Shown here piece by piece: positions 1 to 64,000 of a DNA stretch of 64,000 nucleotides (its first letter is position 1; the number at the start of each line of letters is the position of its first letter). The notes under the pieces were generated by a model, which saw only the letters and a list, made by a program, of their open reading frames with translations, did no database searches and was not told the DNA's origin. Source of the stretch: Eubacteriaceae bacterium (GTDB lineage Bacteria > Bacillota > Clostridia > Eubacteriales > Anaerofustaceae); contig JAFXKY010000046.1 in assembly GCA_017531485.1 (NCBI GenBank), positions 124,001 to 188,000 on the forward strand, written 5' to 3'. Made by a program: the position numbers and the translations under genes.

Positions 1-964
1 TCACATATCCCCCGATAAGAGAAAACGCAAGAACAAACACGATACATACTGACACCACGGCCATACCTTTCGGGTATTTCTTGAATCGTACGATAGATTC
101 GATGCGGGACTTTATATTCTTTCCGCCGTTTGAGATGCTGCTTGTAACAGAGCTTCTCGCATACTTTTCGTTTGCCATTTCAAGCAGGATCCCGCCATAC
201 ATTCTCCTCTCTTCACCTTCAAGCCTTTCGAGCACCCTCTGATCACATAAAGATTCCATATCATTTCCGACGATGTTAAAAACGTACCACATAAACGGAT
301 TGTACCAGTTCAGGGATTTCATAACCCCCCAGAACATATTATGCAATACATCATGATATTTCAGATGGAGCAGTTCATGCAGAATGATCTTTTCATCTGT
401 ATCCTTTCCTTTCGGCAAAACCAGCACGGGAGAGAAAATTCCCGTAACAAACGCAGTGTCGATTCCAGTCACTTCGAGCAGATTGCAGGAAGTGAGTGAA
501 TATTTTTCACAGACATTTTTCGTTCGCTCTTTCATAATACTTCCAGCTTCTTCCGCATTTTTCAATATCATCCTGATGCGGATATAGTTTATGATATATG
601 AAATGAGCATTATGACTACGCCTGCAAAATATACAACGAAAATGATGTCAGTTATGCTTTTCGGAATACCCGTAACACAGGGAAACGGGATTCGGGGGCT
701 TATGGTTTTATAAATCTCTGTATATGCCGACGAGAGATTTTTTTCAACATACGATTTTAATGTTTCAAGCCAAAGCGGTACGGGCTGAAGGATATACGAT
801 ATGGTATTCACGGGAATGAGAATCCTCAAAATGAGAACGCACCACACTCCGTATTGCCAGCGCGGAGAGAGCTTGTCCATAAGTATTTTCTTGATGATAA
901 GGATAATACCTGCCGTAATGCTTACGGAAATACCCTGCAACAGAACTTCCCAGATGTTGTTCAT
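1..964 (-). CDS. BlaR1/MecR1-like M56 membrane metallopeptidase (partial, C-terminus beyond left edge)
   Basis: This gene reads leftward off the window, so only about 321 N-terminal residues are visible. It begins MNNIWEVLLQG with a hydrophobic helix at about residues 8-28. It carries a zinc-protease HELLH motif at about residues 196-200 (bases 365-379) and the LCDQRV stretch typical of the third zinc-ligand region. M56 proteins of this type sense an outside signal through membrane helices and inactivate a cognate BlaI repressor by proteolysis. The start codon lies one base after the stop of the upstream BlaI gene, so the two are one translational unit. Whether a penicillin-binding sensor domain follows cannot be seen, so a beta-lactam role is not established. 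Family call is firm; ligand unknown. Confidence 0.9.
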   Translation of the reverse strand, partial: MNNIWEVLLQGISVSITAGIILIIKKILMDKLSPRWQYGVWCVLILRILIPVNTISYILQPVPLWLETLKSYVEKNLSSAYTEIYKTISPRIPFPCVTGIPKSITDIIFVVYFAGVVIMLISYIINYIRIRMILKNAEEAGSIMKERTKNVCEKYSLTSCNLLEVTGIDTAFVTGIFSPVLVLPKGKDTDEKIILHELLHLKYHDVLHNMFWGVMKSLNWYNPFMWYVFNIVGNDMESLCDQRVLERLEGEERRMYGGILLEMANEKYARSSVTSSISNGGKNIKSRIESIVRFKKYPKGMAVVSVCIVFVLAFSLIGGYV

Positions 965-1324
965 TTATACCTCCATGTCATCGAGCATTTTTCTGAGATT
1001 GTCAACTTCGTCCTTTGATATCTTGCTTTCTTTCAGAAATGCTGCGATGAGGTCCCCTGCGGAACCCTTATACACCCTGCTTAACAGATCGTTTCTCTCT
1101 TCCTTTGCACAGTCATCCCTGATTATATTTGCGGAATATGGCTTTTGCGCATGCTTTTCAATGGATACATATCCTTTCTTTTCCATTCTCGTGAGGTATG
1201 TATGGACAGTATTTTTGTTCCATCCCTTTATTGAGAAAAGTTTATCCGTAACTTCTTTTAGAGAAAATTTTTCGCCTTCCCACAATACTTCCATTACTGC
1301 CCACTCGGCGTCTGTCAATTTCAT
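965..1324 (-). CDS. BlaI/MecI/CopY-family transcriptional repressor
   Basis: A 119-aa winged-helix repressor beginning MKLTDAEWAVMEVLW, the usual N-terminus of BlaI proteins. The recognition-helix region contains WNKNTVHTYLTRMEKKGY, and a C-terminal dimerisation/cleavage segment follows. I chose the ATG at 1324 because an AGGAGG site lies 6-7 bases upstream. A longer in-frame start at 1375 would put the operators inside the coding region. BlaI represses its own operon until the partner M56 protease, encoded directly downstream, cleaves it. Two dyads that fit the BlaI operator consensus TACANNTGTA sit over its promoter, so autoregulation is likely. Confidence 0.93.
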   Translation of the reverse strand: MKLTDAEWAVMEVLWEGEKFSLKEVTDKLFSIKGWNKNTVHTYLTRMEKKGYVSIEKHAQKPYSANIIRDDCAKEERNDLLSRVYKGSAGDLIAAFLKESKISKDEVDNLRKMLDDMEV

Positions 1325-1336
1325 CCCAAAACCTCC

Positions 1337-1385
1337 TACACTTGTCGTATACATATATACTACACTTGTAGTCATTATTTGTCAA
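1337..1385 (-). promoter_or_regulatory. Sigma-A promoter with paired BlaI-type operators
   Basis: On the minus strand, -35 TTGACA (1380-1385) and -10 TAGTAT (1357-1362) are 17 bases apart. A perfect 14-base dyad, ACTACACTTGTAGT (1359-1372), sits in the spacer and touches the -10. A second copy with one changed base, TACACTTGTC by the + strand (1337-1346), lies 24 bases downstream centre to centre. Both match the known BlaI/CopY core TACANNTGTA. Repression by blocking RNA polymerase is the expected mode. Confidence 0.85.
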
Positions 1386-1444
1386 TACTTTTCATAAAAA
1401 TATATATTTACACTTCAAACTGTCAATGATATCCGTGTAACGTT

Positions 1445-1472
1445 TTGTAAAAGTCGTTATGTATGATAAAAT
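1445..1472 (+). promoter_or_regulatory. Probable promoter of the patatin gene
   Basis: TTGTAA (1445-1450) and TAAAAT (1467-1472) are separated by 16 bases, 28 bases before the patatin start codon. Each box differs from consensus by one or two bases. Confidence 0.5.
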
Positions 1473-1499
1473 ATTTATACATCACATCAGGAGAAAAGT

Positions 1500-2348
1500 A
1501 TGAAAAAAGGACTTGTTCTTGAAGGCGGAGCCATGAGAGGGCTCTTCACATCGGGGATCCTCGATGTTTTTATGGAGAATGATATACCATTTGACGGAAT
1601 CGTCGGCGTCTCAGCAGGCGCAGCTTTCGGATGCAATTACAAATCCAATCAGCCCGGCAGGGTCATAAGATACAATCTGAAATATATCAATGATCCGAGG
1701 TATTTCAGCCTTCGTTCATTGATAAAAACGGGAGATTATTTCGGTGCCGAATTCTGTTTTCATGAAATTCCCGAGAAGCTTGATGTTTTCGATGCCGCAA
1801 CGTTCGAAAGCTCAGATATGGAATTTTTCGTCGTATGCACAGACGTCGAAACGGGAAAGGCTATATATAAGAGGATACAGAAAGTGGGCCATGAAGAACT
1901 TGAATGGATAAGGGCATCTTCATCCATGCCGCTTGCGGCGAAGATAGTCAGGATCGGGGAGCATAAACTTATGGACGGAGGTCTTGCGGATTCCATCCCC
2001 CTCAGATTCTTTCAGCACATGGGATATGATAAAAATGTCGTCATCCTCACCCGTCCCGAAGATTATGTCAAGGCTCCGAGCAAGACACTTCCAATAATAA
2101 AAAAGACCATGAAAATGTACCCCGAATTCATCAAAACCGTTGAAAGACGACCGGAAATGTATCATAAACAACTTGAATATGTAAAGATGCAGGAACAAAT
2201 CGGAAGTGCGTATGTAATAAAACCGCCCAAAGCCCTTCCGATAGGATATATTGACAAGAACCCGGATCTGATAAAGGAAACTTATGAGATCGGAAGAATA
2301 GTCGGAAGAAAACATCTTGAAAACGTAAAAGAATTTTTAGAGCTATAA
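1500..2348 (+). CDS. Patatin-like phospholipase (RssA-type)
   Basis: A 282-aa single-domain patatin. The glycine-rich oxyanion loop GGAMRG is at residues 9-14, the nucleophile elbow GVSAG at 36-40 (Ser38), and the DGG of the Ser-Asp dyad at 159-161 (KLMDGGLADSIPL). These enzymes hydrolyse acyl esters of lipids with a Ser-Asp dyad. There is no signal peptide, so it is probably cytoplasmic or membrane-peripheral. AGGAG lies just before the ATG. The gene stands alone between its own promoter and a convergent terminator. The physiological substrate cannot be told from sequence. Confidence 0.92.
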   Translation: MKKGLVLEGGAMRGLFTSGILDVFMENDIPFDGIVGVSAGAAFGCNYKSNQPGRVIRYNLKYINDPRYFSLRSLIKTGDYFGAEFCFHEIPEKLDVFDAATFESSDMEFFVVCTDVETGKAIYKRIQKVGHEELEWIRASSSMPLAAKIVRIGEHKLMDGGLADSIPLRFFQHMGYDKNVVILTRPEDYVKAPSKTLPIIKKTMKMYPEFIKTVERRPEMYHKQLEYVKMQEQIGSAYVIKPPKALPIGYIDKNPDLIKETYEIGRIVGRKHLENVKEFLEL

Positions 2349-2352
2349 GAAA

Positions 2353-2379
2353 AAACTCCATCATAAACTGATGGAGTTT
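2353..2379. terminator. Bidirectional hairpin between convergent genes
   Basis: A perfect 11-base stem AAACTCCATCA/TGATGGAGTTT with loop TAAAC. The T-run is clear only on the minus strand, so it best serves the small gene at 2383-2607. Confidence 0.8.
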
Positions 2380-2382
2380 GAA

Positions 2383-2607
2383 TTATATTTCAGTAAAAGT
2401 ATATTTGATCTTATTTCCCGCACCGTCAGCTGTATAAATGACTGTATCACCGAATTCGTTTCTGCCGATGTCAACAACGGGATATCTGCCGTTAAGTTCG
2501 ATATATTTTTCAGGACTTTCGGCTTCGATCTCAATAAATTCTTTCCTCGCGTGATTGTCGCCGCCGCAGGGGTTTGATTCTTCAAGTAAAACTTCGTATT
2601 CTTTCAT
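2383..2607 (-). CDS. Small hypothetical protein
   Basis: A 74-aa protein starting MKEYEVLLEESNPCGGDN with no membrane segment. An AAGGAG ribosome site lies 6 bases before the ATG, and a terminator with a T-run overlaps its end, so it is a complete small transcription unit. It is acidic and carries a short CGG motif at about residues 14-16. I do not recognise the family. Confidence 0.7.
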   Translation of the reverse strand: MKEYEVLLEESNPCGGDNHARKEFIEIEAESPEKYIELNGRYPVVDIGRNEFGDTVIYTADGAGNKIKYTFTEI

Positions 2608-2657
2608 AATTTCTCCTTACTGCTTTTTACTATTATACCATACTACATTTCTGTAAG

Positions 2658-3170
2658 TCAAACAGAAATCTTCTCATAAATTCCCCCTACAAATCTGATC
2701 GGATCGCCGTTTTGGTCTTTGTGAAAGGCGTTTTCTTCCGTTCCTACAAGAGTAAATCCGAGCTTCTCAAGTAACTTCACCGACGGGATATTATCTATAG
2801 CCGTACCTGCCGTAAATTTCAGCACCACATTCTCTCTTCTAAGATACTCCATTATTTCCTTGCAGGCAGAAAAGGCAATTCCTTTATTGTGATAATCCGA
2901 ATGAAATGAATATCCCATTTCATAAACTCCGCATTCGTCATCAAAAGAAATATATCCCATCATTTTTTCTCCGTCGGGAGTAAAGACGCCGTAAAAATGT
3001 TCCTGTATAGAAAATGCGAGGGTCAGGCGGATGACATTCTCCCTTTCGAGCAAAACAGGATAATCATACATCCAATAATCCCCTTTTGCGAACTCTTCGA
3101 ATATCTTATACAGCCATTCCCAGTCCTTCGGGCGGATCTTTCTTATAATGAATCGGTCGGTAATGATCAT
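2658..3170 (-). CDS. GNAT-family N-acetyltransferase
   Basis: A 170-aa RimJ/RimL-like acetyltransferase. The N-terminal TDRFIIRKIRPKDWEWLY is the typical first strand-helix, YHNKGIAFSACKEIMEYL fits the acetyl-CoA binding region, and NIPSVKLLEKLGFTLVG is the conserved C-terminal motif. The start overlaps the end of the SdpI-like gene by four bases (ATGA). It is the last gene of an operon that begins near 4324. The acceptor substrate is unknown. Confidence 0.88.
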   Translation of the reverse strand: MIITDRFIIRKIRPKDWEWLYKIFEEFAKGDYWMYDYPVLLERENVIRLTLAFSIQEHFYGVFTPDGEKMMGYISFDDECGVYEMGYSFHSDYHNKGIAFSACKEIMEYLRRENVVLKFTAGTAIDNIPSVKLLEKLGFTLVGTEENAFHKDQNGDPIRFVGGIYEKISV

Positions 3171-3541
3171 TTTCTTGTTCCATCCGGATTGAAATTGTCT
3201 TTAAGGGCTTTTTCTGTCGGAATGATCGACAAAATAAGGACTATAAGCTGAATTACTGTCAGTATCAGACATACGACCGAAAGCATATCGTAATTATTTA
3301 CAAAATAAAGCGGAATATGTACAGCAGCGCTGACAAAGATCATTATCTTTCCGACCTTCATCCACAGAGAACCTGCATGGTCATGCGCGAAAATCCATGT
3401 ATCCATATTTTTTCGGGACATTGTCGTTCTGTATCCATAAATGCCGTTGATAGTCTTCGGAGGATTTAATTTCATCATCCTTCCTGCAAAATACATCGTA
3501 AGCGGGATGAGCATATCACAAATGAGTAAAAATAAAAACAT
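3167..3541 (-). CDS. SdpI-family membrane protein
   Basis: A 124-aa protein with a hydrophobic N-terminal helix, two further helices at about 64-80 and 84-108, and the signature INGIYGYRTTMSRKNMDTW at residues 31-49 that marks the SdpI/YhfL group. Bacillus SdpI gives immunity to the SdpC toxin, but most homologues have no assigned role. It is coupled to the GNAT gene downstream by a 4-base overlap and lies 7 bases after the kinase gene. No SdpC-like toxin gene is visible nearby, so an immunity role is not supported here. Confidence 0.82.
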   Translation of the reverse strand: MFLFLLICDMLIPLTMYFAGRMMKLNPPKTINGIYGYRTTMSRKNMDTWIFAHDHAGSLWMKVGKIMIFVSAAVHIPLYFVNNYDMLSVVCLILTVIQLIVLILSIIPTEKALKDNFNPDGTRK

Positions 3542-3548
3542 AATTCAC

Positions 3549-4052
3549 CTACAGTTCGTAATCTTTATCAATAAGAATATATTTCAGTCCATATTTCAGG
3601 CACATTTCCAGATTGTAATTATTTTCAGCTATCAGCTGCGGTTTTATTACACTCTCCGGAAACATTCTCTTCTCCGCGACGTTTTCGTACTTGATTATAT
3701 CATCAAAGTGTGTATTTATATATTGTTCAGACATTATAAGACATATATATTTTATTTTCCCGATATACCCTATCGGCATGTCATCCATCCAGTCAAACGG
3801 AATGTAGCAGCCTTCGATAATAAGATCCTGTTCATTTTCCATAGCTGTCTTTATCATTTCACGGACTATGGGCCAGAGGTATTCCGTTATATCTTCATCC
3901 GCATCCGTCGGGCGGAGATTTGTTTTTCCGCTTCTCATAAGTCCCATTTTCAGAAGGTCGAGAGAAATATATGGGTAATTATATTTCTGAGAGAGTTTTC
4001 CTGCAAGGAGTGTTTTGCCCGTATGCGTTGCTCCGGTTATCAGAATTATCAT
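3549..4052 (-). CDS. Small P-loop kinase-like NTPase
   Basis: A 167-aa protein with Walker A GATHTGKT at residues 7-14 and a likely Walker B-type segment QDLIIEGCYIP. The fold resembles adenylate kinase-like small-molecule kinases, but I cannot assign a substrate. It overlaps the upstream 91-aa membrane protein gene by four bases (4049-4052) and is followed after 7 bases by the SdpI-like gene, so all are co-translated. Confidence 0.75.
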   Translation of the reverse strand: MIILITGATHTGKTLLAGKLSQKYNYPYISLDLLKMGLMRSGKTNLRPTDADEDITEYLWPIVREMIKTAMENEQDLIIEGCYIPFDWMDDMPIGYIGKIKYICLIMSEQYINTHFDDIIKYENVAEKRMFPESVIKPQLIAENNYNLEMCLKYGLKYILIDKDYEL

Positions 4053-4324
4053 TCTTCAGTTCTCGTTTCGTTGTATTTTTTTACTACCATCCTGCAAGAA
4101 CCGATTGCCACAAAAGCGGCAAGAAGTGTAAACAATACGCTGTCTTCTTTTATTCCCACATACAGCAAAAGGCCGATAATGGCAATATAGAGGGACGCAA
4201 CTATGACTCCGAGAATAACTCTCAGCACCATGGGAACTTTTTTTGATACGACACCGTCGATTGCTCCTTCAAGGACAATGTCAAAAATTATGTCGGCGGC
4301 AAACTCCAGAATATCATCAAGCAT
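4049..4324 (-). CDS. Small two-helix membrane protein
   Basis: A 91-aa protein starting MLDDILEFAADIIFDIVLEG, with predicted helices at about 42-60 and 64-80 and a basic C-terminus. I place the start at 4324, where AAGGAG is 7 bases upstream. The ATG at 4330 is too close to that site, and the longer frame to 4507 would run over the preceding HTH gene. First gene of the four-gene operon running to 2658. Function unknown. Confidence 0.65.
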   Translation of the reverse strand: MLDDILEFAADIIFDIVLEGAIDGVVSKKVPMVLRVILGVIVASLYIAIIGLLLYVGIKEDSVLFTLLAAFVAIGSCRMVVKKYNETRTEE

Positions 4325-4398
4325 TTTCATACTCCTTAGTATTGATTCATGACGATTATACCACGTATAGAGAAATATGTGGAGAATTTTATGAAAAA

Positions 4399-4758
4399 TT
4401 AATATTTGCCGGATGTCTGCTTTAAGATATCCTCGGCATGAACGCCGTACAGCATGGATATTGCAATGAGGTTTGAAGTACTCGGTTCGCTTTGCCCTGT
4501 TTCCCATTTCGAGACAGTCTGTCTTGATACTACGAGTGATTCCGCAACAAATTCCTGCGTCATATTACAGTTTATGCGATATTCCCTGAGGATCTCTCCA
4601 AGATTACGTTTTACGGTTTCTTTTTGACTTCTTTGTTCCGAAGAAGAAAGATATTTTCTTAAAGCCCTGTATGCAAGTATAAAAAACTTTCCAAGAAAAA
4701 ATATAATGATACTTAACAGGATCAGATTGATAACAGAGTAAATAATTGCAAACAGCAT
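4399..4758 (-). CDS. Membrane-anchored XRE-family HTH regulator
   Basis: A 119-aa protein with one N-terminal transmembrane helix (about residues 4-31), a short basic linker, and a C-terminal helix-turn-helix at about 53-110 (NLGEILREYRINCNMTQEFV, then SRQTVSKWETGQSEP). The start at 4758 is set by an AAAGGAGG site. An upstream in-frame ATG at 4824 lacks one. The arrangement is the reverse of the more common HTH-then-membrane order. It lies 74 bases upstream of the 91-aa membrane protein operon on the same strand and may control it. Confidence 0.8.
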   Translation of the reverse strand: MLFAIIYSVINLILLSIIIFFLGKFFILAYRALRKYLSSSEQRSQKETVKRNLGEILREYRINCNMTQEFVAESLVVSRQTVSKWETGQSEPSTSNLIAISMLYGVHAEDILKQTSGKY

Positions 4759-4855
4759 ATACGCCTCCTTTAGTGTTTTTACATATTTTATACTCTGCAA
4801 AGCATATTTTCCACCAACTATCACGATAATTTTTTTAACATTGACATTTACACCC

Positions 4856-4904
4856 TTGACAAAACGAGGAAATATATTTTATTATATGGTTAGCAATAAC
4901 TAAC
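4856..4904 (+). promoter_or_regulatory. Promoter with GTTAG/CTAAC dyad before the HMA protein
   Basis: TTGACA (4856-4861) and TATTAT (4880-4885) are separated by 18 bases. Immediately after the -10 is an inverted repeat GTTAG-N6-CTAAC (4889-4904). Dyads ending in TTAG/CTAA are typical of DtxR/IdeR/MntR-family metal regulators. Assignment to that family is inference. A second TTGACA lies at 4841-4846. Confidence 0.6.
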
Positions 4905-4915
4905 AAGGAGATTTT

Positions 4916-5263
4916 ATGAAAGATTATATTATTATATTCATTCTCGGAGTGATACTCATAATCGGAACAGCAGCCACAAGAAAACATTTCCGGAACAAAA
5001 GCGGATGCTGCAGCGGAGGAACATATATTGAAAACAAAAAACTCGATAATGTCATCGGCAAAAAAATCGTAAAGATCGAAGGAATGACTTGTGACAAATG
5101 CGTTGCAAGAGTGACAAGGATGATAAATGAGATAGACGGAGCGTCTGCAAAGGTTAATCTCAGGAAAAAAGAAGCGGTAGTATCATATTCATCGGAAATT
5201 TCTGATGACGAACTTACTTCAAAAATCGAAAACGCGGGATATACGGTGATAAGCATCTCATAA
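4916..5263 (+). CDS. Membrane-anchored heavy-metal-associated (HMA) domain protein
   Basis: A 115-aa protein with an N-terminal transmembrane helix (residues 4-20), a short Lys/Cys stretch NKSGCCSGG (Cys31-Cys32), and an HMA domain at about 48-115 with the metal site GMTCDKC (Cys59, Cys62). Free HMA domains bind copper or other soft metals and hand them to P-type ATPases. This one would be tethered to the inner face of the membrane. The N-terminal part looks like FeoB-associated Cys-rich membrane proteins. No metal ATPase gene lies beside it. AAGGAG precedes the ATG. Confidence 0.85.
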   Translation: MKDYIIIFILGVILIIGTAATRKHFRNKSGCCSGGTYIENKKLDNVIGKKIVKIEGMTCDKCVARVTRMINEIDGASAKVNLRKKEAVVSYSSEISDDELTSKIENAGYTVISIS

Positions 5264-5266
5264 AGC

Positions 5267-5294
5267 TTGACAATATGCCGTTTTGTGCTATAAT
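5267..5294 (+). promoter_or_regulatory. Near-consensus sigma-A promoter
   Basis: TTGACA (5267-5272) and TATAAT (5289-5294), both perfect, with a 16-base spacer. They start right after the HMA gene and drive the GNAT gene at 5322. Confidence 0.85.
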
Positions 5295-5321
5295 TATCCC
5301 AAAAAATTGGAGGATAATGCA

Positions 5322-5837
5322 GTGCAAAAGGAAATTTATACCGAAAGATTATTTCTCAGGCCTCTCAGAGCCGAAGATTATATTCAGGCTTTCAGATGGT
5401 GCTCTGATCCTGAGGTGAACAAGTTCATGTCTTATGGGATATATACCGATCCACAGGACGTAAAAGAGTGGCTCGAAACATTGCCGTTTGATGATGAATA
5501 TTCCTACACATATGCCATCATCCTCAAAGATTCCGGCGAAATGATCGGAAGCACGGGGATGTATTACCATGAAGACAGAGATTTCTGGAATTTCGGTTAC
5601 AATCTTATCCCATCAATGTGGAACAAAGGGTATGCTACTGAAGCCACAGGAGCTCTTGTTGAATACGTCAGATCGATCATGGATGTTAAAGTCATTGAAT
5701 GCGAACATGCAGTTGATAATCCCGCAAGCGGAAAAGTAATGGAGAAGCTTGGACTTCAACACATCGGATATGGTGAATACACCAAATCAGACACGGGCGA
5801 AGTCTTCATATCAAAAGTTTACAGAAAAGAATATTAA
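5322..5837 (+). CDS. GNAT-family N-acetyltransferase (RimJ/RimL type)
   Basis: A 171-aa acetyltransferase with TERLFLRPLRAEDYIQAF near the N-terminus, WNFGYNLIPSMWNKGYATEA (strand 4 and acetyl-CoA loop) and NPASGKVMEKLGLQHIG at the end. I chose GTG at 5322, 8 bases after GGAGG. The longer frame from 5283 would begin inside the -10 box. Monocistronic, between its own promoter and terminator. Substrate unknown. Confidence 0.88.
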   Translation: MQKEIYTERLFLRPLRAEDYIQAFRWCSDPEVNKFMSYGIYTDPQDVKEWLETLPFDDEYSYTYAIILKDSGEMIGSTGMYYHEDRDFWNFGYNLIPSMWNKGYATEATGALVEYVRSIMDVKVIECEHAVDNPASGKVMEKLGLQHIGYGEYTKSDTGEVFISKVYRKEY

Positions 5838-5861
5838 AAGTCAGGGTCTCCCCTGACTTTT
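5836..5861 (+). terminator. Rho-independent terminator
   Basis: Stem AAAAGTCAGGG/CCCTGACTTTT with loop TCTC, overlapping the stop codon of the GNAT gene and followed by a T-rich stretch. Confidence 0.85.
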
Positions 5862-5884
5862 ATTGTTTCAGTCTGATTTCAGGT

Positions 5885-6280
5885 TTATTTTCCTTTTAGC
5901 ATGGATTTTTCACCGTCTTTGACGAATCCGTACTGCTGATATAATCCGTGGGCATCTCTGGTTACGAGGATACCGAAAAGGTCTTTCATTTCTTCGTCTG
6001 TGGTAACCGTATTTACGATAGCTTTTCCGATTCCGTTTCCACGGTAATTTTCGTCTACGATTACATCTGCGAGGTAATATGTAGTTGCAAAGTCTGTGAC
6101 GGTTCTTGCAAATCCGATAAGTTCATCCGTTTCTTTGTGGAACACTCCATAGCATACGGAATTTTCGATTGACTTTTCGATCTGTTCAGACGGACGTTTG
6201 TCAGCCCAGTAAGTCTGTTTTAAAAGTCTTTCTACAGCTTTCGGATCGATCTTGGATTTGTCTTTTGAAATATAAAACAT
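5885..6280 (-). CDS. GNAT-family N-acetyltransferase (short form)
   Basis: A 131-aa acetyltransferase. YLADVIVDENYRGNGIGKA (residues 69-87) contains the acetyl-CoA pyrophosphate loop R80-GNGIG, and GLYQQYGFV is the usual late motif. It is the last gene of a three-gene minus-strand cluster with a P-loop protein and a 449-aa unknown, 9 bases after the P-loop gene. Confidence 0.88.
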   Translation of the reverse strand: MFYISKDKSKIDPKAVERLLKQTYWADKRPSEQIEKSIENSVCYGVFHKETDELIGFARTVTDFATTYYLADVIVDENYRGNGIGKAIVNTVTTDEEMKDLFGILVTRDAHGLYQQYGFVKDGEKSMLKGK

Positions 6281-6289
6281 ATTTTCTCC

Positions 6290-6787
6290 TTATAATAAAT
6301 TTGCTATTTTTTCTGCCGTCTCTGTCGGCGAAATTTTTGATACATCTATTTTTATTGTTTTAAGCGAGTCGTAAAGTGGAAGACGCTGTGAACTTCTTTG
6401 AATGATATCGGGAATCCTTTTCCCCTGATCAATATCTTTCCGTAGCCTTTCTTTGAGTGATTCTTCTGTAAGAATCAGGGAAATCGGAAGTATATTTACA
6501 TCATCTGCATCTATCCGGGAAACAATGTCATCAATAATTTCCTGCTGATGCATGACCCAGCAGAATATTATATTTTCATATGCCGTACATCTTATAAAGT
6601 TATTGAGAAGATAGACAATATTATCCCTCACCATATCCATCGTTTCATCCGTAACAACAAACGGATCCATATCCCAACACCAGTCACCGTCGAGAAATAC
6701 GGCTCCGGGAAGGTTACTTTTAAGAATCTGAGAAACAGTCGTTTTTCCCGAACCCATTGTGCCGCCGACAAGAAACAAATTTTTCAT
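6290..6787 (-). CDS. P-loop nucleotide kinase-like protein
   Basis: A 165-aa protein with Walker A GTMGSGKT (residues 9-16), an acidic LDGDWCWDMDP segment after the first strand, and a basic lid-like region KERLRKDIDQGKRIPD. This resembles the AAA_33/chloramphenicol phosphotransferase-like small kinases. The start is one base past the stop of the 449-aa gene, so translation is coupled. Substrate unknown. Confidence 0.75.
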   Translation of the reverse strand: MKNLFLVGGTMGSGKTTVSQILKSNLPGAVFLDGDWCWDMDPFVVTDETMDMVRDNIVYLLNNFIRCTAYENIIFCWVMHQQEIIDDIVSRIDADDVNILPISLILTEESLKERLRKDIDQGKRIPDIIQRSSQRLPLYDSLKTIKIDVSKISPTETAEKIANLL

Positions 6788-6788
6788 G

Positions 6789-8138
6789 TCAGAATTCTCC
6801 CTTTAAAAATCTTTCATATGCCCTGTCAATATATCCTGACATATTATCGATATATTTTTCATCATACGGGACAAACAGATAAGCTTCATTTTTAAATTCA
6901 TCGCTGCCGTACTTTTCTCCGAAATAATTTTCAGCATTCATATCAACGCAGTACGGATATCCGTTTTCGTTCTGAGTGTTGAAGATATAATACTTTTTGA
7001 TAAATTCCCTTATCTCGTCATTGAAGTGATATGTTCTAAGTTCACCGCGGAAAAATTCATTTGTGTGAATCAAATCCCTGACGTCTGTCTGACCGCCTGA
7101 GATAATATCTTCGACGCCGTCAAACGCCTCTTTCAGGCGGTCGCTGAGCATGTTTCGTTTTGCGGCCCAAATGAGCATGGCGCTGAGGTGATTATATCCG
7201 CATTTCTTTTCAAGCGGAAGACTCAGACGAACGATCTTGTCCGAATGCCAGGAGCCCGTGTCGATCATTTTTCCCCAGTAATATTTCTTTACAGCTTCGC
7301 CCGAATCCACATCAACGGAATATTCATCCGCAATTTTCATTATGTCGTCTTCGGAAAGGGTCGTAATGAATCTTACGTCGTCATAATCCCTTACGTGAGG
7401 CGCTTTTTCGATAAAATTATCATAGCTTACCGTTATTCCGCCCGGCAGATACATATACCATTCATTTACTTCTTCATCCATTTCGAACAGCACATAAGGA
7501 CTGTACGGTACCGCTGTTACAAGATCTTCCTCGATGAAATACATTCCGAAAAGCTCTCCGTTTTCTTTTTTGTAGAATCTCGGAGAAGCATAATAAAGAT
7601 CCAGCGTCTGCAGTTCATGGAGAAGTTCTTCGAAATAATCCATGTTTCCCGCTATTTTATTTACTTCCTTAACCCCCAGAGCCACAGGATTTACAGCACC
7701 GAAGATGAAAAACTGTTTGCTTTCTCCTGAAAGGATGCTGGATGTGATCTCCTCAATGGCCTCAATGCTCGCATCGGTATCCTGCTGGATAAACATGTTG
7801 CAATACTCAACAGGGACCTTTTCGCCTTCTCGGATAAATTCCTTCACTCCCATCTTTCCGCAAAGGCACTCAATGAGAGTATAAAATTTTACAATGTCCC
7901 CTGCCGTCGACGGAAGCGGAAGACGCATGAATATGTCTTTGTCTTCGATCCATACTTCAAATCCTCTGCCGATAGATTCCTTGTCATAAAGGATAGTATA
8001 TTTTCCCGTTTCACCTTCTATTATAACGTAGTTTTCATTGGCAACGCCGAATGAAAGATTTTTCAGTTCCGCTATTCCGGGAACGGTGATTTCTTTTTTA
8101 AACAGCTTTTTTTGTCTTATTTCAATATTGACTGCCAT
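6789..8138 (-). CDS. Hypothetical 449-aa soluble protein
   Basis: No signal peptide or membrane helix. It begins MAVNIEIRQKKLFKKEITV, is acidic and rich in aromatic residues, and has no metal or nucleotide motif that I recognise. AAGGAG lies before the ATG. It is immediately followed by the P-loop kinase and then a GNAT gene, and the three probably form one operon. I do not recognise the family with confidence; the first 40 residues faintly resemble DUF4299-type proteins. Confidence 0.65.
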   Translation of the reverse strand: MAVNIEIRQKKLFKKEITVPGIAELKNLSFGVANENYVIIEGETGKYTILYDKESIGRGFEVWIEDKDIFMRLPLPSTAGDIVKFYTLIECLCGKMGVKEFIREGEKVPVEYCNMFIQQDTDASIEAIEEITSSILSGESKQFFIFGAVNPVALGVKEVNKIAGNMDYFEELLHELQTLDLYYASPRFYKKENGELFGMYFIEEDLVTAVPYSPYVLFEMDEEVNEWYMYLPGGITVSYDNFIEKAPHVRDYDDVRFITTLSEDDIMKIADEYSVDVDSGEAVKKYYWGKMIDTGSWHSDKIVRLSLPLEKKCGYNHLSAMLIWAAKRNMLSDRLKEAFDGVEDIISGGQTDVRDLIHTNEFFRGELRTYHFNDEIREFIKKYYIFNTQNENGYPYCVDMNAENYFGEKYGSDEFKNEAYLFVPYDEKYIDNMSGYIDRAYERFLKGEF

Positions 8139-8177
8139 AATTTCTCCTTATATATTCGATATATCATCAACATCTTT

Positions 8178-9092
8178 TTATGTATCAAACTCAAGAAAAT
8201 ACAATTTATATTCGTCTTCGTCAAGCAGAAATACGCTTATATTAAAGGACGCTCCCGAAAACAGGTCGTTGTCTGAAAACGTATCATTCAGCCTGTCCCA
8301 AAAGAAATATCTGCCGTTTTCTATGTACGGTATATCGTTATTTAAAGCGAGATCAAAACCGTACGTAACGCCATCTTTCGTTCCGCCATATAAAAGCAGT
8401 TCAATATCTTCCGTCATCGGCAGATCTTTCCATTTTTCTGTTTCATAAGACCGGTTCTCCCAACAAGAAACGTCAAACACGGCAACCGCCGTTCCATCAC
8501 CAAAGAATCCTCCGTGAGAATCTTCATATTTCATGACACCGCATCCCTGCAAGTCGACAGAGTATCTCTTTTCAATATACTTTATTATATCGTCATTATC
8601 TTTGCTGCACAAGAATATTACTGTCAAAAATGATATAATTATGAGGATTATTAAATATTTTTTCCTTAAAAGCATGCTGTTTGTCCTTTCCAATAAGAAA
8701 CTATGCATCATAACCGCTATACCCGTCATTATGAGTGACGAAGGGAAATATATCATCCATACTATCATAAAGCTCATATTTCCCGGATCGTCACCTGAAG
8801 TATTGACGAAGAGTGTGTACGGAAATGAAGTTTTGATAATTATAATAACTATGTTCACGATAAAAAATATCGCAACGCTTATCAATAATCCGATGCTGAG
8901 CTTCCCCGTGCTTTTGATCATGGCAAAATAAAAAAGTACAGCGCTCAGAACAGATATCATTATCGGCATTATGAACAAAACAGAATCGTCCATTTTATAT
9001 GCCATATAGTCCGATATGAAAAAATCCGTCATAATGTTAAAAATGACAGAACATACAGTGGATGAATACACATACGGCAGGTATTTCTTCAT
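8178..9092 (-). CDS. Hypothetical membrane protein with C-terminal soluble domain
   Basis: 304 aa. Five predicted helices at about 10-28, 37-58, 66-87, 108-129 and 145-162, then a soluble domain of about 140 residues with the motif DSHGGFFGDG at 191-200. The start overlaps the stop of the lipoprotein gene by four bases (ATGA), so the two are a coupled pair. Function unknown. Confidence 0.7.
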   Translation of the reverse strand: MKKYLPYVYSSTVCSVIFNIMTDFFISDYMAYKMDDSVLFIMPIMISVLSAVLFYFAMIKSTGKLSIGLLISVAIFFIVNIVIIIIKTSFPYTLFVNTSGDDPGNMSFMIVWMIYFPSSLIMTGIAVMMHSFLLERTNSMLLRKKYLIILIIISFLTVIFLCSKDNDDIIKYIEKRYSVDLQGCGVMKYEDSHGGFFGDGTAVAVFDVSCWENRSYETEKWKDLPMTEDIELLLYGGTKDGVTYGFDLALNNDIPYIENGRYFFWDRLNDTFSDNDLFSGASFNISVFLLDEDEYKLYFLEFDT

Positions 9093-9574
9093 TTCTCTAG
9101 TTCCTTCATATTTTCATCGTAACACAAAAATGTCTTTTCACCGTCCTCCGCCGTCATATATGGATAAGAGGATTTTCTTATGCTGTCTACGCGGTTTCCG
9201 TCGGTTCCCTGAATCACTACAGTACTGCAATCTTCGTTACATACAAACAGCGCGCTTATTTCTTCTTTATAAAATACATATATCTGGTCATAAAGCTTGT
9301 CGGGGAAATGTGTAGTGACGAGAGAATAACTGTTTTCACCTTTCACGTCAAGTTCCAATACAATACACATATCTTCGTCACCTTCCGAAAGAAAAAACGC
9401 AAAAGCCTTTTCATCTTTTCCGAACATGGCACTTTTTACAGTTTCATTAAAAGAAACTCCGATTTTTTCAAATTCATCTCCGGCTATCTCGTCTATTTTA
9501 TGAGACGGAGAAGTACACGATGAGAGACATACAAAACACAGAAAAATAAAAATGACACTTAATACCTTTTTCAT
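9089..9574 (-). CDS. Small lipoprotein, unknown function
   Basis: 161 aa with a lipoprotein signal sequence ending in LSSC (lipidated Cys20), so it is anchored on the outer face of the membrane. The mature part is acidic and predicted to be beta-rich. AAGGAGGG precedes the ATG. It is coupled to the downstream membrane protein by an ATGA overlap, suggesting an envelope pair. Confidence 0.72.
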   Translation of the reverse strand: MKKVLSVIFIFLCFVCLSSCTSPSHKIDEIAGDEFEKIGVSFNETVKSAMFGKDEKAFAFFLSEGDEDMCIVLELDVKGENSYSLVTTHFPDKLYDQIYVFYKEEISALFVCNEDCSTVVIQGTDGNRVDSIRKSSYPYMTAEDGEKTFLCYDENMKELEK

Positions 9575-9650
9575 GCTACCCTCCTTTTTTCAGAGTGTAG
9601 CAGATATGGTATTAAATGTCAATAATTTTATATCGAAATTCGATAATATT

Positions 9651-10175
9651 TTATCGATAAATATGCGGAAGTTCTTTGCGTCGTCTGTTCCATTCGTTCC
9701 AATATGCGATATATCCACGCTTTGTAAATTCATCTTCTTCGTCCGAAAAAACTTTCGGCAAAGAAGAATCATAATATTCTTTTATCTTATCACAAAATGC
9801 AAATACTTCTTTTTTATAAACATCCATGCTGACAAATTCTGAATCTCCCTCGTAAATCAGCTCAACACCTCCGTCGACATGAATAACTTCCCAGTCTTCA
9901 CCGTTATCGCATCCGTCAATGTAAACATCTGTAAGGAGGTCATTTGGAATGTAAAAATGTCCGCAGCATGGAAGCATCTGATACGGATCATCCTTGGTTT
10001 TATTGTTATTGAGGCTTTTGAGAAGGTACATAGCCGTCGCACTTATCGTGCAGTCATACTCTATGATATTATCCCCTATTTTTGCGACAGCATGGCCGTG
10101 AAGACAACGGTCTTCAGGATCATCTTTTCTCGTGAGCCAATGAATGTCATATGCATCTATGCTGAATCTGTTCAT
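9651..10175 (-). CDS. Hypothetical cytoplasmic protein
   Basis: 174 aa starting MNRFSIDAYDIHWLTRKDDP. The start at 10175 follows a GGAGG site; the frame stays open to 10364 without a ribosome site. Notable are CLHGHAVAKIGD and MLPCCGHFYIPND, each a Cys/His pair, and a basic C-terminus. No family recognised. It is not closely coupled to its neighbours. Confidence 0.6.
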   Translation of the reverse strand: MNRFSIDAYDIHWLTRKDDPEDRCLHGHAVAKIGDNIIEYDCTISATAMYLLKSLNNNKTKDDPYQMLPCCGHFYIPNDLLTDVYIDGCDNGEDWEVIHVDGGVELIYEGDSEFVSMDVYKKEVFAFCDKIKEYYDSSLPKVFSDEEDEFTKRGYIAYWNEWNRRRKELPHIYR

Positions 10176-10212
10176 ATTTCCTCCGATCTCTGAATTTTTC
10201 CGAAACAACTGA

Positions 10213-10530
10213 TTACTTTTTATTTTTTGCTGATTCCGGAAGAAAATCATATATGAGTTCAAATAATCTAAAAATCTCTTCTTTATTTTCCGTGTCAATA
10301 ACATGGAACATTTCTTTTGCGCCTTCGTATGGAATGACAAATTCCGAACCGTCATGAATATCACGAAGAGGTCTTATATCTTTCAATAAAAGTTTGTCAT
10401 CATAAAGTCCGCCGATGAGTTTGTCTTTATAATACAGAAGATACTCACCCATCATCTTTCTCGTCCTTATTTTTTCACATCCGTCGAGAACGGACAGAAT
10501 ATGATCGTGAAACTCTTTACTCGTCGCCAT
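10213..10530 (-). CDS. TfoX/Sxy N-terminal domain protein
   Basis: 105 aa. The N-terminal SVLDGCEKIRTRKMMGEYLL and YYKDKLIGGLYDDKLLLKDI match the TfoX_N fold, named after the competence regulator TfoX/Sxy but widespread as stand-alone proteins of unknown role. The gene starts inside the end of the DUF3795-HAD gene (14-base overlap, different frame) with no clear ribosome site, so expression likely depends on coupling. Confidence 0.8.
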   Translation of the reverse strand: MATSKEFHDHILSVLDGCEKIRTRKMMGEYLLYYKDKLIGGLYDDKLLLKDIRPLRDIHDGSEFVIPYEGAKEMFHVIDTENKEEIFRLFELIYDFLPESAKNKK

Positions 10531-11488
10531 GATTTATCACCGATATAATCTCTGAATGATCCATAAAGTAATACTTTGAATCACGTCTGAGTATGTGAGA
10601 GTCTTCGTCTGAATATTTATCGTATATTACAGCGCAGTCCATTCTCGCATCTTTTGCCGCCATAAGTCCGACGAGAGAGTCTTCAATGACAATACATTCC
10701 TCTTTACTGACACCAAGCATCTCTGCTGCTTTGACAAAAACTTCTCCGTCAGGCTTGATCGTCTCAACGTCTTCCCTTGCAAGCACTACATCAAACGTCT
10801 TGTCGATGGGAGCATGAGTGATGATATTTTTATTATGATATGTATAAATCTCAAGGTTTGCTCTTTTTGTTGTAGAAGCTATGGCGAGAAGATAATTCTT
10901 TTCTTTCAGCGATCTCAGAACTTCGTCCGCATAAGGCTTATAGCAAATTATATTCTTCAGATAATCATCGGCTATATCGTATCTGAGGGTATGGATATCT
11001 TCAGGTGACATTGCCGAATTTGTTATAATTCCGAGATATTCGCAATATTTAAGGTAAGGAGAAGCATATGACGAATATTCCTTTAATTTCTCGTCCCTGA
11101 GTTTCTGCAGTTCATTTTCTGTATATTCATCTGAACCAAGTTTATTCATCAAAAGCCTGTCTACCGTATTCCATATACCGACGGAATCGATAAGCGTGCC
11201 GTCCATATCAAAGATAACGGCTTTTTTGCCGTGTAACATATCTCTGTTTTTCCATATACGGCAATTTGAAATTCTCTTCCCGTTATCTCCTTCGTTTTCA
11301 TCATAAGAAAATGACATCAGAAGTTCGCACGGAAAGTCTTCACATTCTCCGCAGTGCGACAAATTTTTGGCTTCACAACACTCTTTTACACTGCATCTTC
11401 CCCAGAAGGGTTCATTTATATTAACACATCCTGCGCATTCTTCAAACCGACACTTCGTGCAATTTATTCCACAACGTGATTTTATCAT
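10517..11488 (-). CDS. DUF3795 zinc/cysteine-rich domain fused to a HAD hydrolase
   Basis: 323 aa in two parts. Residues 1-80 form a DUF3795-like Cys-rich module (CGINCTKC at 6-13, CAGC at 18-21, CGECEDFPC at 46-54). Residues 85-323 form a complete HAD-superfamily phosphatase with motif I VIFDMDGTLID (Asp94, Asp96), motif II IAST, and VIEDSLVGLMAAKDA as motif IV region; a beta-phosphoglucomutase-like hydrolase is likely. There is no ribosome site at the internal Met84, so the fusion appears real. Overlaps the TfoX-like gene downstream. Confidence 0.85.
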   Translation of the reverse strand: MIKSRCGINCTKCRFEECAGCVNINEPFWGRCSVKECCEAKNLSHCGECEDFPCELLMSFSYDENEGDNGKRISNCRIWKNRDMLHGKKAVIFDMDGTLIDSVGIWNTVDRLLMNKLGSDEYTENELQKLRDEKLKEYSSYASPYLKYCEYLGIITNSAMSPEDIHTLRYDIADDYLKNIICYKPYADEVLRSLKEKNYLLAIASTTKRANLEIYTYHNKNIITHAPIDKTFDVVLAREDVETIKPDGEVFVKAAEMLGVSKEECIVIEDSLVGLMAAKDARMDCAVIYDKYSDEDSHILRRDSKYYFMDHSEIISVINHGDE

Positions 11489-11497
11489 TTTTATCTC

Positions 11498-12064
11498 CTA
11501 TAATAAAAACATAATTATTCCGAATACGATCATGACCCCTCCGCCGATTCTTTCCGCTGTAAGTGCTTCATCGGAAGGCTCTGCATTTTTGTATCTCCAT
11601 CCATGGGAGAAATACCACGCTTTTTCAGGTTTCAATATACTGTAAAGTCCCAGCGCAGCAAACAGAAGACCAAACATGCTGTGAGGGCCCTCGGGTTCTT
11701 CTTTATTATCCGGTTTCGGTGTTTCCTGTTCGAGAAGAGAAATGAGAAGATCACCGTCTGTATGATTCGCTGCATCGTAATCATCGCTCCATCCACCGTA
11801 ACCGCCCATATCAGTCACAGTCCACCAGTATGTTGCTCCGTCGGGATATATTATTTTTGTAGTATTGCCGTTTATTTCATATGAAAATACGTCTTTTGTC
11901 AGTTCATCAGTAATTGTTTTATTTACAGTATCCACAGTATAAGACGTACTTCCATCATGGATAGTATATATTTTTTCATTTTCGTTCATATTGTCATTTG
12001 CGCAGGATGCAAGAAGCAACATCACTGTTATAAAGATGAATATGTATTTTAAAGTTCTCTTCAT
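11498..12064 (-). CDS. Lipoprotein with C-terminal DUF6199-like membrane segment
   Basis: 188 aa. The signal sequence ends in LLASC (Cys21). A predicted beta-rich extracytoplasmic part follows (residues 25-115), then a Pro/Glu linker, two hydrophobic helices (about 130-145 and 172-188) and the segment PEKAWYFSHGWRYKNAEPSD, the pattern I associate with DUF6199. Function unknown. It lies 9 bases upstream of the DUF3795-HAD gene on the same strand. Confidence 0.72.
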   Translation of the reverse strand: MKRTLKYIFIFITVMLLLASCANDNMNENEKIYTIHDGSTSYTVDTVNKTITDELTKDVFSYEINGNTTKIIYPDGATYWWTVTDMGGYGGWSDDYDAANHTDGDLLISLLEQETPKPDNKEEPEGPHSMFGLLFAALGLYSILKPEKAWYFSHGWRYKNAEPSDEALTAERIGGGVMIVFGIIMFLL

Positions 12065-12145
12065 GTCATATCCTTTCTTTATGCTAAACTATACGATGTT
12101 ATTTTATCACAACATCTTCTCCCATACAACATTCTTCAAAAAAAT

Positions 12146-12163
12146 CCCCGCTTCAATGCGGGG
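12146..12163 (-). terminator. Rho-independent terminator
   Basis: Stem CCCCGC/GCGGGG with loop TTCAAT. On the minus strand it is followed by seven T, ending the acidic protein gene at 12169. Confidence 0.85.
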
Positions 12164-12168
12164 ACAAA

Positions 12169-12639
12169 TTAAAATATCATGTCTTTTTCGTCAAAGCTGA
12201 TGGGAAATTCTTCATCGTCATCATCGAATTCCGTAGAAAAATCATCGTCATCATAATCGTCGTCATCGTCTGCAATGCTATCATCGTCTTCATCATAGCT
12301 GAAGAGGTACTCCTCGTCATCGATGTAGCTATACCTATCATCGTAAGGATTATCCATGGTGTTTTCTCTCTCCCAATCTTCCATTGTTATTACCGGAGAA
12401 TTATCATCATATTCTCTTGTGAAAACAACCGTAAATCCTGTTTTGTAAAAACTGTGCACGCCTTCTGCCCTGATGGTCGGTGTATAGTCGGGAATAATAC
12501 ACTGAATGTCGTATCCGGCATCGAGATACATAGTGAGCATCTTGCCTGCCCATGTCATTTCTTCCGCATAGTGGTGGTTGCCGTTTGTGAGTTCTACTGA
12601 GTTTCCGTCGTTAATATGAATTACTTTTGCTTCTTTCAT
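12169..12639 (-). CDS. Hypothetical protein with poly-aspartate tail
   Basis: 156 aa starting MKEAKVIHINDGNSVELTNG. The start at 12639 is placed so that GGAGG serves as the ribosome site; the ATG four codons upstream would overlap it. The first 95 residues form a small domain. The last 60 are extremely acidic, with runs such as DDDDDYDDDDF. No family recognised. The tail suggests an unstructured or calcium/cation-interacting region, but that is inference. Confidence 0.65.
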   Translation of the reverse strand: MKEAKVIHINDGNSVELTNGNHHYAEEMTWAGKMLTMYLDAGYDIQCIIPDYTPTIRAEGVHSFYKTGFTVVFTREYDDNSPVITMEDWERENTMDNPYDDRYSYIDDEEYLFSYDEDDDSIADDDDDYDDDDFSTEFDDDDEEFPISFDEKDMIF

Positions 12640-12757
12640 TTGTTCCTCCATATAAAGTGAATTCAGAGTGTATTACAGGCAGGGCATTATTATATCACCC
12701 CCGCATGCGGTTACAAAGCAAAAATAACATAAAAATAAAATAATTTACAACTCCGTA

Positions 12758-13141
12758 TTACAAAACGGACACTTCATTTGTGGATACATCAAATTTTACT
12801 GTAATATTACCTATGATTATCGTATCCCAGCGGTCATTTTCACTGTCGCAGTTGGGATAATTGTCAATCCACTTATATTCCGGAAACTGTAAAATAATAT
12901 GATCATCTTCCTTATCGCAGACGATATCCATATAAACTTCCCTGCCGCCTTCCTGCGAAGCAAGATCCACATCCGCCAATAGTTTTCCACATGAATCGAA
13001 AAATTCCACATGTCCCCTGGCATGGACTTTTACGGTAATATTTTCATTTTCAAACAGTATCTCCGTTTCGGAAATATAGCCCGATGCAAGCTGAAACTCT
13101 CTTTTGTGATCATTCTGACTGTTAAATTTAAAATCGCTCAT
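12758..13141 (-). CDS. Hypothetical protein
   Basis: 127 aa starting MSDFKFNSQNDHKREFQLAS, with no signal or membrane segment and a predicted all-beta make-up. A GAGGTCAG sequence lies before the ATG. It is isolated between the lysS hairpin and an AT-rich spacer of about 120 bases in which I see nothing else. No family recognised. Confidence 0.6.
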   Translation of the reverse strand: MSDFKFNSQNDHKREFQLASGYISETEILFENENITVKVHARGHVEFFDSCGKLLADVDLASQEGGREVYMDIVCDKEDDHIILQFPEYKWIDNYPNCDSENDRWDTIIIGNITVKFDVSTNEVSVL

Positions 13142-13166
13142 TCTGACCTCTTTTCACATATAAACC

Positions 13167-13190
13167 GACCCTATACATATGTATAGGGTC
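13167..13190. terminator. Hairpin after lysS
   Basis: Stem GACCCTATAC/GTATAGGGTC with loop ATAT. There is no clear T-run on the minus strand, so it may act as a weak terminator or a 3' end stabiliser. Confidence 0.45.
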
Positions 13191-13200
13191 ATTGACTGAA

Positions 13201-14682
13201 TTATTCAATCGGTTTCATCGTGGGGAATAAGATTACGTCGCGGATAGTTGTCTGTCCTGTAAGGAGCATAACGAGTCTGTCCACACCTACCCCAACGCCG
13301 CCTGTCGGAGGCATAGCTACTTCAAGAGCGTTGATGAAATCTGTGTCATACGGATGAGCTTCGTCATCACCTGCATTTTTCTTTTCCATCTGAGCTGCGA
13401 AACGTTCTCTCTGATCAAACGGGTCGTTAAGTTCGCTGAATGCGTTTGCATATTCATGACCGGCGATAAAGAGTTCGAAACGTTCTGTGTATCTCGGATC
13501 GTCTGCGCATTTCTTTGAAAGCGGAGATATTTCAAGCGGGTGATGAGTTACGAATGTGGGCTGAACGATCGTTTCTTCAACAAATTCATCAAAACATTCT
13601 TCGATGATCTTGCCGATTCCCCAGCTCGGTTCTACCTGAATGCGAAGCTCTTTGGCTTTTTCGATTGCTTCATCGAGGTCCGTGATTTTGTCAAAGTCAA
13701 CGCCTGTCTTTTCAGCAACGAGGTCTACCATTCTTGCTCTCTTGAACGGAGCTTTGAAAGAGATTTCATTTCCGTCATATTCAACGCTGTCTGTTCCGTT
13801 TACTTTTGTAGCGACGAAAGAGAAGAGCTGTTCGATCATATCCATGATATCGTTGAAATCAGCATATGCCTCGTAACTTTCCATTGTAGTGAATTCGGGA
13901 TTGTGAGTAGCATCCATACCTTCGTTACGGAAAATTCTGCCTATCTCATAAACCTTGTCGAATCCGCCTACGATAAGTCTTTTAAGCGGAAGTTCTGTTG
14001 CTATACGCAGATACATCGGAATGTCAAGAGTATTATGGTGAGTAATGAACGGTCTTGCTGATGCACCGCCTGCGAGTGTACCGAGAACCGGTGTTTCAAC
14101 TTCAATGTATCCGCGGTTATCCATAAATTCTCTCATAGCCTTGATGATCTGTGTGCGCTTAATGAATACATCCTTTACTTCCGGGTTAACAATGAGATCA
14201 ACGTATCTCTGACGATAACGGATGTCAACGTCTTTAAGACCATGGTATTTTTCAGGAAGCACCTGAATTGATTTTGAGAGCATGGTGATCTTTTCCGGTC
14301 TTACGGAAATCTGACCTTTTTCAGTCATGAATACTTCGCCTTCAACGCCGACGATGTCACCGATATCGTATGTCTTTGCGAGTTTATATTCTTCTTCACC
14401 GAGAATATCACGTTTTACAAAGAGCTGAATTCTTCCGTCTGAATCCTGAAGATCCCAGAAAGAAACTTTTCCCTGTCCTCTTTTTGCCATAACACGGCCT
14501 GCAATGGAAACGTGTGCGCCGTTGAATCTGTCAAATTCTGTTGTAATTTCGTTTGCTGTTGTTGTTCGTGTGAACCTTGTTGCCGCATAAGGATACATTC
14601 CCGCTTCTGTAAGGCTTGTGAACTTGTCTACCTTAACTCTGACAACGTCCGGTAATGAATCGTAATATTCCTTAGAAATCAT
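13201..14682 (-). CDS. lysS: Lysyl-tRNA synthetase, class II
   Basis: 493 aa, the normal length. An N-terminal OB-fold anticodon-binding domain (VSIAGRVMAKRGQGKVSFWD at about 58-77) is followed by the class II catalytic core: motif 2 RIFRNEGMDATHNPEFT and motif 3 GVGVDRLVMLLTG near the C-terminus. It charges tRNA-Lys with lysine in the cytoplasm. It lies 23 bases after greA on the same strand, and the two share the promoter at 15308-15336. greA-lysS is a common gene pair in Firmicutes. Confidence 0.98.
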   Translation of the reverse strand: MISKEYYDSLPDVVRVKVDKFTSLTEAGMYPYAATRFTRTTTANEITTEFDRFNGAHVSIAGRVMAKRGQGKVSFWDLQDSDGRIQLFVKRDILGEEEYKLAKTYDIGDIVGVEGEVFMTEKGQISVRPEKITMLSKSIQVLPEKYHGLKDVDIRYRQRYVDLIVNPEVKDVFIKRTQIIKAMREFMDNRGYIEVETPVLGTLAGGASARPFITHHNTLDIPMYLRIATELPLKRLIVGGFDKVYEIGRIFRNEGMDATHNPEFTTMESYEAYADFNDIMDMIEQLFSFVATKVNGTDSVEYDGNEISFKAPFKRARMVDLVAEKTGVDFDKITDLDEAIEKAKELRIQVEPSWGIGKIIEECFDEFVEETIVQPTFVTHHPLEISPLSKKCADDPRYTERFELFIAGHEYANAFSELNDPFDQRERFAAQMEKKNAGDDEAHPYDTDFINALEVAMPPTGGVGVGVDRLVMLLTGQTTIRDVILFPTMKPIE

Positions 14683-14705
14683 TTAAAGTCCCCTTGTGAT
14701 TTATA

Positions 14706-15179
14706 TTATAATATATCAAGAATTTTAACTTCGTAATCGCCGAAAGGAGCCACAACTTTTACTGTGTCGCCTTTTTTTGCGCCGATGATTGCTTTTCCGA
14801 CAGGTGATTCGTTGGAAATTCTGCCTTCATCAAGGTCAGCTTCGTCGCTGCCCACGATAGTGAATGTGTATTCTTCTTCCATGTCTGAATCATAGAATTT
14901 TACTGTAGAACCGATATGGATAACTCCGCCGGGAATTGTTTTTTCATCGATGATCTTTGCGTTTTTGATCTTATATTCAAGCTCAACGATCTCACCTTCA
15001 ACAAAGCCCTGTTCCTGCTTTGCTTCTTCGTATTCAGCGTTTTCACTGAGGTCGCCGAATTCTCTCGCTGCCTTGATTTTTGCTGCTATTTCATGACGTT
15101 TCTTGGTTTTAAGGTACTCAAGGCGTTCAACAGCTTCTTCATAACCTTCTCTTGTATACAAAACTTCTTTTGATGCCAT
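14706..15179 (-). CDS. greA: Transcription elongation factor GreA
   Basis: 157 aa, standard length. The N-terminal coiled coil carries the acidic tip DLSENAEYEEAKQEQG that enters the RNA polymerase secondary channel and stimulates cleavage of backtracked RNA. The C-terminal FKBP-like domain contains SPVGKAIIGAKKGDTVKV. The start at 15179 follows AAGGAG; the frame stays open to 15254 but that part is the 5' leader. First gene of the greA-lysS operon. Confidence 0.97.
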   Translation of the reverse strand: MASKEVLYTREGYEEAVERLEYLKTKKRHEIAAKIKAAREFGDLSENAEYEEAKQEQGFVEGEIVELEYKIKNAKIIDEKTIPGGVIHIGSTVKFYDSDMEEEYTFTIVGSDEADLDEGRISNESPVGKAIIGAKKGDTVKVVAPFGDYEVKILDIL

Positions 15180-15307
15180 ATTTCCACTCCTTAACTTAAT
15201 AAAGACTGCGCCGATGCGCGAAGAGCAAAAGAAAAAATAAACACACAAAGACAAATCCTCACGCCTTACTGTGCGGAAGATTTGACGTACATTTGCTCTG
15301 TCAGAAT

Positions 15308-15336
15308 ATTATATACTCTGAAACCCGTTTAGTCAA
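15308..15336 (-). promoter_or_regulatory. greA-lysS promoter
   Basis: On the minus strand, TTGACT (15331-15336) and a perfect TATAAT (15308-15313) are 17 bases apart, about 130 bases before the greA start. Confidence 0.85.
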
Positions 15337-15347
15337 GCCATTTTATA

Positions 15348-16103
15348 CTAATCGTTCAATCTGAGTGCCTCAAAATATGCGGCGGACAGCTTAATTCCGG
15401 TGAAATTTTCTGTATATGCGTTTACACATACCCTGTCATCATGACCTGAAAACGACGGATAGGCATATATAAATTTGCCGGGGTATCCTTCCGGTGGACG
15501 GGAAGTACCGGTATTTACGGATATGATCACCTTTGCATCGTAAAGACTGTACAGTTTATCGGCGGTTATAACTGCTGTTGAATTATACTTCATGATATGT
15601 TCCGCCGCTTTTGCGCGAACATCTCTTTCATGAGAATACACTATGAGGTATCTGAAATTGTCTGCGATGACCTCAAGAAGCTCTTCCTCGATGTTATCCG
15701 GCAAAATGACTCCCACAAAGCTGTTTATGCAATCAGGCATGTCATTTTTTATGATTCCGATCTCATTACCAAGCACACATTTATCCCCTGTCAAATGTGT
15801 GCCCTCGTAATTCTTCGCTGTGTTTTTGTCTTCAAATGCAACAATTTGATAATTATTATTTCTCATAACATCACATATATCGCGATGATATTTCTCAATA
15901 TCATCCATATCAGGATCGTCTTTCAAATAATACTCCATCAGTGTCCCCGTACGGACGAGTCTTTCATCAAATATGCCGCTGAGAGTATACGGCTTTTCCT
16001 TTTTATCGTTTCCGAACAGACTGACGGTGCGTCTTATAAATCCGGTTTCTTTCTTCGGACGGGTGGTGGTGAGTCTTACGTAAAGTATGTTTTTCATACT
16101 CAT
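15348..16103 (-). CDS. Hypothetical protein
   Basis: 251 aa, no signal or membrane helix, divergent from the ABC importer genes. The middle part (EELLEVIADNFRYLIVYSHE, then AAEHIMKYNSTAVITADKLY) looks like a Rossmann-type alternating fold, and the end contains TSRPPEGYPGKFIYAYPSFS. No nucleotide-binding motif is evident and I do not recognise the family. The start could be 16103 or two codons later at 16097; neither has a strong ribosome site. Confidence 0.6.
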   Translation of the reverse strand: MSMKNILYVRLTTTRPKKETGFIRRTVSLFGNDKKEKPYTLSGIFDERLVRTGTLMEYYLKDDPDMDDIEKYHRDICDVMRNNNYQIVAFEDKNTAKNYEGTHLTGDKCVLGNEIGIIKNDMPDCINSFVGVILPDNIEEELLEVIADNFRYLIVYSHERDVRAKAAEHIMKYNSTAVITADKLYSLYDAKVIISVNTGTSRPPEGYPGKFIYAYPSFSGHDDRVCVNAYTENFTGIKLSAAYFEALRLND

Positions 16104-16191
16104 AATCTATGCTATTTTAAATATTTCAGACCATTCAATGTCATATTTTACCGGGAAGCATATTATATTCCGAAAAACGAAAGGAGAAAAA

Positions 16192-17169
16192 ATGAAAAAA
16201 ATACTTTGTTTTCTCATTACATTAATGCTTCTCATGACAGCATTCGCCTGCCATGAAGCGCCGGATGACACGCTGACAAAGATAAATGTAAGCGAAGTGA
16301 CACATTCTGTATTCTATGCCCCGCAGTATGCGGCGATAGAGCTGGGATATTTCGAAGAAGAAGGTCTTGATGTTTCCGTAACAAACGCGGGAGGAGCAGA
16401 CAAAGTCATGGCTGCCATTCTCAGCGGAGATTGCCAGATCGGCCTCGCAGGACCCGAACAGACTATTTATCTTTATGCGGCAGGGCAGGATGATTATGTA
16501 GTAAATTTCGCTCAGCTTACTCAGCGTGACGGATCTTTCCTCATTGCAAGAGAGCCGGATGAAAACTTCACCATCGAAAAACTCCGTGGCAGTCACATAA
16601 TTGGCGGTCGCGTCGGAGGAATGCCCGTAATGATCCTTGAGTATATTTTGAGAAATAACGGCATTGAACCAAACGTCGACTGCATTGTTGATACATCTGT
16701 AGCATTCAACGCTATGAGTGGCGCATTTATCGGAGGAACGGGCGATTATGTTTCTCTGTTCGAGCCTAATGCGACGACGCTGGAAAAGGCAGGTGAAGGA
16801 TATGTGGTAATGAGTCTTGGAACGGAAAGCGGTAAGATCCCCTATACCGTATATCAGGCACAGAAAAGCTTCATGACAGAAAATCCCGATATCGTCAAGG
16901 GCTTTACAAGAGCGATCCAAAAAGGCCTCGATTATGTACGCACCCATTCTTCCGAAGAAATCGCGGCAGTCATCTCCCCGCATTTCACCGACACATCAAT
17001 GGAGGATATGATCAAAGTTATTGACCGATACAAATCAATCGACGCATTTGCCGTTGACACGACTCTCACAAAAGAATCTTTCGATCTGCTTCAGACCATC
17101 ATGCAGGAAGGCGGACAGCTCGACAAGTTCGAAGAATATGATATCCTCGTAGATAATTCGTACAGATAA
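16192..17169 (+). CDS. ABC transporter substrate-binding lipoprotein (SsuA/THI5-like)
   Basis: 325 aa with a lipoprotein-type signal (Cys20) and a periplasmic-binding fold of the NMT1/SsuA group (FYAPQYAAIELGYFEEEGLD, and GGADKVMAAILSGDCQIGLA). It should capture a small organic solute outside the membrane for the ATPase and permease encoded directly downstream. The start at 16192 follows AAGGAG; the frame from 16087 is the leader. Sulfonate, thiamine-precursor, nitrate or another ligand cannot be decided, since no metabolic gene is adjacent. Confidence 0.9.
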   Translation: MKKILCFLITLMLLMTAFACHEAPDDTLTKINVSEVTHSVFYAPQYAAIELGYFEEEGLDVSVTNAGGADKVMAAILSGDCQIGLAGPEQTIYLYAAGQDDYVVNFAQLTQRDGSFLIAREPDENFTIEKLRGSHIIGGRVGGMPVMILEYILRNNGIEPNVDCIVDTSVAFNAMSGAFIGGTGDYVSLFEPNATTLEKAGEGYVVMSLGTESGKIPYTVYQAQKSFMTENPDIVKGFTRAIQKGLDYVRTHSSEEIAAVISPHFTDTSMEDMIKVIDRYKSIDAFAVDTTLTKESFDLLQTIMQEGGQLDKFEEYDILVDNSYR

Positions 17170-17178
17170 GGAGGGCAT

Positions 17179-17922
17179 ATGAAAAAGCCTTTGGTCGAAA
17201 TCAAGGATCTGAAAAAGATCTACCATACCCCGAAAAATGAAACTGTGGCGGTCGAAGGCTTTTCTCTCCGGATAGACGAAGGAGATTTCATTTCTCTCGT
17301 CGGACCGAGTGGATGCGGAAAATCCACTGTTTTATCAGTTCTTGCAGGACTTACGGAGCTTTCAGATGGGGAAATAAGCTATCATGAGGATATTTCCGTA
17401 GGGTATATGCTTCAGCATGACTGCCTGTTTGAATGGATGACGATTCTTGACAATGTGCTTCTCGGGCTCAAAATAAAAGGAGCCTTGAATTATGACAGTG
17501 AAAATTATGCGAAGGACCTCTTAAAAACTTATGGGCTCGGAGATTTTACATCTTCATATCCCCATGAGCTCTCAGGTGGAATGCGCCAGAGGGCAGCTCT
17601 CATAAGGACACTTGCAATTAAGCCGAAGCTTCTGCTTCTTGACGAACCTTTCAGCGCCCTTGATTCGCAGATGAGGATCACAGTCAGCGAAGATATCGGC
17701 AGGATCATCAAAAATCAGGGACTGACCGCCATACTCATAACTCACGACCTGTCAGAAGCCATATGTCTATCGGATAAGATCGCAGTCCTCTCCCCTCGCC
17801 CTGCAAGAGTCATGAATGTGTATGACATTGATCTGCCTGATGATCTTTCGACGGCAAAGAAAAGGACTTCCGCAAAATTCGGGGAATATTACAACATTCT
17901 CTCAAAGGAGCTGTACGGATGA
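17179..17922 (+). CDS. ABC transporter ATP-binding protein (SsuB/TauB type)
   Basis: 247 aa with a complete ABC set: Walker A GPSGCGKST (42-50), signature LSGGMRQR (131-138), Walker B LLLLDEP (151-157) and H-loop ITHDLSEA. It powers the importer. GGAGG precedes the ATG, the gene begins 9 bases after the binding-protein gene, and it overlaps the permease gene by four bases. Confidence 0.95.
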   Translation: MKKPLVEIKDLKKIYHTPKNETVAVEGFSLRIDEGDFISLVGPSGCGKSTVLSVLAGLTELSDGEISYHEDISVGYMLQHDCLFEWMTILDNVLLGLKIKGALNYDSENYAKDLLKTYGLGDFTSSYPHELSGGMRQRAALIRTLAIKPKLLLLDEPFSALDSQMRITVSEDIGRIIKNQGLTAILITHDLSEAICLSDKIAVLSPRPARVMNVYDIDLPDDLSTAKKRTSAKFGEYYNILSKELYG

Positions 17923-18728
17923 TGGAAAAATATTCTGATGAACACATTTTATATCTCAGAGAGCTGAAAAGAAAGAATATCGCCATAAATCTCATAAGGA
18001 TATCTCTTCTTGTGGCGATTATCATTTTATGGCAGATCGCGGCGGATATGAAGTGGATAAATTCTGTGATCACAAGCTCCCCGAAAGAGATAATCCTCAC
18101 GATCCATTCCCTCATATCCGACAAGACCCTTTTCCGTCACATAGGATATACACTCTTTGAAACGCTTACAGGCTTTTCTCTCGCCACGCTCTTCGGGATA
18201 ATACTCGGTTCCGCATTATGGGCGTTTCCTGTAGCATCAAGAGTCATGGATCCGTATCTGGTAGTCCTGAATGCACTTCCGAAAGTGGCTCTCGGGCCGC
18301 TTATCATAGTGTGGGCAGGTGCCGGAATGGAAGCGATAATAATCATGACGCTGTCGATCTCGCTCATTTCGACAGTAATAAGCGTATATTCTGGACTGAG
18401 GAGCGTTAATGAAGAAACAATACTCCTCATGCGTTCATTCGGGGCAAATCAGCTGCAGATGCTGAAATATGCCCTCCTTCCCGCAAGCTGTCAGTCGATC
18501 ATTGGAGCATTGAAGATAAATGTATCTCTGAGCTGGGTCGGGGTTATAATGGGAGAATTTCTCGTGAGCAAGGCAGGAATAGGATATCTTATCATGTACG
18601 GCTCACAGGTCTTCAATCTGGACCTCGTCATGGCAGGAATAATCATACTTTGCATTCTCGCCGGTGGAATGTATCTTATGGTTTCTTTATTTGAAGGATG
18701 GACGAAGAAAAAAGGCTGGACAGTATAA
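17919..18728 (+). CDS. ABC transporter permease (SsuC/TauC type)
   Basis: 269 aa with six predicted transmembrane helices and the cytoplasmic EAA-type loop NEETILLMRSFGANQLQMLK that docks with the ATPase. It forms the membrane channel of the importer. Last gene of the three-gene operon, ending at a strong terminator. Confidence 0.95.
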   Translation: MMEKYSDEHILYLRELKRKNIAINLIRISLLVAIIILWQIAADMKWINSVITSSPKEIILTIHSLISDKTLFRHIGYTLFETLTGFSLATLFGIILGSALWAFPVASRVMDPYLVVLNALPKVALGPLIIVWAGAGMEAIIIMTLSISLISTVISVYSGLRSVNEETILLMRSFGANQLQMLKYALLPASCQSIIGALKINVSLSWVGVIMGEFLVSKAGIGYLIMYGSQVFNLDLVMAGIIILCILAGGMYLMVSLFEGWTKKKGWTV

Positions 18729-18730
18729 CA

Positions 18731-18755
18731 AAACAGGATGCAGCGCATCCTGTTT
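18731..18755 (+). terminator. Terminator of the ABC importer operon
   Basis: Stem AAACAGGATGC/GCATCCTGTTT with a 3-base loop, followed by a T-run. It also lies at the 3' end of the convergent BlaR1-like gene. Confidence 0.9.
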
Positions 18756-18756
18756 T

Positions 18757-20421
18757 TTAATTTCCGTCAGCCATAAAATAATTTTCATCAATTCCGCCGA
18801 CAATTATTTTTTCTGCGAAGTATATTTCCGTGGCATCAAACCATTCGTATCCGGAACCGATTTCTTTGCCCGGTTCTGTATGAGGAACGAGGGTTATATA
18901 TACCCCTCCCGGGCAGACTCCGTCCCACAGATCCTCTCCTGCGCGTGCAAATACTGCATTATAGATCTCGTCGTCCGAGAATTCGAGAACCGTTTTATCC
19001 GTATCGGCAATAATCCCTATATATTCATCAAGGCTGTTTCTGATTTCAAAGCGCCTGATGTTGCTTTCGGCCGGATCGCTGAATTCCGTAATGATCTCTC
19101 CGTTGAATTTCTCTGCAAACGTTATATCTGAGAAATATCCGATGAAGAACGTCTGGAGGACATATTCAGGATTTTTCACACGGTAAGTATATGATGGTTT
19201 GACCGTATCATCGATCCAGACTTCTGTACACTTGTTGTTAAAATACATCCATGAATCCCCAAGATCGATAACCCTGTCTTTGGGGCGGTCTTCATCAAGG
19301 CTTTTGGAAAGTTCGTGTTTATTGATCTCTATCTTTCTGAGAGCATCAGTTGCAATCTTTATGCTCTCCTTTTCAGTCAGAAGATATTCCTTTCCGAAGA
19401 CACCATTCATCACGTACACATATTCCGGATCGTCAAATAAGTTCTCCCAACAAGGGGATATATCATCGATGCCTGCGGAGGGAGGATTTGTCATGAAAAA
19501 TACCGCGAAAGATACGATCATGACCGTACAAAGAAAGAAAATGATCCCTGTAGGTCTTTTATACTGCATTATTCCTTTGATCCTGTCTTTTATCCCCACT
19601 TCTCCGAACGCAAGCGGTGAGATCGCAAAGGAATTCTTTTCTACTGAAAAAGAAAGCAGGCTGAGTGAATAACTTTTTTTCTCATCATCACCGAGATTCT
19701 TTATCACAGCCTCATCACATGCAAGCTCAAGGTCTTTGCAGAATGTGCTGAATGCGAGCCACATTAAAGGATTGAACCAGTATATACAAAGGAGAACGTA
19801 AGCTAATATCTTGCTGATATGATCGAGACGTTTTATGTGCATCTTTTCGTGCGAAATGACATTTACCGCGTCATTTTCCGAAATTCCGTACGGGATATAT
19901 ATCTTCGGGGAAAATATACCCATCACAAACGGTCCTTTGATAAATTCGCTCTGCCGGATATTTTCATTATATTTTGTGGCAGTCGCAAGCATTCTTTTCA
20001 GCCTGATATAGCTGTATGCCGCATAAGAAAGCATTACGGTAATACCCGCGATCCATATTTTTGCAAGGAAATCTGTAAGGTCGTTTTTGAAATTGTAACG
20101 CACAGTAACGCCTTCGTAATACTTATCTCCCATATATTCATTTACGGGATCGTCAATGATGTCAAAGCCCGTATTGATATAAAAATCACCATTACCATTA
20201 TCAAGAAGATTCATCTCAAAAGTATCTCCGCTTGGAATGAGGCTTATCTCACTTTCGGGGATAACGGGAATAATGAGCCTTAATGCAACAAAACTCCACA
20301 AGAACACTATAAACCACTTCGGGCAATTTTTGAAGAATTTTCTTATGAGAAGGATCGCAAGGGTTATGTATCCCGCTGTAATCGACAAATTAACGGCATT
20401 TAAAAATAATCTGTTCATCAC
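18757..20421 (-). CDS. BlaR1/MecR1-like M56 membrane metallopeptidase
   Basis: 554 aa. The N-terminal half has membrane helices (about 8-28, 36-54, 120-138, 203-220) and the M56 zinc site HEKMH (191-195) with the third-ligand region DLELACDEAV (230-239). A helix at about 290-310 is followed by a roughly 240-residue extracytoplasmic domain that lacks the SxxK/KTG motifs of a penicillin-binding sensor. It therefore probably senses something other than beta-lactams. It overlaps the BlaI gene by four bases. Confidence 0.9.
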   Translation of the reverse strand: MMNRLFLNAVNLSITAGYITLAILLIRKFFKNCPKWFIVFLWSFVALRLIIPVIPESEISLIPSGDTFEMNLLDNGNGDFYINTGFDIIDDPVNEYMGDKYYEGVTVRYNFKNDLTDFLAKIWIAGITVMLSYAAYSYIRLKRMLATATKYNENIRQSEFIKGPFVMGIFSPKIYIPYGISENDAVNVISHEKMHIKRLDHISKILAYVLLCIYWFNPLMWLAFSTFCKDLELACDEAVIKNLGDDEKKSYSLSLLSFSVEKNSFAISPLAFGEVGIKDRIKGIMQYKRPTGIIFFLCTVMIVSFAVFFMTNPPSAGIDDISPCWENLFDDPEYVYVMNGVFGKEYLLTEKESIKIATDALRKIEINKHELSKSLDEDRPKDRVIDLGDSWMYFNNKCTEVWIDDTVKPSYTYRVKNPEYVLQTFFIGYFSDITFAEKFNGEIITEFSDPAESNIRRFEIRNSLDEYIGIIADTDKTVLEFSDDEIYNAVFARAGEDLWDGVCPGGVYITLVPHTEPGKEIGSGYEWFDATEIYFAEKIIVGGIDENYFMADGN

Positions 20422-20768
20422 TCTTCCCCCATGATCTTCATTATTTCACTTATCTCTTCTTCGGAAAGCCTCTTGCTTTTTGCAAATGCGGCGATGAATG
20501 CCGGGATATTCCCTTCGAATTTCTTTTCGAGAAGTTCATCGATCTCCGAAATCTGAGCTTCCTGCTTGGAGATGAGCGAAGTTACAACGGCGTTCTCGTT
20601 TCTGACAACTCCTCGGTCGGAAAGGCGCTTGATGACCGTATAAGTCGTTGTCTTTGACCAGCCGAGTTTTTCATGGCAGATCTCTGACAGCTCTCTTGAG
20701 GATATGGGTTCGACTTCCCATAAGATAAGACAGAAACGGTATTCGCTTTCGTGTATTTTCGGTGCCAT
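20418..20768 (-). CDS. BlaI/MecI-family transcriptional repressor (second copy)
   Basis: 116 aa. MAPKIHESEYRFCLILWEVE then ISSRELSEICHEKLGWSKTT form the winged helix, with TTYTVIKRLSDRGVV as the recognition region. It differs strongly from the BlaI protein at 965. GGAGG lies upstream of the ATG. Its promoter carries two dyads of a different sequence class. The partner protease gene is directly downstream. Confidence 0.93.
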   Translation of the reverse strand: MAPKIHESEYRFCLILWEVEPISSRELSEICHEKLGWSKTTTYTVIKRLSDRGVVRNENAVVTSLISKQEAQISEIDELLEKKFEGNIPAFIAAFAKSKRLSEEEISEIMKIMGEE

Positions 20769-20784
20769 ATATTACCTCCTTCAT

Positions 20785-20835
20785 TCTAATGCGTTAGAGC
20801 AGTTATATTCTAACGCATTAGAACAGCTTTGTCAA
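20785..20835 (-). promoter_or_regulatory. Sigma-A promoter with paired TCTAA-N4-TTAGA operators
   Basis: On the minus strand, TTGACA (20830-20835) and TAGAAT (20807-20812) are 17 bases apart. TCTAACGCATTAGA (20809-20822) overlaps the -10 and spacer. TCTAATGCGTTAGA (20785-20798) lies 24 bases downstream centre to centre and is the exact reverse complement of the first. This is the likely binding site of the adjacent BlaI. Confidence 0.85.
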
Positions 20836-20851
20836 GAGCACAAATAAAAAA

Positions 20852-20869
20852 CGACAATATAAATTGTCG
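20852..20869 (-). terminator. Rho-independent terminator
   Basis: Stem CGACAAT/ATTGTCG with loop ATAA. On the minus strand it is followed by six T, ending the 387-aa gene at 20900. Confidence 0.85.
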
Positions 20870-20899
20870 CTTTTACTCTTGGAATTACAACAAAACATC

Positions 20900-22063
20900 T
20901 CATATATTGTTTCTGTGTCTGAATATTACCCTGTCATCCAGAACTTCTATTTCATCTTCGAACATCGGAACATATTCCCAATAGAACCGCGGTTTAGTAC
21001 CCCAGCCCCACGCATCGAAATTCAGAAGATCTTTCATTTTGATCTCGCTCTTTCCGGGATACAGCGCATTATACAGTAAACTTTTTATTGCTTTATACTC
21101 ATCAATATCCGTACTGATAATATCTTTGGAAGATCTGACAATCATATTTCCTCCGGGCAATACCTCAGTAGTCACCTCCGGATATTTCTGCGATTCTGAC
21201 AAAAGATTTGGCAAGAGCTGTTGCTGTAACGGAGATATGATATTAAACCACTCAGCTCCAGGTACATACGCATATTTGTTCATATCACTGTCGCCATAAT
21301 CAAACTCCGGATGCTCAGGATTTTTGTTCAATCTTCCGCCAAAATACACCATATGCGGGCTGATGTGTTGAAGAATACTAAAATATGACAGGTTTACTCT
21401 GCTACTCGTATTCTTAAACTCAATCGCAAAATCTTTCAAAAATCTGATGATCTCATTTGAAAAATGAATAACATTTTCGCCGAGGGATTTTAATGCAATT
21501 GCAAAGTCAAATTTACCACAGTATTTAATCGCACCTTCTATATAATGGTTCGAGTGAAAAAAAGCTGATACGTCACTGCCCGCCCACATTGACACAGGAT
21601 ACATCCCAGACATATCAAAAATCTCAAGCAAAGATTTTTTTATTTCATCATTTCTCTCAATGTCCTGAAAATAAGACATGAATACATCTTTATAATTCAT
21701 GGTCTTATCAGCATCAGGCGGCAGTTTATACGTAGAGCCATACATAGCTTCTTTCAGGAATGCTTTGTACGATTTTTGATTATAGATTTCTTTACTCACA
21801 ATCATACCGTCAAATCCGAACGAGATACCACTGTCCGGATTATCTATTTTTGTCTGTATATTTTCAGACCGGATTTCACGATCCCCATAGAACCATCTTA
21901 ATACAGCTCTATGTTCAATCACTTCACTCAGCCAATGACGTATACGTGTAGCTATTGCGTTAAGTTCAGGCCACGAACATTGATAAAAATCTATTTCAAA
22001 CTTCAACATTCTGCAATCGATATATTGCCCACGAAATGATAGCATTGATGTAAAATAGTCCAT
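20900..22063 (-). CDS. Orphan hypothetical protein
   Basis: 387 aa, no signal or membrane segment, starting MDYFTSMLSFRGQYIDCRML. It is rich in aromatic residues, with WAGSDVSAFFHSN, FGGRLNKNPEHPEFDYG and FDAWGWGTKPRFYWEYVP as the most distinctive stretches. GAGGAG precedes the ATG. It stands alone with its own terminator, between a regulatory pair and the rpe region. Such large single-domain orphans are often accessory, sometimes immunity-type proteins, but nothing here proves this. Confidence 0.65.
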   Translation of the reverse strand: MDYFTSMLSFRGQYIDCRMLKFEIDFYQCSWPELNAIATRIRHWLSEVIEHRAVLRWFYGDREIRSENIQTKIDNPDSGISFGFDGMIVSKEIYNQKSYKAFLKEAMYGSTYKLPPDADKTMNYKDVFMSYFQDIERNDEIKKSLLEIFDMSGMYPVSMWAGSDVSAFFHSNHYIEGAIKYCGKFDFAIALKSLGENVIHFSNEIIRFLKDFAIEFKNTSSRVNLSYFSILQHISPHMVYFGGRLNKNPEHPEFDYGDSDMNKYAYVPGAEWFNIISPLQQQLLPNLLSESQKYPEVTTEVLPGGNMIVRSSKDIISTDIDEYKAIKSLLYNALYPGKSEIKMKDLLNFDAWGWGTKPRFYWEYVPMFEDEIEVLDDRVIFRHRNNI

Positions 22064-22140
22064 GTCGAATTCTCCTCTGTTAACATGAGCATGCGTTTTA
22101 TCTATGCTTCAATCTAATGTTCTGCCTTATATTCATGCAT

Positions 22141-23412
22141 TTACTGCAAATCATAGATATCGACGCTTCCCCAATCGAAATCAACAACGATATCTGAAAG
22201 GCTGCCGTCATACATTCCCATAAAGACCGTATAATTAAACATGTCTTTTCCGCTGAACGGCGGAAGATTCATGCAGAACGCACGGTTGCCGAGATATTCT
22301 GCGGACTGAGAAGGAGGAAGGTCAGTGATCTCTTCAATGACAAGTACGTTGGAATCCTTATTTACCGAACCGAAAAGGCTGATCTTTATATCCCTTTCGT
22401 CAACGCGTCCTTTCATGAACTGTTCGAAACGGTCTTCTCCCGTAAGGACGGTATATATTCCGTCATTCACCTCGAAGACAAGATCGTTATAGTTTCCTTC
22501 GAAGTCGTAATATTTAAGGTAATATACTTCGTCGTTTCCATACGCACAGACGACCTCATTCAGGAAGTTGATCCTGTCGTTAAGCTGAGAAAGAGAAGTA
22601 TATTCATCTTTAAAATTAAAGTCCGACGGAACGAGCAGGACGAGGGCAGCGAGAATATAAAACGCTATATATCTCACACCGAGTCCGATACCGCTTTTTT
22701 TCTCATTATTGTTTTCCGCTTTCGGAAGAACATAAATTATTCCGTCTGAGATATTTTCCCAGAGAATGTTCATTATGCTCTCATACGCGCCGGCAAGGGT
22801 GTGCTTCTCTCTTTTTTTGACGATCTTTTCCGCTTCTTTTCTGTTTTGCTGGGATAAGAGAGTGATCGTATGTATATAATCCCTGATATCGTCGACAAGC
22901 GGAAGATAAAAATCTTTATTCAGCATGGATGAAAAATCAAAGCCCTTTTCTTCGAGCATCTGATTTGCTGTCACCGTATCGCCTTTTTTCGCCCTGATCG
23001 CAGCGAGAATGAGGTGCATGACGTATTTATCTGCATCCTGAATATCTTTGGCGTATTCATCAAGAAAACTTTCTACAGTTTCCGCATCGCTCTGCAAAAG
23101 GGCGATGAACGATCTGCCGAGATACGTCTGCTCGGGAACTTTTTCTTCGGAGATATATTCATCCATCAATACTGCCGCACGGGCGTAATCATTTTCCTCA
23201 AGAGCAATATCGATCTTTTCCGCGAGGAGCCTTCTGTTCATCTTTGTGAAAATAGAGAAAAACAGAAGAATGATCCCGATTACGGCGAGCTGACCGAAGA
23301 AGAAGTTTTTGTTGACTCCGAGATTATATTTCCACAAACTCCAGAAGAATATAAACACAGCAGTGAAAAGATACACAACTTTCACAGCTGCTCTTTTCTT
23401 TGCCTTATTCAT
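22141..23412 (-). CDS. Membrane protein with helical-repeat domain, coupled to rpe
   Basis: 423 aa. Two helices at about 12-28 and 37-54 are followed by a cytoplasmic helical stretch (60-235) that reads like degenerate TPR repeats (EENDYARAAVLMDEYISEEK, AAIRAKKGDTVTANQMLEEK). A third helix lies near 246-263, and an extracytoplasmic C-terminal domain follows. The start shares one base with the rpe stop codon. Function unknown. Confidence 0.7.
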   Translation of the reverse strand: MNKAKKRAAVKVVYLFTAVFIFFWSLWKYNLGVNKNFFFGQLAVIGIILLFFSIFTKMNRRLLAEKIDIALEENDYARAAVLMDEYISEEKVPEQTYLGRSFIALLQSDAETVESFLDEYAKDIQDADKYVMHLILAAIRAKKGDTVTANQMLEEKGFDFSSMLNKDFYLPLVDDIRDYIHTITLLSQQNRKEAEKIVKKREKHTLAGAYESIMNILWENISDGIIYVLPKAENNNEKKSGIGLGVRYIAFYILAALVLLVPSDFNFKDEYTSLSQLNDRINFLNEVVCAYGNDEVYYLKYYDFEGNYNDLVFEVNDGIYTVLTGEDRFEQFMKGRVDERDIKISLFGSVNKDSNVLVIEEITDLPPSQSAEYLGNRAFCMNLPPFSGKDMFNYTVFMGMYDGSLSDIVVDFDWGSVDIYDLQ

Positions 23413-24050
23413 TATTTTACCTCTCTGAGAGAATCGATCCTCTCTTTGATATCTCCTCCGAAGACATATGAACCGGCAACAAGAAGATTTGCGCCTGCGT
23501 CAACGACTGTCTTAGCGGTTTTTGCATTGATTCCGCCGTCAACTTCGATGAGGCAATCTCTTCCGCCGAGCATTTCCTTGATTCTTGTGATCTTCGGAAC
23601 GACTGATTCAATGAAGCTCTGGCCTCCGAAACCGGGGTTGACGCTCATGACAAGGGCGAGGTCAATCTTGTCGATTACATATTTAAGTACGTTTTCGTCT
23701 GTTGACGGGCAAAGGGCAACGCCTGCCTTGCATCCGCAGGAATGGATGAGCTGAATCGTTCTGTCGAGGTGGATGCATGCTTCAGCATGGACTGTGATGA
23801 TATCGCTTGATTCCGCGAACTTTTCGATATATTTATCGGGATTTTCGATCATAAGATGCGTATCGAACGGAATGTCGCATACTTTCTTCATCATTTTAAG
23901 CTGATCATATCCGAATGTGATGTTGTTTACGAAATGTCCGTCCATGATGTCCATATGAACGTAATCCGCGCCTGCCTGAGCAAGTTTTGCGAGGTCTGTT
24001 TTAAGGTCGCTGAAATCTGCTGAAAGAAGAGATGGTGATACTTTTATCAT
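23412..24050 (-). CDS. rpe: Ribulose-phosphate 3-epimerase
   Basis: 212 aa TIM barrel of standard length. ISPS-equivalent KVSPSLLSADF starts the protein; VHMDIMDGHFVNN and DTHLMI hold metal ligands, VMSVNPGFGGQSF is the phosphate/catalytic loop, and EVDGGIN the late Asp motif. It interconverts ribulose 5-phosphate and xylulose 5-phosphate in the pentose phosphate pathway. It is translated first in a two-gene unit with the 423-aa membrane protein. Confidence 0.97.
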   Translation of the reverse strand: MIKVSPSLLSADFSDLKTDLAKLAQAGADYVHMDIMDGHFVNNITFGYDQLKMMKKVCDIPFDTHLMIENPDKYIEKFAESSDIITVHAEACIHLDRTIQLIHSCGCKAGVALCPSTDENVLKYVIDKIDLALVMSVNPGFGGQSFIESVVPKITRIKEMLGGRDCLIEVDGGINAKTAKTVVDAGANLLVAGSYVFGGDIKERIDSLREVK

Positions 24051-24154
24051 TTTATTTTTACCTTTCTTGTGGTATAATTTTTATCGGCTTGCCCGCATCT
24101 GAAATAATTCAGATACGTCAGGTATATTTTAACACATTATACGGGAGTTTTCAA

Positions 24155-25798
24155 ATGAAAGCGGTATTTACAGCAATTAACTCTAAATTTACTCACTCCG
24201 CCCTTCCCATTTATCTTCTTTCAAAGAAAATAACGGGGGATATCGAAGTGGTTACGGGTGAATACAATATAAACCAGCCGAAAGATTATATTCTCAGAAA
24301 GCTTTACGAAGAAAAAGCAGATGTATATCTCTTTTCTTGTTATATATGGAACATAGATACAGTACTGTCCATAATCAAGGACCTGAAAAAGATGAAGGAC
24401 TGCGTCATTGTTCTCGGAGGAAGTGAAGTATCCTACAATCCGTGGGATTATGAACAGTACGCAGATTACATCGTATGCGGAGAAGGCGAAAGTATAATAA
24501 ACGAACTTCTCTCCTGCATCTTATCAGGCAAGGATCCGTCAACACTTCCGGGAGTTTATGCCAAAGGGTGCAAAAATAACTCCTTCACCGAAAAGACATC
24601 TGCCGATGAAATGAATTTTCCCTACACGGATGATGAAATCGAAAACTTCAAAGACAAGATAATATATTACGAGTCATCAAGAGGATGCCCCCACAGATGC
24701 ACGTATTGCCTTAGCGGAAGCGACAATAAAGTACGATACAAAAGTGTTGAAAGAACATGTGACGAACTTTTAAAATTCATAAACGCAGGAGTAAGGCAGG
24801 TCAAGTTCATTGACAGGACATTCAACGCTCACCCGTCAAGGGCAGAAGAGATCGTTGAATTCATTCTGAAAAGTAACAAGACGACAAACTTCCATTTTGA
24901 GGTGACAGCGGAGCATATGACGCCGAAGTTTATGGAACTGTTGAGAAACTCTCCCGTCGGAATGTTTCAGATCGAAGTCGGACTTCAGAGCATAAATCCT
25001 GAAACGCTCGAAGCGATTCAAAGAAAAAACGAGCTTGAAAAGTTTGAAAAAAACATAAAATACGTCCTCGAAAACGACAATGTTCACGTTCATGCGGATC
25101 TTATCGCCGCCCTGCCATACGAAGGATATGAGAGCTTTATGAAAGGAATAGATTATCTCTTTGATTTAAAGGTTCATATGCTTCAGGTCGGAATCCTGAA
25201 AGTGCTGAAAGGATCAAAGATATTCGATCAGGCTGAAGAATTCGGCATCGTATACTCCTCCGACAGTCCGTACAATGCTTTTTCAACGAAATGGCTTAGT
25301 GTGGACGACATGATAAAGATAAACCATATGGAAGATGTTGTGGAAAAATATTATAATTCCATGTCATTTTACGGCAGCCTTGACAAGATTTCAGCATCAT
25401 TCAAAAAACCGCACGAGATGTTTGAATGTCTTGCTGAGTATTATCTTAATAACGGGCTTTTTGACAGAGGACTTTCCAAAAAGGAACTTTATGAGATACT
25501 TATCAGATTCTGTGATGAATATCATATCGATGCAAAAGAAGAAATCGCACTTGACTGCATGAAACATCTCGACATCAACAATTCTCTCGGAGTGTATGAA
25601 AGATACGACAAGACAAAAACTTTTGAGCTGTTAAACGATGAAGAGTTTGTAAATAATTACCTTAAAAACTATTCCCACCTACGAGCAAAGGAGATCTTCA
25701 AACACGTTGCCGTGTATGAGGCAAACGACAAGCTTCTCATACTCACGAAAGAAAAAGAGGAGAAGATCAAAGGCGGATACAGGCATTTTATATACTGA
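24155..25798 (+). CDS. B12-binding domain radical SAM protein with DUF4080-type C-terminus
   Basis: 547 aa. A cobalamin-binding-like Rossmann domain covers residues 1-140 (VFTAINSKFTHSALPIYLLS, then VIVLGGSEVSYNPWDYEQYA). The radical SAM core carries CPHRCTYC (Cys178, Cys182, Cys185), which holds the 4Fe-4S cluster. A roughly 190-residue C-terminal domain fits DUF4080. GGGAG precedes the ATG at 24155; the frame open from 24032 is leader. These enzymes are widespread in anaerobes but their substrate is not established. Confidence 0.9.
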   Translation: MKAVFTAINSKFTHSALPIYLLSKKITGDIEVVTGEYNINQPKDYILRKLYEEKADVYLFSCYIWNIDTVLSIIKDLKKMKDCVIVLGGSEVSYNPWDYEQYADYIVCGEGESIINELLSCILSGKDPSTLPGVYAKGCKNNSFTEKTSADEMNFPYTDDEIENFKDKIIYYESSRGCPHRCTYCLSGSDNKVRYKSVERTCDELLKFINAGVRQVKFIDRTFNAHPSRAEEIVEFILKSNKTTNFHFEVTAEHMTPKFMELLRNSPVGMFQIEVGLQSINPETLEAIQRKNELEKFEKNIKYVLENDNVHVHADLIAALPYEGYESFMKGIDYLFDLKVHMLQVGILKVLKGSKIFDQAEEFGIVYSSDSPYNAFSTKWLSVDDMIKINHMEDVVEKYYNSMSFYGSLDKISASFKKPHEMFECLAEYYLNNGLFDRGLSKKELYEILIRFCDEYHIDAKEEIALDCMKHLDINNSLGVYERYDKTKTFELLNDEEFVNNYLKNYSHLRAKEIFKHVAVYEANDKLLILTKEKEEKIKGGYRHFIY

Positions 25799-25801
25799 TG
25801 A

Positions 25802-25830
25802 CAAAGCCACCCGATATCCGGGTGGCTTTG
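25802..25830. terminator. Bidirectional terminator
   Basis: Perfect 12-base stem CAAAGCCACCCG/CGGGTGGCTTTG with a 5-base loop between convergent genes. T-richness is modest on both sides. Confidence 0.8.
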
Positions 25831-25837
25831 ATGTTTA

Positions 25838-27034
25838 TTACTGTTCATCGGTATCAGAAATAAGTTCCGGCTTTTCTGTATCATCCACATGTTCCGTACT
25901 ATCCTCATCGGATGTATCGAAAATTTCATTCGATGTATTTTTCGCAAGGTCATCCTTGATGATCCGGTAAAGCGCGGAGACAAGCGGTACTCCGAGAACC
26001 ATGCCCATAATGCCCATTATTCCGCCACCTACGGTCACAGCCGCGAGAACCCATATTGCCGGGAGTCCGAGTGAAGAACCGACGACTTTGGGATATATGA
26101 GGTTTCCTTCGATCTGTTGAAGGATGACGAGATAAATAATAAATATAACAGCTTTTACGGGAGAGACCGTAAGGATCATGAACGCGCCGAGCCCACCACC
26201 GATATATGCTCCCGCTACAGGGATGAGGGCGGTAAAAGCTATAAGCGCACCGATCATGGATGCGTACGGAAGACCAAGGAGCCACATTCCGAGGCTGCAA
26301 AGCACTCCGAGAATGACGGCCTCCGTGCACTGACCGACAAAATATTTGTGGAAGCTGCTGTCAAGAACTCCAAGCAAATAATATACGTTTCCGACAGTTT
26401 TTTCGGAAAAATATCTTTTCATAAGCTTTCCGAACTGACCGGAAAGTATTTCTTTTCCCGAGAGGATATATATGGCGAAGATGACGCTGAGGAGTGTCGT
26501 GACTATAACGGATACGAAACTGCTGACAGCTGAAACAACGACATCCATCACGCTTGTTATTCCTGAGGTGACCATTGATATGATCTCCCCTATTCTGGAC
26601 TTCCAGTCAATGTGTTTCAACGGCTCGATAATATCTTCCGGGAAGATACCCCACTCTTCAATAATGGCGACACATTTTTCGAGAGCAGCAGGTGCCTTAT
26701 CAACGAGAAGCATGACGCAGTTCGTAAGTTCGGGGACAATAAGTCTTGCGATAAGTATCACTACCGCGATGAGGCTTACAAACGCTCCCGTCATACACAA
26801 TGGTCTTCTGAGTTTATTCACTGTCGGATTTTTACTTTTAGCGAAGAAATGTCTTTCATAAAAACTCATGAGGATATTGACGATATAAGCTGTCGCCGCC
26901 CCTATAATAAGCGGCATTGCAGCGGTTATTATAAGTCCGATAAACTTCGCCGCAGACGGCCAGAATAATATGGCAAGGTAAAGCATAAATAAGCTTACCG
27001 TGATCTTAAAACAGGTTTTCCAACTGAGATTCAT
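25838..27034 (-). CDS. AI-2E (TqsA/PerM) family transporter
   Basis: 398 aa with about eight transmembrane helices. The family features are the N-terminal helices, the soluble middle region (LVDKAPAALEKCVAIIEEWG) and the conserved C-terminal block ALIPVAGAYIGGGLGAFMIL then QQIEGNLIYPKVVGSSLGL. Members export autoinducer-2 or act as Na+/H+ antiporters; the substrate here is open. An acidic cytoplasmic tail of about 35 residues ends the protein. Confidence 0.92.
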   Translation of the reverse strand: MNLSWKTCFKITVSLFMLYLAILFWPSAAKFIGLIITAAMPLIIGAATAYIVNILMSFYERHFFAKSKNPTVNKLRRPLCMTGAFVSLIAVVILIARLIVPELTNCVMLLVDKAPAALEKCVAIIEEWGIFPEDIIEPLKHIDWKSRIGEIISMVTSGITSVMDVVVSAVSSFVSVIVTTLLSVIFAIYILSGKEILSGQFGKLMKRYFSEKTVGNVYYLLGVLDSSFHKYFVGQCTEAVILGVLCSLGMWLLGLPYASMIGALIAFTALIPVAGAYIGGGLGAFMILTVSPVKAVIFIIYLVILQQIEGNLIYPKVVGSSLGLPAIWVLAAVTVGGGIMGIMGMVLGVPLVSALYRIIKDDLAKNTSNEIFDTSDEDSTEHVDDTEKPELISDTDEQ

Positions 27035-27081
27035 ATATTATAACCTTTCTTTCTTATACTTTTTTATAATTATATTACAAA

Positions 27082-27137
27082 TTGACCGTATTGACAATAA
27101 GTGTGTATAATGATATTATAATATACACTTGTCGCAT
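27082..27137 (+). promoter_or_regulatory. TetR gene promoter and composite element
   Basis: TTGACC (27082-27087) and TATAAT (27106-27111) are 18 bases apart; an additional TTGACA lies at 27091-27096. A dyad GTGTATA-N12-TATACAC (27103-27128) covers the -10. The blocks GTGTATA, ATTATAATAT (27115-27124) and TTGTCGCAT (27129-27137) recur before the transporter gene at 27787-27822. Confidence 0.6.
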
Positions 27138-27209
27138 TTGCAACACACAGTTTAATAAAAACTGTTGCAGATCGGCTGATATATACTTTTACACATACTA
27201 AGGTGGTTT

Positions 27210-27773
27210 ATGAAAAAAGAAGATCAGAGAATAGTATTGACAAAAAGATTGCTTGCGGATGCACTTACGGAGCTTTTAAAGCACAAGGATCTTGACAAAA
27301 TAAACGTAACGGAGCTTTGCAGGAAGGCAGGAATAAACAGAGCGACTTTTTACAGGCATTATGAAACTGTTTCAGATATCATGGACGAGATGCAGGACAG
27401 ACTCGTCAGAGAAATACGACTCATGTCAAATGAACCGAAAAATTCAGGCGAAGTCAGGGATGCAATAAAAAAGATAGCTTCACATTTATATGAACAAAGA
27501 GAACTCGTCAGGCTTATTCTGAAAAACAATGCAGACGAAAAAATGGCTATGCTCTTTAATGAAATATATAAAAAGATAATGGAAGATAAAGATCTCCTGA
27601 ATATCAATTTCTCTGCATCTCCGAAAGACATAAAATTCATTGCAACTTTCATTGCCGGAGGAACATACGCAATGCTCAAGGAATGGATAATGAGTGACGA
27701 ACCGGAACATCCGGACAGAATAAGCAAACTTGCGTGCGAATTGTTTTTGGATGACAGATTTACAAACGTATAA
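27210..27773 (+). CDS. TetR/AcrR-family transcriptional regulator
   Basis: 187 aa. N-terminal helix-turn-helix at about 10-55 (LADALTELLKHKDLDKINVT, then AGINRATFYRHYETVSDIM). The all-helical C-terminal ligand domain has the FIAGGTYAMLKEWIMSDEPE segment seen in DhaS-like regulators. It probably controls itself and the GPH transporter downstream, since the same composite element lies before both genes. The ligand is unknown. Confidence 0.92.
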   Translation: MKKEDQRIVLTKRLLADALTELLKHKDLDKINVTELCRKAGINRATFYRHYETVSDIMDEMQDRLVREIRLMSNEPKNSGEVRDAIKKIASHLYEQRELVRLILKNNADEKMAMLFNEIYKKIMEDKDLLNINFSASPKDIKFIATFIAGGTYAMLKEWIMSDEPEHPDRISKLACELFLDDRFTNV

Positions 27774-27786
27774 TAAACATATTTTT

Positions 27787-27822
27787 GTGTATATACGAAA
27801 TTATAATATCAGATTGTTGCAT
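27787..27822 (+). promoter_or_regulatory. Copy of the TetR-upstream element before the GPH transporter
   Basis: Blocks GTGTATA (27787-27793), ATTATAATAT (27800-27809) and TTGTTGCAT (27814-27822) occur in the same order and with nearly the same spacing (6 and 4 bases) as upstream of the TetR gene (5 and 4 bases). A candidate operator or shared promoter core. It lies about 90 bases before the transporter start. Confidence 0.6.
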
Positions 27823-27910
27823 AAACAAACATAAGTACATACATAATGTGGGTTTACCGGATTTTGTTCTTTTGGTAATATTTCGTTGAATAATACATAA
27901 GGAGAATAAT

Positions 27911-29317
27911 ATGGAACAAAAACCTAAACTGACGTCAATGCATATCAATACATATGCTTTGTCAAACGGTCTCAACACCATGGCATCCCAGATTCCGACA
28001 CAGTACCTGATGATGTACTGCACGGACTTCCTCGGAATCAGCCCCGTCGCTTACGGTACGGCTATGGGTATTGCAAAGACATTCGACTTTATCGTTTGCC
28101 TCATCTCAGGCCCCATCATTGAAAAATCCAATATGAAGCACGGAAAGTATCTCTCATGGCTGAGAATACTTACAGCAACACTCTTCTTCGGCAACATCAT
28201 CCAGATGCTTGACACAAATGCATTCATCGAAAATGCCACGCTGAAGCTTCTCGTTGTATGCTTCGGGTACTGCATGTTCCACGGATCAATGAACTTCAAC
28301 GCTGCCGTCAGAGGCTCTCTTGTCAGAAAGCTCGCAGGCGCCGACATGGAAAACAGAAGAAAGCTTACTACCCGTCAGTCACAGGTCGGAGCTGCCGTTA
28401 CTATAATTTCATCCGCAATCACACTTCCGTGCATCACGTTCGTCGAAAAACTCACCGGCTCACCGACAATGGGATATTTCCTCGTAGCACTCGTTTTCTC
28501 AACATGTTTCGCTGTATGCAACACGATTTTTATCAAGATCGCATCCCCGTTTGATCCGCCACAGGCTGTAAACACAGTTAAAAAGAGTGCATCCGTAAAA
28601 GATATGTTCGCGACCATCGTAACGAACAAGCAGATGCTCGTTTTAGTCGTAACATACACACTCTTCTCAATCGCATCCCAGATCAACGCCGGCGTTATGA
28701 CATACTTCTTCAGAGTTACGGGAACGTTCTCTCAGTACACTATCTCCATCACCATCCGCAGTGTCGTTGCGTTCGCAGCAAGTATCCTCGTTCCGCCTGT
28801 CGGAAAGAAGATCGGAAAGAAAAATTCTCTCGTTCTCGGCAGATTCTTATGGTGCGGAGGAGTTCTCTTCATTTACGCATTCGCACTCAATAAAGACGGC
28901 TCTGCAAACCTCATCCTCATGACGATCGGTATGTGCATCTGCCGTATTGCAACATATACATATATGTCATTCGGCGTAAACTACTGGCTCGACTGCGCTG
29001 AATACGGATACTACACAACCGGCAAGGATATGAGAGGATTTGCTTCTGCGATTCAGAACATCCCCACCAAGATCGGTTTCGCCATCGGCGGAAGCTCAGT
29101 AGGTTACCTTATCGCCTGGGCAGGATATGTTCCTCCGACACCTGATGCTCTCGGCTATTTTACACACATGAACCGTTACATGATGGTTATCGGACTTATT
29201 CCGGCAGTGATCGGTGCTGTTTCAGGCATCATCACACTCTTATTCTACAAGCTCTCTGACGACGAAGCGGCAATGTATGCCAAAGCAAACGCAGAAAGAG
29301 ATGCTATGGGCGCATAA
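27911..29317 (+). CDS. GPH-family (glycoside-pentoside-hexuronide) cation symporter
   Basis: 468 aa, about 12 transmembrane helices. The N-terminal region (GLNTMASQIPTQYLMMYCTD) and the loop KHGKYLSWLRI fit the MelB/GPH branch of the major facilitator superfamily. These carriers import sugars or glycosides with Na+ or H+. No glycosidase gene is nearby, so the substrate is open. Codons are strongly C-ending (ATC, CTC, TTC, AAC) compared with neighbours, which suggests high expression. AAGGAG precedes the ATG. Confidence 0.9.
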   Translation: MEQKPKLTSMHINTYALSNGLNTMASQIPTQYLMMYCTDFLGISPVAYGTAMGIAKTFDFIVCLISGPIIEKSNMKHGKYLSWLRILTATLFFGNIIQMLDTNAFIENATLKLLVVCFGYCMFHGSMNFNAAVRGSLVRKLAGADMENRRKLTTRQSQVGAAVTIISSAITLPCITFVEKLTGSPTMGYFLVALVFSTCFAVCNTIFIKIASPFDPPQAVNTVKKSASVKDMFATIVTNKQMLVLVVTYTLFSIASQINAGVMTYFFRVTGTFSQYTISITIRSVVAFAASILVPPVGKKIGKKNSLVLGRFLWCGGVLFIYAFALNKDGSANLILMTIGMCICRIATYTYMSFGVNYWLDCAEYGYYTTGKDMRGFASAIQNIPTKIGFAIGGSSVGYLIAWAGYVPPTPDALGYFTHMNRYMMVIGLIPAVIGAVSGIITLLFYKLSDDEAAMYAKANAERDAMGA

Positions 29318-29323
29318 AATCAT

Positions 29324-29349
29324 AGGCACTGCACGATGCGGTGCCTTTT
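29324..29349 (+). terminator. Rho-independent terminator
   Basis: Stem AGGCACTGC/GCGGTGCCT (one G-T pair) with loop ACGAT, followed by TTTT, after the GPH transporter. Confidence 0.85.
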
Positions 29350-29395
29350 GTAATATCCGGAAAGATTCTGCGTCATATATGGTAAGGAGGAAAAT

Positions 29396-29623
29396 ATGAA
29401 AAGAAAATTAACCACTATCATCTGCGTAATTCTCGCATTTATTCTTCTCTTTCCCGTTCGTCTTCAGTACAAAGACGGCGGAACAGTAGAATACAAAGCT
29501 CTTCTTTACAGCATTTATGACGTTCACAGAATCAATCCCGACATGGAATCCGAAGAAATGTTTATTGAAGGATTGATCATTGAGATCCTCGGAGTGAAGA
29601 TATTTGACAACACGGGCAAATAG
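29396..29623 (+). CDS. Small secreted or membrane-anchored protein of a common Firmicute family
   Basis: 75 aa. One N-terminal hydrophobic helix (residues 5-20), then VRLQYKDGGTVEYKALLYSI and the C-terminal EGLIIEILGVKIFDN. I recall many short Firmicute proteins with this same pattern, all without assigned function. An AAGGAGG site lies 7 bases before the ATG. Confidence 0.75.
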   Translation: MKRKLTTIICVILAFILLFPVRLQYKDGGTVEYKALLYSIYDVHRINPDMESEEMFIEGLIIEILGVKIFDNTGK

Positions 29624-29684
29624 TATGTAAATATTGTTTTTATAAGGGATATATGGTATAATCCTTGCATGATCGGAGGTAAGT

Positions 29685-30014
29685 ATGAACGGAATGATCA
29701 TGGGATTTTTGATATGGTGCCTTTCAGGTGGAATATTTGCTCTTATCGGTATATACGCATTATTTGCGAAAAAGCCTGTCGGATTCTGGGCAAATGCAAA
29801 GGTATTTGAAGTAAGTGACGTGAAAAAATACAACAGGGCAATGAGCAAGTTATTTCTGTCGTTCTCTTTTGTATTTATCCTTCTCGGTACCCCTCTCCTT
29901 GCGGGGCAGAATTCGCCATGGGCGATAATCTCGGTTTTCGGCGTCGTTGCGGAAATGATCGTGATGATGATCGTATACACTCTAGTTATTGAAAAGAAGT
30001 ACAAAAAGAAATAA
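29685..30014 (+). CDS. Small membrane protein of unknown function
   Basis: 109 aa with three predicted helices (about 5-25, 54-73, 82-103) and a cytoplasmic segment KKPVGFWANAKVFEVSDVKK between helices 1 and 2, a pattern common in clostridial small membrane proteins. GGAGGT precedes the ATG. Ends at a hairpin shared with the convergent operon. Confidence 0.72.
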   Translation: MNGMIMGFLIWCLSGGIFALIGIYALFAKKPVGFWANAKVFEVSDVKKYNRAMSKLFLSFSFVFILLGTPLLAGQNSPWAIISVFGVVAEMIVMMIVYTLVIEKKYKKK

Positions 30015-30038
30015 AGCTGTGGAAATGTCCACAGCTTT
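30013..30038. terminator. Bidirectional terminator
   Basis: Stem AAAGCTGTGGA/TCCACAGCTTT with loop AATG, followed by TTTTG on the + strand. It overlaps the stop codon of the 109-aa gene. Confidence 0.85.
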
Positions 30039-30044
30039 TGTTGT

Positions 30045-30866
30045 TTAAAGTCCTTCCTCTAGTCGGAAATAATTATCCGCCCATCGGATATAGTTTATGC
30101 CGGAATAATACATCATGTTGTTTATAACGACTCCTTCTTTCGAAACGATCCTCATATCCAGTACTTCCATATGCGCAAATTCATCGGTTCCGACGTCGTT
30201 TATTGAACTGAAATCGTCGCTTCCCATAGACAGTGATGATGTGAAAATATCATACAGACACGAAATATCCTCGGGAGATATATATTTTTCATCCCCTATC
30301 GTCATACTTTCAATATCTTCCGCCTCGTCAATGCCGAAAAATGACATAAGTTCGGTGAATTCCATATGAGTATTACTGTCGAAAGACACAATATTACAAA
30401 ACAGAAGGAACGAATATTCTCCATTTTCTTCGCTTACATATACACTGCGGCACGTTCGTCCGTCCTTTGTGGTTATTTTGGAATATGGTGCGTAAACATA
30501 TATATTTCCGTACTTTTCCCCGACAGCATTCTTACCGCTTCCGAGATTTTTCCCGACCATTTCCGATGTTATCTCATAAGGGAGATTGTACATATCGAGG
30601 AGATATGTGTCATTCATATCGACTTGTTCATAATACGCGCCGTTATACTCTATGACATTCAGAATCATTGCGCCGTCATCACCTTTTTTATCACTGCTGC
30701 CGCACCTGAAAAGCGTCGTCATATTAAATCCCGCCACGAGAACAAGAATCAGAAAGTTTGCTGCCGCGAATCTTCTGCGTTTTTTATTTGCACGGCGGTT
30801 CATAGCGGAGGCAATAAATCTTTCGTCAATATGTCCGATAGCGTCACTGAGCTTATTTACGTTCAT
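30045..30866 (-). CDS. Membrane protein coupled to ECF sigma factor (candidate anti-sigma factor)
   Basis: 273 aa. A short basic cytoplasmic N-terminus (ERFIASAMNRRANKKRRRF), one transmembrane helix (about 33-53), a Cys directly outside it, then a roughly 215-residue extracytoplasmic domain. The start codon shares one base with the sigma gene stop (TGATG), the usual layout of a sigma/anti-sigma pair. The frame open to 30986 lies inside the sigma gene. The N-terminus lacks a clear zinc anti-sigma motif, so the role is inferred from topology and coupling. Confidence 0.75.
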   Translation of the reverse strand: MNVNKLSDAIGHIDERFIASAMNRRANKKRRRFAAANFLILVLVAGFNMTTLFRCGSSDKKGDDGAMILNVIEYNGAYYEQVDMNDTYLLDMYNLPYEITSEMVGKNLGSGKNAVGEKYGNIYVYAPYSKITTKDGRTCRSVYVSEENGEYSFLLFCNIVSFDSNTHMEFTELMSFFGIDEAEDIESMTIGDEKYISPEDISCLYDIFTSSLSMGSDDFSSINDVGTDEFAHMEVLDMRIVSKEGVVINNMMYYSGINYIRWADNYFRLEEGL

Positions 30867-31420
30867 CACATCCCCTCCCGTTTTATGAGGTATTCCCTCA
30901 ATGAATTCCTTATTCTGAAGAGTTTTACAGAAATATTTCTCTCGGAATGTCCTGTCCTTTTCGAGATTTCTTTCAATGACAGACAAAGAAAATATCTCAT
31001 AACAAAAATATCGGCGTTTTCCTTTGAAATGCTGTCAAGGTATTCTTCGATCAGTTTCGTTATTTCTTTAAGTTCAATGTTCCGTTCTACATTTTCCGTT
31101 GATGGGATACATTCGGAAAGTTCTTCCAGAGACAGATCATACACGCTGTTTCTCTTTTCTGCATGCTTTTTTCTGTATTTTGATATGGAAATATTTCTCG
31201 CGATCTTTGCGAAATACGCTCCGAGATTGTCCGGTCGTTTCGGAGGAATCGTGTTCCATACAGCAAGAAGGGAATCATTCAGACATTCTTCCGCATCGAG
31301 GGAATCGTATAGTATGTTATAAGCCATGCGAAGAACGGGCTTTCCGTATTTTTCTTTCAGTTGTTTTATAGCCTCTTCGGAACGGGCAAAGAAAAGATCC
31401 AGTATTTTTATGTCCTGCAT
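30866..31420 (-). CDS. ECF-type RNA polymerase sigma factor
   Basis: 184 aa. Region 2 covers DAEECLNDSLLAVWNTIPPK and LGAYFAKIARNISISKYRKK; region 4 covers FVMRYFLCLSLKEISKRTGH and ISVKLFRIRNSLREYL. ECF factors redirect RNA polymerase in response to envelope or stress signals, and are held by a membrane anti-sigma protein, here probably the coupled downstream gene. GAGGTGG precedes the ATG. Confidence 0.9.
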   Translation of the reverse strand: MQDIKILDLFFARSEEAIKQLKEKYGKPVLRMAYNILYDSLDAEECLNDSLLAVWNTIPPKRPDNLGAYFAKIARNISISKYRKKHAEKRNSVYDLSLEELSECIPSTENVERNIELKEITKLIEEYLDSISKENADIFVMRYFLCLSLKEISKRTGHSERNISVKLFRIRNSLREYLIKREGM

Positions 31421-31495
31421 AATGCCACCTCACTTATATAGTAGCATTTAAAACGAAAACATTACATAAAAAAATTATTTTTTTTCTTCACCTAA

Positions 31496-32932
<1,437 letters not shown>

Positions 32933-32952
32933 TAAAAAATATATTGAAATTA

Positions 32953-32980
32953 AAAAATCGGCTCAGATGAGCCGATTTTT
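32953..32980. terminator. Bidirectional terminator after gdhA
   Basis: Stem AAAAATCGGCTC/GAGCCGATTTTT with loop AGAT and T-runs on both sides; it also ends the convergent acylphosphatase gene. Confidence 0.9.
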
Positions 32981-33342
32981 TACATTCTGATAAACTGACA
33001 TTCTCCGATCACATCGATCTCCGTCACATCCATTTTCTTTATTTTTATGCGCACGAGTGAACACATAAAATCAAGAAGATATTTTATTTTGTTTTCGTTT
33101 CCCTGCAGTTCACAGTAAACATCGCCGTTTTTCAGATTTTCGCAAAATCCCGTAAGCGAAAGATTATTTGCAAGCTCATAAACCTCAAGGCGGAATCCGA
33201 TCCTCTGGACGCGTCCGGAGAACATGACAGAATATCTCTTTATGGGTGAATCTTCAAACTCCCCCATTTTCAGCCTTCTGACCTGGTTTCTTACGTAATC
33301 ATCTTTCAGCTTTTTTATGAAAACTTTTAACTTATCAGCCAT
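32980..33342 (-). CDS. Acylphosphatase with N-terminal extension
   Basis: 120 aa. An acylphosphatase domain from about residue 35: VMFSGRVQRIGFR holds the phosphate loop and catalytic Arg51, and LTGFCENLKNGDVYCELQG holds catalytic Asn69. The usual VQGVGFR reads VQRIGFR. It hydrolyses acyl phosphates. The 34-residue basic N-terminal extension is unusual. The start is one base past the stop of the M15 peptidase gene and has no good ribosome site, so translation is probably coupled. Confidence 0.88.
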   Translation of the reverse strand: MADKLKVFIKKLKDDYVRNQVRRLKMGEFEDSPIKRYSVMFSGRVQRIGFRLEVYELANNLSLTGFCENLKNGDVYCELQGNENKIKYLLDFMCSLVRIKIKKMDVTEIDVIGECQFIRM

Positions 33343-33343
33343 T

Positions 33344-34909
33344 TTACTTTTTAAGTGCGGAAGATTTATTATTCGCATAACGAAGGATCTGTGTCGCATC
33401 AAGAGCGTTGATCTTATCGTCTGCGTTTACATCTGCTGCGAATTTTGCGAGATCTGCTTCGTATTCATCTTCACCCGTGAGGATCGGAGATTTGTTGTTC
33501 GAATATCTCAGGATCTGTGTCGCATCAAGCGCATTTACTTTTCCGTCAAGGTTCACATCGCCGAGGATGAAAAGGACATTACCAAATACTTCGACTTCAA
33601 ATTCGGCGCTGATTCCCATGAATGATACTGAAACCTGCTGGAATCCGGCAACTGACGGATCGTAACTCGTTACGTCATATCCCGTATCGAGTATTATACT
33701 TGAGCCGTCTGAATATACGACTTTTATGCTCAACCCTGTCAGATCAAGTTCCTCACCTATGGAGTATGAAAGCCTTTCCGGAAGGGTATTGATCATAACT
33801 TCGGTTACGAGCATTATTTCATCGGCTTCCCATCTCGCATAGAGTGTGTGGTTTTTAGCAGTTATGACTTTTGTAGAGTCGGAAACCTTTTCACCGCCTG
33901 ATTTTGCGGTATACCAACCTGTAAACGTATAATTATCTCTCGCAGGATTTGGAAGATCTCCGTAAGTCGCTCCAAGGTTTACCGTTTTCGCGGAAACGAC
34001 GCCTCCTCCGCTTGAATCAAACGAAACGGTATACGTGCTGCTGCCGACAATGAAGTCCTTATTCCAGGAAACGGTTTTCTTCGTGTCTTTTGCCGTGATC
34101 TTCAAAGTATAAAGTCCGTTTTTCAGTTCACCGAATTTGAGGGAATAATTGATATTTGATGATTTGATGTCGAGAGTGTATGCGGATGGCTTTACAGTCA
34201 CCTTCTGCACTTCATTTCCGCTTGCGTCAAGTATATATCCGGTTACGGAAGATATCTTATAGTTGGAGCTTATCGTTCCGACAAGGTTGAAAGAATTTCC
34301 TTTGGTTATATTTTTCGGATAAGACGTAAGGTTTATTTTTAATGTGGATTCTTTGTTCAGCGGAGTATAGTCATCCGGATCAAAAACATACGGATTCTGT
34401 TTATATGTTCCGCCGTGGGTCTTTACTGTTTTCTGAGAACCGGAAGTATTGTCCCAGTAATACTTTGTCGGTCGTGTGTCCACATGAACGAATGTGGTAT
34501 ATTTTCCGACTCCCCTGACACCGATGGATTCCGCATATTTTGCAACTTCCGCAGGTTTTACGCCCGAAACCACGATATCCGCCGCCATACCTTTGATGTG
34601 ATACGAGTTTGTCGCACCACCGACTTTTTTATTATGGGCAGGAGTACGATAACCTGAATTTATCGTTACGGCTTTTCCGAAATGGTCCCTGATGTTCTGA
34701 AGGATCGCAATAAGCTCCATGTCAATATACACTTCATCGCTTCCGTCCTTGCTTGCGAATTCGCTGACTTTGAAATTGGCGCTGAGTTTCGTGTTTCCGT
34801 CAGCTTTCTTTGAGAACAAAACCACCGTGCTCTGGGATGCAAAAACTTCCGTGGGAATAAATGCCATAAGGAGCAACATTACGATAAAAAGACTGATTAG
34901 TTTTTTCAT
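33344..34909 (-). CDS. Secreted M15 D-Ala-D-Ala peptidase with Ig-like, InlB-type repeat and dockerin domains
   Basis: 521 aa. Signal peptide about 1-24 (ends VFA). An M15A/YcbK-type peptidase covers about 40-150 with SGYRTPAHNKKVGG and zinc ligands His104, Asp111 and His142 (YHIKGMAADI, VHVD). A beta domain lies at about 195-300, a Listeria-Bacteroides (InlB B) repeat ending TFTGWY...LYARW near 300-365, a Big_3-like domain to about 450, then a type I dockerin (DVNLDGKVNALDATQILRYS and DVNADDKINALDATQILRYA). It should trim peptidoglycan cross-links or precursors. Start at 34909 follows GGAG. Confidence 0.9.
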   Translation of the reverse strand: MKKLISLFIVMLLLMAFIPTEVFASQSTVVLFSKKADGNTKLSANFKVSEFASKDGSDEVYIDMELIAILQNIRDHFGKAVTINSGYRTPAHNKKVGGATNSYHIKGMAADIVVSGVKPAEVAKYAESIGVRGVGKYTTFVHVDTRPTKYYWDNTSGSQKTVKTHGGTYKQNPYVFDPDDYTPLNKESTLKINLTSYPKNITKGNSFNLVGTISSNYKISSVTGYILDASGNEVQKVTVKPSAYTLDIKSSNINYSLKFGELKNGLYTLKITAKDTKKTVSWNKDFIVGSSTYTVSFDSSGGGVVSAKTVNLGATYGDLPNPARDNYTFTGWYTAKSGGEKVSDSTKVITAKNHTLYARWEADEIMLVTEVMINTLPERLSYSIGEELDLTGLSIKVVYSDGSSIILDTGYDVTSYDPSVAGFQQVSVSFMGISAEFEVEVFGNVLFILGDVNLDGKVNALDATQILRYSNNKSPILTGEDEYEADLAKFAADVNADDKINALDATQILRYANNKSSALKK

Positions 34910-34971
34910 ACTTTTCTCCGGATTATTTTTTTTCATCGTAACATATTCTTCCACATATTGTCAATAAAAAA

Positions 34972-34991
34972 GACCTTGCTTACGCAAGGTC
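34972..34991 (-). terminator. Terminator of the Hsp33-PHP operon
   Basis: Stem GACCTTGC/GCAAGGTC with loop TTAC, followed on the minus strand by six T. It overlaps the last codons of the PHP gene. Confidence 0.85.
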
Positions 34992-35810
34992 ATCCGGTAT
35001 TATTTTCAGAAAATCCTTATAGCTCATTCCGCTTGTGCCGATACATTCGGAATTATTTCCGCCATGGAAATCACTTCCACCTGTTCTTAAAAGGGAGTGT
35101 TCTTCCGCGAAACGTGAGTAGCGGTATTCATCGCTTTTCTGATGGGACGGGCATATGACTTCGATGCCGTCAATTCCGCAGGAAACAAGGTTCGTGAGGA
35201 GTGAATCATCACCTATGAGCTTCGGATGTGCGACGACGCTTATTCCGCCGAGGGAGTGGATAAGTCCGATCATGTCGCAGGGAGAAAGACTTCCCCTTTT
35301 TACGTACGCCGGTTTTCCTTCTCCGATATATTTCTCAAATACCTCGGTAAACTCCTTACAATACCCCTTTTCTATAAGATGTCTTGCAAGGTGCGGGCGT
35401 CCGACACTCGAGCCTGCAGTCTTCATTATCTCCTCAAATGAAACCTTTTCGAGTCCCATTTCATGCAGCTTTCTCACCATCTTTTCCATTCGCAGAACTC
35501 TTTCGTTTTTCTGGATGTCAATGGCTTTTTTGAGCTCTTCAGATGCTGTATCTATAAAATAACCGAGAATATGTACGGAGCGGGAGCCGAAAAAACAGCT
35601 GAATTCGATACCCGACACGAGCTTTATTCCAACTTCATCCGCAAGACTGTAGACCTTCCCGTCTTCATAGGCATCGACAGTGTCGTGATCGGTAATGCTT
35701 ATGACTTTGATCCCTCTCGACGCAGAGTTCCGGATCACTTCTTCAGGGGTGTACTTCCCGTCAGAGGCTGTGGTGTGGATGTGCAGATCGACGGGGTATT
35801 TCCTGCTCAT
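34980..35810 (-). CDS. PHP-domain phosphoesterase (RnmAM/YciV-like nucleoside 3',5'-bisphosphate phosphatase)
   Basis: 276 aa. The metal motifs of the PHP fold are all present: DLHIHTTASDGKYTPEE, SITDHDTVDAY, SVGRPHLARHLI, SVVAHPKL and TGGSDFHGGN. Family members remove the 3' phosphate of 3'-phosphoadenosine 5'-phosphate and short RNAs. The start overlaps the Hsp33 stop by four bases, so the two are coupled. Confidence 0.9.
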   Translation of the reverse strand: MSRKYPVDLHIHTTASDGKYTPEEVIRNSASRGIKVISITDHDTVDAYEDGKVYSLADEVGIKLVSGIEFSCFFGSRSVHILGYFIDTASEELKKAIDIQKNERVLRMEKMVRKLHEMGLEKVSFEEIMKTAGSSVGRPHLARHLIEKGYCKEFTEVFEKYIGEGKPAYVKRGSLSPCDMIGLIHSLGGISVVAHPKLIGDDSLLTNLVSCGIDGIEVICPSHQKSDEYRYSRFAEEHSLLRTGGSDFHGGNNSECIGTSGMSYKDFLKIIPDDLA

Positions 35811-36682
35811 AGTGCCGCCTCCAGCAGACTTTTCAGCTCGTCCACGGAAACGACATACTTTTTATTACAGAAATGGCATACAAGCTCGATATCTTCGCCT
35901 GATGCGATCATATCTTCGATCTCATTTTTACCAAGAGCAAGTATAAGCTTATGGATTTTGTCTTCGTTGCAGTCGCAGTAATATTCCAGCGGCATTTCTC
36001 CGAGCTTATGATAGCGCATATCTCCGAAAAGCGCTTCTGCGATCATATATTCATCATATCCGCCTGTAAGCATTTCGCTTATTGTCGGGATCTTCGCGAT
36101 ATTTTCTTCCAGAACGACAAGTGCTTCTTCGGGGCAGTTCGGCATAAGCTGAAGGATAAATCCTCCTGCAGAAATAATATCAAGATCTCTGCCTACAAAT
36201 ACTCCGAGAGAAACTGCCGACGGAGTCTGTTCGCTCGTTGCGAAATAATAAGTAAAGTCCTGTGCGATCTCGCCGCTGACAAGGTCTACCTGTCCGACAT
36301 ACGGGCTTTTCATGCCAAGATCTTTGACGACGGTAAGTGTGCCTTCTCCGACGATACCGGCAACATCGAGTTTACCGGGATATTTACTGAGGACTTCCGT
36401 CTGCGGATTGAGAATATCGCATTTTACTTTACCTGAATTATCAGCCGTTGCGACGACACGCTGAATCTGTCCCGTACAGTTGATCGTTACAGTCAGAACG
36501 TCCGTGTCGTTTTTAAGCATACTGCCCATAAGGGCTGTTGCGGTAAGAGTTCTTCCCGCCATAGCCGCCGCAGTGGGAGTTGTGCCGTGAAGGCGGTTCA
36601 TCGTTCTTACCGTTTCTGTTGAAAAAGCTATATATAACCTTACGGGATAATCCGTGAGTGAGAAACTGATTATTTTGTCCAT
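35807..36682 (-). CDS. hslO: Redox-regulated chaperone Hsp33
   Basis: 291 aa, normal length. The N-terminal holdase domain includes TPTAAAMAGRTLTATALMGS and the conserved MKSPYVGQVDLVSGEIAQDF region. The C-terminal zinc switch has CDC and CHFC. Under oxidative stress the cysteines form disulfides and the protein binds unfolding clients. I place the start at the ATG at 36682 after AAGAGGTG; the frame can be opened at a TTG at 36748 but without a ribosome site. Confidence 0.96.
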   Translation of the reverse strand: MDKIISFSLTDYPVRLYIAFSTETVRTMNRLHGTTPTAAAMAGRTLTATALMGSMLKNDTDVLTVTINCTGQIQRVVATADNSGKVKCDILNPQTEVLSKYPGKLDVAGIVGEGTLTVVKDLGMKSPYVGQVDLVSGEIAQDFTYYFATSEQTPSAVSLGVFVGRDLDIISAGGFILQLMPNCPEEALVVLEENIAKIPTISEMLTGGYDEYMIAEALFGDMRYHKLGEMPLEYYCDCNEDKIHKLILALGKNEIEDMIASGEDIELVCHFCNKKYVVSVDELKSLLEAAL

Positions 36683-36958
36683 AAAAACACCTCTTTTGTA
36701 GATTATAACATATTCTTCGGATAAAATAAAGGATGTATTTTCAGACAAATCAAAAACATTTTATTCCACAAATCAGAGATTTTATAAAAATCAATCTGTG
36801 TAAGGCTAAAAATGCGGCATTGAAAGCAAGATATGAGCATCACATGACAATCGGACAAAACAATATACTCTTTCTGTCTTTATAAGCGGGAATCTTTTTC
36901 TTTATTACGTGGCGGATATGTGTTAAAATAGCAATAATATATCTGAATGGGAGAAAAA

Positions 36959-38140
36959 ATGAACAGGAAAATAATATCAGTTTTATTGGTGCTGATGATA
37001 ATATTATCATCCATGACCCTTTATTCGTGTGATAAACAAAATATACTTACTGACGAAGAAAAAGCATTTGTAGATGAAGTGAAAAATACATCATCTCAGT
37101 ATTACCGCTCCCTCCTTACGGATGATGAGGAAATTCTGCTGTATGACGAGATCCTGTCTGCGGTAATACTCCACGACAAAGAGTATACCATCAGGCATTT
37201 CGACTCGGATACGGTAAACAAAGTGGCTCTTTACATAACCCTCGACAACCCGTTTGTTGTGCTCACGGATAATTTGCTGGAATATAAGATGACTCACGAT
37301 CTCGATTCGGAGATCATTGACTATCTTACGGAATTCGACATTCCGTTTTCGATGAATTATGATGATCCTCATGAAGAGATCACTGAAAGTATTTCAAAAG
37401 CAAAAGAAATAATTGAAAATATGCCGGAATACGACGATGAATATTACATCGCTAAATATTTCCATGACTATCTTGCAACGAATGTGTCCTACAGTACAGA
37501 CGAACATACCACCGTCATGCACTGCACCCCTTACAGCGCACTTATCCGGGCTTCGGGGAAATGCGAAAGCTATGCAAGGGCGTATTCACTCTTATGCAAT
37601 ATGGCAGGACTGGAATGCTTTATGGTAATGTACGACCAGTCGCAGTCTGAAGACGGAGTGGGACATATGTGGAATATGGTAAAAATAAACGGGAATTATT
37701 ATTACGCAGACGTTACCCACGATTCCTTTACCCAGGCAATCGGATATCCGAAAAATTACGTCGCGTATGATTATTTTCTCACGGATGAATCAAGTCTTTC
37801 CGAACCTTACCTCATCAGCGAAAAGATCGCTTCGGTGATCCCTGAAGTATCTTCCGATACAGACAACTTCTTCGTCAAAAACGGTCTTGTCTTCAACAGC
37901 TACAACAGAAACACCGTGGGAAAAGCCGCAGGAGAATTTCTCAAAAAACAAAAGGAAGAAGATTTCTGTGGAGTGAGTATCAGATTCACGGACAAAAAAG
38001 CATATGACAAAGCTCTGGAAAAGAGCGAGTTTCAGAAGCTTCTGTACGTCATTTCCCAGAATGACGGATATGGCGCAAAGACATATAATTACGGAACCAA
38101 TGAAAAGCATCTCATAATAAGGATACATCCCAAAAATTAA
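36959..38140 (+). CDS. Transglutaminase-like lipoprotein
   Basis: 393 aa. Lipoprotein signal with Cys24 (LYSC). A transglutaminase-like cysteine-protease core has Cys202 (SGKCESYARAYSLLCNMAG), His236 (GHMWNMVKI) and Asp251 (YYADVTHD). It probably acts outside the membrane on proteins or peptidoglycan peptides. The start is set at 36959 so that GGGAG is the ribosome site. It is 9 bases before the PAP2 gene. The 276-base gap upstream holds a weak TAAAAT -10 (36924-36929) and nothing else I can name. Confidence 0.87.
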   Translation: MNRKIISVLLVLMIILSSMTLYSCDKQNILTDEEKAFVDEVKNTSSQYYRSLLTDDEEILLYDEILSAVILHDKEYTIRHFDSDTVNKVALYITLDNPFVVLTDNLLEYKMTHDLDSEIIDYLTEFDIPFSMNYDDPHEEITESISKAKEIIENMPEYDDEYYIAKYFHDYLATNVSYSTDEHTTVMHCTPYSALIRASGKCESYARAYSLLCNMAGLECFMVMYDQSQSEDGVGHMWNMVKINGNYYYADVTHDSFTQAIGYPKNYVAYDYFLTDESSLSEPYLISEKIASVIPEVSSDTDNFFVKNGLVFNSYNRNTVGKAAGEFLKKQKEEDFCGVSIRFTDKKAYDKALEKSEFQKLLYVISQNDGYGAKTYNYGTNEKHLIIRIHPKN

Positions 38141-38149
38141 GGAGCAAAT

Positions 38150-38692
38150 ATGATAACAAACATTGATCTTGTAATTCTAAGGTTTATGGAATCCATCCAC
38201 AACCCCATGACGGACTTTATATTTTCTGCCATCACATATCTCGGTGATGACGGAAAACTGTGGATCGGAATCGCACTTTTGTTGCTGTTTTTCCCGAAAC
38301 ACAGAAAGACAGCTCTGGCAATGATCGTCGGGCTTATAACATTCCACGTTCTCTGCAACAGTATCTTAAAAGACCTCATCGGAAGGCCGAGACCGTTTGT
38401 TCTGGTGCCGGAACTTTTGAACAGCATTCCCGACGTCGTAGATGTTCCGTCAAGCTTTTCCATGCCGTCGGGACATACGATGATGAGTTTTGTGTGTGCA
38501 GAGATCCTCGGAAGAAACATACCGAAATCAAAGATCCCCGCATATGCGGCGGCTGTATTGATGGGACTTTCAAGGATCTATCTCCTCGTGCATTATCCTT
38601 CTGACGTCATCGTCGGCGCGGCCCTCGGAATCCTGCTCGCAATAACCATAGACAAAGCAAAGAATAAGCTTATAAGGCAAAAGGCGGCTTAA
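38150..38692 (+). CDS. PAP2-family membrane phosphatase
   Basis: 180 aa with about five membrane helices and the three phosphatase motifs: KDLIGRPRP (74-82), PSGH (106-109) and SRIYLLVHYPSD (141-152). Likely substrates are undecaprenyl pyrophosphate or phosphatidic acid-type lipids; bacterial BcrC/PgpB members recycle the cell-wall lipid carrier. In an operon with the transglutaminase-like lipoprotein. Confidence 0.93.
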   Translation: MITNIDLVILRFMESIHNPMTDFIFSAITYLGDDGKLWIGIALLLLFFPKHRKTALAMIVGLITFHVLCNSILKDLIGRPRPFVLVPELLNSIPDVVDVPSSFSMPSGHTMMSFVCAEILGRNIPKSKIPAYAAAVLMGLSRIYLLVHYPSDVIVGAALGILLAITIDKAKNKLIRQKAA

Positions 38693-38705
38693 AACCGCCT
38701 TTTGC
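38677..38705 (+). terminator. Rho-independent terminator
   Basis: Stem GCAAAAGGCGG/CCGCCTTTTGC with a 7-base loop and a T-run after it, overlapping the end of the PAP2 gene. Confidence 0.9.
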
Positions 38706-38733
38706 TTTTTATTTAACTTGCTTTCCGTTCTGA

Positions 38734-40236
38734 TCAACCTCTGCCGGATCTTCTGATTCCGGGTATACGTTCAATAGCACTTCTCACACCACCGTCAAAC
38801 ACCATGGCAAAAGTATTTTCATCGCAAAGTACAAACCTGCTTCTGAATTCTTCTAATTCTTCATCTGAAAGATGCTTCTTCGATGCGTATATGTATTCCG
38901 TTCCGTCTTTTTCAAAATATCCGCATTCCACAAGGGATGAATATGAATACATATACAAATATTCCCTGAATGCGGAATTGCACGGACGCCACGATCTTAC
39001 GCCTCGGTTACTTCCTCGGGTTTCACCAAGATACATAGCCGGAACCATACAACACACACACTCCCTGCAAAATGAATATGAAGCAAGCATCGGAGCATTA
39101 CAAATTGTTCCGAGCCACAGGAAAACCGCAACAAGAAGCGGAAATTCAAGTTCGTATCCTCCGAACAGCAAAGACAATAAATGTCCTGTAATTACCGATA
39201 TCAGTATCAGTGCCCCATATGAAATATATGCCCTTTTCGGTGCGTATATATTTTTCGCACTCAGAGTTTCCCAAGATATTCTGACGTTATCGGATGTACT
39301 GTTGAAAAGTGAATTTTCTATGTGATTATATTCACTTACCCGTTGCATAAAACATAAATCTATATTTCTTATGCCCGGGGTACTTTCATATATACAACGT
39401 ACCTTTTTTTCCTTTGCCCAGGATATTCTCATCACTCTTTCCGGGATATGCTTAACTATTCTGTCCTCTTCAAGGCCATCATCCGCAACAACAAGGATTT
39501 TTTGCATAACGGGAAGTTTAGCTATTGCCTTATACAGCTCACATTCTTCTTTAACTGCATTTTTCATCGGCAAGAAACCGAATACGGAATATGCTTTCGA
39601 AGACAGCTTATCCACAGTCTTATATTTTTCACGGAGTCTGACAAGCCTTTCATATATGTCTTTTTCATGCACGATCTGCGAAATCAGTGATGTTGGCGAC
39701 AGCGGCTTTTCCATTGCGGGAATGAGATAAAGAACCGTAAAGTAATACAGTTCCGAAGGATAAAGCAGTCTGAAATTCAACGCAAACTGCGAAAGTACCC
39801 CCAGGTGAATAAATACATCCCTGTCCTCATAACCGGCCAGATCAAATTCAGACAGGCAAAATACAGGCGCTTCTATCGGGAGTTCCTTTTCAAGATTTTT
39901 CTTACCGTTTCTATAAAAAGCCTTCGATTGATTTATTGCTCCGAACGTATATATACTGTACTTATACACTTCCCTGACATCACTGTACTTTGTTTCTTTA
40001 ATCACTTTTCCAAGGTTTTTCAGAGAAATGCTTTTCTGATCCACACAATATTTCATAAATGCTATGGATATATTTTTCACACCCAGCCAAAGACCGAACA
40101 ACGCAAACAAATATATTATAATTATCCAGTATCCGAGAAAATCAATATCGAATGCCATGTAAACAAACCCACCTGCGAAGAATAAGCCTGCGAGCATTTC
40201 CACAATCGTGCTTGTACTAAGGTATTTCTTTTTCAT
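38734..40236 (-). CDS. Large membrane protein of unknown function, end of the helicase operon
   Basis: 500 aa. Two helices at the N-terminus (about 10-30 and 33-53), a long cytoplasmic part, two helices near 345-385, then a Cys-rich stretch (SFCRECVCCMV) and a C-terminal soluble domain. The start at 40236 follows GGGAG; the frame open to 40260 overlaps the pcrA stop. It lies 20 bases after pcrA on the same strand. No family recognised. Confidence 0.68.
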   Translation of the reverse strand: MKKKYLSTSTIVEMLAGLFFAGGFVYMAFDIDFLGYWIIIIYLFALFGLWLGVKNISIAFMKYCVDQKSISLKNLGKVIKETKYSDVREVYKYSIYTFGAINQSKAFYRNGKKNLEKELPIEAPVFCLSEFDLAGYEDRDVFIHLGVLSQFALNFRLLYPSELYYFTVLYLIPAMEKPLSPTSLISQIVHEKDIYERLVRLREKYKTVDKLSSKAYSVFGFLPMKNAVKEECELYKAIAKLPVMQKILVVADDGLEEDRIVKHIPERVMRISWAKEKKVRCIYESTPGIRNIDLCFMQRVSEYNHIENSLFNSTSDNVRISWETLSAKNIYAPKRAYISYGALILISVITGHLLSLLFGGYELEFPLLVAVFLWLGTICNAPMLASYSFCRECVCCMVPAMYLGETRGSNRGVRSWRPCNSAFREYLYMYSYSSLVECGYFEKDGTEYIYASKKHLSDEELEEFRSRFVLCDENTFAMVFDGGVRSAIERIPGIRRSGRG

Positions 40237-40256
40237 ATGATCTCTCCCAATCAAAA

Positions 40257-42488
40257 TCACATTCGCTTCAGTTCAACGCTTCCCTGCATGATTTTTTTAA
40301 TGCCGACTCCGGCGAATGCGATAGTGATGATACTGTCTCCTCCCTGCACCACAGACGAAACCACCGTCCCGATACCGAATGCGGGATGCTGTACTTTATC
40401 GCCCGGAGCAAATGAGCCGCTTTTTATCTTCGATGAAGACGGTTTTGCGGGGCGGACAGGTTCTGTATATTCCTTCTTCGCCGCATACAACCGTCCTCCT
40501 GCGGTGTAGTCCCTTTGCGGACGGTTGGGAATTACTCTTTCGTCCTTGACGAGGTTTACGAAATTCACGTATTCTTCCGGTATCTCGTCGATATAAACCG
40601 ACGGCTCCTGATTGCGGAATTCGTTGTATACCCTCCTCGTCTTTGCATAAGTCATGAAAAGTCTTTTTCTCGCCCTTGTCATTCCGACATAGCAAAGTCT
40701 TCTCTCTTCTTCCATCTCGCTTTGTTCAGACTGAGCTCTTGTAAGCGGGAAGATGCCGTTTTCCATTCCTGCCATGAAGACATAGTTATATTCAAGGCCT
40801 TTTGCGTGGTGAAGCGTCATAAGGCTGACCTGAGGAGTTCTCGTGCCTTCCTCTTCTTTACTTTCAAGTTCATCACGTAAAGAAACGTATTCAAGATACC
40901 CTTCGAGAGTAGTATCGTCAGAGAGCTTGTAAAAGTCCTCTGCGGCATTTAAAAGTTCTCCGAGGTTGTCGATGCGTCCCTCGGAATCTTCCTTGTTTTC
41001 CTCTTTGAGCATCTTCATATATCCGCTTTCGTAAATTGCTTTTTTAATTATTTCCGGAAGCGGTGCTTTTCCGTCGGACAGGATCTTTATATCGCTGATG
41101 AGTTTTCCGAATTCAATAAGACTCTCTTTGACGGCTGATCTGATTCCAGGGATATTTCCCGCATCAAGACTCGCCTCCACGATGGAATATCCTTTGAACT
41201 GTGCATACTCAGAAAGCTTTTCCATAGCAACATTTCCCACTCCCCTTTTGGGTTTGGTTATTGCTCTTGCAAACGCAACTGTGTCTTTCGGATTAAGGGA
41301 TAATCTTAAATACGCCATAATGTCCTTGATCTCAGCACGTGAATAGAAACTCATTGATCCCACAAGGCGATAATTTATTCCCTTCCGGCTCAGACCTTCT
41401 TCGATGTTTCGCGACTGGGAGTTCATTCTGTAAAGCACTGCAATATCATCTTCGGAAATGCCGGAATTCCTGAGAGCGAGGATCTCAGCGGCAATAACTT
41501 CCGCTTCTTCGAGGTCGCGGTTTGTTGCGATGATCTTGATCTTTTCGCCTCTTTCGTTTTCCGTCCAGAGATTTTTGCCTTTTCTGCCTTTGTTGTTGGC
41601 AATTACGCTGTTTGCCGCATCAAGGATAGTGCGTGTGCTTCTGTAATTCTGTTCGAGACGGATGACCTGTGCATTCGGGAAGTCTTCCTCGAAGTTAAGG
41701 ATGTTCTGAATGTCGGCACCGCGCCATGAGTAGATACTCTGGTCGTCATCCCCGCAAACACAGAGATTTCCCCATCCCGATGCAATAAGTGCCGTCATTT
41801 CGTACTGAAGGGGGTTTGTGTCCTGATACTCATCCACGAGGACATATTTAAACCTTCTCTGATAATACAAAAGCGCTTCATCGCTCGTTCTGAGAAGCGT
41901 TACGGTATGAAACAACAAGTCGTCAAAATCCATTGCGTTGGATTCACGGAGTTTTTCGGAATAAAGCTTATATATTCCGCTCAGGTGTCTTGACGTAATG
42001 GTGTCGTTGTTTTCCTGCGCAAATTCTTCAGGGGATATGTATGAGTTTTTGGCTTTTGAAATGACGCTTGCTGCGAGTTTTGCTGAGATGACTTTGTCGG
42101 AAATATTCATTTCGGCAAGGCAGTCCTTTATTACCTTTTCGCTGTCTTTGTCATCATAAATCGTAAAAGATCTGTCAAAGCCGACGTATTCCGCATATCT
42201 TCTGAGGATCCTTACACAAATAGAGTGGAATGTTCCCATCCACATATCTGAGATATAATCAATACCGAAGCTTTCGATACGGTTTTTCATTTCCTGTGCA
42301 GCCTTGTTTGTGAAAGTCAGGGCGAGAATCTCGTAAGGTCTTGCAAGACCGCTGTCAAGGATGTATGCGATGCGGTGAATGATGGTCCTTGTCTTACCGC
42401 TTCCCGCACCTGCGAGAATCAAAAGCGGCCCCTCCGTCGTTGTGACGGCAAGGGACTGCATGTTGTTAAGTCCTTTTAATATATCCAT
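40257..42488 (-). CDS. pcrA: ATP-dependent DNA helicase PcrA/UvrD
   Basis: 743 aa superfamily 1A helicase. Motif I AGAGSGKT (26-33), motif II DEYQDTN, motif III GDDDQSIYSWRGAD, motif IV QNYRST and motif V/VI TLHHAKGLEYNYVFMAG with YVGMTRARKRL are intact. The C-terminal PcrA-type domain ends GDKVQHPAFGIGTVVSS. It unwinds DNA in repair and replication restart. The ATG directly follows the stop codon of the histidine kinase gene, so it is translated from the same message. Confidence 0.96.
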   Translation of the reverse strand: MDILKGLNNMQSLAVTTTEGPLLILAGAGSGKTRTIIHRIAYILDSGLARPYEILALTFTNKAAQEMKNRIESFGIDYISDMWMGTFHSICVRILRRYAEYVGFDRSFTIYDDKDSEKVIKDCLAEMNISDKVISAKLAASVISKAKNSYISPEEFAQENNDTITSRHLSGIYKLYSEKLRESNAMDFDDLLFHTVTLLRTSDEALLYYQRRFKYVLVDEYQDTNPLQYEMTALIASGWGNLCVCGDDDQSIYSWRGADIQNILNFEEDFPNAQVIRLEQNYRSTRTILDAANSVIANNKGRKGKNLWTENERGEKIKIIATNRDLEEAEVIAAEILALRNSGISEDDIAVLYRMNSQSRNIEEGLSRKGINYRLVGSMSFYSRAEIKDIMAYLRLSLNPKDTVAFARAITKPKRGVGNVAMEKLSEYAQFKGYSIVEASLDAGNIPGIRSAVKESLIEFGKLISDIKILSDGKAPLPEIIKKAIYESGYMKMLKEENKEDSEGRIDNLGELLNAAEDFYKLSDDTTLEGYLEYVSLRDELESKEEEGTRTPQVSLMTLHHAKGLEYNYVFMAGMENGIFPLTRAQSEQSEMEEERRLCYVGMTRARKRLFMTYAKTRRVYNEFRNQEPSVYIDEIPEEYVNFVNLVKDERVIPNRPQRDYTAGGRLYAAKKEYTEPVRPAKPSSSKIKSGSFAPGDKVQHPAFGIGTVVSSVVQGGDSIITIAFAGVGIKKIMQGSVELKRM

Positions 42489-43829
42489 TTATACTCCTTC
42501 TTCGTAAATTGGCAGTTTGATTTCTATTAATGTTCCTTCGGACTGCTTTGAGGTCGCTGTAATGGTTCCTTTGTGGATATCGACGATCCATTTCGCTATG
42601 GAGAGTCCGAGACCTGTGCCACCCTGCCTGCGTGAACGCGCTTTGTCGGCGCGATAAAATCTGTCAAATATCTTTCCGATATCTTCTTCGGAAATGCCTA
42701 TGCCCGTATCCCTGACGCCGATTATGACTTCTCCTGAACTACTTACGGTGCTCACATCGACTTTTCCTCCTGATGGGGTGTACTGCATGGCGTTATCTAT
42801 TACAATAAGCATAAGCTGCTCTATTTTTGACGGATCGGCGTGGATGGCCGGATCTGACTCATCGAGGGAAATATTAAGTTCTATTCCCTTTTCTTTCGCC
42901 GCAGGATATACGGAGAAATATATATCATCCATTATTTCATTCAGATCCACCTTTTTCATCTCAAGATCCGCCTGTTTAAGGTCTGTGCGAGCAAGGAACA
43001 ACAGATCAGTAATGAGTTTTTCCATTCTCTGTGTCTCGTTGTACGCGTTTTCAAGCCATGGGATCTGTCCCGACACCGTTTCGTCGGGGCTTGACATGAC
43101 CAGATCGAGATTTGTCCTGACGATGGTTATCGGTGTACGGAGTTCATGCGATGCATCCGCAACAAACTCCTTTTGTTTTTCCATATTGTTTATAATGGGA
43201 ACCATCGCCTTTCCGGCAACAAAATATCCACATATGAAGCATACGGAAGCGCCGAAAAAAGCACTTATAGTAAGCGAACGAAGCAATTTGTCATTGAAGG
43301 CATTCTTTTCATTCATGTTGCCTATAAGCTGGATAATCCTTATATCTCCCGCATCGTTTGAAAGGATCGTGGAACAGATACGTATGTTCGTTTCTTCATA
43401 ATGATACTCGTGAATATAATACGTACCGTCTGATTCGGTTATTTCATTTACGCTTAACGTGTCTTTCGTAAAAAGAGATTCTTTGCTTTTCTTAAGAACC
43501 GAGTCATCATAAGAGAAGTTTTTATGCATCAGAAGCGGACTGTCTGATTCTCCCCATACACAAAACGATAAAAGAGAATTGTCGAGTCTTTCTGTGAAGT
43601 AATAATAATCATCCGTAAGTTCCTTATCGTGAGATGATGAGACATGTGGGATTATTGAAATATATCTTTTAAGCTGATACGCATTCGACATCAGTTCGCT
43701 GTCTGCATTCTGTACGGTGGTGACACCTACGCTCATATAAATAAACACGATCATCGCCAGAAGTACAGAAAACGAAACGACGGTGTTGATGACAGTAAGT
43801 TTGAATTTTATCTTGTTCAGTTCATTCAT
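42489..43829 (-). CDS. Membrane sensor histidine kinase
   Basis: 446 aa. Helix 1 at about 13-33, an extracytoplasmic sensor of about 150 residues, helix 2 at about 186-207, then HisKA (FVADASHELRTPITIVRTNL) and HATPase with N box DNAMQYTP, G1 VRDTGIGISEED, F box IFDRFYRAD and G2 GGTGLGLSIAK. It phosphorylates the response regulator encoded immediately upstream, sharing one base with that gene's stop. The signal is unknown. Confidence 0.95.
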   Translation of the reverse strand: MNELNKIKFKLTVINTVVSFSVLLAMIVFIYMSVGVTTVQNADSELMSNAYQLKRYISIIPHVSSSHDKELTDDYYYFTERLDNSLLSFCVWGESDSPLLMHKNFSYDDSVLKKSKESLFTKDTLSVNEITESDGTYYIHEYHYEETNIRICSTILSNDAGDIRIIQLIGNMNEKNAFNDKLLRSLTISAFFGASVCFICGYFVAGKAMVPIINNMEKQKEFVADASHELRTPITIVRTNLDLVMSSPDETVSGQIPWLENAYNETQRMEKLITDLLFLARTDLKQADLEMKKVDLNEIMDDIYFSVYPAAKEKGIELNISLDESDPAIHADPSKIEQLMLIVIDNAMQYTPSGGKVDVSTVSSSGEVIIGVRDTGIGISEEDIGKIFDRFYRADKARSRRQGGTGLGLSIAKWIVDIHKGTITATSKQSEGTLIEIKLPIYEEGV

Positions 43830-44500
43830 TATTCTTCCACAAGGCTGTAACCGAGTCCGCGCTTGGTCTTGATACGGACGCTTTTGCTGTTCTGAAGTTT
43901 CTTTCTGAGATAGTGAATATATATCTCAACGGTGTTATCTATGGCATCGCTTTCAAAACCCCATACAGTGTCGAGAAGATGTTCTTTTGAAACCACATTG
44001 TTTGCATTTCTGATGAGGATGTCCAGAATGTGCACTTCTTTTGCCGTAAGTCCCTGCACATCGTTTCCGACAGACAGAGTCGCGTTGTTCGGATTAAGGG
44101 TAATATCCCCGAAAGATATCTTATTGCTTTCGACGATCTCCGGACGCCTTCTTGAAAGAGCCCTGACTCTTGCGATGAGTTCTTTTGCGGAAAATGGTTT
44201 TGTGAGATAATCATCTGCACCGAGCTCAAGTCCCCTGACTTTGTCATCAACGCTGTCTTTCGCAGTCAGAAGGAGTACGGGCGTATGCAGTCCGAGATCC
44301 CTGATCTTTTTCAGAACTTCCAGACCGTTCATTTCGGGAAGCATGATATCAAGGATTATGACATCATAGATATTTTTCTTAGCCTGAATAAATCCACTCA
44401 GACCGTCATAAACTACATCTGTGGGCAGGTTATTTTTTTCCAGAAGTTTGCACAGCGGTTCGGCAATTCCGATCTCGTCTTCGACCAATAAAATTCTCAT
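43829..44500 (-). CDS. OmpR/PhoB-family response regulator
   Basis: 223 aa. Receiver domain with the acidic pair at 7-9, phosphoacceptor Asp51 (VIILDIMLPEMNG), Thr in LLTAKD and Lys in LTKPF. The C-terminal winged helix has DNTVEIYIHYLRKKL and the wing RIKTKRGLGYSL. First gene of a four-gene unit with its kinase, pcrA and a membrane protein. Its promoter has two direct repeats in an overlong spacer. Confidence 0.95.
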   Translation of the reverse strand: MRILLVEDEIGIAEPLCKLLEKNNLPTDVVYDGLSGFIQAKKNIYDVIILDIMLPEMNGLEVLKKIRDLGLHTPVLLLTAKDSVDDKVRGLELGADDYLTKPFSAKELIARVRALSRRRPEIVESNKISFGDITLNPNNATLSVGNDVQGLTAKEVHILDILIRNANNVVSKEHLLDTVWGFESDAIDNTVEIYIHYLRKKLQNSKSVRIKTKRGLGYSLVEE

Positions 44501-44525
44501 ATGTGCCTCCCTGTTTTTTTATTTA

Positions 44526-44559
44526 ATTATAAGCGTTAGCTTCTCTTTTAGCAAGTCAA
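44526..44559 (-). promoter_or_regulatory. Response regulator operon promoter with 22-base spacer
   Basis: On the minus strand, TTGACT (44554-44559) and perfect TATAAT (44526-44531) are 22 bases apart, 5 more than optimal. Two direct repeats TTAGC (44536-44540, 44548-44552 on the + strand) lie 12 bases apart in the spacer. This fits activation by an OmpR-type regulator. Confidence 0.55.
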
Positions 44560-44649
44560 TACATCAAATTTTCCCTTGAAGAAATTTGAATGAAATGTGA
44601 AGGAATTATTAAAATTTAATGAGAAAACGTTTACATAAGCAATAAGGGG

Positions 44650-44677
44650 TTTACTTTTTGCAAAAATGCGTTATAAT
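44650..44677 (+). promoter_or_regulatory. Promoter of the zinc-ribbon gene
   Basis: TTTACT (44650-44655) and perfect TATAAT (44672-44677), 16-base spacer, 32 bases before the start codon at 44709. Confidence 0.6.
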
Positions 44678-44708
44678 TTGGATATGATTAGTTCAGGAGT
44701 GAGGAAAT

Positions 44709-44903
44709 ATGAATAAGTGTCCACAATGCGGGTACAAATACCTGGGTAAAATTGGCAGAAGAAAATATTTCTGCTCAAACTGCTTCTCGGAGATATTCGT
44801 ATCCAACACAAAACTCAAAGTAATGTCGCTCAATGAAAAGGGCGTACCTACAGTAATCAAAACAGCAAAGATCAAACCTAAAAAGCCAATAACAGAATCG
44901 TGA
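44709..44903 (+). CDS. Small zinc-ribbon protein
   Basis: 64 aa. A single zinc ribbon with Cys4, Cys7, Cys22 and Cys25 (CPQCGYK...YFCSNC) and a basic C-terminus that could touch nucleic acid. GTGAGGA precedes the ATG. It has its own promoter and hairpin, and lies upstream of spoIVB-spo0A on the same strand. Role unknown; a sporulation link is only positional. Confidence 0.8.
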   Translation: MNKCPQCGYKYLGKIGRRKYFCSNCFSEIFVSNTKLKVMSLNEKGVPTVIKTAKIKPKKPITES

Positions 44904-44912
44904 TACAACACA

Positions 44913-44940
44913 CAGACCGCCGGAGAAAACCGGCGGTCTG
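44913..44940 (+). terminator. Strong hairpin after the zinc-ribbon gene
   Basis: An 11-base GC-rich stem CAGACCGCCGG/CCGGCGGTCTG with loop AGAAAA. Only a short T-rich stretch follows. The remaining gap to spoIVB (about 200 bases) must hold its promoter, but I see no secure match to any sigma consensus. Confidence 0.75.
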
Positions 44941-45139
44941 TTACTTTCCGTCATTTTCCATTCTCACCTTTTACAATTACTGATAATACCATTCAACACT
45001 CTCAGCACATCATGAATTATCGCTAAGTTTCAGATATCCTTTTTCACTATATTCCGATGTGAAATAAGGCGGGCATTTTTTGTCTAAGTATTTTTCTTGC
45101 CGACGCAGATACTAAGTCCGGATAAGAAAGGAGCAGAAA

Positions 45140-46369
45140 ATGCAGAACGCAAAATTAAAATTCATGTCTTTTTTACTCGTTACTATGTTCTCACTCGGAG
45201 CAATAAATTATTCATACAATGAAAAAATATTGCAGTTTCCATGTGTGGACAGAAGCTATTCAACAAGTTTCGACAAAAATCCTCAGGATAATGTCAGATA
45301 CGGTGACTCCGAAAAAAAAATAATAAAAAATTATGAAAAACGGGAAGGTATTTTGGAAGTCCTTGCAAATATATATAGTGTACGGCAAAAATTCTCCGAA
45401 AAAACCTACGTTTATCCGGGGGGAGACCTCATCGGAATTGATCTGTATACTGATGGCATAATCTGTGTCGAATTCGAGGATCTGAAGGCAGGAGGAGAAA
45501 TCATCTCCTCTCCGGCAAAAAAAGCAGGGATACTCCATGCGGATATCATAACGCATGTGAACGGTCAAAAAGTTGACAGTGCAGACGAATTCGAACGTAT
45601 AATCAGTGACCTTGCGCAGGATATTTGTGAAGTGACGATAAAAAGAAAGGATGTGATGCTGAAAAAGAAGGTCGGAATTGTAAAATGCGATGATAAAGCA
45701 AAACGGATAGGATTATGGGTACGCGACAATGTAATGGGGCTGGGCACCATAAGTTTCATTACTCAGGACAGAGAAGACTTCGCAGCACTCGGACACCCTA
45801 TCAGCGACTCATCGACAGGGATAACCGTTCCCGTAAAAAACGGTGAACTTATCGGTGCAGACGTCCTGAGTATTGTTAAAGGACGTAAAAATCATCCCGG
45901 AGAGATCAGGGGCATAATCCGGAAGACCGATGAGCTGAAAGCAACCATAACACAAAATAGCGAATTTGGGATTTACGGCAAAATAATTTCTGACAAGCTT
46001 ATTTCGGATCGTGACCTGATAGAACTTGCACCTCGCAGCGAAGTTCATGCCGGAGATGCAAAAATTATCACAACCATAGACAATGAGCGAAAAGAATACG
46101 ACATCATCATAGAAGAAGTCTACACTCAGGACGAACCGGCAACAAAATCTATGATGATAAAAATCACAGATGAGGATCTTATCGAAAAAACCGGAGGGAT
46201 AATCCAAGGAATGAGCGGAAGTCCGATAATACAAAACGGAAAGCTTGTGGGTGTGGTGACTCACGTATTAACAGGCGATCCGAAGCGCGGATATGCCATT
46301 TATTCCGAATGGATGATCAAAAAATGCATCGGCTGTCAAAATACGACAGCCTCTGCAAACGGAAAATAG
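45140..46369 (+). CDS. spoIVB: SpoIVB sporulation signalling serine peptidase
   Basis: 409 aa. N-terminal membrane anchor (about 8-24), a PDZ domain at about 115-175 (PAKKAGILHADIITHVNGQK), and an S55 peptidase domain with His219 (FAALGHPIS) and catalytic Ser359 in IQGMSGSPIIQNG. Secreted from the forespore, SpoIVB cleaves SpoIVFA and so triggers pro-sigma-K processing in the mother cell. It directly precedes spo0A, the order kept across spore formers. AAAGGAG precedes the ATG. Confidence 0.97.
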   Translation: MQNAKLKFMSFLLVTMFSLGAINYSYNEKILQFPCVDRSYSTSFDKNPQDNVRYGDSEKKIIKNYEKREGILEVLANIYSVRQKFSEKTYVYPGGDLIGIDLYTDGIICVEFEDLKAGGEIISSPAKKAGILHADIITHVNGQKVDSADEFERIISDLAQDICEVTIKRKDVMLKKKVGIVKCDDKAKRIGLWVRDNVMGLGTISFITQDREDFAALGHPISDSSTGITVPVKNGELIGADVLSIVKGRKNHPGEIRGIIRKTDELKATITQNSEFGIYGKIISDKLISDRDLIELAPRSEVHAGDAKIITTIDNERKEYDIIIEEVYTQDEPATKSMMIKITDEDLIEKTGGIIQGMSGSPIIQNGKLVGVVTHVLTGDPKRGYAIYSEWMIKKCIGCQNTTASANGK

Positions 46370-46419
46370 TATTATGACCGTACAACAAATATTTTTCAAC
46401 AAAGAAAGGATTTATACAT

Positions 46420-47235
46420 ATGAAGATCTGTATTGCTGATGATAATCTCAAATTTGCAGGCACTTTAGAAAAAAGACTCAATTCATCCTCCAAATTCAAC
46501 GTGGAATTTGTGGCATCAAACGGAAGAGATGCTCTGGCTTACATAAAAATGGCCAGACCGAACATTATTATCACGGATATCGTGATGCCGGTACGTGATG
46601 GACTCGACATCATCAAAACCGTACGTGAAGACATAGAAAATTACGAACCCGCCATTATCGTAATATCTGCCATAGGCGGAGAAAAATACACAAGAAAATG
46701 CATCGAACTCGGCGCGGATTATTACTTCGTAAAACCAATTAATCTCGAAGAATTTACAGCAAAACTCGAAAACATCGTTGAAATTCATGAAGAGATCCAT
46801 GAGTCCAAAATGTACGAAAACCCGTCAAAAGTATCTTCACCGTTCAATCAGACATGGTTTGATCAGAAAAGGGATATAAAAGATCTCCATCTTCTCGTAT
46901 CGGAAGTATTAAGAGAGATCGGTATCCCGGCACACATCAAAGGACACACCTATCTGAGAGATGCTATAAAGATGGTTGTCGAAGATATATCATTCCTCGG
47001 TCAGGTAACAAAAGTGCTTTATCCGCAGATCGCGGAAAAGTATGACACTACTCCATCAAGGGTTGAAAGAGCTATCAGACATTCCATTGAAGTAGCATGG
47101 ACGAGAGGAAGAATGGATGAACTTGACAATCTTTTTGGTTACTCTGTGGATTATTCCAGGGGAAAACCGACAAACTCAGAATTTATCGCCATGATTGCTG
47201 ACAGAATCAGAAACATTATCGGGCAATACGCATAA
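46420..47235 (+). CDS. spo0A: Spo0A, master response regulator of sporulation
   Basis: 271 aa. Receiver domain with acidic pocket (ADDN), phosphoacceptor Asp53 ([14 protein letters not shown]) and Lys in FVKPINLEE. The signature C-terminal effector has [17 protein letters not shown] and the recognition region [20 protein letters not shown], then [10 protein letters not shown]. Phosphorylated Spo0A binds TGTCGAA-type boxes and starts sporulation. AAAGGA precedes the ATG. No clear Spo0A box lies in the 50 bases upstream. Confidence 0.98.
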
Positions 47236-47367
47236 GTTTCCGTTCTGCATGGCCCTGACAATAACGGAAAAGATCTTATATATTGCATCACACATTCAGA
47301 CTTTTCCGGAGAAATGTCACAGGAAAATTTAGACTGTAAAACTGATGTAGAATCTTACTATAAAAAT

Positions 47368-47397
47368 AGCTCAGGAAAACCTCCTGAGCTGTTTTTT
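47368..47397. terminator. Terminator between spo0A and the sigma gene
   Basis: Stem AGCTCAGGA/TCCTGAGCT with loop AAACC, followed by TTTTTT on the + strand. Confidence 0.9.
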
Positions 47398-47989
47398 ATT
47401 CATTATTCCCCGGATCATAATATTCCGCGAGTTTCTTTTTTGCACGAAAGATCGCATTGTCTACCTGTTTCCGGCTTAAATTCAGTATCTTTGCAATTTC
47501 ATTATATTGATATCCTGAAAGTGAATATACAAATACTTCCAGCTCACTTTCAGAAAGGATCCTCTTCATGAGATCGAAAGCCTCCGCCTGCATGACGCTG
47601 GTAACGAGATACGAATCATCATAAGACAGTCTTTTGTCCGATACCATATGTTCATCATCTATTGACACGACTGTATACATTCCTTTGCGCTTCTGTGAGT
47701 TGCTGTCGCGGAGAATCTGTCTGACAGAGTTTTTTACACATGCTGCCGCGTAGCTGCTGAAAGGAATATTTTTCTCAGCCTTATATGTCCTTATCGCCGT
47801 AAGAAACGACATCATCACTATCTGTCGGATGTCGTCCTTTTCGTAGTAGTTCGAATGAGTATTAAAAACGTTATGATCTATCAACGGACGATATCTTTTC
47901 AAAAGTTCCTCAAATGCATCCTGATCCGATGTATCCACAAAAAGATTTATTAGTTGTATATCGAGACAATTCTTGTAATCACTTTTCAC
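47396..47989 (-). CDS. SigH-like (Spo0H-type) RNA polymerase sigma factor
   Basis: 197 aa. Region 2: DAFEELLKRYRPLIDHNVFN, then KDDIRQIVMMSFLTAIRTYK. Region 4: SELEVFVYSLSGYQYNEIAK and LNLSRKQVDNAIFRAKKKL, which closely follows the SigH pattern (YxEIAxxLNxxxKxIDNAxxRxKxKL). SigH drives early sporulation genes including spo0A in Bacillus. The start is GTG at 47989 after GAGG. It is divergent from spoIIGA. It may be sigH itself or a paralogue; the usual sigH neighbourhood is absent. Confidence 0.82.
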   Translation of the reverse strand: MKSDYKNCLDIQLINLFVDTSDQDAFEELLKRYRPLIDHNVFNTHSNYYEKDDIRQIVMMSFLTAIRTYKAEKNIPFSSYAAACVKNSVRQILRDSNSQKRKGMYTVVSIDDEHMVSDKRLSYDDSYLVTSVMQAEAFDLMKRILSESELEVFVYSLSGYQYNEIAKILNLSRKQVDNAIFRAKKKLAEYYDPGNNE

Positions 47990-48028
47990 TTTCGCGTCCT
48001 CGCGGTTTTTAAAATAATTTATATTTAT

Positions 48029-48056
48029 ATATTATTTATATTCGAGATTTTGTCAA
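48029..48056 (-). promoter_or_regulatory. Possible promoter of the SigH-like gene
   Basis: On the minus strand, perfect TTGACA (48051-48056) and TAATAT (48029-48034), 16-base spacer, in a very AT-rich stretch. The -35 overlaps a TTTTGTCAAG sequence that itself resembles a Spo0A box. Confidence 0.5.
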
Positions 48057-48094
48057 GGGGTGTTTTAGCAGATTTTTACATTTCTCGCTATTTT

Positions 48095-48108
48095 TCGACA
48101 CGTGTCGA
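48095..48108. promoter_or_regulatory. Dyad of two Spo0A-box cores
   Basis: Perfect 14-base palindrome TCGACACGTGTCGA, made of two convergent TGTCGA cores of the Spo0A box (TTTGTCGAA). It lies about 105 bases upstream of the SigH-like gene and about 125 upstream of spoIIGA, in the divergent gap. A candidate -10 TATAGT (48209-48214) for spoIIGA has no good -35 at 17 bases, as expected of an activator-dependent promoter. Confidence 0.6.
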
Positions 48109-48230
48109 GCAAATAAACTGAGTAATGCCGCAATAAAATCAAAATTCAAGCCATAAATTTTGAATAAAATAAACATAAATTTCTACATATTTTTCATCAC
48201 AAGAGCTGTATAGTCTTACGGGAGGATGTG

Positions 48231-49016
48231 ATGTACGTATACGGTGAAGAGGTGTTTTTCGTTAATTTTTTGATGGATCTTATTATTTCGATGTTCACTT
48301 CGAAGATCCTCAGGCTGGGAAAGCGTGTCAGCAGATCTTTTTTATGCGCGCTGATCGGAGGCATATATGCGGTAAGTGTGATGTACGTGAAACAGAATAT
48401 GTTTTCACAGATCGCGGTGTGCCTTATAATGGGTGTAATTCTCTCAGGCAAAGATAACCAAAATATACTTTTGACGACTCTTGTTCTGTACATATGCTCC
48501 ATACTTTCAGGCGGAGGAGTCATAATGGTCATGAGGATGTCCGGAAAGCATTTATCGGGCATATTCTTTACTATATGCGTTTCAATGGCGATACTTGAAA
48601 TATTCTTTATCGTCAATATGCATATAAGAAATACCGAAACGATAAATCATTCTGTCATTATGGCAATTCTCACTCATTCGGGAAAGACTTATACGCTGAA
48701 GCTGTATAACGACAGCGGAAATCTGCTGACTACAGCCGGAGGCGAGAGGATAACAGTGATAGATCAGGAACTGTTCGGAGAAATATTCGGAAATATATAT
48801 GAAAAAATTACTTACTCCCCTGATATAAGTTTCGTATCCGCAAAAACTATCGCGGGAGAAAAAGTCTTTCACGTTTTAAAGGCAGACAGTCTTTACATCC
48901 CGGAGACAGATAAACTCATTTCCCCCGCATACGTGACATCCGCCGATATTGCACAGGTCCGTTTCGACGGAATAATAAATTTAACAGGAGAAAAAAATGC
49001 TGAAAGAATTACTTGA
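48231..49016 (+). CDS. spoIIGA: SpoIIGA, sigma-E processing aspartic peptidase
   Basis: 261 aa. Five N-terminal membrane helices (from MYVYGEEVFFVNFLMDLII) and a C-terminal aspartic protease-like domain with the D-S/T-G-N motif YNDSGNLL (Asp161). It is the membrane protease that matures pro-sigma-E in the mother cell once activated by SpoIIR from the forespore. The ATG at 48231 lies 5 bases after GGAGG; a GTG one codon earlier is too close. It overlaps sigE by 20 bases. Confidence 0.95.
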   Translation: MYVYGEEVFFVNFLMDLIISMFTSKILRLGKRVSRSFLCALIGGIYAVSVMYVKQNMFSQIAVCLIMGVILSGKDNQNILLTTLVLYICSILSGGGVIMVMRMSGKHLSGIFFTICVSMAILEIFFIVNMHIRNTETINHSVIMAILTHSGKTYTLKLYNDSGNLLTTAGGERITVIDQELFGEIFGNIYEKITYSPDISFVSAKTIAGEKVFHVLKADSLYIPETDKLISPAYVTSADIAQVRFDGIINLTGEKNAERIT

Positions 49017-49695
49017 AATGATCAGAAAAATGATCCTGACGCGAAGAAATATGTTTTTTGCGGCATCTTATGACTATCTGCCACAGCCTCTCGGAAAAGA
49101 AGAGGAAGATCGCCTTATCCTTCTCATGCATAACGGAGATGAGGATGCTAAAAAGGCTCTTATCGAACACAACATCCGCCTCGTGGTATATATCGCAAGA
49201 CGGTATGATTCCGGTTCATCGTCAGAAGACCTTATCTCCATCGGTACCATAGGTCTTATCAAAGCCGTAAACACATTTGACAGCAGCAAAAAAATAAAGC
49301 TCGCCACGTATGCATCTAAGTGCATTGAAAATGAGATACTGATGTATCTCCGCAAGGCCGTGCGGCAGAAAAGTGAGATTTCCCTCGATGAACCTCTAAG
49401 CACGGACTGGGACGGAAACGAACTCGTTCTCGGTGATATAATCTCGTCAGACGAAAGTCCCGTGGGAAGCGAGCTCGAAAGAGAAAGCGAGCTGATGATG
49501 CTTAAAGAAGCAATGAAGAAGCTGACAGACAATGAACGGCTGATTATTTCACTGAGATTCGGAATGAACGGAAATGAAAGAAAGACACAAAAAGAAGTTG
49601 CCGATATCATGAATATATCTCAGTCGTACATATCAAGGCTTGAAAAAAAGATAGTAAAAACACTCAGAAAAGAGATGAAATATTCTCAGGGATGA
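48997..49695 (+). CDS. sigE: RNA polymerase sporulation sigma factor sigma-E
   Basis: 232 aa. An N-terminal pro-sequence (MLKELLEMIRKMIL, removed by SpoIIGA) is followed by region 2 (EDLISIGTIGLIKAVNTFDS, LATYASKCIENEILMYLRK) and region 4 (NERLIISLRFGMNG, KTQKEVADIMNISQSYISRL). It directs the early mother-cell transcription programme. AGGAG precedes the ATG inside the spoIIGA end. Unlike Bacillus, sigG does not follow; a sortase gene does. Confidence 0.97.
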   Translation: MLKELLEMIRKMILTRRNMFFAASYDYLPQPLGKEEEDRLILLMHNGDEDAKKALIEHNIRLVVYIARRYDSGSSSEDLISIGTIGLIKAVNTFDSSKKIKLATYASKCIENEILMYLRKAVRQKSEISLDEPLSTDWDGNELVLGDIISSDESPVGSELERESELMMLKEAMKKLTDNERLIISLRFGMNGNERKTQKEVADIMNISQSYISRLEKKIVKTLRKEMKYSQG

Positions 49696-49715
49696 AAAAC
49701 CTTATCCATAAAATA

Positions 49716-49744
49716 TTGTTTATTGGGCATGGTTGTGATATAAT
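49716..49744 (+). promoter_or_regulatory. Sortase gene promoter
   Basis: TTGTTT (49716-49721) and perfect TATAAT (49739-49744), 17-base spacer, 60 bases before the sortase start. Confidence 0.7.
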
Positions 49745-49803
49745 ACTTAAGCGTATGCACAGAGTACGCAATTAATGTCGGAAAAACCATAAAGAGGTAG
49801 CAA

Positions 49804-50904
49804 ATGAACGAAGAAAAAAGCCCATTTGAAACTCCGGAAAATGATGAAAACGTATTATACGGAACATCTACGGACGAAGTTAATGAAATAGACGAAAAAC
49901 AGGACGATATTTCCGAAATCAATACTTCAGAAGACGTCACAGATGTCACATCGGAAGAAATAAAAGAAGATGACGTACATAGCGAAGAGGTCATTACCAA
50001 AGACGTAACAGAAGAGACCGGAGACGATTTAAAATCCGAAACCGGCGATGCTCCTTCGGAAAGTGCGGGAGAAACCGCCCTTACAAAGACAGATAACAGC
50101 GTTGCGGCAGGAAGTAACTCAAAAGAAAAAAAATCAAAGAAATCAAAAAAGAGAAAGAAAAGGCTGCTTGATGCGTTACTCGTTTTCTGCATAGTCGGTC
50201 TTATGGTAAGCGGATATTTCCTTATGTCTGACATTCTTCCGAGAATCGAGAACATGAAGAACATCAAGGACATTCAGCAGGTATCCCCCATTATCGACAC
50301 TGAAAAAGACACCTCACGCATCCCTTCCATTGAATATCTCAAAGAGATCAACAAAGATATCATAGGATGGATCAACATCCCGAATACGAATGTGGACTTC
50401 CCTGTTCTGCAGTGTTCCAACAATGATTATTACCTTCAGTATTCATACACCGAAAAATGGAATGATGCGGGAAGCATCTTCGTTGATTTCCGAAACAGCG
50501 ATGACTTCACGGATCAGAACACAGTAATCTACGGTCATGCACGTTATGACGGAACGATGTTTGCCCAGGTTCTTCATTACAAAAAACAGGCGCAGTATAA
50601 AAAAGCTCCGTTCATAACCATCGTTCTGGAAGGAAAAGTATACTACTATCAGATCTTCTCAGCAAACATTGTCCCGGCGGATTATGACTACCGTGAAGCG
50701 GATTACGGCAAGGATTTCATGAAGCACATCAAGGCGATGCGAAAAGATTCAATGATCAAATCTTCAGCTGTTGTCAACGAAGACAGCAAGATCATCACTC
50801 TGTCCACCTGCACAAACGTCATCGAAGACGGTAGACTCGCACTTCTGGCAGTTCTTCTCAATCCGGACGGCGAAAAGATCGACCTCAGCCAGTACCCACT
50901 TTAA
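49804..50904 (+). CDS. Class B sortase with long acidic cytoplasmic N-terminus
   Basis: 366 aa. Residues 1-105 are acidic and low-complexity (Glu/Asp/Thr/Ser), followed by a Lys-rich patch (106-120), one membrane helix (121-141) and a class B sortase domain. Catalytic residues are His245 (VIYGHARYDGTMF), Cys336 (ITLSTCTN) and Arg344 (GRLALLAVL). It joins sorted proteins to the cell wall or pilins. No sortase substrate gene is adjacent. The N-terminal extension is much longer than usual. Confidence 0.93.
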   Translation: MNEEKSPFETPENDENVLYGTSTDEVNEIDEKQDDISEINTSEDVTDVTSEEIKEDDVHSEEVITKDVTEETGDDLKSETGDAPSESAGETALTKTDNSVAAGSNSKEKKSKKSKKRKKRLLDALLVFCIVGLMVSGYFLMSDILPRIENMKNIKDIQQVSPIIDTEKDTSRIPSIEYLKEINKDIIGWINIPNTNVDFPVLQCSNNDYYLQYSYTEKWNDAGSIFVDFRNSDDFTDQNTVIYGHARYDGTMFAQVLHYKKQAQYKKAPFITIVLEGKVYYYQIFSANIVPADYDYREADYGKDFMKHIKAMRKDSMIKSSAVVNEDSKIITLSTCTNVIEDGRLALLAVLLNPDGEKIDLSQYPL

Positions 50905-50911
50905 AAAGTAC

Positions 50912-50940
50912 ACAGCCCGCACAGACGGGCTGTATTTTTA
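50912..50940 (+). terminator. Rho-independent terminator
   Basis: Stem ACAGCCCG/CGGGCTGT with loop CACAGA and ATTTTTA after it, ending the sortase gene. Confidence 0.88.
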
Positions 50941-50960
50941 TCAAATAAAAGGAAAACATT

Positions 50961-51518
50961 ATGACAAACGAAAAACTTATTTTTGTAACACCGACAAAAG
51001 AAATAAAATATGCCGCAGAAGAATATAAAAATGAACATTTTGCGAACGATGAAGAAGAGCTTCACGGCGGAGCTTTGTACGGAAGCATGGAATTTGATGA
51101 GTGGCTTACTCTGACAACGGAAAATTCATCTCCGGATACCGTACATTCGGACTGGGTCGTGGCAAGCACGTTTTTCGTTGTGAGAAAACATGATGGAAAA
51201 ATAATCGGAATGGCAGACATACGTCATTATCTCAACGACTTCCTTTCGACTTTCGGCGGTCATATCGGATATGGTGTGCGCCCATCGGAACGCAGAAAAG
51301 GATACGGAAAGAAGATACTTAAAATGTCTCTTGAATACGCAAATAAAATCGGCATAGAAAAAGCCATGCTCGCCTGCTACAGCGACAATGAAGCTTCAAA
51401 GAAGATAATTACCGCAAGCGGCGGAATCTTAGACAGAACATTTGAAAAGGGCGAAAAGACCGTGGAAGTATATTACATAAAAACGGCAGAACATACAACA
51501 AAATCAAAGGGTGCATGA
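50961..51518 (+). CDS. GNAT-family N-acetyltransferase
   Basis: 185 aa. GGHIGYGVRPSERRKGYGKK contains the acetyl-CoA loop (R-K-G-Y-G-K-K), and CYSDNEASKKIITASGGILD is the C-terminal motif. The family is common in Firmicutes as a stand-alone acetyltransferase. It has its own terminator; AAAGGAAA precedes the ATG. Substrate unknown. Confidence 0.9.
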   Translation: MTNEKLIFVTPTKEIKYAAEEYKNEHFANDEEELHGGALYGSMEFDEWLTLTTENSSPDTVHSDWVVASTFFVVRKHDGKIIGMADIRHYLNDFLSTFGGHIGYGVRPSERRKGYGKKILKMSLEYANKIGIEKAMLACYSDNEASKKIITASGGILDRTFEKGEKTVEVYYIKTAEHTTKSKGA

Positions 51519-51533
51519 ATTCATGCACCCTTT
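51506..51533. terminator. Bidirectional terminator
   Basis: Perfect 12-base stem AAAGGGTGCATG/CATGCACCCTTT with loop AATT, overlapping the GNAT stop codon and ahead of the convergent bactofilin gene. Confidence 0.88.
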
Positions 51534-51542
51534 ATTATTCCG

Positions 51543-51962
51543 TTATTCTTTATCATCAAAGATATCATAATCATCGCTGTCATCAAATTCCGCGACTGAT
51601 GTCGTTCTTCCTTCATCATCCATCGTAACGCAGTTTCCCACAAACATCGCTCCGTCATCTATGATAAGACTCTGAATCTTAGCATCTCCCGTAAGACGAC
51701 CTGTGGAGAGAATACGGAGCTGTTCGCAGGATATGACACCTTCGACTGCACCGAGAAGGTGCACGTTTTTGGCTGTGACGCTGCCGCTTATAAGGGCGTT
51801 TCTTCCGACAATGAGATTGCCTGTAAGTGCGATATTTCCCTTTAATGACCCGTCAAAGCGCATTGATCCGCCTGCTGTGATATCTCCGACAAATACGATA
51901 TCGTTTGAAATAATTGATTCTACCTGTTCATAACTTACTCTGTTTACGTTTGTTTTTTTCAT
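51543..51962 (-). CDS. Bactofilin-family cytoskeletal protein
   Basis: 139 aa. A right-handed beta-helix with the repeating pattern IVFVGDITAGGSMRFDGSLK, GNIALTGNLIVGRNALISGS, VTAKNVHLLGAVEGVISCEQ. Disordered ends frame it, with an acidic tail (DDSDDYDIFDDKE). Bactofilins polymerise without nucleotide and place cell-wall enzymes. The gene is 11 bases after an M23 peptidase gene on the same strand, a pairing seen in other phyla. Confidence 0.93.
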   Translation of the reverse strand: MKKTNVNRVSYEQVESIISNDIVFVGDITAGGSMRFDGSLKGNIALTGNLIVGRNALISGSVTAKNVHLLGAVEGVISCEQLRILSTGRLTGDAKIQSLIIDDGAMFVGNCVTMDDEGRTTSVAEFDDSDDYDIFDDKE

Positions 51963-51973
51963 ATCTTCCTCGC

Positions 51974-52660
51974 TTAATCTATAACTGCGCGGCCGTTTTT
52001 TATCCTGATGAACGCCGCAGGGTCAAGTCTTTTGTCATTTTTTATTACTTCGAAGTGCAGATGAACTCCGGTTGAATATCCCGTAGAGCCCATAAAACCG
52101 ATCATATCGCCTTTTTTTACTTTCTGTCCGGGAGTAACAACATATGCGCACAAGTGTGCGTATTTCGTCTTGTAGCCGTCATAAATATGATCGATGATGA
52201 CGTTCAGTCCGTATATTTCATCACTTCCTGAAGACAGAACCTCCCCATCAGCCGCGGCGTATACCGGACTTGCAAAAACTGAAGCGATGTCAACGGCGTA
52301 GTGTATGGACGGTTCGGGATCGGTTCTCGGACCGTAGCCGTCGGTTATCTCTCCTTCCGCAGGAGTATGATCCGGAAAGTATGCGCTCTTATCTGCTTCT
52401 GATGGCCTTGTTACGGGAATATCTTTTTCCATGAACTCAGATGTATCCTTGCCGGGAGAAGATGTCACTTCGTGTGTGTCCAGAATGGTGGGAGTGTCGG
52501 GCTGTGTATGTTCTTTCAGAAACAATGTCCCGTCAGAAAGCGATATGAGCATAAACGCGATCAGTCCGATAAATATGACCTCACGGAGTATATTGTTTTT
52601 CCGACGTCCGATATTTCTGAACAGCCTGCGATACTTACGGTCTTTATTATAAAAGTTCAT
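51974..52660 (-). CDS. M23 (LytM-type) membrane-anchored peptidase
   Basis: 228 aa. One helix at about 26-43, a linker, and an M23 domain with zinc ligands His120 and Asp124 (IHYAVDIA) and His202 (GVHLHFEV), plus catalytic His169 (KYAHLCAYV). All key residues are present, so it should be an active peptidoglycan endopeptidase outside the membrane. Operon with bactofilin. GAGAGG precedes the ATG. Spore engulfment protein SpoIIQ is a relative, but the intact site argues for a lytic enzyme. Confidence 0.92.
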   Translation of the reverse strand: MNFYNKDRKYRRLFRNIGRRKNNILREVIFIGLIAFMLISLSDGTLFLKEHTQPDTPTILDTHEVTSSPGKDTSEFMEKDIPVTRPSEADKSAYFPDHTPAEGEITDGYGPRTDPEPSIHYAVDIASVFASPVYAAADGEVLSSGSDEIYGLNVIIDHIYDGYKTKYAHLCAYVVTPGQKVKKGDMIGFMGSTGYSTGVHLHFEVIKNDKRLDPAAFIRIKNGRAVID

Positions 52661-52772
52661 TTAAACCTCTCGTTGTATAGATTATACTATACAAATTCCT
52701 TCAAAACAATGACAAATGAGCATTTTCGGGCATTTAATTACAAGTCTGTTACAAAAGACAATGAAATTTTTG

Positions 52773-52801
52773 TTGTGAAAGGAATATTTTGATTGTATAA
52801 T
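52773..52801 (+). promoter_or_regulatory. fbp promoter
   Basis: TTGTGA (52773-52778) and perfect TATAAT (52796-52801), 17-base spacer, 18 bases before the fbp start, giving a very short leader. Confidence 0.8.
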
Positions 52802-52819
52802 AATGTAGAGAGGTGCAAC

Positions 52820-54778
52820 ATGAAGACATTTGATAAACAGACCATTTCAGCAAACAAAGAATATCTGCAGCTTTTGAGTGATAAATTCAAAAGTATATCT
52901 TCCATAACGGCAGAGATCATTAACCTGAATGCGATACTTAACCTTCCCAAAGGTACAGAGCATTTCATTTCAGACATCCACGGAGAATACGAAGCATTTG
53001 AACACATTCTCAGAAACTGCTCCGGAAGCATCAGAAGAAAAGCAACAGAAACACTCGGAGAACAGATCAGCGAGGATGAACTCAATGAGCTTATTACTAT
53101 GATCTATTACCCCAAACAGAAACTTATGAAGCTTCACGAACAGGGTGTGATAAACGATGAGTGGTACGAAAAGACCATAAAGAACCTTGTGGAAGTGTGC
53201 AAAGTTTCTTCCAGCAAATACTCTCATTCAAAGATACGCAAGTCCTTCCCGGAAAATTACTCATACATAATTCAGGAGCTTTTATTTAAAAGCGACGTAA
53301 AGGGAAACAGGGAAAATTATTACAAGCAGATCATCCGCTCCATGATCGATACGGATGCCTGCGAAGACTTTATCATAAAAATGAGCGAGACAATAAGAAA
53401 GCATTGTCTTGATCATCTTCATATCGTAGGCGACATCTACGACCGCGGATATGCTCCGCATCTCGTTATGGACACGCTTATGAATTATCACACCGTCGAC
53501 ATTCAGTGGGGCAACCATGACATCTTATGGATCGGTGCCGCTGCGGGAAATGCCGCATGTATAGCAAACGCAGTACGTATCTGTATGCGTTACGGCAACA
53601 CAGGAATCCTCGAAGATGCTTACGGAATCAACATCCTTCCGCTTATGATGTTTGCGATGAATACGTATTCAGATGCTGATCTCGACAAATTCATGCCGCG
53701 CATCAGCGATGAGATTCCCGACATCGACGACATCGTCCTTGCAAAAATGCAGAAGGCGATCTCAATCATTCAGTTCAAGCTTGAAAATGCTGTGATCGAC
53801 AGAAATCCCACTTTTGGAATGGATGACAGAAAACTCATCGACAAAGTTGATTATGCAAACTATACTCTTGAGATCGACGGACAGACATATCCTCTCAACA
53901 CAGATCTCTTCCCGACCATCGACCCGTCATGCCCCGACAAGCTCTCGGAAGAGGAAGAAAAAGTAATGAGTTCACTCGTAAGATCATTTACATCTTCCGA
54001 AAAACTCCAAAGCCACATCGAGTTCATGCTTAACAAAGGAAGTATTTATCTCCTTTACAATAAAAATCTCCTGCTTCATGCATGTGTGCCGGTAAATGAC
54101 GATTATTCGTTTACGAGTGTAACGCTTGAAGGTGAAACATATTCAGGAAAAGCCCTTCTCGACAAGCTTGATGAGATGGCAAGAAAAGCCTATTACACGA
54201 AAGACGGAAACAATGATATCTTCTGGTATTTATGGTGCGCACCATCTTCCCCGCTCTTCGGAAAAGACAAGATGGCCACATATGAAAGATATTTCATTGA
54301 CGACAAAACAACGCATAAAGAACGCTACACGCCGTTTTACAAGCACCTCGAAGACAAAATGATGGCAAATGTCATCATGAATGAATTCGGCCTTGACATC
54401 GACGAAGGATATCTTATCTGCGGTCATGTGCCTGTAAAATACGTTAAAGGCGAAGACCCCGTAAAAGCCGAAGGAAGGGTTCTGTGTATTGACGCAGGAT
54501 TTGCCAAGGCTTATCAGAAAGAAACAGGTAAAGCCGGATGCACTCTTACTTACAACTCTTACGGCATGACTCTCATAACTCATCAGCCCTTTGAGTCAAT
54601 CGAAAAGGCCGTTGACGAAGGAATCGACATCGTAAGTGAAATGCGATTCGTGGATTCATCATCTCACCGTCTCCTCGTTTCAGACACAGACATCGGAACA
54701 AAATTAAAACGTCAGATCTACTACCTCGAAATGCTTTTATACGCATTCAAGAGTGGTGAACTCAAACCGAAAGAATAA
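52820..54778 (+). CDS. fbp: Fructose-1,6-bisphosphatase, class III
   Basis: 652 aa, the length of the Firmicute class III enzyme. Calcineurin-like metal motifs HFISDIHGEYEAF, HIVGDIYDRGYAP and QWGNHDILWIGAAAG lie in the N-terminal half, and the conserved ICGHVPVKYVKGEDPVKAEG near the end. It makes fructose 6-phosphate in gluconeogenesis. The start at 52820 follows AGAGGTG; the frame open from 52793 overlaps the -10. Codons are C-ending as in other highly expressed genes here. Confidence 0.97.
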   Translation: MKTFDKQTISANKEYLQLLSDKFKSISSITAEIINLNAILNLPKGTEHFISDIHGEYEAFEHILRNCSGSIRRKATETLGEQISEDELNELITMIYYPKQKLMKLHEQGVINDEWYEKTIKNLVEVCKVSSSKYSHSKIRKSFPENYSYIIQELLFKSDVKGNRENYYKQIIRSMIDTDACEDFIIKMSETIRKHCLDHLHIVGDIYDRGYAPHLVMDTLMNYHTVDIQWGNHDILWIGAAAGNAACIANAVRICMRYGNTGILEDAYGINILPLMMFAMNTYSDADLDKFMPRISDEIPDIDDIVLAKMQKAISIIQFKLENAVIDRNPTFGMDDRKLIDKVDYANYTLEIDGQTYPLNTDLFPTIDPSCPDKLSEEEEKVMSSLVRSFTSSEKLQSHIEFMLNKGSIYLLYNKNLLLHACVPVNDDYSFTSVTLEGETYSGKALLDKLDEMARKAYYTKDGNNDIFWYLWCAPSSPLFGKDKMATYERYFIDDKTTHKERYTPFYKHLEDKMMANVIMNEFGLDIDEGYLICGHVPVKYVKGEDPVKAEGRVLCIDAGFAKAYQKETGKAGCTLTYNSYGMTLITHQPFESIEKAVDEGIDIVSEMRFVDSSSHRLLVSDTDIGTKLKRQIYYLEMLLYAFKSGELKPKE

Positions 54779-54783
54779 ACAAT

Positions 54784-54816
54784 AAAAGCTTTGTGTGAAT
54801 ATCACACAAAGCTTTT
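54784..54816. terminator. Terminator after fbp
   Basis: Perfect 15-base stem AAAAGCTTTGTGTGA/TCACACAAAGCTTTT with a 3-base loop and T-run. It also precedes the end of the convergent hydrolase gene. Confidence 0.9.
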
Positions 54817-54824
54817 TCATGAAT

Positions 54825-55565
54825 TCATTTTGTCATCTCAAGAATATTCTCTGCAAATTCCTCAGGATGATTAAGAGAATATTCCCCGTGATACAATTTG
54901 TCTTTTATTACAAGCCTGCTGCCATTAATTGTGTCTTTAAGCAATTCGGCGGAACGGAGGATCTTCTTTTGTTCTTTTCCTCCCGCAACGATATATACTT
55001 TCGCAGAAGTATTGATTATGTTATCATTCAGAGAATAACTGCTGTTTGCTTTCAGAAATGAGATCATGTTCTGTTTCGAGATCAGGGCAGTATCCCTGAA
55101 ATATTTATCGAACAGCTCTTTTTTTATTTTAAGGTATCCGGACTGAAGCTTTGCGAACCATTTTTGTTTTATCAGAAAATAAGACATATCCAGCATCGGC
55201 TTCACAAGAAGATTCGTAAGATTCATGGGAATGACGAGTGCACTCTCGATTATGGCATAGCGACATATATCCGGACGTAAAGACAATATTTCAAGAGCGA
55301 TCTGTCCACCGAGGGAAACACCGCCGATAAGCAGGACTTTCCCCGAGTGATTTTTGTCAATATAGTCTGTTATTCTTTTCGCATTGTCGCCGATTCCCGT
55401 AAAATCATCATCACTCCCTGCATGTCCGTCGAGTACGGGAAGGATCACGTGAAATCTGTCCTTCAGTATTTCAGCCGATTCCTCATAATTCCATACATTC
55501 AGTCCACCGCCGTGGAGAAGGATTATCACGTCCTCATTATCTATGCCATATTCAACAAATTTCAT
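54825..55565 (-). CDS. Alpha/beta hydrolase
   Basis: 246 aa. The oxyanion loop LLHGGGLNVWNY, nucleophile elbow GVSLGG (Ser84), and a late His in LYHGEYSLNHPEEF complete the triad with an Asp or Glu in between. A lid region lies at about 115-175. Substrate not predictable. It lies about 60 bases after the PfkB operon on the same strand. Confidence 0.88.
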   Translation of the reverse strand: MKFVEYGIDNEDVIILLHGGGLNVWNYEESAEILKDRFHVILPVLDGHAGSDDDFTGIGDNAKRITDYIDKNHSGKVLLIGGVSLGGQIALEILSLRPDICRYAIIESALVIPMNLTNLLVKPMLDMSYFLIKQKWFAKLQSGYLKIKKELFDKYFRDTALISKQNMISFLKANSSYSLNDNIINTSAKVYIVAGGKEQKKILRSAELLKDTINGSRLVIKDKLYHGEYSLNHPEEFAENILEMTK

Positions 55566-55622
55566 CGCAACTTGCCTCTTTGTAATTTTGTAATTATGTG
55601 TTTATCAACCGCAATCTGTCCG

Positions 55623-56210
55623 TCAATCATTTTCAGGATAAAATTCCACCGTAAAAACGTATTTATCAAATGAGTCACTTTCGACATCTTTACAGAAATA
55701 CATTACCTTGTTTTCATCCATAACCATTTTCTTCATCGCAAGCGGATAAAATGATGAGCTGTCCGCCATGTATTTCGCTCCGCGGTGATCGGATGTTTCG
55801 CACTCATAACAAACGCCTAAAAGGCCCGTATCCGAGATAACATGCATATCAACGACAGGCTTTTCTGATGAATTACGTGTAGACAGGACTTTGATGTTTA
55901 TACCCTTTTGTACGTTTCCGTAAAAGTCGGTCACATCTCCGTCGATATCGATTCCACCTTTTCCCAGAGGGATCACAAATATTGGTGAAAACGGTGTTTT
56001 CGTAGTACAGGACACAAATTCAATGCGGAAGTGATACTTTCTTCTTTTCTCGATCTGTATCATATCTCTTGACAGCATCGGAAAACCGAATTTCTCGCTG
56101 TATACGATGTGTGTCTGCAACCATTCCCGTTCTTCTTTTGTCAGCTTTCCGCCGTCATACACCTTTTGAAGCAATTCTCCTCTGTATCCGATCTCTTTTT
56201 CGACGTTCAT
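55623..56210 (-). CDS. Hypothetical protein coupled to PfkB-family kinase
   Basis: 195 aa, no signal or membrane helix. An N-terminal helical part (EIGYRGELLQKVYDGGKLTK) leads into a predicted beta domain (IFVIPLGKGGIDIDGDVTD, VVDMHVISDTGLLGVCYECE). The ATG is 3 bases after the kinase stop and has no ribosome site, so it depends on coupling. No family recognised. Confidence 0.65.
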   Translation of the reverse strand: MNVEKEIGYRGELLQKVYDGGKLTKEEREWLQTHIVYSEKFGFPMLSRDMIQIEKRRKYHFRIEFVSCTTKTPFSPIFVIPLGKGGIDIDGDVTDFYGNVQKGINIKVLSTRNSSEKPVVDMHVISDTGLLGVCYECETSDHRGAKYMADSSSFYPLAMKKMVMDENKVMYFCKDVESDSFDKYVFTVEFYPEND

Positions 56211-56213
56211 TGT

Positions 56214-57143
56214 CTATTCAACAACCACGTCAAGATCGAGTTCCGCCGGAAGGAATCTCGGACATACGTTTTCTGATGAAGTGATTACCGATGCAGCAAG
56301 GGTTGTTCCGATCTCGCATGCATGAGCCATTCCGTCGCCGTAAGTCATTCCGATCGCAACTCCTGCGCAGAACGCATCCCCAGCGCCTGTGGTGTCTTTG
56401 ACCTGTACTTTTTTTGCCGGGCAGAATCCGCCATTGCCTCCATTGTCTGCATAAACAGCGCCCTGACCACCCATGGTTACAACCATATTCCGGAAATTTG
56501 CCGCAACGACTTTTTCTTTCAATTCTTCAAGCATCTGTTCGGGAGTGAAGTTATCATAATCTTCCACGAACAGGAGGCCCGCTTCGTGCTGATTGCAGAT
56601 CACACAGGTAAATCTCTGAAGGAAATCCCTTCTCTGCGCCGCAAGTGACATATTTGACACGAGGGCAAATGTCATTACGTTATGTTTGTTTGCAAGCTCG
56701 AGTGTTTTCTTCACGATCTCCTTATCGAGGTCAACTTCCAGAACGACGCTCTTTGATTTTGAGAATATCTCATCCCCTTTTTCGTTCAACAGATCAACTA
56801 TCGGAAGCATATCGGGACGTTTTGAAATACTTCCCGCAACATCTCCGTTATTGTCAAAGACCGCAAGCCATGTTCCCATACCGTCGGGAATTGTGAGGAT
56901 ATAATCCGTATTTACCTTATGGTCTTCAAGTTTTCTCTTTACGTCATATCCAAGGGGGGTATCATCTACGATCCCAACAAAGATCGGTCTTAATTCTGCG
57001 TTTGCAATATCTTCAACGACGTTTCTCGCAACTCCGCCGTGAACGTATTCTATTCTTCCGACATTTCTGCCTGTGGGATAATATGTGTCGTCGGGAAAGC
57101 CTTTTATGTCAACGAATGCCGCGCCGATTACCGTAATGCTCAT
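56214..57143 (-). CDS. PfkB-family carbohydrate kinase
   Basis: 309 aa ribokinase-fold sugar kinase. The N-terminal GGVARNVVEDIA and the C-terminal signature VKDTTGAGDAFCAGVAIGMT carry substrate and ATP residues, with the catalytic Asp in GAGD. The N-terminus YPTGRNVGRIEYVHG resembles pseudouridine kinase or other nucleoside/sugar kinases, but the substrate is not certain. The message continues into a 195-aa unknown. Confidence 0.92.
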   Translation of the reverse strand: MSITVIGAAFVDIKGFPDDTYYPTGRNVGRIEYVHGGVARNVVEDIANAELRPIFVGIVDDTPLGYDVKRKLEDHKVNTDYILTIPDGMGTWLAVFDNNGDVAGSISKRPDMLPIVDLLNEKGDEIFSKSKSVVLEVDLDKEIVKKTLELANKHNVMTFALVSNMSLAAQRRDFLQRFTCVICNQHEAGLLFVEDYDNFTPEQMLEELKEKVVAANFRNMVVTMGGQGAVYADNGGNGGFCPAKKVQVKDTTGAGDAFCAGVAIGMTYGDGMAHACEIGTTLAASVITSSENVCPRFLPAELDLDVVVE

Positions 57144-57245
57144 ATAAATTCTCCTCTGAAAAATATTTTGTCTTATTATAGCACATTATGGGGATATTTG
57201 GTAGTAATAAAACATCTGCGGACAATTTCAGGTCTGTCCGCAGGG

Positions 57246-57815
57246 TTATAATATATTTTTCACGTCGATCTCATACACTTTAAAGATATATGCATCAATT
57301 TCTCCGTCCCCGATATTGCCTTTGTCAAACTCAGAACAGTATTCCTCTGCGAAAGAAATGACTTCTTCATATGAATCAAAAAGACCACTCCGGTTCAAAA
57401 GACGGTGATATTTCCAAAACGGCTCGTACAGATCAAGATCGGTAATTATCTGACAGTCGATGGGAACGGGACAGTATTCATATCCGAGAAATTCTTTTAC
57501 GGGCAAATCACCGTTGTACGTTTCTTCGGAATACTCACTTTCCGCAAATAATATCCTCACTCCGATTTCTCTTTTTACACATTCCATGACATATCTTTTC
57601 AACAGACCGTAATCTGAAACAAATTCCGGTATAACAAATTCATTCTCGGCGACCTCGCGACTGAACTGTTCATCAGTCAGTTTCCGGCATACAGGGTCGT
57701 TTATGTGCATAAGCGGAAACAGGTCGTATGAACACAGTCCGCGATATGAAAATTTTCCGGCATGATCATATGGATATTTTTCATCCTGAACGATAAATCC
57801 GTTTGCTCTGAACAT
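57246..57815 (-). CDS. Hypothetical protein
   Basis: 189 aa, soluble, acidic, starting MFRANGFIVQDEKYPYDHAG. AGGAAGG lies before the ATG. It has many aromatic and acidic residues and no recognisable motif. Isolated between the ahpF terminator and the PfkB gene on the same strand. Confidence 0.6.
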   Translation of the reverse strand: MFRANGFIVQDEKYPYDHAGKFSYRGLCSYDLFPLMHINDPVCRKLTDEQFSREVAENEFVIPEFVSDYGLLKRYVMECVKREIGVRILFAESEYSEETYNGDLPVKEFLGYEYCPVPIDCQIITDLDLYEPFWKYHRLLNRSGLFDSYEEVISFAEEYCSEFDKGNIGDGEIDAYIFKVYEIDVKNIL

Positions 57816-57885
57816 TTCAAATTACCTTCCTCAATGATATGTTTTATTATATCATATTTATTTTGCATTGTGATCAAATACGTAA

Positions 57886-57908
57886 AAAACGCCGCTATGC
57901 GGCGTTTT
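57886..57908 (-). terminator. Terminator of the ahpC-ahpF operon
   Basis: Stem AAAACGCCGC/GCGGCGTTTT with loop TAT, followed by a T-run on the minus strand. Confidence 0.9.
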
Positions 57909-57951
57909 ACCTGTAACTGCACAATCACCTAAATTTCACACAAAGTTACAT

Positions 57952-59601
57952 TTATCTTACAGCTTCCTTAATGATCTCAAGAAGCTGAGGAATATTTTTC
58001 TTTCCGAAGTTTATGTTTTCTTCGTTTATTACAAAACACGGAACGCTCATGACCTTATACTTGTCTTTCAGCTCGGGGAAGTGGTTGATGTCATAAACTT
58101 CCGCTGTAATGTTATCATTCATCGATGCGATCTTCTGCGCCGCAACCACAAGTTCGGGGCACATTGTGCATGAAAGGGATACAAGGATAGTCATATCGAC
58201 CTTTTTGTCTATCGCTCTGATATCTTCTTTCAGCACATCGTCAATGGGCTGGCCTGTTCCCGATGCGTTGTAGATTCCGAGGACAAAGGAAGTAAATTCA
58301 TGTCCGCCGGGAACGCCGTGGAATGCGAGACCTGAATATGTGCCGTCGTGGCGGTAAAGCTTCACGCAGGGAGCATTTTCGACCTTCTCACCTGATTTTT
58401 CGAGAACGAGTTTATCCGTAAGGGATGAAAGTTCCGTCATATATCCTTCAAGCTCACCTGACACAGCTCTTTCGTCGGAATAAAGCTTTAAGGTTACGGG
58501 GTTCTGCATTCTCGCAAAGACTGCATTAAGCTGAGAAAGCATATTTTCATCAAAGAGTGATCCGTTTGATGCAGGTTTTGTTTCCTGCGCCGGTTCTTCT
58601 TTTATTTCGGGCTTTTCGACTTCCTTGAATTCGGGAATGATGCCTGTTTTTCTCTGAAGTGATGCCGCATATTTTTCAAGCTCCGTTGCGGCGATCGCTC
58701 CGTCACCGACAGCCGTTACAACCTGACGGAGGACTTTTACGCACACATCCCCTGCCGCATAAAGACCGTCGATGTTTGTTTTCTGATTGCGGTCGGTGAT
58801 GATATATCCGCTTTCGTCAAGCTCTGCGATATCTCTGACGAGTGATGTTGCAGGAGAATATCCGGCAAAAACAAACACGCCGAATGTTTCTCCGTCTTTG
58901 GCTCTGAACTCAGTGATTTCACCGGTCTTATTGTTTTTATATCTGATATACTCAAGACCGTTATTTCCTGCAACTTCTTCAACCTCCGTATTGTAAAGAA
59001 CTTCGATCTTTTCGTGGTTCTTTGCGTGATCCGCAACGGACTGCGCGCAGGAGAAGTCGTCTTTTCTGATAAGGATCGTTACTTTTCTCGCAAACTTAGT
59101 AAGGAATACGCTTTCTTCAGCCGCCGCAAAACCGCCACCGATGACAAAAACATCTTTTCCCGTAAAGAACTCGCCATCGCAGGTTGCGCAATACGCAACT
59201 CCCCTGCCACGGTTTTCTTCTTCGCCCTTGAATCCCACCATCCTCGGGGAAGCGCCTGTTGCAATGAGGATGCCGAATGTTCTGAGTTCTCCCCTTGATG
59301 TTTTTACGATTTTAATATCTCCGTTTGTGTCGATGCTTTCAACTTCCGTAAGCATAAATTCTGCTCCGAAGCTTTCAGCCTGTTTTCTCATCTTTTCTGT
59401 GAGAGCATCACCGGAGATCTTTTCAATGCCGGGGTAATTGACCACTTCATGAGTAATGGTGATCTGTCCGCCGAACTTTTCTTTTTCAACCACCACAACG
59501 CGATATTTTGCCCTTGCAAGATATATTGCGGCGGTGAGCCCCGCAGGACCACCGCCGATTATTACAACGTCGTAGAAGTTCTTTTTATCCACAGCGTTCA
59601 T
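57952..59601 (-). CDS. AhpF-type NAD(P)H:peroxiredoxin reductase with swapped domain order
   Basis: 549 aa. Residues 1-315 are a thioredoxin reductase-like flavoprotein: FAD loop GGGPAGLTAA, redox pair Cys138-Ala-Thr-Cys141, second nucleotide loop GGGFAAAEE, and late FAD motif GLYAAGDVC. A Pro/Glu linker follows (330-347), then a double-thioredoxin AhpF-N-like domain with redox pair Cys478-Cys481 (SCTMC). In classical AhpF that domain is N-terminal. It should pass electrons from NAD(P)H to AhpC, encoded 29 bases upstream. Confidence 0.9.
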   Translation of the reverse strand: MNAVDKKNFYDVVIIGGGPAGLTAAIYLARAKYRVVVVEKEKFGGQITITHEVVNYPGIEKISGDALTEKMRKQAESFGAEFMLTEVESIDTNGDIKIVKTSRGELRTFGILIATGASPRMVGFKGEEENRGRGVAYCATCDGEFFTGKDVFVIGGGFAAAEESVFLTKFARKVTILIRKDDFSCAQSVADHAKNHEKIEVLYNTEVEEVAGNNGLEYIRYKNNKTGEITEFRAKDGETFGVFVFAGYSPATSLVRDIAELDESGYIITDRNQKTNIDGLYAAGDVCVKVLRQVVTAVGDGAIAATELEKYAASLQRKTGIIPEFKEVEKPEIKEEPAQETKPASNGSLFDENMLSQLNAVFARMQNPVTLKLYSDERAVSGELEGYMTELSSLTDKLVLEKSGEKVENAPCVKLYRHDGTYSGLAFHGVPGGHEFTSFVLGIYNASGTGQPIDDVLKEDIRAIDKKVDMTILVSLSCTMCPELVVAAQKIASMNDNITAEVYDINHFPELKDKYKVMSVPCFVINEENINFGKKNIPQLLEIIKEAVR

Positions 59602-59630
59602 ATTATTGACCCTTTCATCAAGAGCTTTAT

Positions 59631-60194
59631 TTAGAGCTGACCTACAAGATCAAGGCTCGGTCTGAGAGTTTCAGCGCCCGGTGTCCACTTAGCGGGGCAA
59701 ACTTCGTCGCCGTGAGCTGCTACGAACTGAAGAGCCTGAAGCTTTCTGAAGAGTTCATCTGCGTTACGTCCTACGTTACCTGCGTTTACTTCGTAAGCTA
59801 CGATCTTGCCTTCCGGGTTGACGATGAATGTTCCTCTTTCAGCCATGCCGTCTTCTTCGATATATACTTCGAAGTCTTTTGTAATTACATGTGTCGGGTC
59901 TGCGAGCATGATGTATTCGATCTTTTTGATTCTTTCTGAAGCATCTGCCCATGCTTTGTGAACAAAGTGAGAGTCTGTTGATACTGAATATACTTCACAG
60001 CCTGCTGCTTTGAATTCAGCATATTTGTTCTGAAGGTCTTCAAGTTCTGTGGGGCAAACGAATGTGAAGTCTGCCGGATAGAAGAAGAATACTGACCATT
60101 TTCCTAAAACATCTTCTTTTGTTACCGTTTTGAATTCGCCTGTCTGGTAAGCCTGTACTTTGAAGTTTGAGATTTCTTTGTTGATCATTGACAT
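59631..60194 (-). CDS. ahpC: Alkyl hydroperoxide reductase AhpC (2-Cys peroxiredoxin)
   Basis: 187 aa. Peroxidatic Cys47 in FVCPTE and resolving Cys166 in VCPAKW, with the C-terminal arm of the typical 2-Cys class. It reduces peroxides in the cytoplasm and is re-reduced by the AhpF-like protein encoded next. The promoter upstream carries a Fur/PerR-type box. AAGGAG precedes the ATG. Confidence 0.97.
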   Translation of the reverse strand: MSMINKEISNFKVQAYQTGEFKTVTKEDVLGKWSVFFFYPADFTFVCPTELEDLQNKYAEFKAAGCEVYSVSTDSHFVHKAWADASERIKKIEYIMLADPTHVITKDFEVYIEEDGMAERGTFIVNPEGKIVAYEVNAGNVGRNADELFRKLQALQFVAAHGDEVCPAKWTPGAETLRPSLDLVGQL

Positions 60195-60313
60195 AGTTTT
60201 GTCTCCTTTATTTTTATCTTATTTTAAACTTATTCACTCCCGTTTATCCGGGATTCTGTTCTCCGTCCGGGTCATTCTGACCTTTCGTGGAAGTTATTTC
60301 CTTTTGTGAGTAT

Positions 60314-60360
60314 AATATAACACATAAATTCCTGCTTGTCAATAATAATTATCATTATTG
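60314..60360 (-). promoter_or_regulatory. ahpC promoter with PerR/Fur box
   Basis: On the minus strand, TTGACA (60337-60342) and TATATT (60314-60319), 17-base spacer. A 21-base near-perfect dyad centred at 60350 (60340-60360; left arm CAATAATAAT, right arm ATCATTATTG) overlaps the upstream edge of -35. Its core matches the PerR/Fur 7-1-7 pattern at 11 of 14 positions. Confidence 0.82.
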
Positions 60361-60403
60361 TTAATATTTTTTGTCTGTTGTGCTATTAATTTATTATTGT
60401 ATT

Positions 60404-60431
60404 TTGGAACAAAGGAGAAATATGGTATAAT
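60404..60431 (+). promoter_or_regulatory. Promoter of the 145-aa membrane protein gene
   Basis: TTGGAA (60404-60409) and perfect TATAAT (60426-60431), 16-base spacer, 40 bases before the start. Confidence 0.65.
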
Positions 60432-60470
60432 TGCAGTGAAAAGACATGAATTATTCTAGGGGAGGTTATT

Positions 60471-60908
60471 ATGCATTCCGCACAAATTACAAAAAACGTT
60501 GGATATCATCTGTTGTTTTTGCTGTTCGCAAGCTTTTTCATGCCCATAATCTGTATATATGATCCCATCAGCGTGCATAACTCGTTTGCATCGTTTATCT
60601 TTGCTTGTGCATTCGCACCGTCAGAAGGTCACTCCATTCTGTTTCTTTTCGGGTTCTTATTTATGGGATTGTTTATTGTTTCACTGTTAAAAATATATTA
60701 CGACAAACATAAGTGGATGGTCATTCCCCTTGCGTTCTCTGTCTGCGACATAATAATGCATATAATTTATACCTTCACAGTAAATATCGGTTTATTATTC
60801 GCATACGGAATACTCTCCCCCATCGGACTTGTATATAAAGTATGGAGGACTTACGTTTTTTATAAGTATTACATACATTTCAGAAACACAACTGCATATA
60901 AATTATAA
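60471..60908 (+). CDS. Small polytopic membrane protein
   Basis: 145 aa with about four helices (12-30, 36-50, 55-75, 85-115) and a basic C-terminus. GGGGAGG precedes the ATG. Own promoter and terminator, lying between the PerR-regulated ahpC promoter and the perR-like gene. No family recognised. Confidence 0.7.
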   Translation: MHSAQITKNVGYHLLFLLFASFFMPIICIYDPISVHNSFASFIFACAFAPSEGHSILFLFGFLFMGLFIVSLLKIYYDKHKWMVIPLAFSVCDIIMHIIYTFTVNIGLLFAYGILSPIGLVYKVWRTYVFYKYYIHFRNTTAYKL

Positions 60909-60910
60909 AA

Positions 60911-60937
60911 AAATAAAGGGACATATTCCCTTTATTT
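60911..60937. terminator. Bidirectional terminator
   Basis: Stem AAATAAAGGGA/TCCCTTTATTT with a 5-base loop and T-runs on both strands, between the convergent membrane protein and perR-like genes. Confidence 0.88.
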
Positions 60938-61333
60938 TTATGTTCTTTGTTTCATGCAGCACTCGCAGGTGCCGCCGAAGACGAGGTTCATCCATTTGAT
61001 ATTGTCTTTTTTATTTACCCCGCAGCTTTCCTTTGCCTTATCAAGGTCGAGGATCTCGAGGTCATTTACGCATCCGCATGTGTCACATTCGAAGTGCGCA
61101 TGATCAGCTACGTTTGCGTCATAGCGTTCTGTACTCTGAAGGGTGGTTACTCTTCTGACCAGTCCCATTTCTTCGAGGAGTTTTAAGTTTCTGTAAACCG
61201 TTCCTAAGCTGAGGTTCGGGTTAGTGGGTCTTAATGATTCATACACCATATCCGCCGAAGGATGAGCTTTGGTAGACATTAAGTATTCATATATAAGATC
61301 CCTTTGTCTGGAGTGGCGTATTTTCTTTTCCAT
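60938..61333 (-). CDS. perR: Fur-family peroxide regulator (PerR-like)
   Basis: 131 aa. A winged helix (HPSADMVYESLRP, LSLGTVYRNLKLLEEMGLV) and a dimerisation domain with structural zinc pairs Cys83/Cys86 and Cys123/Cys126, plus regulatory metal-site residues in YDANVADHAHFEC. Its own promoter carries the same box as ahpC, which favours PerR over Fur. The start at 61333 lies after a GGAAGA site; the frame open to 61411 runs through the promoter. Confidence 0.88.
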   Translation of the reverse strand: MEKKIRHSRQRDLIYEYLMSTKAHPSADMVYESLRPTNPNLSLGTVYRNLKLLEEMGLVRRVTTLQSTERYDANVADHAHFECDTCGCVNDLEILDLDKAKESCGVNKKDNIKWMNLVFGGTCECCMKQRT

Positions 61334-61382
61334 CTTGATTTCTTCCTTTTTTGAACTTGGGGGATTGTCCCTGTGTGAATAT

Positions 61383-61429
61383 AATATAACATACAAGCCT
61401 TGATTTGTCAATAATAATTATCATTATCA
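61383..61429 (-). promoter_or_regulatory. perR promoter with PerR/Fur box
   Basis: On the minus strand, TTGACA (61406-61411) and TATATT (61383-61388), 17-base spacer. A box centred at 61419 (61409-61429) differs from the ahpC box only in its last two bases and sits the same 8 bases upstream of the -35 edge. Confidence 0.82.
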
Positions 61430-61492
61430 TATATATTTTCTGTTTTAATGCAGGAATTTCCATAATGAGTAAGAGAAAATGCTGATATTTAC

Positions 61493-61522
61493 TTGTAAAA
61501 GACGTGATACATGATGTAAAAT
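61493..61522 (+). promoter_or_regulatory. Possible promoter of the 140-aa gene
   Basis: TTGTAA (61493-61498) and TAAAAT (61517-61522), 18-base spacer, 26 bases before the start at 61549. Confidence 0.5.
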
Positions 61523-61548
61523 ATCTATAAAATCAGAAGGAGAATATC

Positions 61549-61971
61549 ATGAAAAAGAAAAAAGACAATTCAGGAATGTATCTGCTTATTTTATCCCTTG
61601 TGGGGATGATGCTTATAGGTTTATATTTCTTCGCAGGAAGCACCGTCAAATCTTCCGGTACAAAGATCGGTTATACAGACAATGCCACACGTTACAGCTG
61701 GCACGCAGAATATGAACAGATCGACGGGACTTTCTCAAAGACGATATACCCGCGTACCAATCCGCAGGAGATCTCGATCTCTGCAGAAACAATAGACGGA
61801 AGCATCAGTATTCTGGCAGAGTGTGGCGATGAAGTACTGTTCGAAGGAAAAGACCTGCAAAGCGGACATACACACATTCTTGCGGAAGGGAAAGTGAAGA
61901 TTACTGTCACGGCAGAAAACCACAAAGGTTCATTCAGCATCAGCCATGTGGAAGAAGGACATTCACATTAA
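61549..61971 (+). CDS. Membrane-anchored extracytoplasmic protein, unknown
   Basis: 140 aa. Basic N-terminus, one membrane helix (about 10-29), then an extracytoplasmic domain ending in a His-rich tail (SHVEEGHSH) and containing SGHTHILAEG. The histidines could bind metal, which is inference. GAAGGAG precedes the ATG. Monocistronic as far as can be seen. Confidence 0.68.
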   Translation: MKKKKDNSGMYLLILSLVGMMLIGLYFFAGSTVKSSGTKIGYTDNATRYSWHAEYEQIDGTFSKTIYPRTNPQEISISAETIDGSISILAECGDEVLFEGKDLQSGHTHILAEGKVKITVTAENHKGSFSISHVEEGHSH

Positions 61972-62032
61972 TATTTTCAAGAACTTTGCCTGGGGTGAAG
62001 TTCTTTTCATTTGCAAAAATTGACATATAATA

Positions 62033-62087
62033 TTGACAATCTCGAATATCGAGAATATAATAAGCATAAGTTATCTCGATATTCGAG
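62033..62087 (+). promoter_or_regulatory. Consensus promoter with two PadR-type operators
   Basis: TTGACA (62033-62038) and TATAAT (62056-62061), both perfect, with a 17-base spacer. The spacer holds the dyad CTCGAATATCGAG (62041-62053). Its exact reverse complement CTCGATATTCGAG (62075-62087) lies 34 bases downstream centre to centre, just before the AGGAGG of the PadR gene. Confidence 0.85.
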
Positions 62088-62101
62088 AATAGGAGGAAAC
62101 G

Positions 62102-62416
62102 ATGCCAAGGGAAAAATTCAAGACTCTGACTGAGCAGATGTTTTATATTCTCCTTTGCCTTAAAGAAGAGTGCTGCGGGATGGATATTCTCGACAGGGTG
62201 CCTGAAATGACAAATGGAAGGGTAAACGTCGGCTCGGGAACGCTTTACAACCTTCTTGAACAGTTTCTGGCGGAAGAGATGATAAGAGAAACGAAAGTCG
62301 AAGGACGAAAACGCAGTTATATCATCACCCCGAAAGGTTCTGACAGGCTCAGGGAGGAATATGACAGAATAACAGCGCAGGCAAGTGATTACGAAAAACT
62401 GTTCGGAGGTAAATAA
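62102..62416 (+). CDS. PadR-family transcriptional regulator
   Basis: 104 aa. Winged helix with TEQMFYILLCLKEECCGMDI and VGSGTLYNLLEQFLAEEMIR, the wing VEGRKRSYIITPKGSDRL, and a short C-terminal dimerisation helix. It likely represses its own operon through the two dyads in its promoter. The stop overlaps the start of the DUF2812 gene by one base. PadR-DUF2812 operons are common in Clostridia. Confidence 0.93.
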   Translation: MPREKFKTLTEQMFYILLCLKEECCGMDILDRVPEMTNGRVNVGSGTLYNLLEQFLAEEMIRETKVEGRKRSYIITPKGSDRLREEYDRITAQASDYEKLFGGK

Positions 62417-63330
62417 TGAAAAGAAAAAGACGACAGGAGTTGTTCGCGTTTTACGACGACACAGCATTGAAATCTCACCTCGAGAAGATGGCAAAGAATG
62501 GGTGGATGATCGAGAAGATGAGCAATTATTTCTGGACGTACGTAAAGACAGAGCCGAGAGATATAACATTTGAAATAACTTACCATCATGCCGCATCCGA
62601 ATTCGATCCGCACAGAAGTGATGATCAGGAAACGTTTGACGAATTCTGTGAACATACCGGCTGGAAGCTCGCCCTTTCGTGGCATCAGATGCAGATATAT
62701 TATAACGAAAAGACATCCCCCACCCCGATCCAGACAGATCCGAACATCCGTCTTGAAGCAATGCACAAAGCGATGTGGAGCAACTACCTTATAAGCAATA
62801 TCATAATTCTTCTGATCTCGATTCCGATTTCGGTCATGTTTATTGCAGGGATGATCAGAGTTCCCGAAGAAGTCATAAAAAGCGGCACAGGTCTTTTTGT
62901 CGGCATTCTCGTCACGCTCCTTGCGGTGTACACCATTTTTGACTTGACAGTATATTTCCGTTGGAGGAAAAAAGCGCTCATCCTTGCGGAAAACGGCGAA
63001 TTCTGCCCTTCCCCGAACACGTCGATCGTACAGAGATGCGTGATATATTTTACTTATTTGATTCTCGCTGTATGGCTTTTGAATAAGTTTATAAAGTTTG
63101 ATATGCTGATGATGTTGTCCATATTTTCGTATTATGCGAGCTTTGCAGTGGCAGCTATCGCTGTCAACAAAGCGAAGGATATGTTCAAACATCTGAACGT
63201 AGAAAGAGATATGAACAAATTTCTGTCGTTTATCGTAGCTCTCATTGTTTCATTTATTACTGTACGTTTTTTCATTTACATCATTCTTCTCGTTACGGGG
63301 AACAGGGAAATGATAGAATTGTTATTCTGA
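62416..63330 (+). CDS. DUF2812 membrane protein
   Basis: 304 aa. The N-terminal DUF2812 domain (residues 1-105) has FAFYDDTALKSHLEKMAKNG, FDEFCEHTGWKLAL and MQIYYNEK. Four or more helices follow (about 122-142, 153-172, 200-222, 228-246, 268-292). The soluble domain faces the cytoplasm by the positive-inside rule. Function unknown. It is co-translated with PadR and followed 9 bases later by a paralogue. Confidence 0.9.
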   Translation: MKRKRRQELFAFYDDTALKSHLEKMAKNGWMIEKMSNYFWTYVKTEPRDITFEITYHHAASEFDPHRSDDQETFDEFCEHTGWKLALSWHQMQIYYNEKTSPTPIQTDPNIRLEAMHKAMWSNYLISNIIILLISIPISVMFIAGMIRVPEEVIKSGTGLFVGILVTLLAVYTIFDLTVYFRWRKKALILAENGEFCPSPNTSIVQRCVIYFTYLILAVWLLNKFIKFDMLMMLSIFSYYASFAVAAIAVNKAKDMFKHLNVERDMNKFLSFIVALIVSFITVRFFIYIILLVTGNREMIELLF

Positions 63331-63339
63331 GGAGGAAAT

Positions 63340-64000
63340 ATGAAAGACACTAAACGATTCTTCCCGATATTTGCATTTTATGACCGGACGGGAATTGAAA
63401 ACTACCTCGAAGAAAAAGCCGGAAGCGGGTGGATGCTTGAAAAGATCGCGAATTTCGGGTGGGTGTTCAGAAGATGTGAGCCGAAAAAGGTAAACTTCGC
63501 AGTAACATATTTTCCGAAAGCATCGGCATTCGACCCTGAACCGACAGAAGAGCAGCTGACATTCAATGAATTCTGTGAACACACCGGCTGGATCTTTGCC
63601 GCGCAGAATGCGCAGATGCAGATATATTATAATGAATCTGAAAACCCCACTCCTATCGAAACGGACGCGCTTATAGAGCTTGAGAACATACACAAAAGTG
63701 CCAAGAAGAGTCATCTTCCAACATATTACATTTTCCTCACAAACGGGATCTTACACGCACTCACATTCTTTCAGCGTTGGGTGAACGATCCTGCGGATGT
63801 ATTGACGAGTAATGTAAATTTATTTAACGGGCTTTGCTGGATATTGATACTGATGATGAGTCTGAGCGAGATCGGAGCATATTATTCATGGCGAAGAAAA
63901 GCGCTGAGAGTGGCCAAAGACAACGGTGAATTTGTACGAACCTCATCATGTCAAGGTTTTCAGCTTTTCATTCTCGCCGTAATGCTCACGGGGCTTTCAT
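63340..64000 (+). CDS. Second DUF2812 membrane protein (partial, cut by right edge)
   Basis: About 220 residues visible, starting MKDTKRFFPIFAFYDRTGIE after GGAGG. FNEFCEHTGWIFAAQNAQMQ and IYYNESENPTPIET align with the preceding protein, so the two are tandem paralogues. Helices begin at about residue 126. The reading frame is open to the window end. Confidence 0.88.
   Translation, partial: MKDTKRFFPIFAFYDRTGIENYLEEKAGSGWMLEKIANFGWVFRRCEPKKVNFAVTYFPKASAFDPEPTEEQLTFNEFCEHTGWIFAAQNAQMQIYYNESENPTPIETDALIELENIHKSAKKSHLPTYYIFLTNGILHALTFFQRWVNDPADVLTSNVNLFNGLCWILILMMSLSEIGAYYSWRRKALRVAKDNGEFVRTSSCQGFQLFILAVMLTGLS

Follow-up and report, generated by a model that had tools for sequence, protein, structure and literature searches.

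Two BlaI/BlaR1-type modules with a common promoter-operator layout in one genome, and a clade of modules that appear to target themselves

The BlaI/BlaR1 family controls penicillin resistance in staphylococci, and the design of such a module is already known. The presence of two such pairs within one stretch of DNA raises the question of whether they are insulated copies of one regulatory design, as a sequence-only reading of this locus had proposed, and of what each of them senses and switches. The window (the whole stretch analyzed, 64,000 nucleotides) belongs to a gut-type clostridial genome of 2.17 Mb in 81 contigs with 95% completeness, and the nearest named relative was a MAG labeled Anaerofustis stercorihominis (SIG257; BlaI2 identity, 81%). 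Genome-wide, exactly two BlaI-type repressors and exactly two M56 (BlaR1-type) proteases were found, and both blaI-blaR1 pairs fell within the window, with PF03965 and PF05569 in each pair confirming the proposed identity of the two modules. A third PF03965 match in the genome was rejected as a BlaI because it is an OhrR/MarR-type regulator.

In module 1, blaI1 (965–1324, minus strand) encodes a BlaI/MecI-family repressor of 119 aa (PF03965, E 1.3e-28; match to MecI 1sd6, E 3e-15), and blaR1-1 (1–964, minus strand) encodes an M56 sensor protease with an HELLH motif (PF05569), of which aa 1–321 of 674 lie inside the window; the full gene was read at L007:3941-5965. In module 2, blaI2 (20418–20768, minus strand) encodes a BlaI/MecI-family repressor of 116 aa (PF03965, E 1.1e-18; 1sd6, E 5e-6), and its stop is overlapped by the start of blaR1-2 (18757–20421, minus strand), which encodes an M56 sensor protease of 554 aa with an HEKMH motif (PF05569, E 6e-50). 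Both BlaI proteins scored well above the curated PF03965 cut-off (100.1 and 68.1 bits vs 22.6), matched MecI/BlaI structures, and carried the Phe that aligns with MecI F102 (AAF), the cleavage-site Phe at P1′. The PF05569 domain with HExxH was present in both BlaR1 proteins, and the match of BlaR1-2 to S. aureus BlaR1 (8exs) was confined to the protease part. As a separate observation, BlaR1-2 (18757–20421) has an Ala-Phe aligned near the autocleavage site of S. aureus BlaR1 (Ser283-Phe284), like the Ala-Phe of BlaI2, and BlaR1-1 appears to have no autocleavage-site Phe (SISNGGKNIKSR). A terminator-like hairpin separates the upstream gene from the blaI2 promoter (20847–20874, minus strand), and a second one, lying directly after blaR1-2 (18730–18756, plus strand; T/A runs on both sides), ends the operon; module 2 is therefore a two-gene unit. 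The two genes upstream of blaI2 (20900–23412; 387 and 423 aa) had no Pfam family match.

Read directly, the two blaI promoters shared the layout that had been described for them: TTGACA-N17-TAGNAT, with the center of operator O1 3 bases 5′ of the -10 box and operator O2 24 bp downstream. The blaI1 promoter (1357–1385, minus strand) consists of a -35 box TTGACA (1380–1385) and a -10 box TAGTAT (1357–1362) with a 17-bp spacer, and its predicted operators are O1 (CTACAAGTGTAG; 1360–1371, minus strand), which overlaps the spacer and -10 box, and O2 (CGACAAGTGTAG; 1336–1347, minus strand), 24 bp downstream of O1. The blaI2 promoter (20807–20835, minus strand; promoter scan, 11 of 12) has a -35 box TTGACA (20830–20835) and a -10 box TAGAAT (20807–20812), again with a 17-bp spacer; here the predicted O1 (TTCTAATGCGTTAGAA; 20808–20823, minus strand), conserved in orthologues, overlaps the spacer and -10 box, and the predicted O2 (CTCTAACGCATTAGAA; 20784–20799, minus strand) lies at about the transcription start. 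The operator sequence given earlier for site 1, TACANNTGTA, held at one dyad only, since the second dyad reads GACANNTGTA.

These inverted repeats, present at the own promoter of both blaI genes, were backed by a phylogenetic footprint. Among 89 promoters read from 80 BlaI2 relatives plus the family genomes, 80 had the O1 dyad at an identical register; the half-site of BlaI2 orthologues was CTAA, and the dyad-to-dyad spacing ranged from about 22 to 32 bp, 24 bp being the commonest. For module 1, the O1 dyad was kept in the blaI1 promoter of the sister species (L040). The paired pattern CTAAN4TTAG-N9-16-CTAAN4TTAG was found in 35 of 40 relatives' genomes, compared with 1 of 40 for a reversed control pattern. 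To judge from this footprint, in which the module 2 dyads recur in the same register in Clostridia orthologues, the dyads are real operators. Scanning the 2.17-Mb genome for TCTAAN4TTAGA returned three matches, two at the blaI2 promoter and one inside a gene, and the scan for each operator placed every operator pair only at its own promoter in this 95%-complete genome; sites with 2 mismatches exist elsewhere. Another paired TACANNTGT-type match (on C4) was rejected as an operator, as it falls within a long open reading frame.

The two operator sequences had been considered unrelated, a view that did not survive alignment on their centers: both read CTA-N6-TAG in the same register. The half-sites are C T A C A N / N T G T A G at site 1 and C T A A N N / N N T T A G at site 2, which agree at positions 6-5-4 and differ mainly at ±3 and ±2, plus the flanks. 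The right-hand TAG common to both supplies the first three bases of the -10 box TAGNAT, so the geometry common to the modules largely follows from an operator that contains the -10 box, rather than from a special shared design. Such embedding was widespread, with a half-site pair built into the -10 box in 172 of the 187 class-wide BlaI promoters (those with a recognizable promoter), where the half-sites were CTAA, CTAT, CTAC, TTAC, TTAT, and TTAA. The exact 24-bp agreement between modules 1 and 2 is partly a coincidence, because the spacing in the sister species is 22 bp in module 1 and 24 bp in module 2.

The proposed separation of the two modules is plausible: operator pairs were confined to their own promoters, the BlaI proteins share only ~25% identity, and their recognition helices, when compared, proved different (NTVHTYLTR in BlaI1, TTTYTVIKR in BlaI2). 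Nevertheless, selection for insulation was rejected. In 24 genomes with several BlaIs, 41 of 43 same-genome blaI pairs differed in half-site, which is no more than chance (a shared 6-base half-site in 2 of 43 pairs vs 3.0 expected by shuffling), and the 4-base core was common to within-genome pairs oftener than expected (16 vs 9.8), giving no sign of avoidance. Genomes with two modules that differ in half-site are common in this bacterial class, and the two switches studied here are likely to be separate without this amounting to special design. A residue-to-base specificity code was likewise considered and rejected. Among 172 class-wide BlaIs, Y46 helices went with A/T at ±3 in 108 of 123 cases and other helices with C in 47 of 49; however, when the helix was left out of tree building, the Y46 class came out as one deep split and provided no independent pairs. 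The ±3 base changed about 15 times on the BlaI tree, and a relation of R51/K51 to A/T (2.4 same-way and 0.1 opposite of 5 pairs) was suggestive and underpowered.

Cross-regulation, in which each BlaI would bind both promoters through the common CTA-N6-TAG, has to be weighed against this separation. Staphylococcal BlaI and MecI bind each other's sites, and here the outer triplets are common to both operators in the same register. Some BlaIs with TTYT-class helices use a TAC half-site, and cross-binding therefore remains conceivable. The second blaI-blaR1 pair of one relative's genome (G177; L291:3585-5746) has the same CTAA half-site as the first pair; cross-talk between the two G177 modules is thus likely, and they offer a natural counter-example to insulation. 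Against these points, the dyads of each module differ from those of the other at ±3 in both arms, identity between BlaI1 and BlaI2 is only ~25%, and the C. thermocellum BlaIs, with half-sites one base apart (GTCTAT and GACTAT), have separate regulons (PMC8457756), so that we regard cross-regulation of the two modules as improbable. The sister species additionally carries a third blaI-type gene (G010:C76:6754-7080, L037) with half-site GTCTAT and odd spacing, like C. thermocellum BlaI_0696.

With regard to the signal, the second sensor had been singled out as lacking penicillin-binding motifs, and this was borne out, with neither a PF00905 (transpeptidase) match nor the SxxK / SxN / KTG set. 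The implied contrast with the first sensor was not, because BlaR1-1 likewise has no PF00905 match and no such motif set. Pfam detected no penicillin-binding domain in 50 clade BlaR1 members, the motif set was absent from 73 clade sensors, and the two window proteins reached only 129 and 110 bits in the NCBIfam model blaR1_generic (cut-off, 400). Neither sensor therefore looks like a penicillin receptor at the sequence level. The sensors could still detect beta-lactams or cell-wall fragments with no recognizable transpeptidase domain. The family offers precedent for such ligands, and one report on B. licheniformis BlaI/BlaR describes the involvement of a peptidoglycan fragment (PMC3305447); given the consistent absence of PF00905 and of the motif set from both sensors and across the clade, we consider this reading very unlikely here.

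The ectodomain of BlaR1-2 spans approximately aa 309–554. In a search of 391 genomes of the class, sequence relatives of the ectodomains were restricted to the sister species, plus one marginal match to sensor 2 (E 8e-4), and the first part of sensor 2 had partial matches in a few clade receptors. The structure model of sensor 2 (mean pLDDT, 62.5; good only for approximately ectodomain residues 20–120) was compared with known structures. Its best PDB matches, 4r7r (a lipoprotein of C. perfringens; Z, 7.4; rmsd, 3.9) and 2mct (from R. gnavus; Z, 6.5), both fell in the non-diagnostic range of the tool; no penicillin-binding fold was listed among the matches. The model of sensor 1 was unusable (pLDDT, 35), and solved structures searched with a profile of all 50 clade BlaR1s returned nothing, the signal probably having been diluted by the ectodomains. 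The window BlaR1-2 also ends earlier than the copy in the sister species (554 vs 721 aa). The latter (L293:1082-3247) has an extra C-terminal segment of ~170 aa, beginning KPVIYLYP, that is missing from the window copy and covered by no Pfam family.

Variation of the outer domain was a general feature of the module 2 clade. The median pairwise identity fell from ~72% in BlaI to 44% in the protease part and 22% in the ectodomain, the last compared with 21% in reversed controls. The clade receptors (loci L051-L121) spanned lengths of 431–1163 aa, and 21 clusters were distinguished among the ectodomains, with BlaI and the operator being nearly constant; Pfam matches outside the protease were mostly Ig-like domains, DUF6034, and leucine-rich repeats. 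The only detectable target of module 2 is the module itself. Most clade operons end right after blaR1, often at a hairpin (judged by eye from the listed clade members), and the paired CTAA operator occurred once per genome in the 35 of 40 clade genomes that have it, with the exception of one genome with two (G177), where the second operator pair lies upstream of another blaI-blaR1 pair. The clade members resemble closed-loop modules for surface sensing in which the outer domain is exchangeable. The window and sister BlaI2 were placed inside a clade otherwise composed of MAGs labeled Clostridia or Oscillospiraceae, and a related BlaI of any kind was present in just 5 of 13 family genomes; these data are consistent with horizontal spread of module 2.

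Module 2 could instead act on a distant gene whose operator is weaker, single, or divergent, or on one that the assembly lacks. At 95% completeness, an assembly of 81 contigs may well be short of a target; 2-mismatch sites occur elsewhere in the genome, and one C. thermocellum BlaI has two extra targets (PMC8457756). Set against this is the single occurrence of the paired operator per genome among the 40 relatives, the one genome with two having the second at another blaI-blaR1, and a distant target appears rather unlikely to us. For module 1, the third gene of the blaI1 operon (L007:3390-3944), which has an overlap with the blaR1-1 end and is also conserved in the sister species, encodes a 184-aa membrane-type protein with no Pfam family above the cut-off, a candidate output of this module. 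No beta-lactamase or PBP2a target, and no further operator pair, was found in the 95%-complete genome.

Taken together, the locus most probably comprises two independent BlaI/BlaR1-type regulated-proteolysis switches, each acting on its own operon. This model starts from genes, operators, register, conservation, and genome-wide uniqueness, all read from the DNA; for both switches we infer repression, cleavage, ligand, and specificity. A BlaI dimer on O1 would cover the spacer and -10 box, and a second dimer on O2 would sit at the transcription start, together blocking transcription of the own blaI-blaR1 operon. A ligand at the outer domain of BlaR1 would cause the membrane M56 zinc protease to act on BlaI. 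S. aureus BlaR1 directly cuts BlaI (PMC9834060), and the predicted cut next to the conserved Phe (Asn101-Phe102 in S. aureus, Ala-Phe here) would turn the operon on. The CTA-N6-TAG frame common to both switches would be fixed by the embedded -10 box, and the half-site bases at ±3 and ±2 plus different recognition helices would keep them apart. Since the only detectable target of module 2 is itself, its induced product would be BlaR1-2 with its outer domain, whereas module 1 would also drive the small membrane protein.

A similar arrangement is known from C. thermocellum, where BlaI_0696 and BlaI_1845 bind half-sites GTCTAT and GACTAT, as determined by DAP-seq and gel shift (PMC8457756): two BlaI paralogues have differing half-sites, two inverted-repeat pairs at each own promoter, and very small regulons. 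That system differs in its in vitro binding data, in its CTAT-type half-sites, and in two further operons within one regulon. S. aureus BlaI-BlaR1 / MecI-MecR1 likewise combine a BlaI-type repressor and an M56 sensor protease in an autoregulated operon with the cleavage Phe, and their operator is of the TACANNTGTA type, as in module 1; by contrast, the present modules have no PBP-like sensor domain and no beta-lactamase/PBP2a target was found, and module 2 has CTAA half-sites. The CopY/CopR copper repressors (operator, RNYKACANNYGTMRNY; PMC7253601) share the protein superfamily, the TACANNTGTA core, and paired operators. However, no copper operon is present here, each BlaI adjoins a BlaR1-type protease, the C-terminal Cys-X-Cys metal motif is absent from BlaI1 and BlaI2, and the CopY_TcrY model scored below its cut-off.

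The embedded -10 box suggests a testable rule: where it is built into the operator, the outer CTA/TAG would be held, and specificity would be left mostly to the flanks and to inner positions ±3 and ±2. Worth following up is the clade in which self-targeting modules carry outer domains that look interchangeable. Our survey of its receptors indicates a large pool of surface sensors, and most of the clade's M56 "BlaR1" annotations are not to be taken as a sign of beta-lactam resistance. Tentatively, the module 2 clade may constitute a widespread, partly horizontally spread closed-loop receptor family of gut Clostridia in which rapidly replaced extracellular domains are attached to an almost invariant BlaI, operator pair, and protease core, and in which the displayed outer domain is the output. 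If this is true, the sole gene switched would be that of the receptor itself, and the outer domain, rather than a separate resistance gene, would be what the module delivers.

Follow-up and report, generated by a model that had tools for sequence, protein, structure and literature searches.

A conserved composite of 0A boxes between a sigH-like gene and spoIIGA in a Eubacteriaceae bacterium, a candidate operator for Spo0A

Background

Tandem 0A boxes before spoIIG are the standard arrangement, and in the Bacillus layout these boxes lie head to tail in a 10-bp phase. To our knowledge, Spo0A is known only on tandem boxes.

Spo0A of B. subtilis contacts G2, C4 and G5 of the box, and when these bases were changed, C. 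difficile Spo0A bound with an affinity about ten times lower (PMC3485338). The same report has the DNA-binding domain of C. difficile Spo0A binding DNA upstream of sigH in vitro, where a consensus box lies at -78, and binding the upstream regions of spoIIAA, spoIIE and spoIIGA with low affinity (PMC3485338). The spo0A promoter of B. subtilis carries several neighbouring boxes, 0A1-0A3, which have mixed effects and interact with each other (PMC12090719).

The locus described here resembles the Spo0A-activated spoIIG promoter of B. subtilis and Clostridia in its spoIIGA-sigE pair, in upstream 0A boxes of the favoured orientation and in their apparent 10-bp head-to-tail phase. It differs in having an inverted third box that forms a perfect dyad, a divergent sigH-like gene in the same gap, and a site that lies further from the inferred start. 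As in C. difficile, 0A boxes lie upstream of the sigma gene, but the box there is reported for sigH alone in the accessible part of PMC3485338, whereas here the composite lies between sigH and spoIIGA. Several neighbouring 0A boxes are also what links this site to the B. subtilis spo0A promoter, although there they serve two promoters of one gene and here the genes are divergent (PMC12090719).

Results and discussion

The locus and its genes

The window, which is the whole stretch of 64,000 nucleotides that was analysed, belongs to a genome of 2,171,452 bases in 81 contigs (G000). The genes of the locus run in the order spoIVB, spo0A, a minus-strand sigma gene, spoIIGA, sigE and srtB (Table 1). 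The gene coordinates bear out the earlier note, which had placed the site in the divergent gap between the sigma gene and spoIIGA. The gene that usually follows sigE is sigG; a sortase gene has this position here, and a second sigma gene has it in many of the other loci compared. Beyond G000, a tblastn comparison of 92 loci, several of them incomplete, finds a sigH-like gene adjoining spoIIGA only in L036/L116 (one contig), and no other locus in the comparison has sigH and spoIIG side by side.

Table 1. Genes and sequence features of the locus, in window coordinates
Feature	Position	Strand	Remarks
spoIVB	45140..46369	+	
spo0A	46420..47235	+	Spo0A_C domain intact
Divergent SigH-type sigma factor gene, 197 aa	47396..47989	-	SigH-like by profile score
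-10 TAATAT of sigH-like gene	48029..48034	-	16-bp spacer; consensus match only
-35 TTGACA of sigH-like gene	48051..48056	-	Inside TTTTGTCAAG (48048-48057); consensus match only
Weak second box TAGCGAG (4/7)	48084..48090	-	10-bp tandem phase with left arm
Conserved 23-bp composite CGnTATTTTTnGACACnTGTCGA	48086..48108		20/23 identical in G001
Left arm, perfect 0A box TGTCGAA (7/7)	48094..48100	-	Orientation favoured at spoIIG promoters
Perfect palindrome TCGACACGTGTCGA	48095..48108		No mismatch; G001 counterpart TAGACACATGTCGA
Right arm, inverted third 0A box TGTCGAG (6/7)	48103..48109	+	Oriented towards sigH-like gene
CATATT before spoIIGA	48186..48191	+	Conserved; putative -10 of a long-spacer promoter or -35 for TATAGT
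TATAGT (TATATT in G001)	48209..48214	+	17 bp after CATATT in both genomes; putative alternative -10
spoIIGA (Peptidase_U4)	48231..49016	+	ATG at 48231; listed ORF begins with GTG at 48228
sigE	48997..49695	+	
Class B sortase gene (srtB) after sigE	49804-50904		

Spo0A is encoded about 1 kb from the site, and its score of 299 bits exceeds the cut-off of 200. Its DNA-binding domain is intact, and the DNA-binding helix is nearly the same as that of the solved Spo0A. The product of the sigma gene scores under the SigH cut-offs, with 76.1 against 212 bits for the best SigH-type model and 60.6 against 294.8 for TIGR02859, as do four other SigH-like members of the family that were scanned (best SigH-type scores of 164 in G004, 121 in G002, 118 in G007, 103 in G001 and 76 in G000). 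Its best sigma-family match is SigH-type, and the SigH model finds no better match in the genome. Because the score lies under the cut-off although the best match is SigH-type, the product is described here only as a putative, divergent 'SigH-like' factor.

Palindrome and 0A boxes

The earlier note had drawn attention to a perfect palindrome, TCGACACGTGTCGA, which is present without a mismatch and occurs in one exact copy in the genome. Symmetry was rejected as evidence of function, and by itself it proves little, since perfect 14-bp palindromes are common: the window has 8 against a mean of 5.0 in 20 shuffles, and when the gap was shuffled 5000 times, 243 of the products contained one. These numbers would suit a functionless palindrome that arose by chance in an AT-rich gap, yet the site is conserved and near-unique at the same place in two genomes, which makes chance a very improbable explanation.

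A regulon of such dyads was considered and rejected. The exact dyad is unique, and of the two further matches with 2 mismatches one is inside a coding region (C26:7964) and the other at a gene end upstream of glnS (C35:78704). At the latter place a second inverted 0A-like pair, TTCGTCAAGTGTCGAA, spans G000:C35:78703-78718 (L196), where an rsmG-like gene ends upstream of glnS (gene names assigned by eye). The pattern search returned no inverted pair at glnS of G001; the only perfect match to TTCGNCANNTGNCGAA in that genome sits within an lpd-like coding region. In G007 a sigH-like gene directly precedes glnS.

Both arms of the palindrome are 0A-box cores, as had been proposed, the left one matching TGTCGAA at 7/7 and the right one at 6/7; in G001 both match at 6/7, giving boxes with at most one mismatch in the two genomes. 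The contrast that the same note had drawn with the tandem boxes of Bacillus is not supported. On the minus strand, TGTCGAA-AAA-TAGCGAG at 48084-48100 matches the tandem pattern with 2 mismatches, so that the left arm appears to have a weak partner in 10-bp phase, and the site resembles the spoIIG site of L124, a locus of another family (f2) of the same order. There, CGnTATTTTTnGAC matches exactly before spoIIGA, as AGTCGAA-AAA-TATCGAA, without the right arm. The fit of the weak box to the consensus varies from TATCGAA (6/7) in L124 to TAGCGAG (4/7) in G000 and TAACGTT (3/7) in G001, where the tandem counterpart reads TGTCTAA-AAA-TAACGTT (6/7 and 3/7). The left half thus resembles a tandem Spo0A site whose second box is poor, and the right arm an inverted third box. 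Since the L124 site resembles the left part and has no inverted arm, this arm looks like an addition to a tandem site.

The L124 site also favours the possibility that the left part alone matters. Spo0A~P would then control spoIIG from 48084-48100, the sigH-like gene would be constitutive from its consensus promoter, which has a full TTGACA as -35, and the right arm would be a by-product. Against this, the right arm TGTCGA is identical in G001 at 6/6 positions while much of the gap has diverged, and this alternative is considered rather unlikely.

Conservation of the composite

G001, the sole genome of the same genus returned by the search, keeps the gene order, with SpoIIGA 31% and the SigH-like protein 39% identical to those of G000. 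It also keeps CGnTATTTTTnGACACnTGTCGA at the equivalent position in its gap. The best aligned 20-mer between the two gaps has 18 of 20 positions identical, where the best of 100 aligned shuffle pairs reaches 17, and the distance from the site to TTTTGTCAAG is 47 bases in G000 and 48 in G001. Of 67 genomes of the order, G000 and G001 alone have the composite pattern with at most one mismatch, each at a single place (control 0). GACACRTGTCGA occurs at one place in G000, at one in G001 and in none of the eight other family genomes; its reversed control has one match in G000 and one in G005. Both real gaps carry GACANNTGTC; among 5000 shuffles of each, 4 have it for the G000 gap and 8 for the G001 gap, numbers that are indicative only, as GACANNTGTC was picked after the site was seen. 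Conservation is the more independent evidence, and it argues for function more strongly than symmetry.

Among other spoIIG upstream regions of the family, those extracted were L037 and L118, with L119 to L123 left out. Neither has the composite: L037 has no match even at up to 3 mismatches, and the match in L118, 235 bp upstream, has 2 mismatches.

Operators of TetR- and MarR-type regulators typically show two-fold symmetry. The dyad may accordingly be an operator unrelated to Spo0A, for a regulator of that kind or for the product of a response regulator and kinase-like gene pair that ORF translations place at 42489-44500, 4 kb from the site. The inverted 2-bp spacing, moreover, is not among the Spo0A sites described in the accessible parts of PMC3485338, PMC7643835 and PMC12090719. 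The dyad, however, lacks a second exact copy in the genome, and its symmetry is lost in G001, where the left arm reads TAGACA. The conserved block passes the dyad on the left side only, as expected of a tandem 0A pair, and includes part of the weak box. Among the six proteins annotated from 45140 to 50904, none but Spo0A is a regulator of this sort. Another symmetric-DNA regulator is thus improbable here, and binding of Spo0A at the composite is likely.

0A boxes upstream of other sporulation genes

Of the 92 loci, 83 yielded spoIIG upstream regions (some start codons were guessed); 74 were kept and 73 scored for pair enrichment, and 80 were used for orientation. In these 80 clostridial spoIIGA upstream regions, 0A boxes with at most one mismatch were counted by orientation. 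Those reading TTCGACA towards the gene come to 39, with 26.2 expected and no shuffle out of 100 reaching this count, and those in the opposite orientation come to 14 against 22.0. TTTGACA, a -35 word, is left out of these counts, the raw bias (57 against 28.3; opposite 15 against 23.1) having been inflated by 18 such words. The left arm has the orientation favoured for spoIIGA. The right arm is oriented in the same way towards the sigH-like gene, as is the box of the G004 sigH-like gene, where TGTCGAA-AAA-AGTCGAG lies just upstream of TTGACA. G004 is the only one of three relatives examined to have such a box; upstream of sigH in G002 and G007 there is no box with at most one mismatch, which is a further point for the left part acting alone.

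Tandem pairs beat all 20 shuffles in 2 of the 73 spoIIG regions in the minus orientation and in 5 in the plus orientation, against 3.5 expected, and inverted pairs do so in 11 of the 73 (3.5 expected). The inverted excess was rejected as an excess of this dyad: among the 14 matches listed at 10 or above outside G001, 8 are TTTGACA or TTAGACA, taken by eye as -35 sequences, followed by nn-TATCGCA/CAC-like words near the -35 in Ruminococcus-type loci. Genome-wide, inverted 0A pairs with the 2-bp spacer are not enriched over controls (9 against 12 in G000; 4 against 9 in G001), which again suits a right arm that is a by-product. Tandem pairs are not enriched either (30+34 against 27+37 in G000; 22+18 against 35+28 in G001).

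Upstream of spoIIE, both G000 and G001 have a TGTCGGA box in the favoured orientation, with TTCCGACA on the coding strand starting 29 bases before TATATT (L172 about 3394, L173 about 3510). This box is likely a Spo0A site. The spoIIA operon has no conserved site; G000 has one 0A-like match upstream of the first gene and G001 a perfect box inside coding sequence. G001 also carries a perfect tandem 0A pair, TGTCGAAATTTGTCGAA (L201 1501-1517; G001:C82:1794-1810), directly upstream of a small frame that by eye resembles an XRE-type regulator.

Promoters of the gap

The earlier note had read TTTTGTCAAG as a further Spo0A box overlapping the -35 of the sigH-like gene. The overlap stands, but with a fit of 5/7 to the box and of 6/6 to TTGACA, TTTTGTCAAG is better read as the -35 itself. 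The boxes of the composite are 105-120 bp from the sigH start codon. Guesses of the two transcription starts would put the dyad at a distance of about 80 bp on the sigH side and of about 97 or 120 bp on the spoIIGA side. The composite is far from both putative promoters, unlike the spoIIE box and the G004 sigH pair, which lie near theirs.

A putative operator shared by divergent genes

The favoured reading, to which we give a probability of roughly 0.55, is that the site is a Spo0A~P operator common to the divergent sigH-like and spoIIGA-sigE promoters. This figure was lowered from 0.58 to allow for the absence of a sigH box in two of the three relatives and for the poor fit of the weak box. 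Further points against this reading are the lack of genome-wide enrichment of inverted and tandem pairs, the long distances to both putative promoters, the absence of the composite from L037 and L118, and its presence in two genomes only. The core would be the head-to-tail 0A pair on the minus strand (48084-48100), one box perfect and one weak, oriented as at other clostridial spoIIG promoters, and Spo0A~P on this left pair would activate spoIIGA-sigE. The right arm, a third 0A box back to back with the pair, most likely would extend the action of Spo0A~P to the sigH-like gene. Control of sigH by the site is plausible, and its effect is more likely to be activation, as Spo0A-SigH feedback, than repression.

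A variant of this mechanism is a two-way switch, in which a head-to-tail Spo0A~P dimer would occupy either of two overlapping registers, or a symmetric dimer both arms. A 10-bp repeat of TCGA within the dyad makes the two registers possible: the one facing spoIIGA reads TGTCGAA-AAA-TAGCGAG (7/7 + 4/7), and the one facing sigH reads TTTCGAC-ACG-TGTCGAG (5/7 + 6/7). If this were true, one short site would either share out the output between the start of sporulation (sigH) and the first mother-cell step (spoIIG) or couple the two. Such a switch is unlikely, and the proposal that one symmetric dimer acts in both directions is unproven.

As far as the searches go, a known operator would have a new arrangement here, with an inverted third box in a composite that separates sigH and spoIIGA; no work on inverted 0A boxes was found among titles and abstract openings of the open-access literature.

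A split sigG gene

The second SigF/SigG-type gene is split at YAVP|MIVGEIRR in 4 of the 10 family genomes searched; sigF itself is intact in spoIIA (L128). The halves lie at G000:C41:13104-13316 (L174) and G000:C64:434-916 (L175), and on C79/C56 in G001, C2/C6 in G005 and C27/C26 in G007. A short core is common to both halves at the break, CCGTGCCGA in G000 and G001, GCCGTGCCAATG in G005 and TGCCGATG in G007. The outer ends form imperfect 19-bp inverted repeats, with 3 of 19 positions differing in G000 and 1 of 19 in G001. With such recombination-like ends, the split sigG looks like a developmentally rearranged gene. SigG acts in the forespore. Since a plain excision in the forespore would pass to the spore, an inversion or a two-piece sigma factor is to be considered. 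No title on a split sigG was found in the open-access literature.

Each of the four split-sigG genomes encodes a large serine recombinase of about 450 aa, and these four proteins are orthologous and 57-72% identical: L218 (G000:C44), L221 (G001:C19), L220 (G005:C7) and L219 (G007:C37). Among 7 of the 24 resolvase matches from the six other family genomes that were compared, the best is about 35% identical (G002). In G007 the recombinase gene directly precedes an intact sigK-like gene. The large serine recombinase is a candidate for rejoining sigG.

Conclusions

If the left part alone works, the site would be an ordinary spoIIG operator. The composite would bear on whether Spo0A can use an inverted box and on whether one site can drive two directions. 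If the favoured reading is true, sigH and spoIIG would be under one Spo0A site beside spo0A itself, which would form a compact hub for sporulation control in a little-studied gut lineage.
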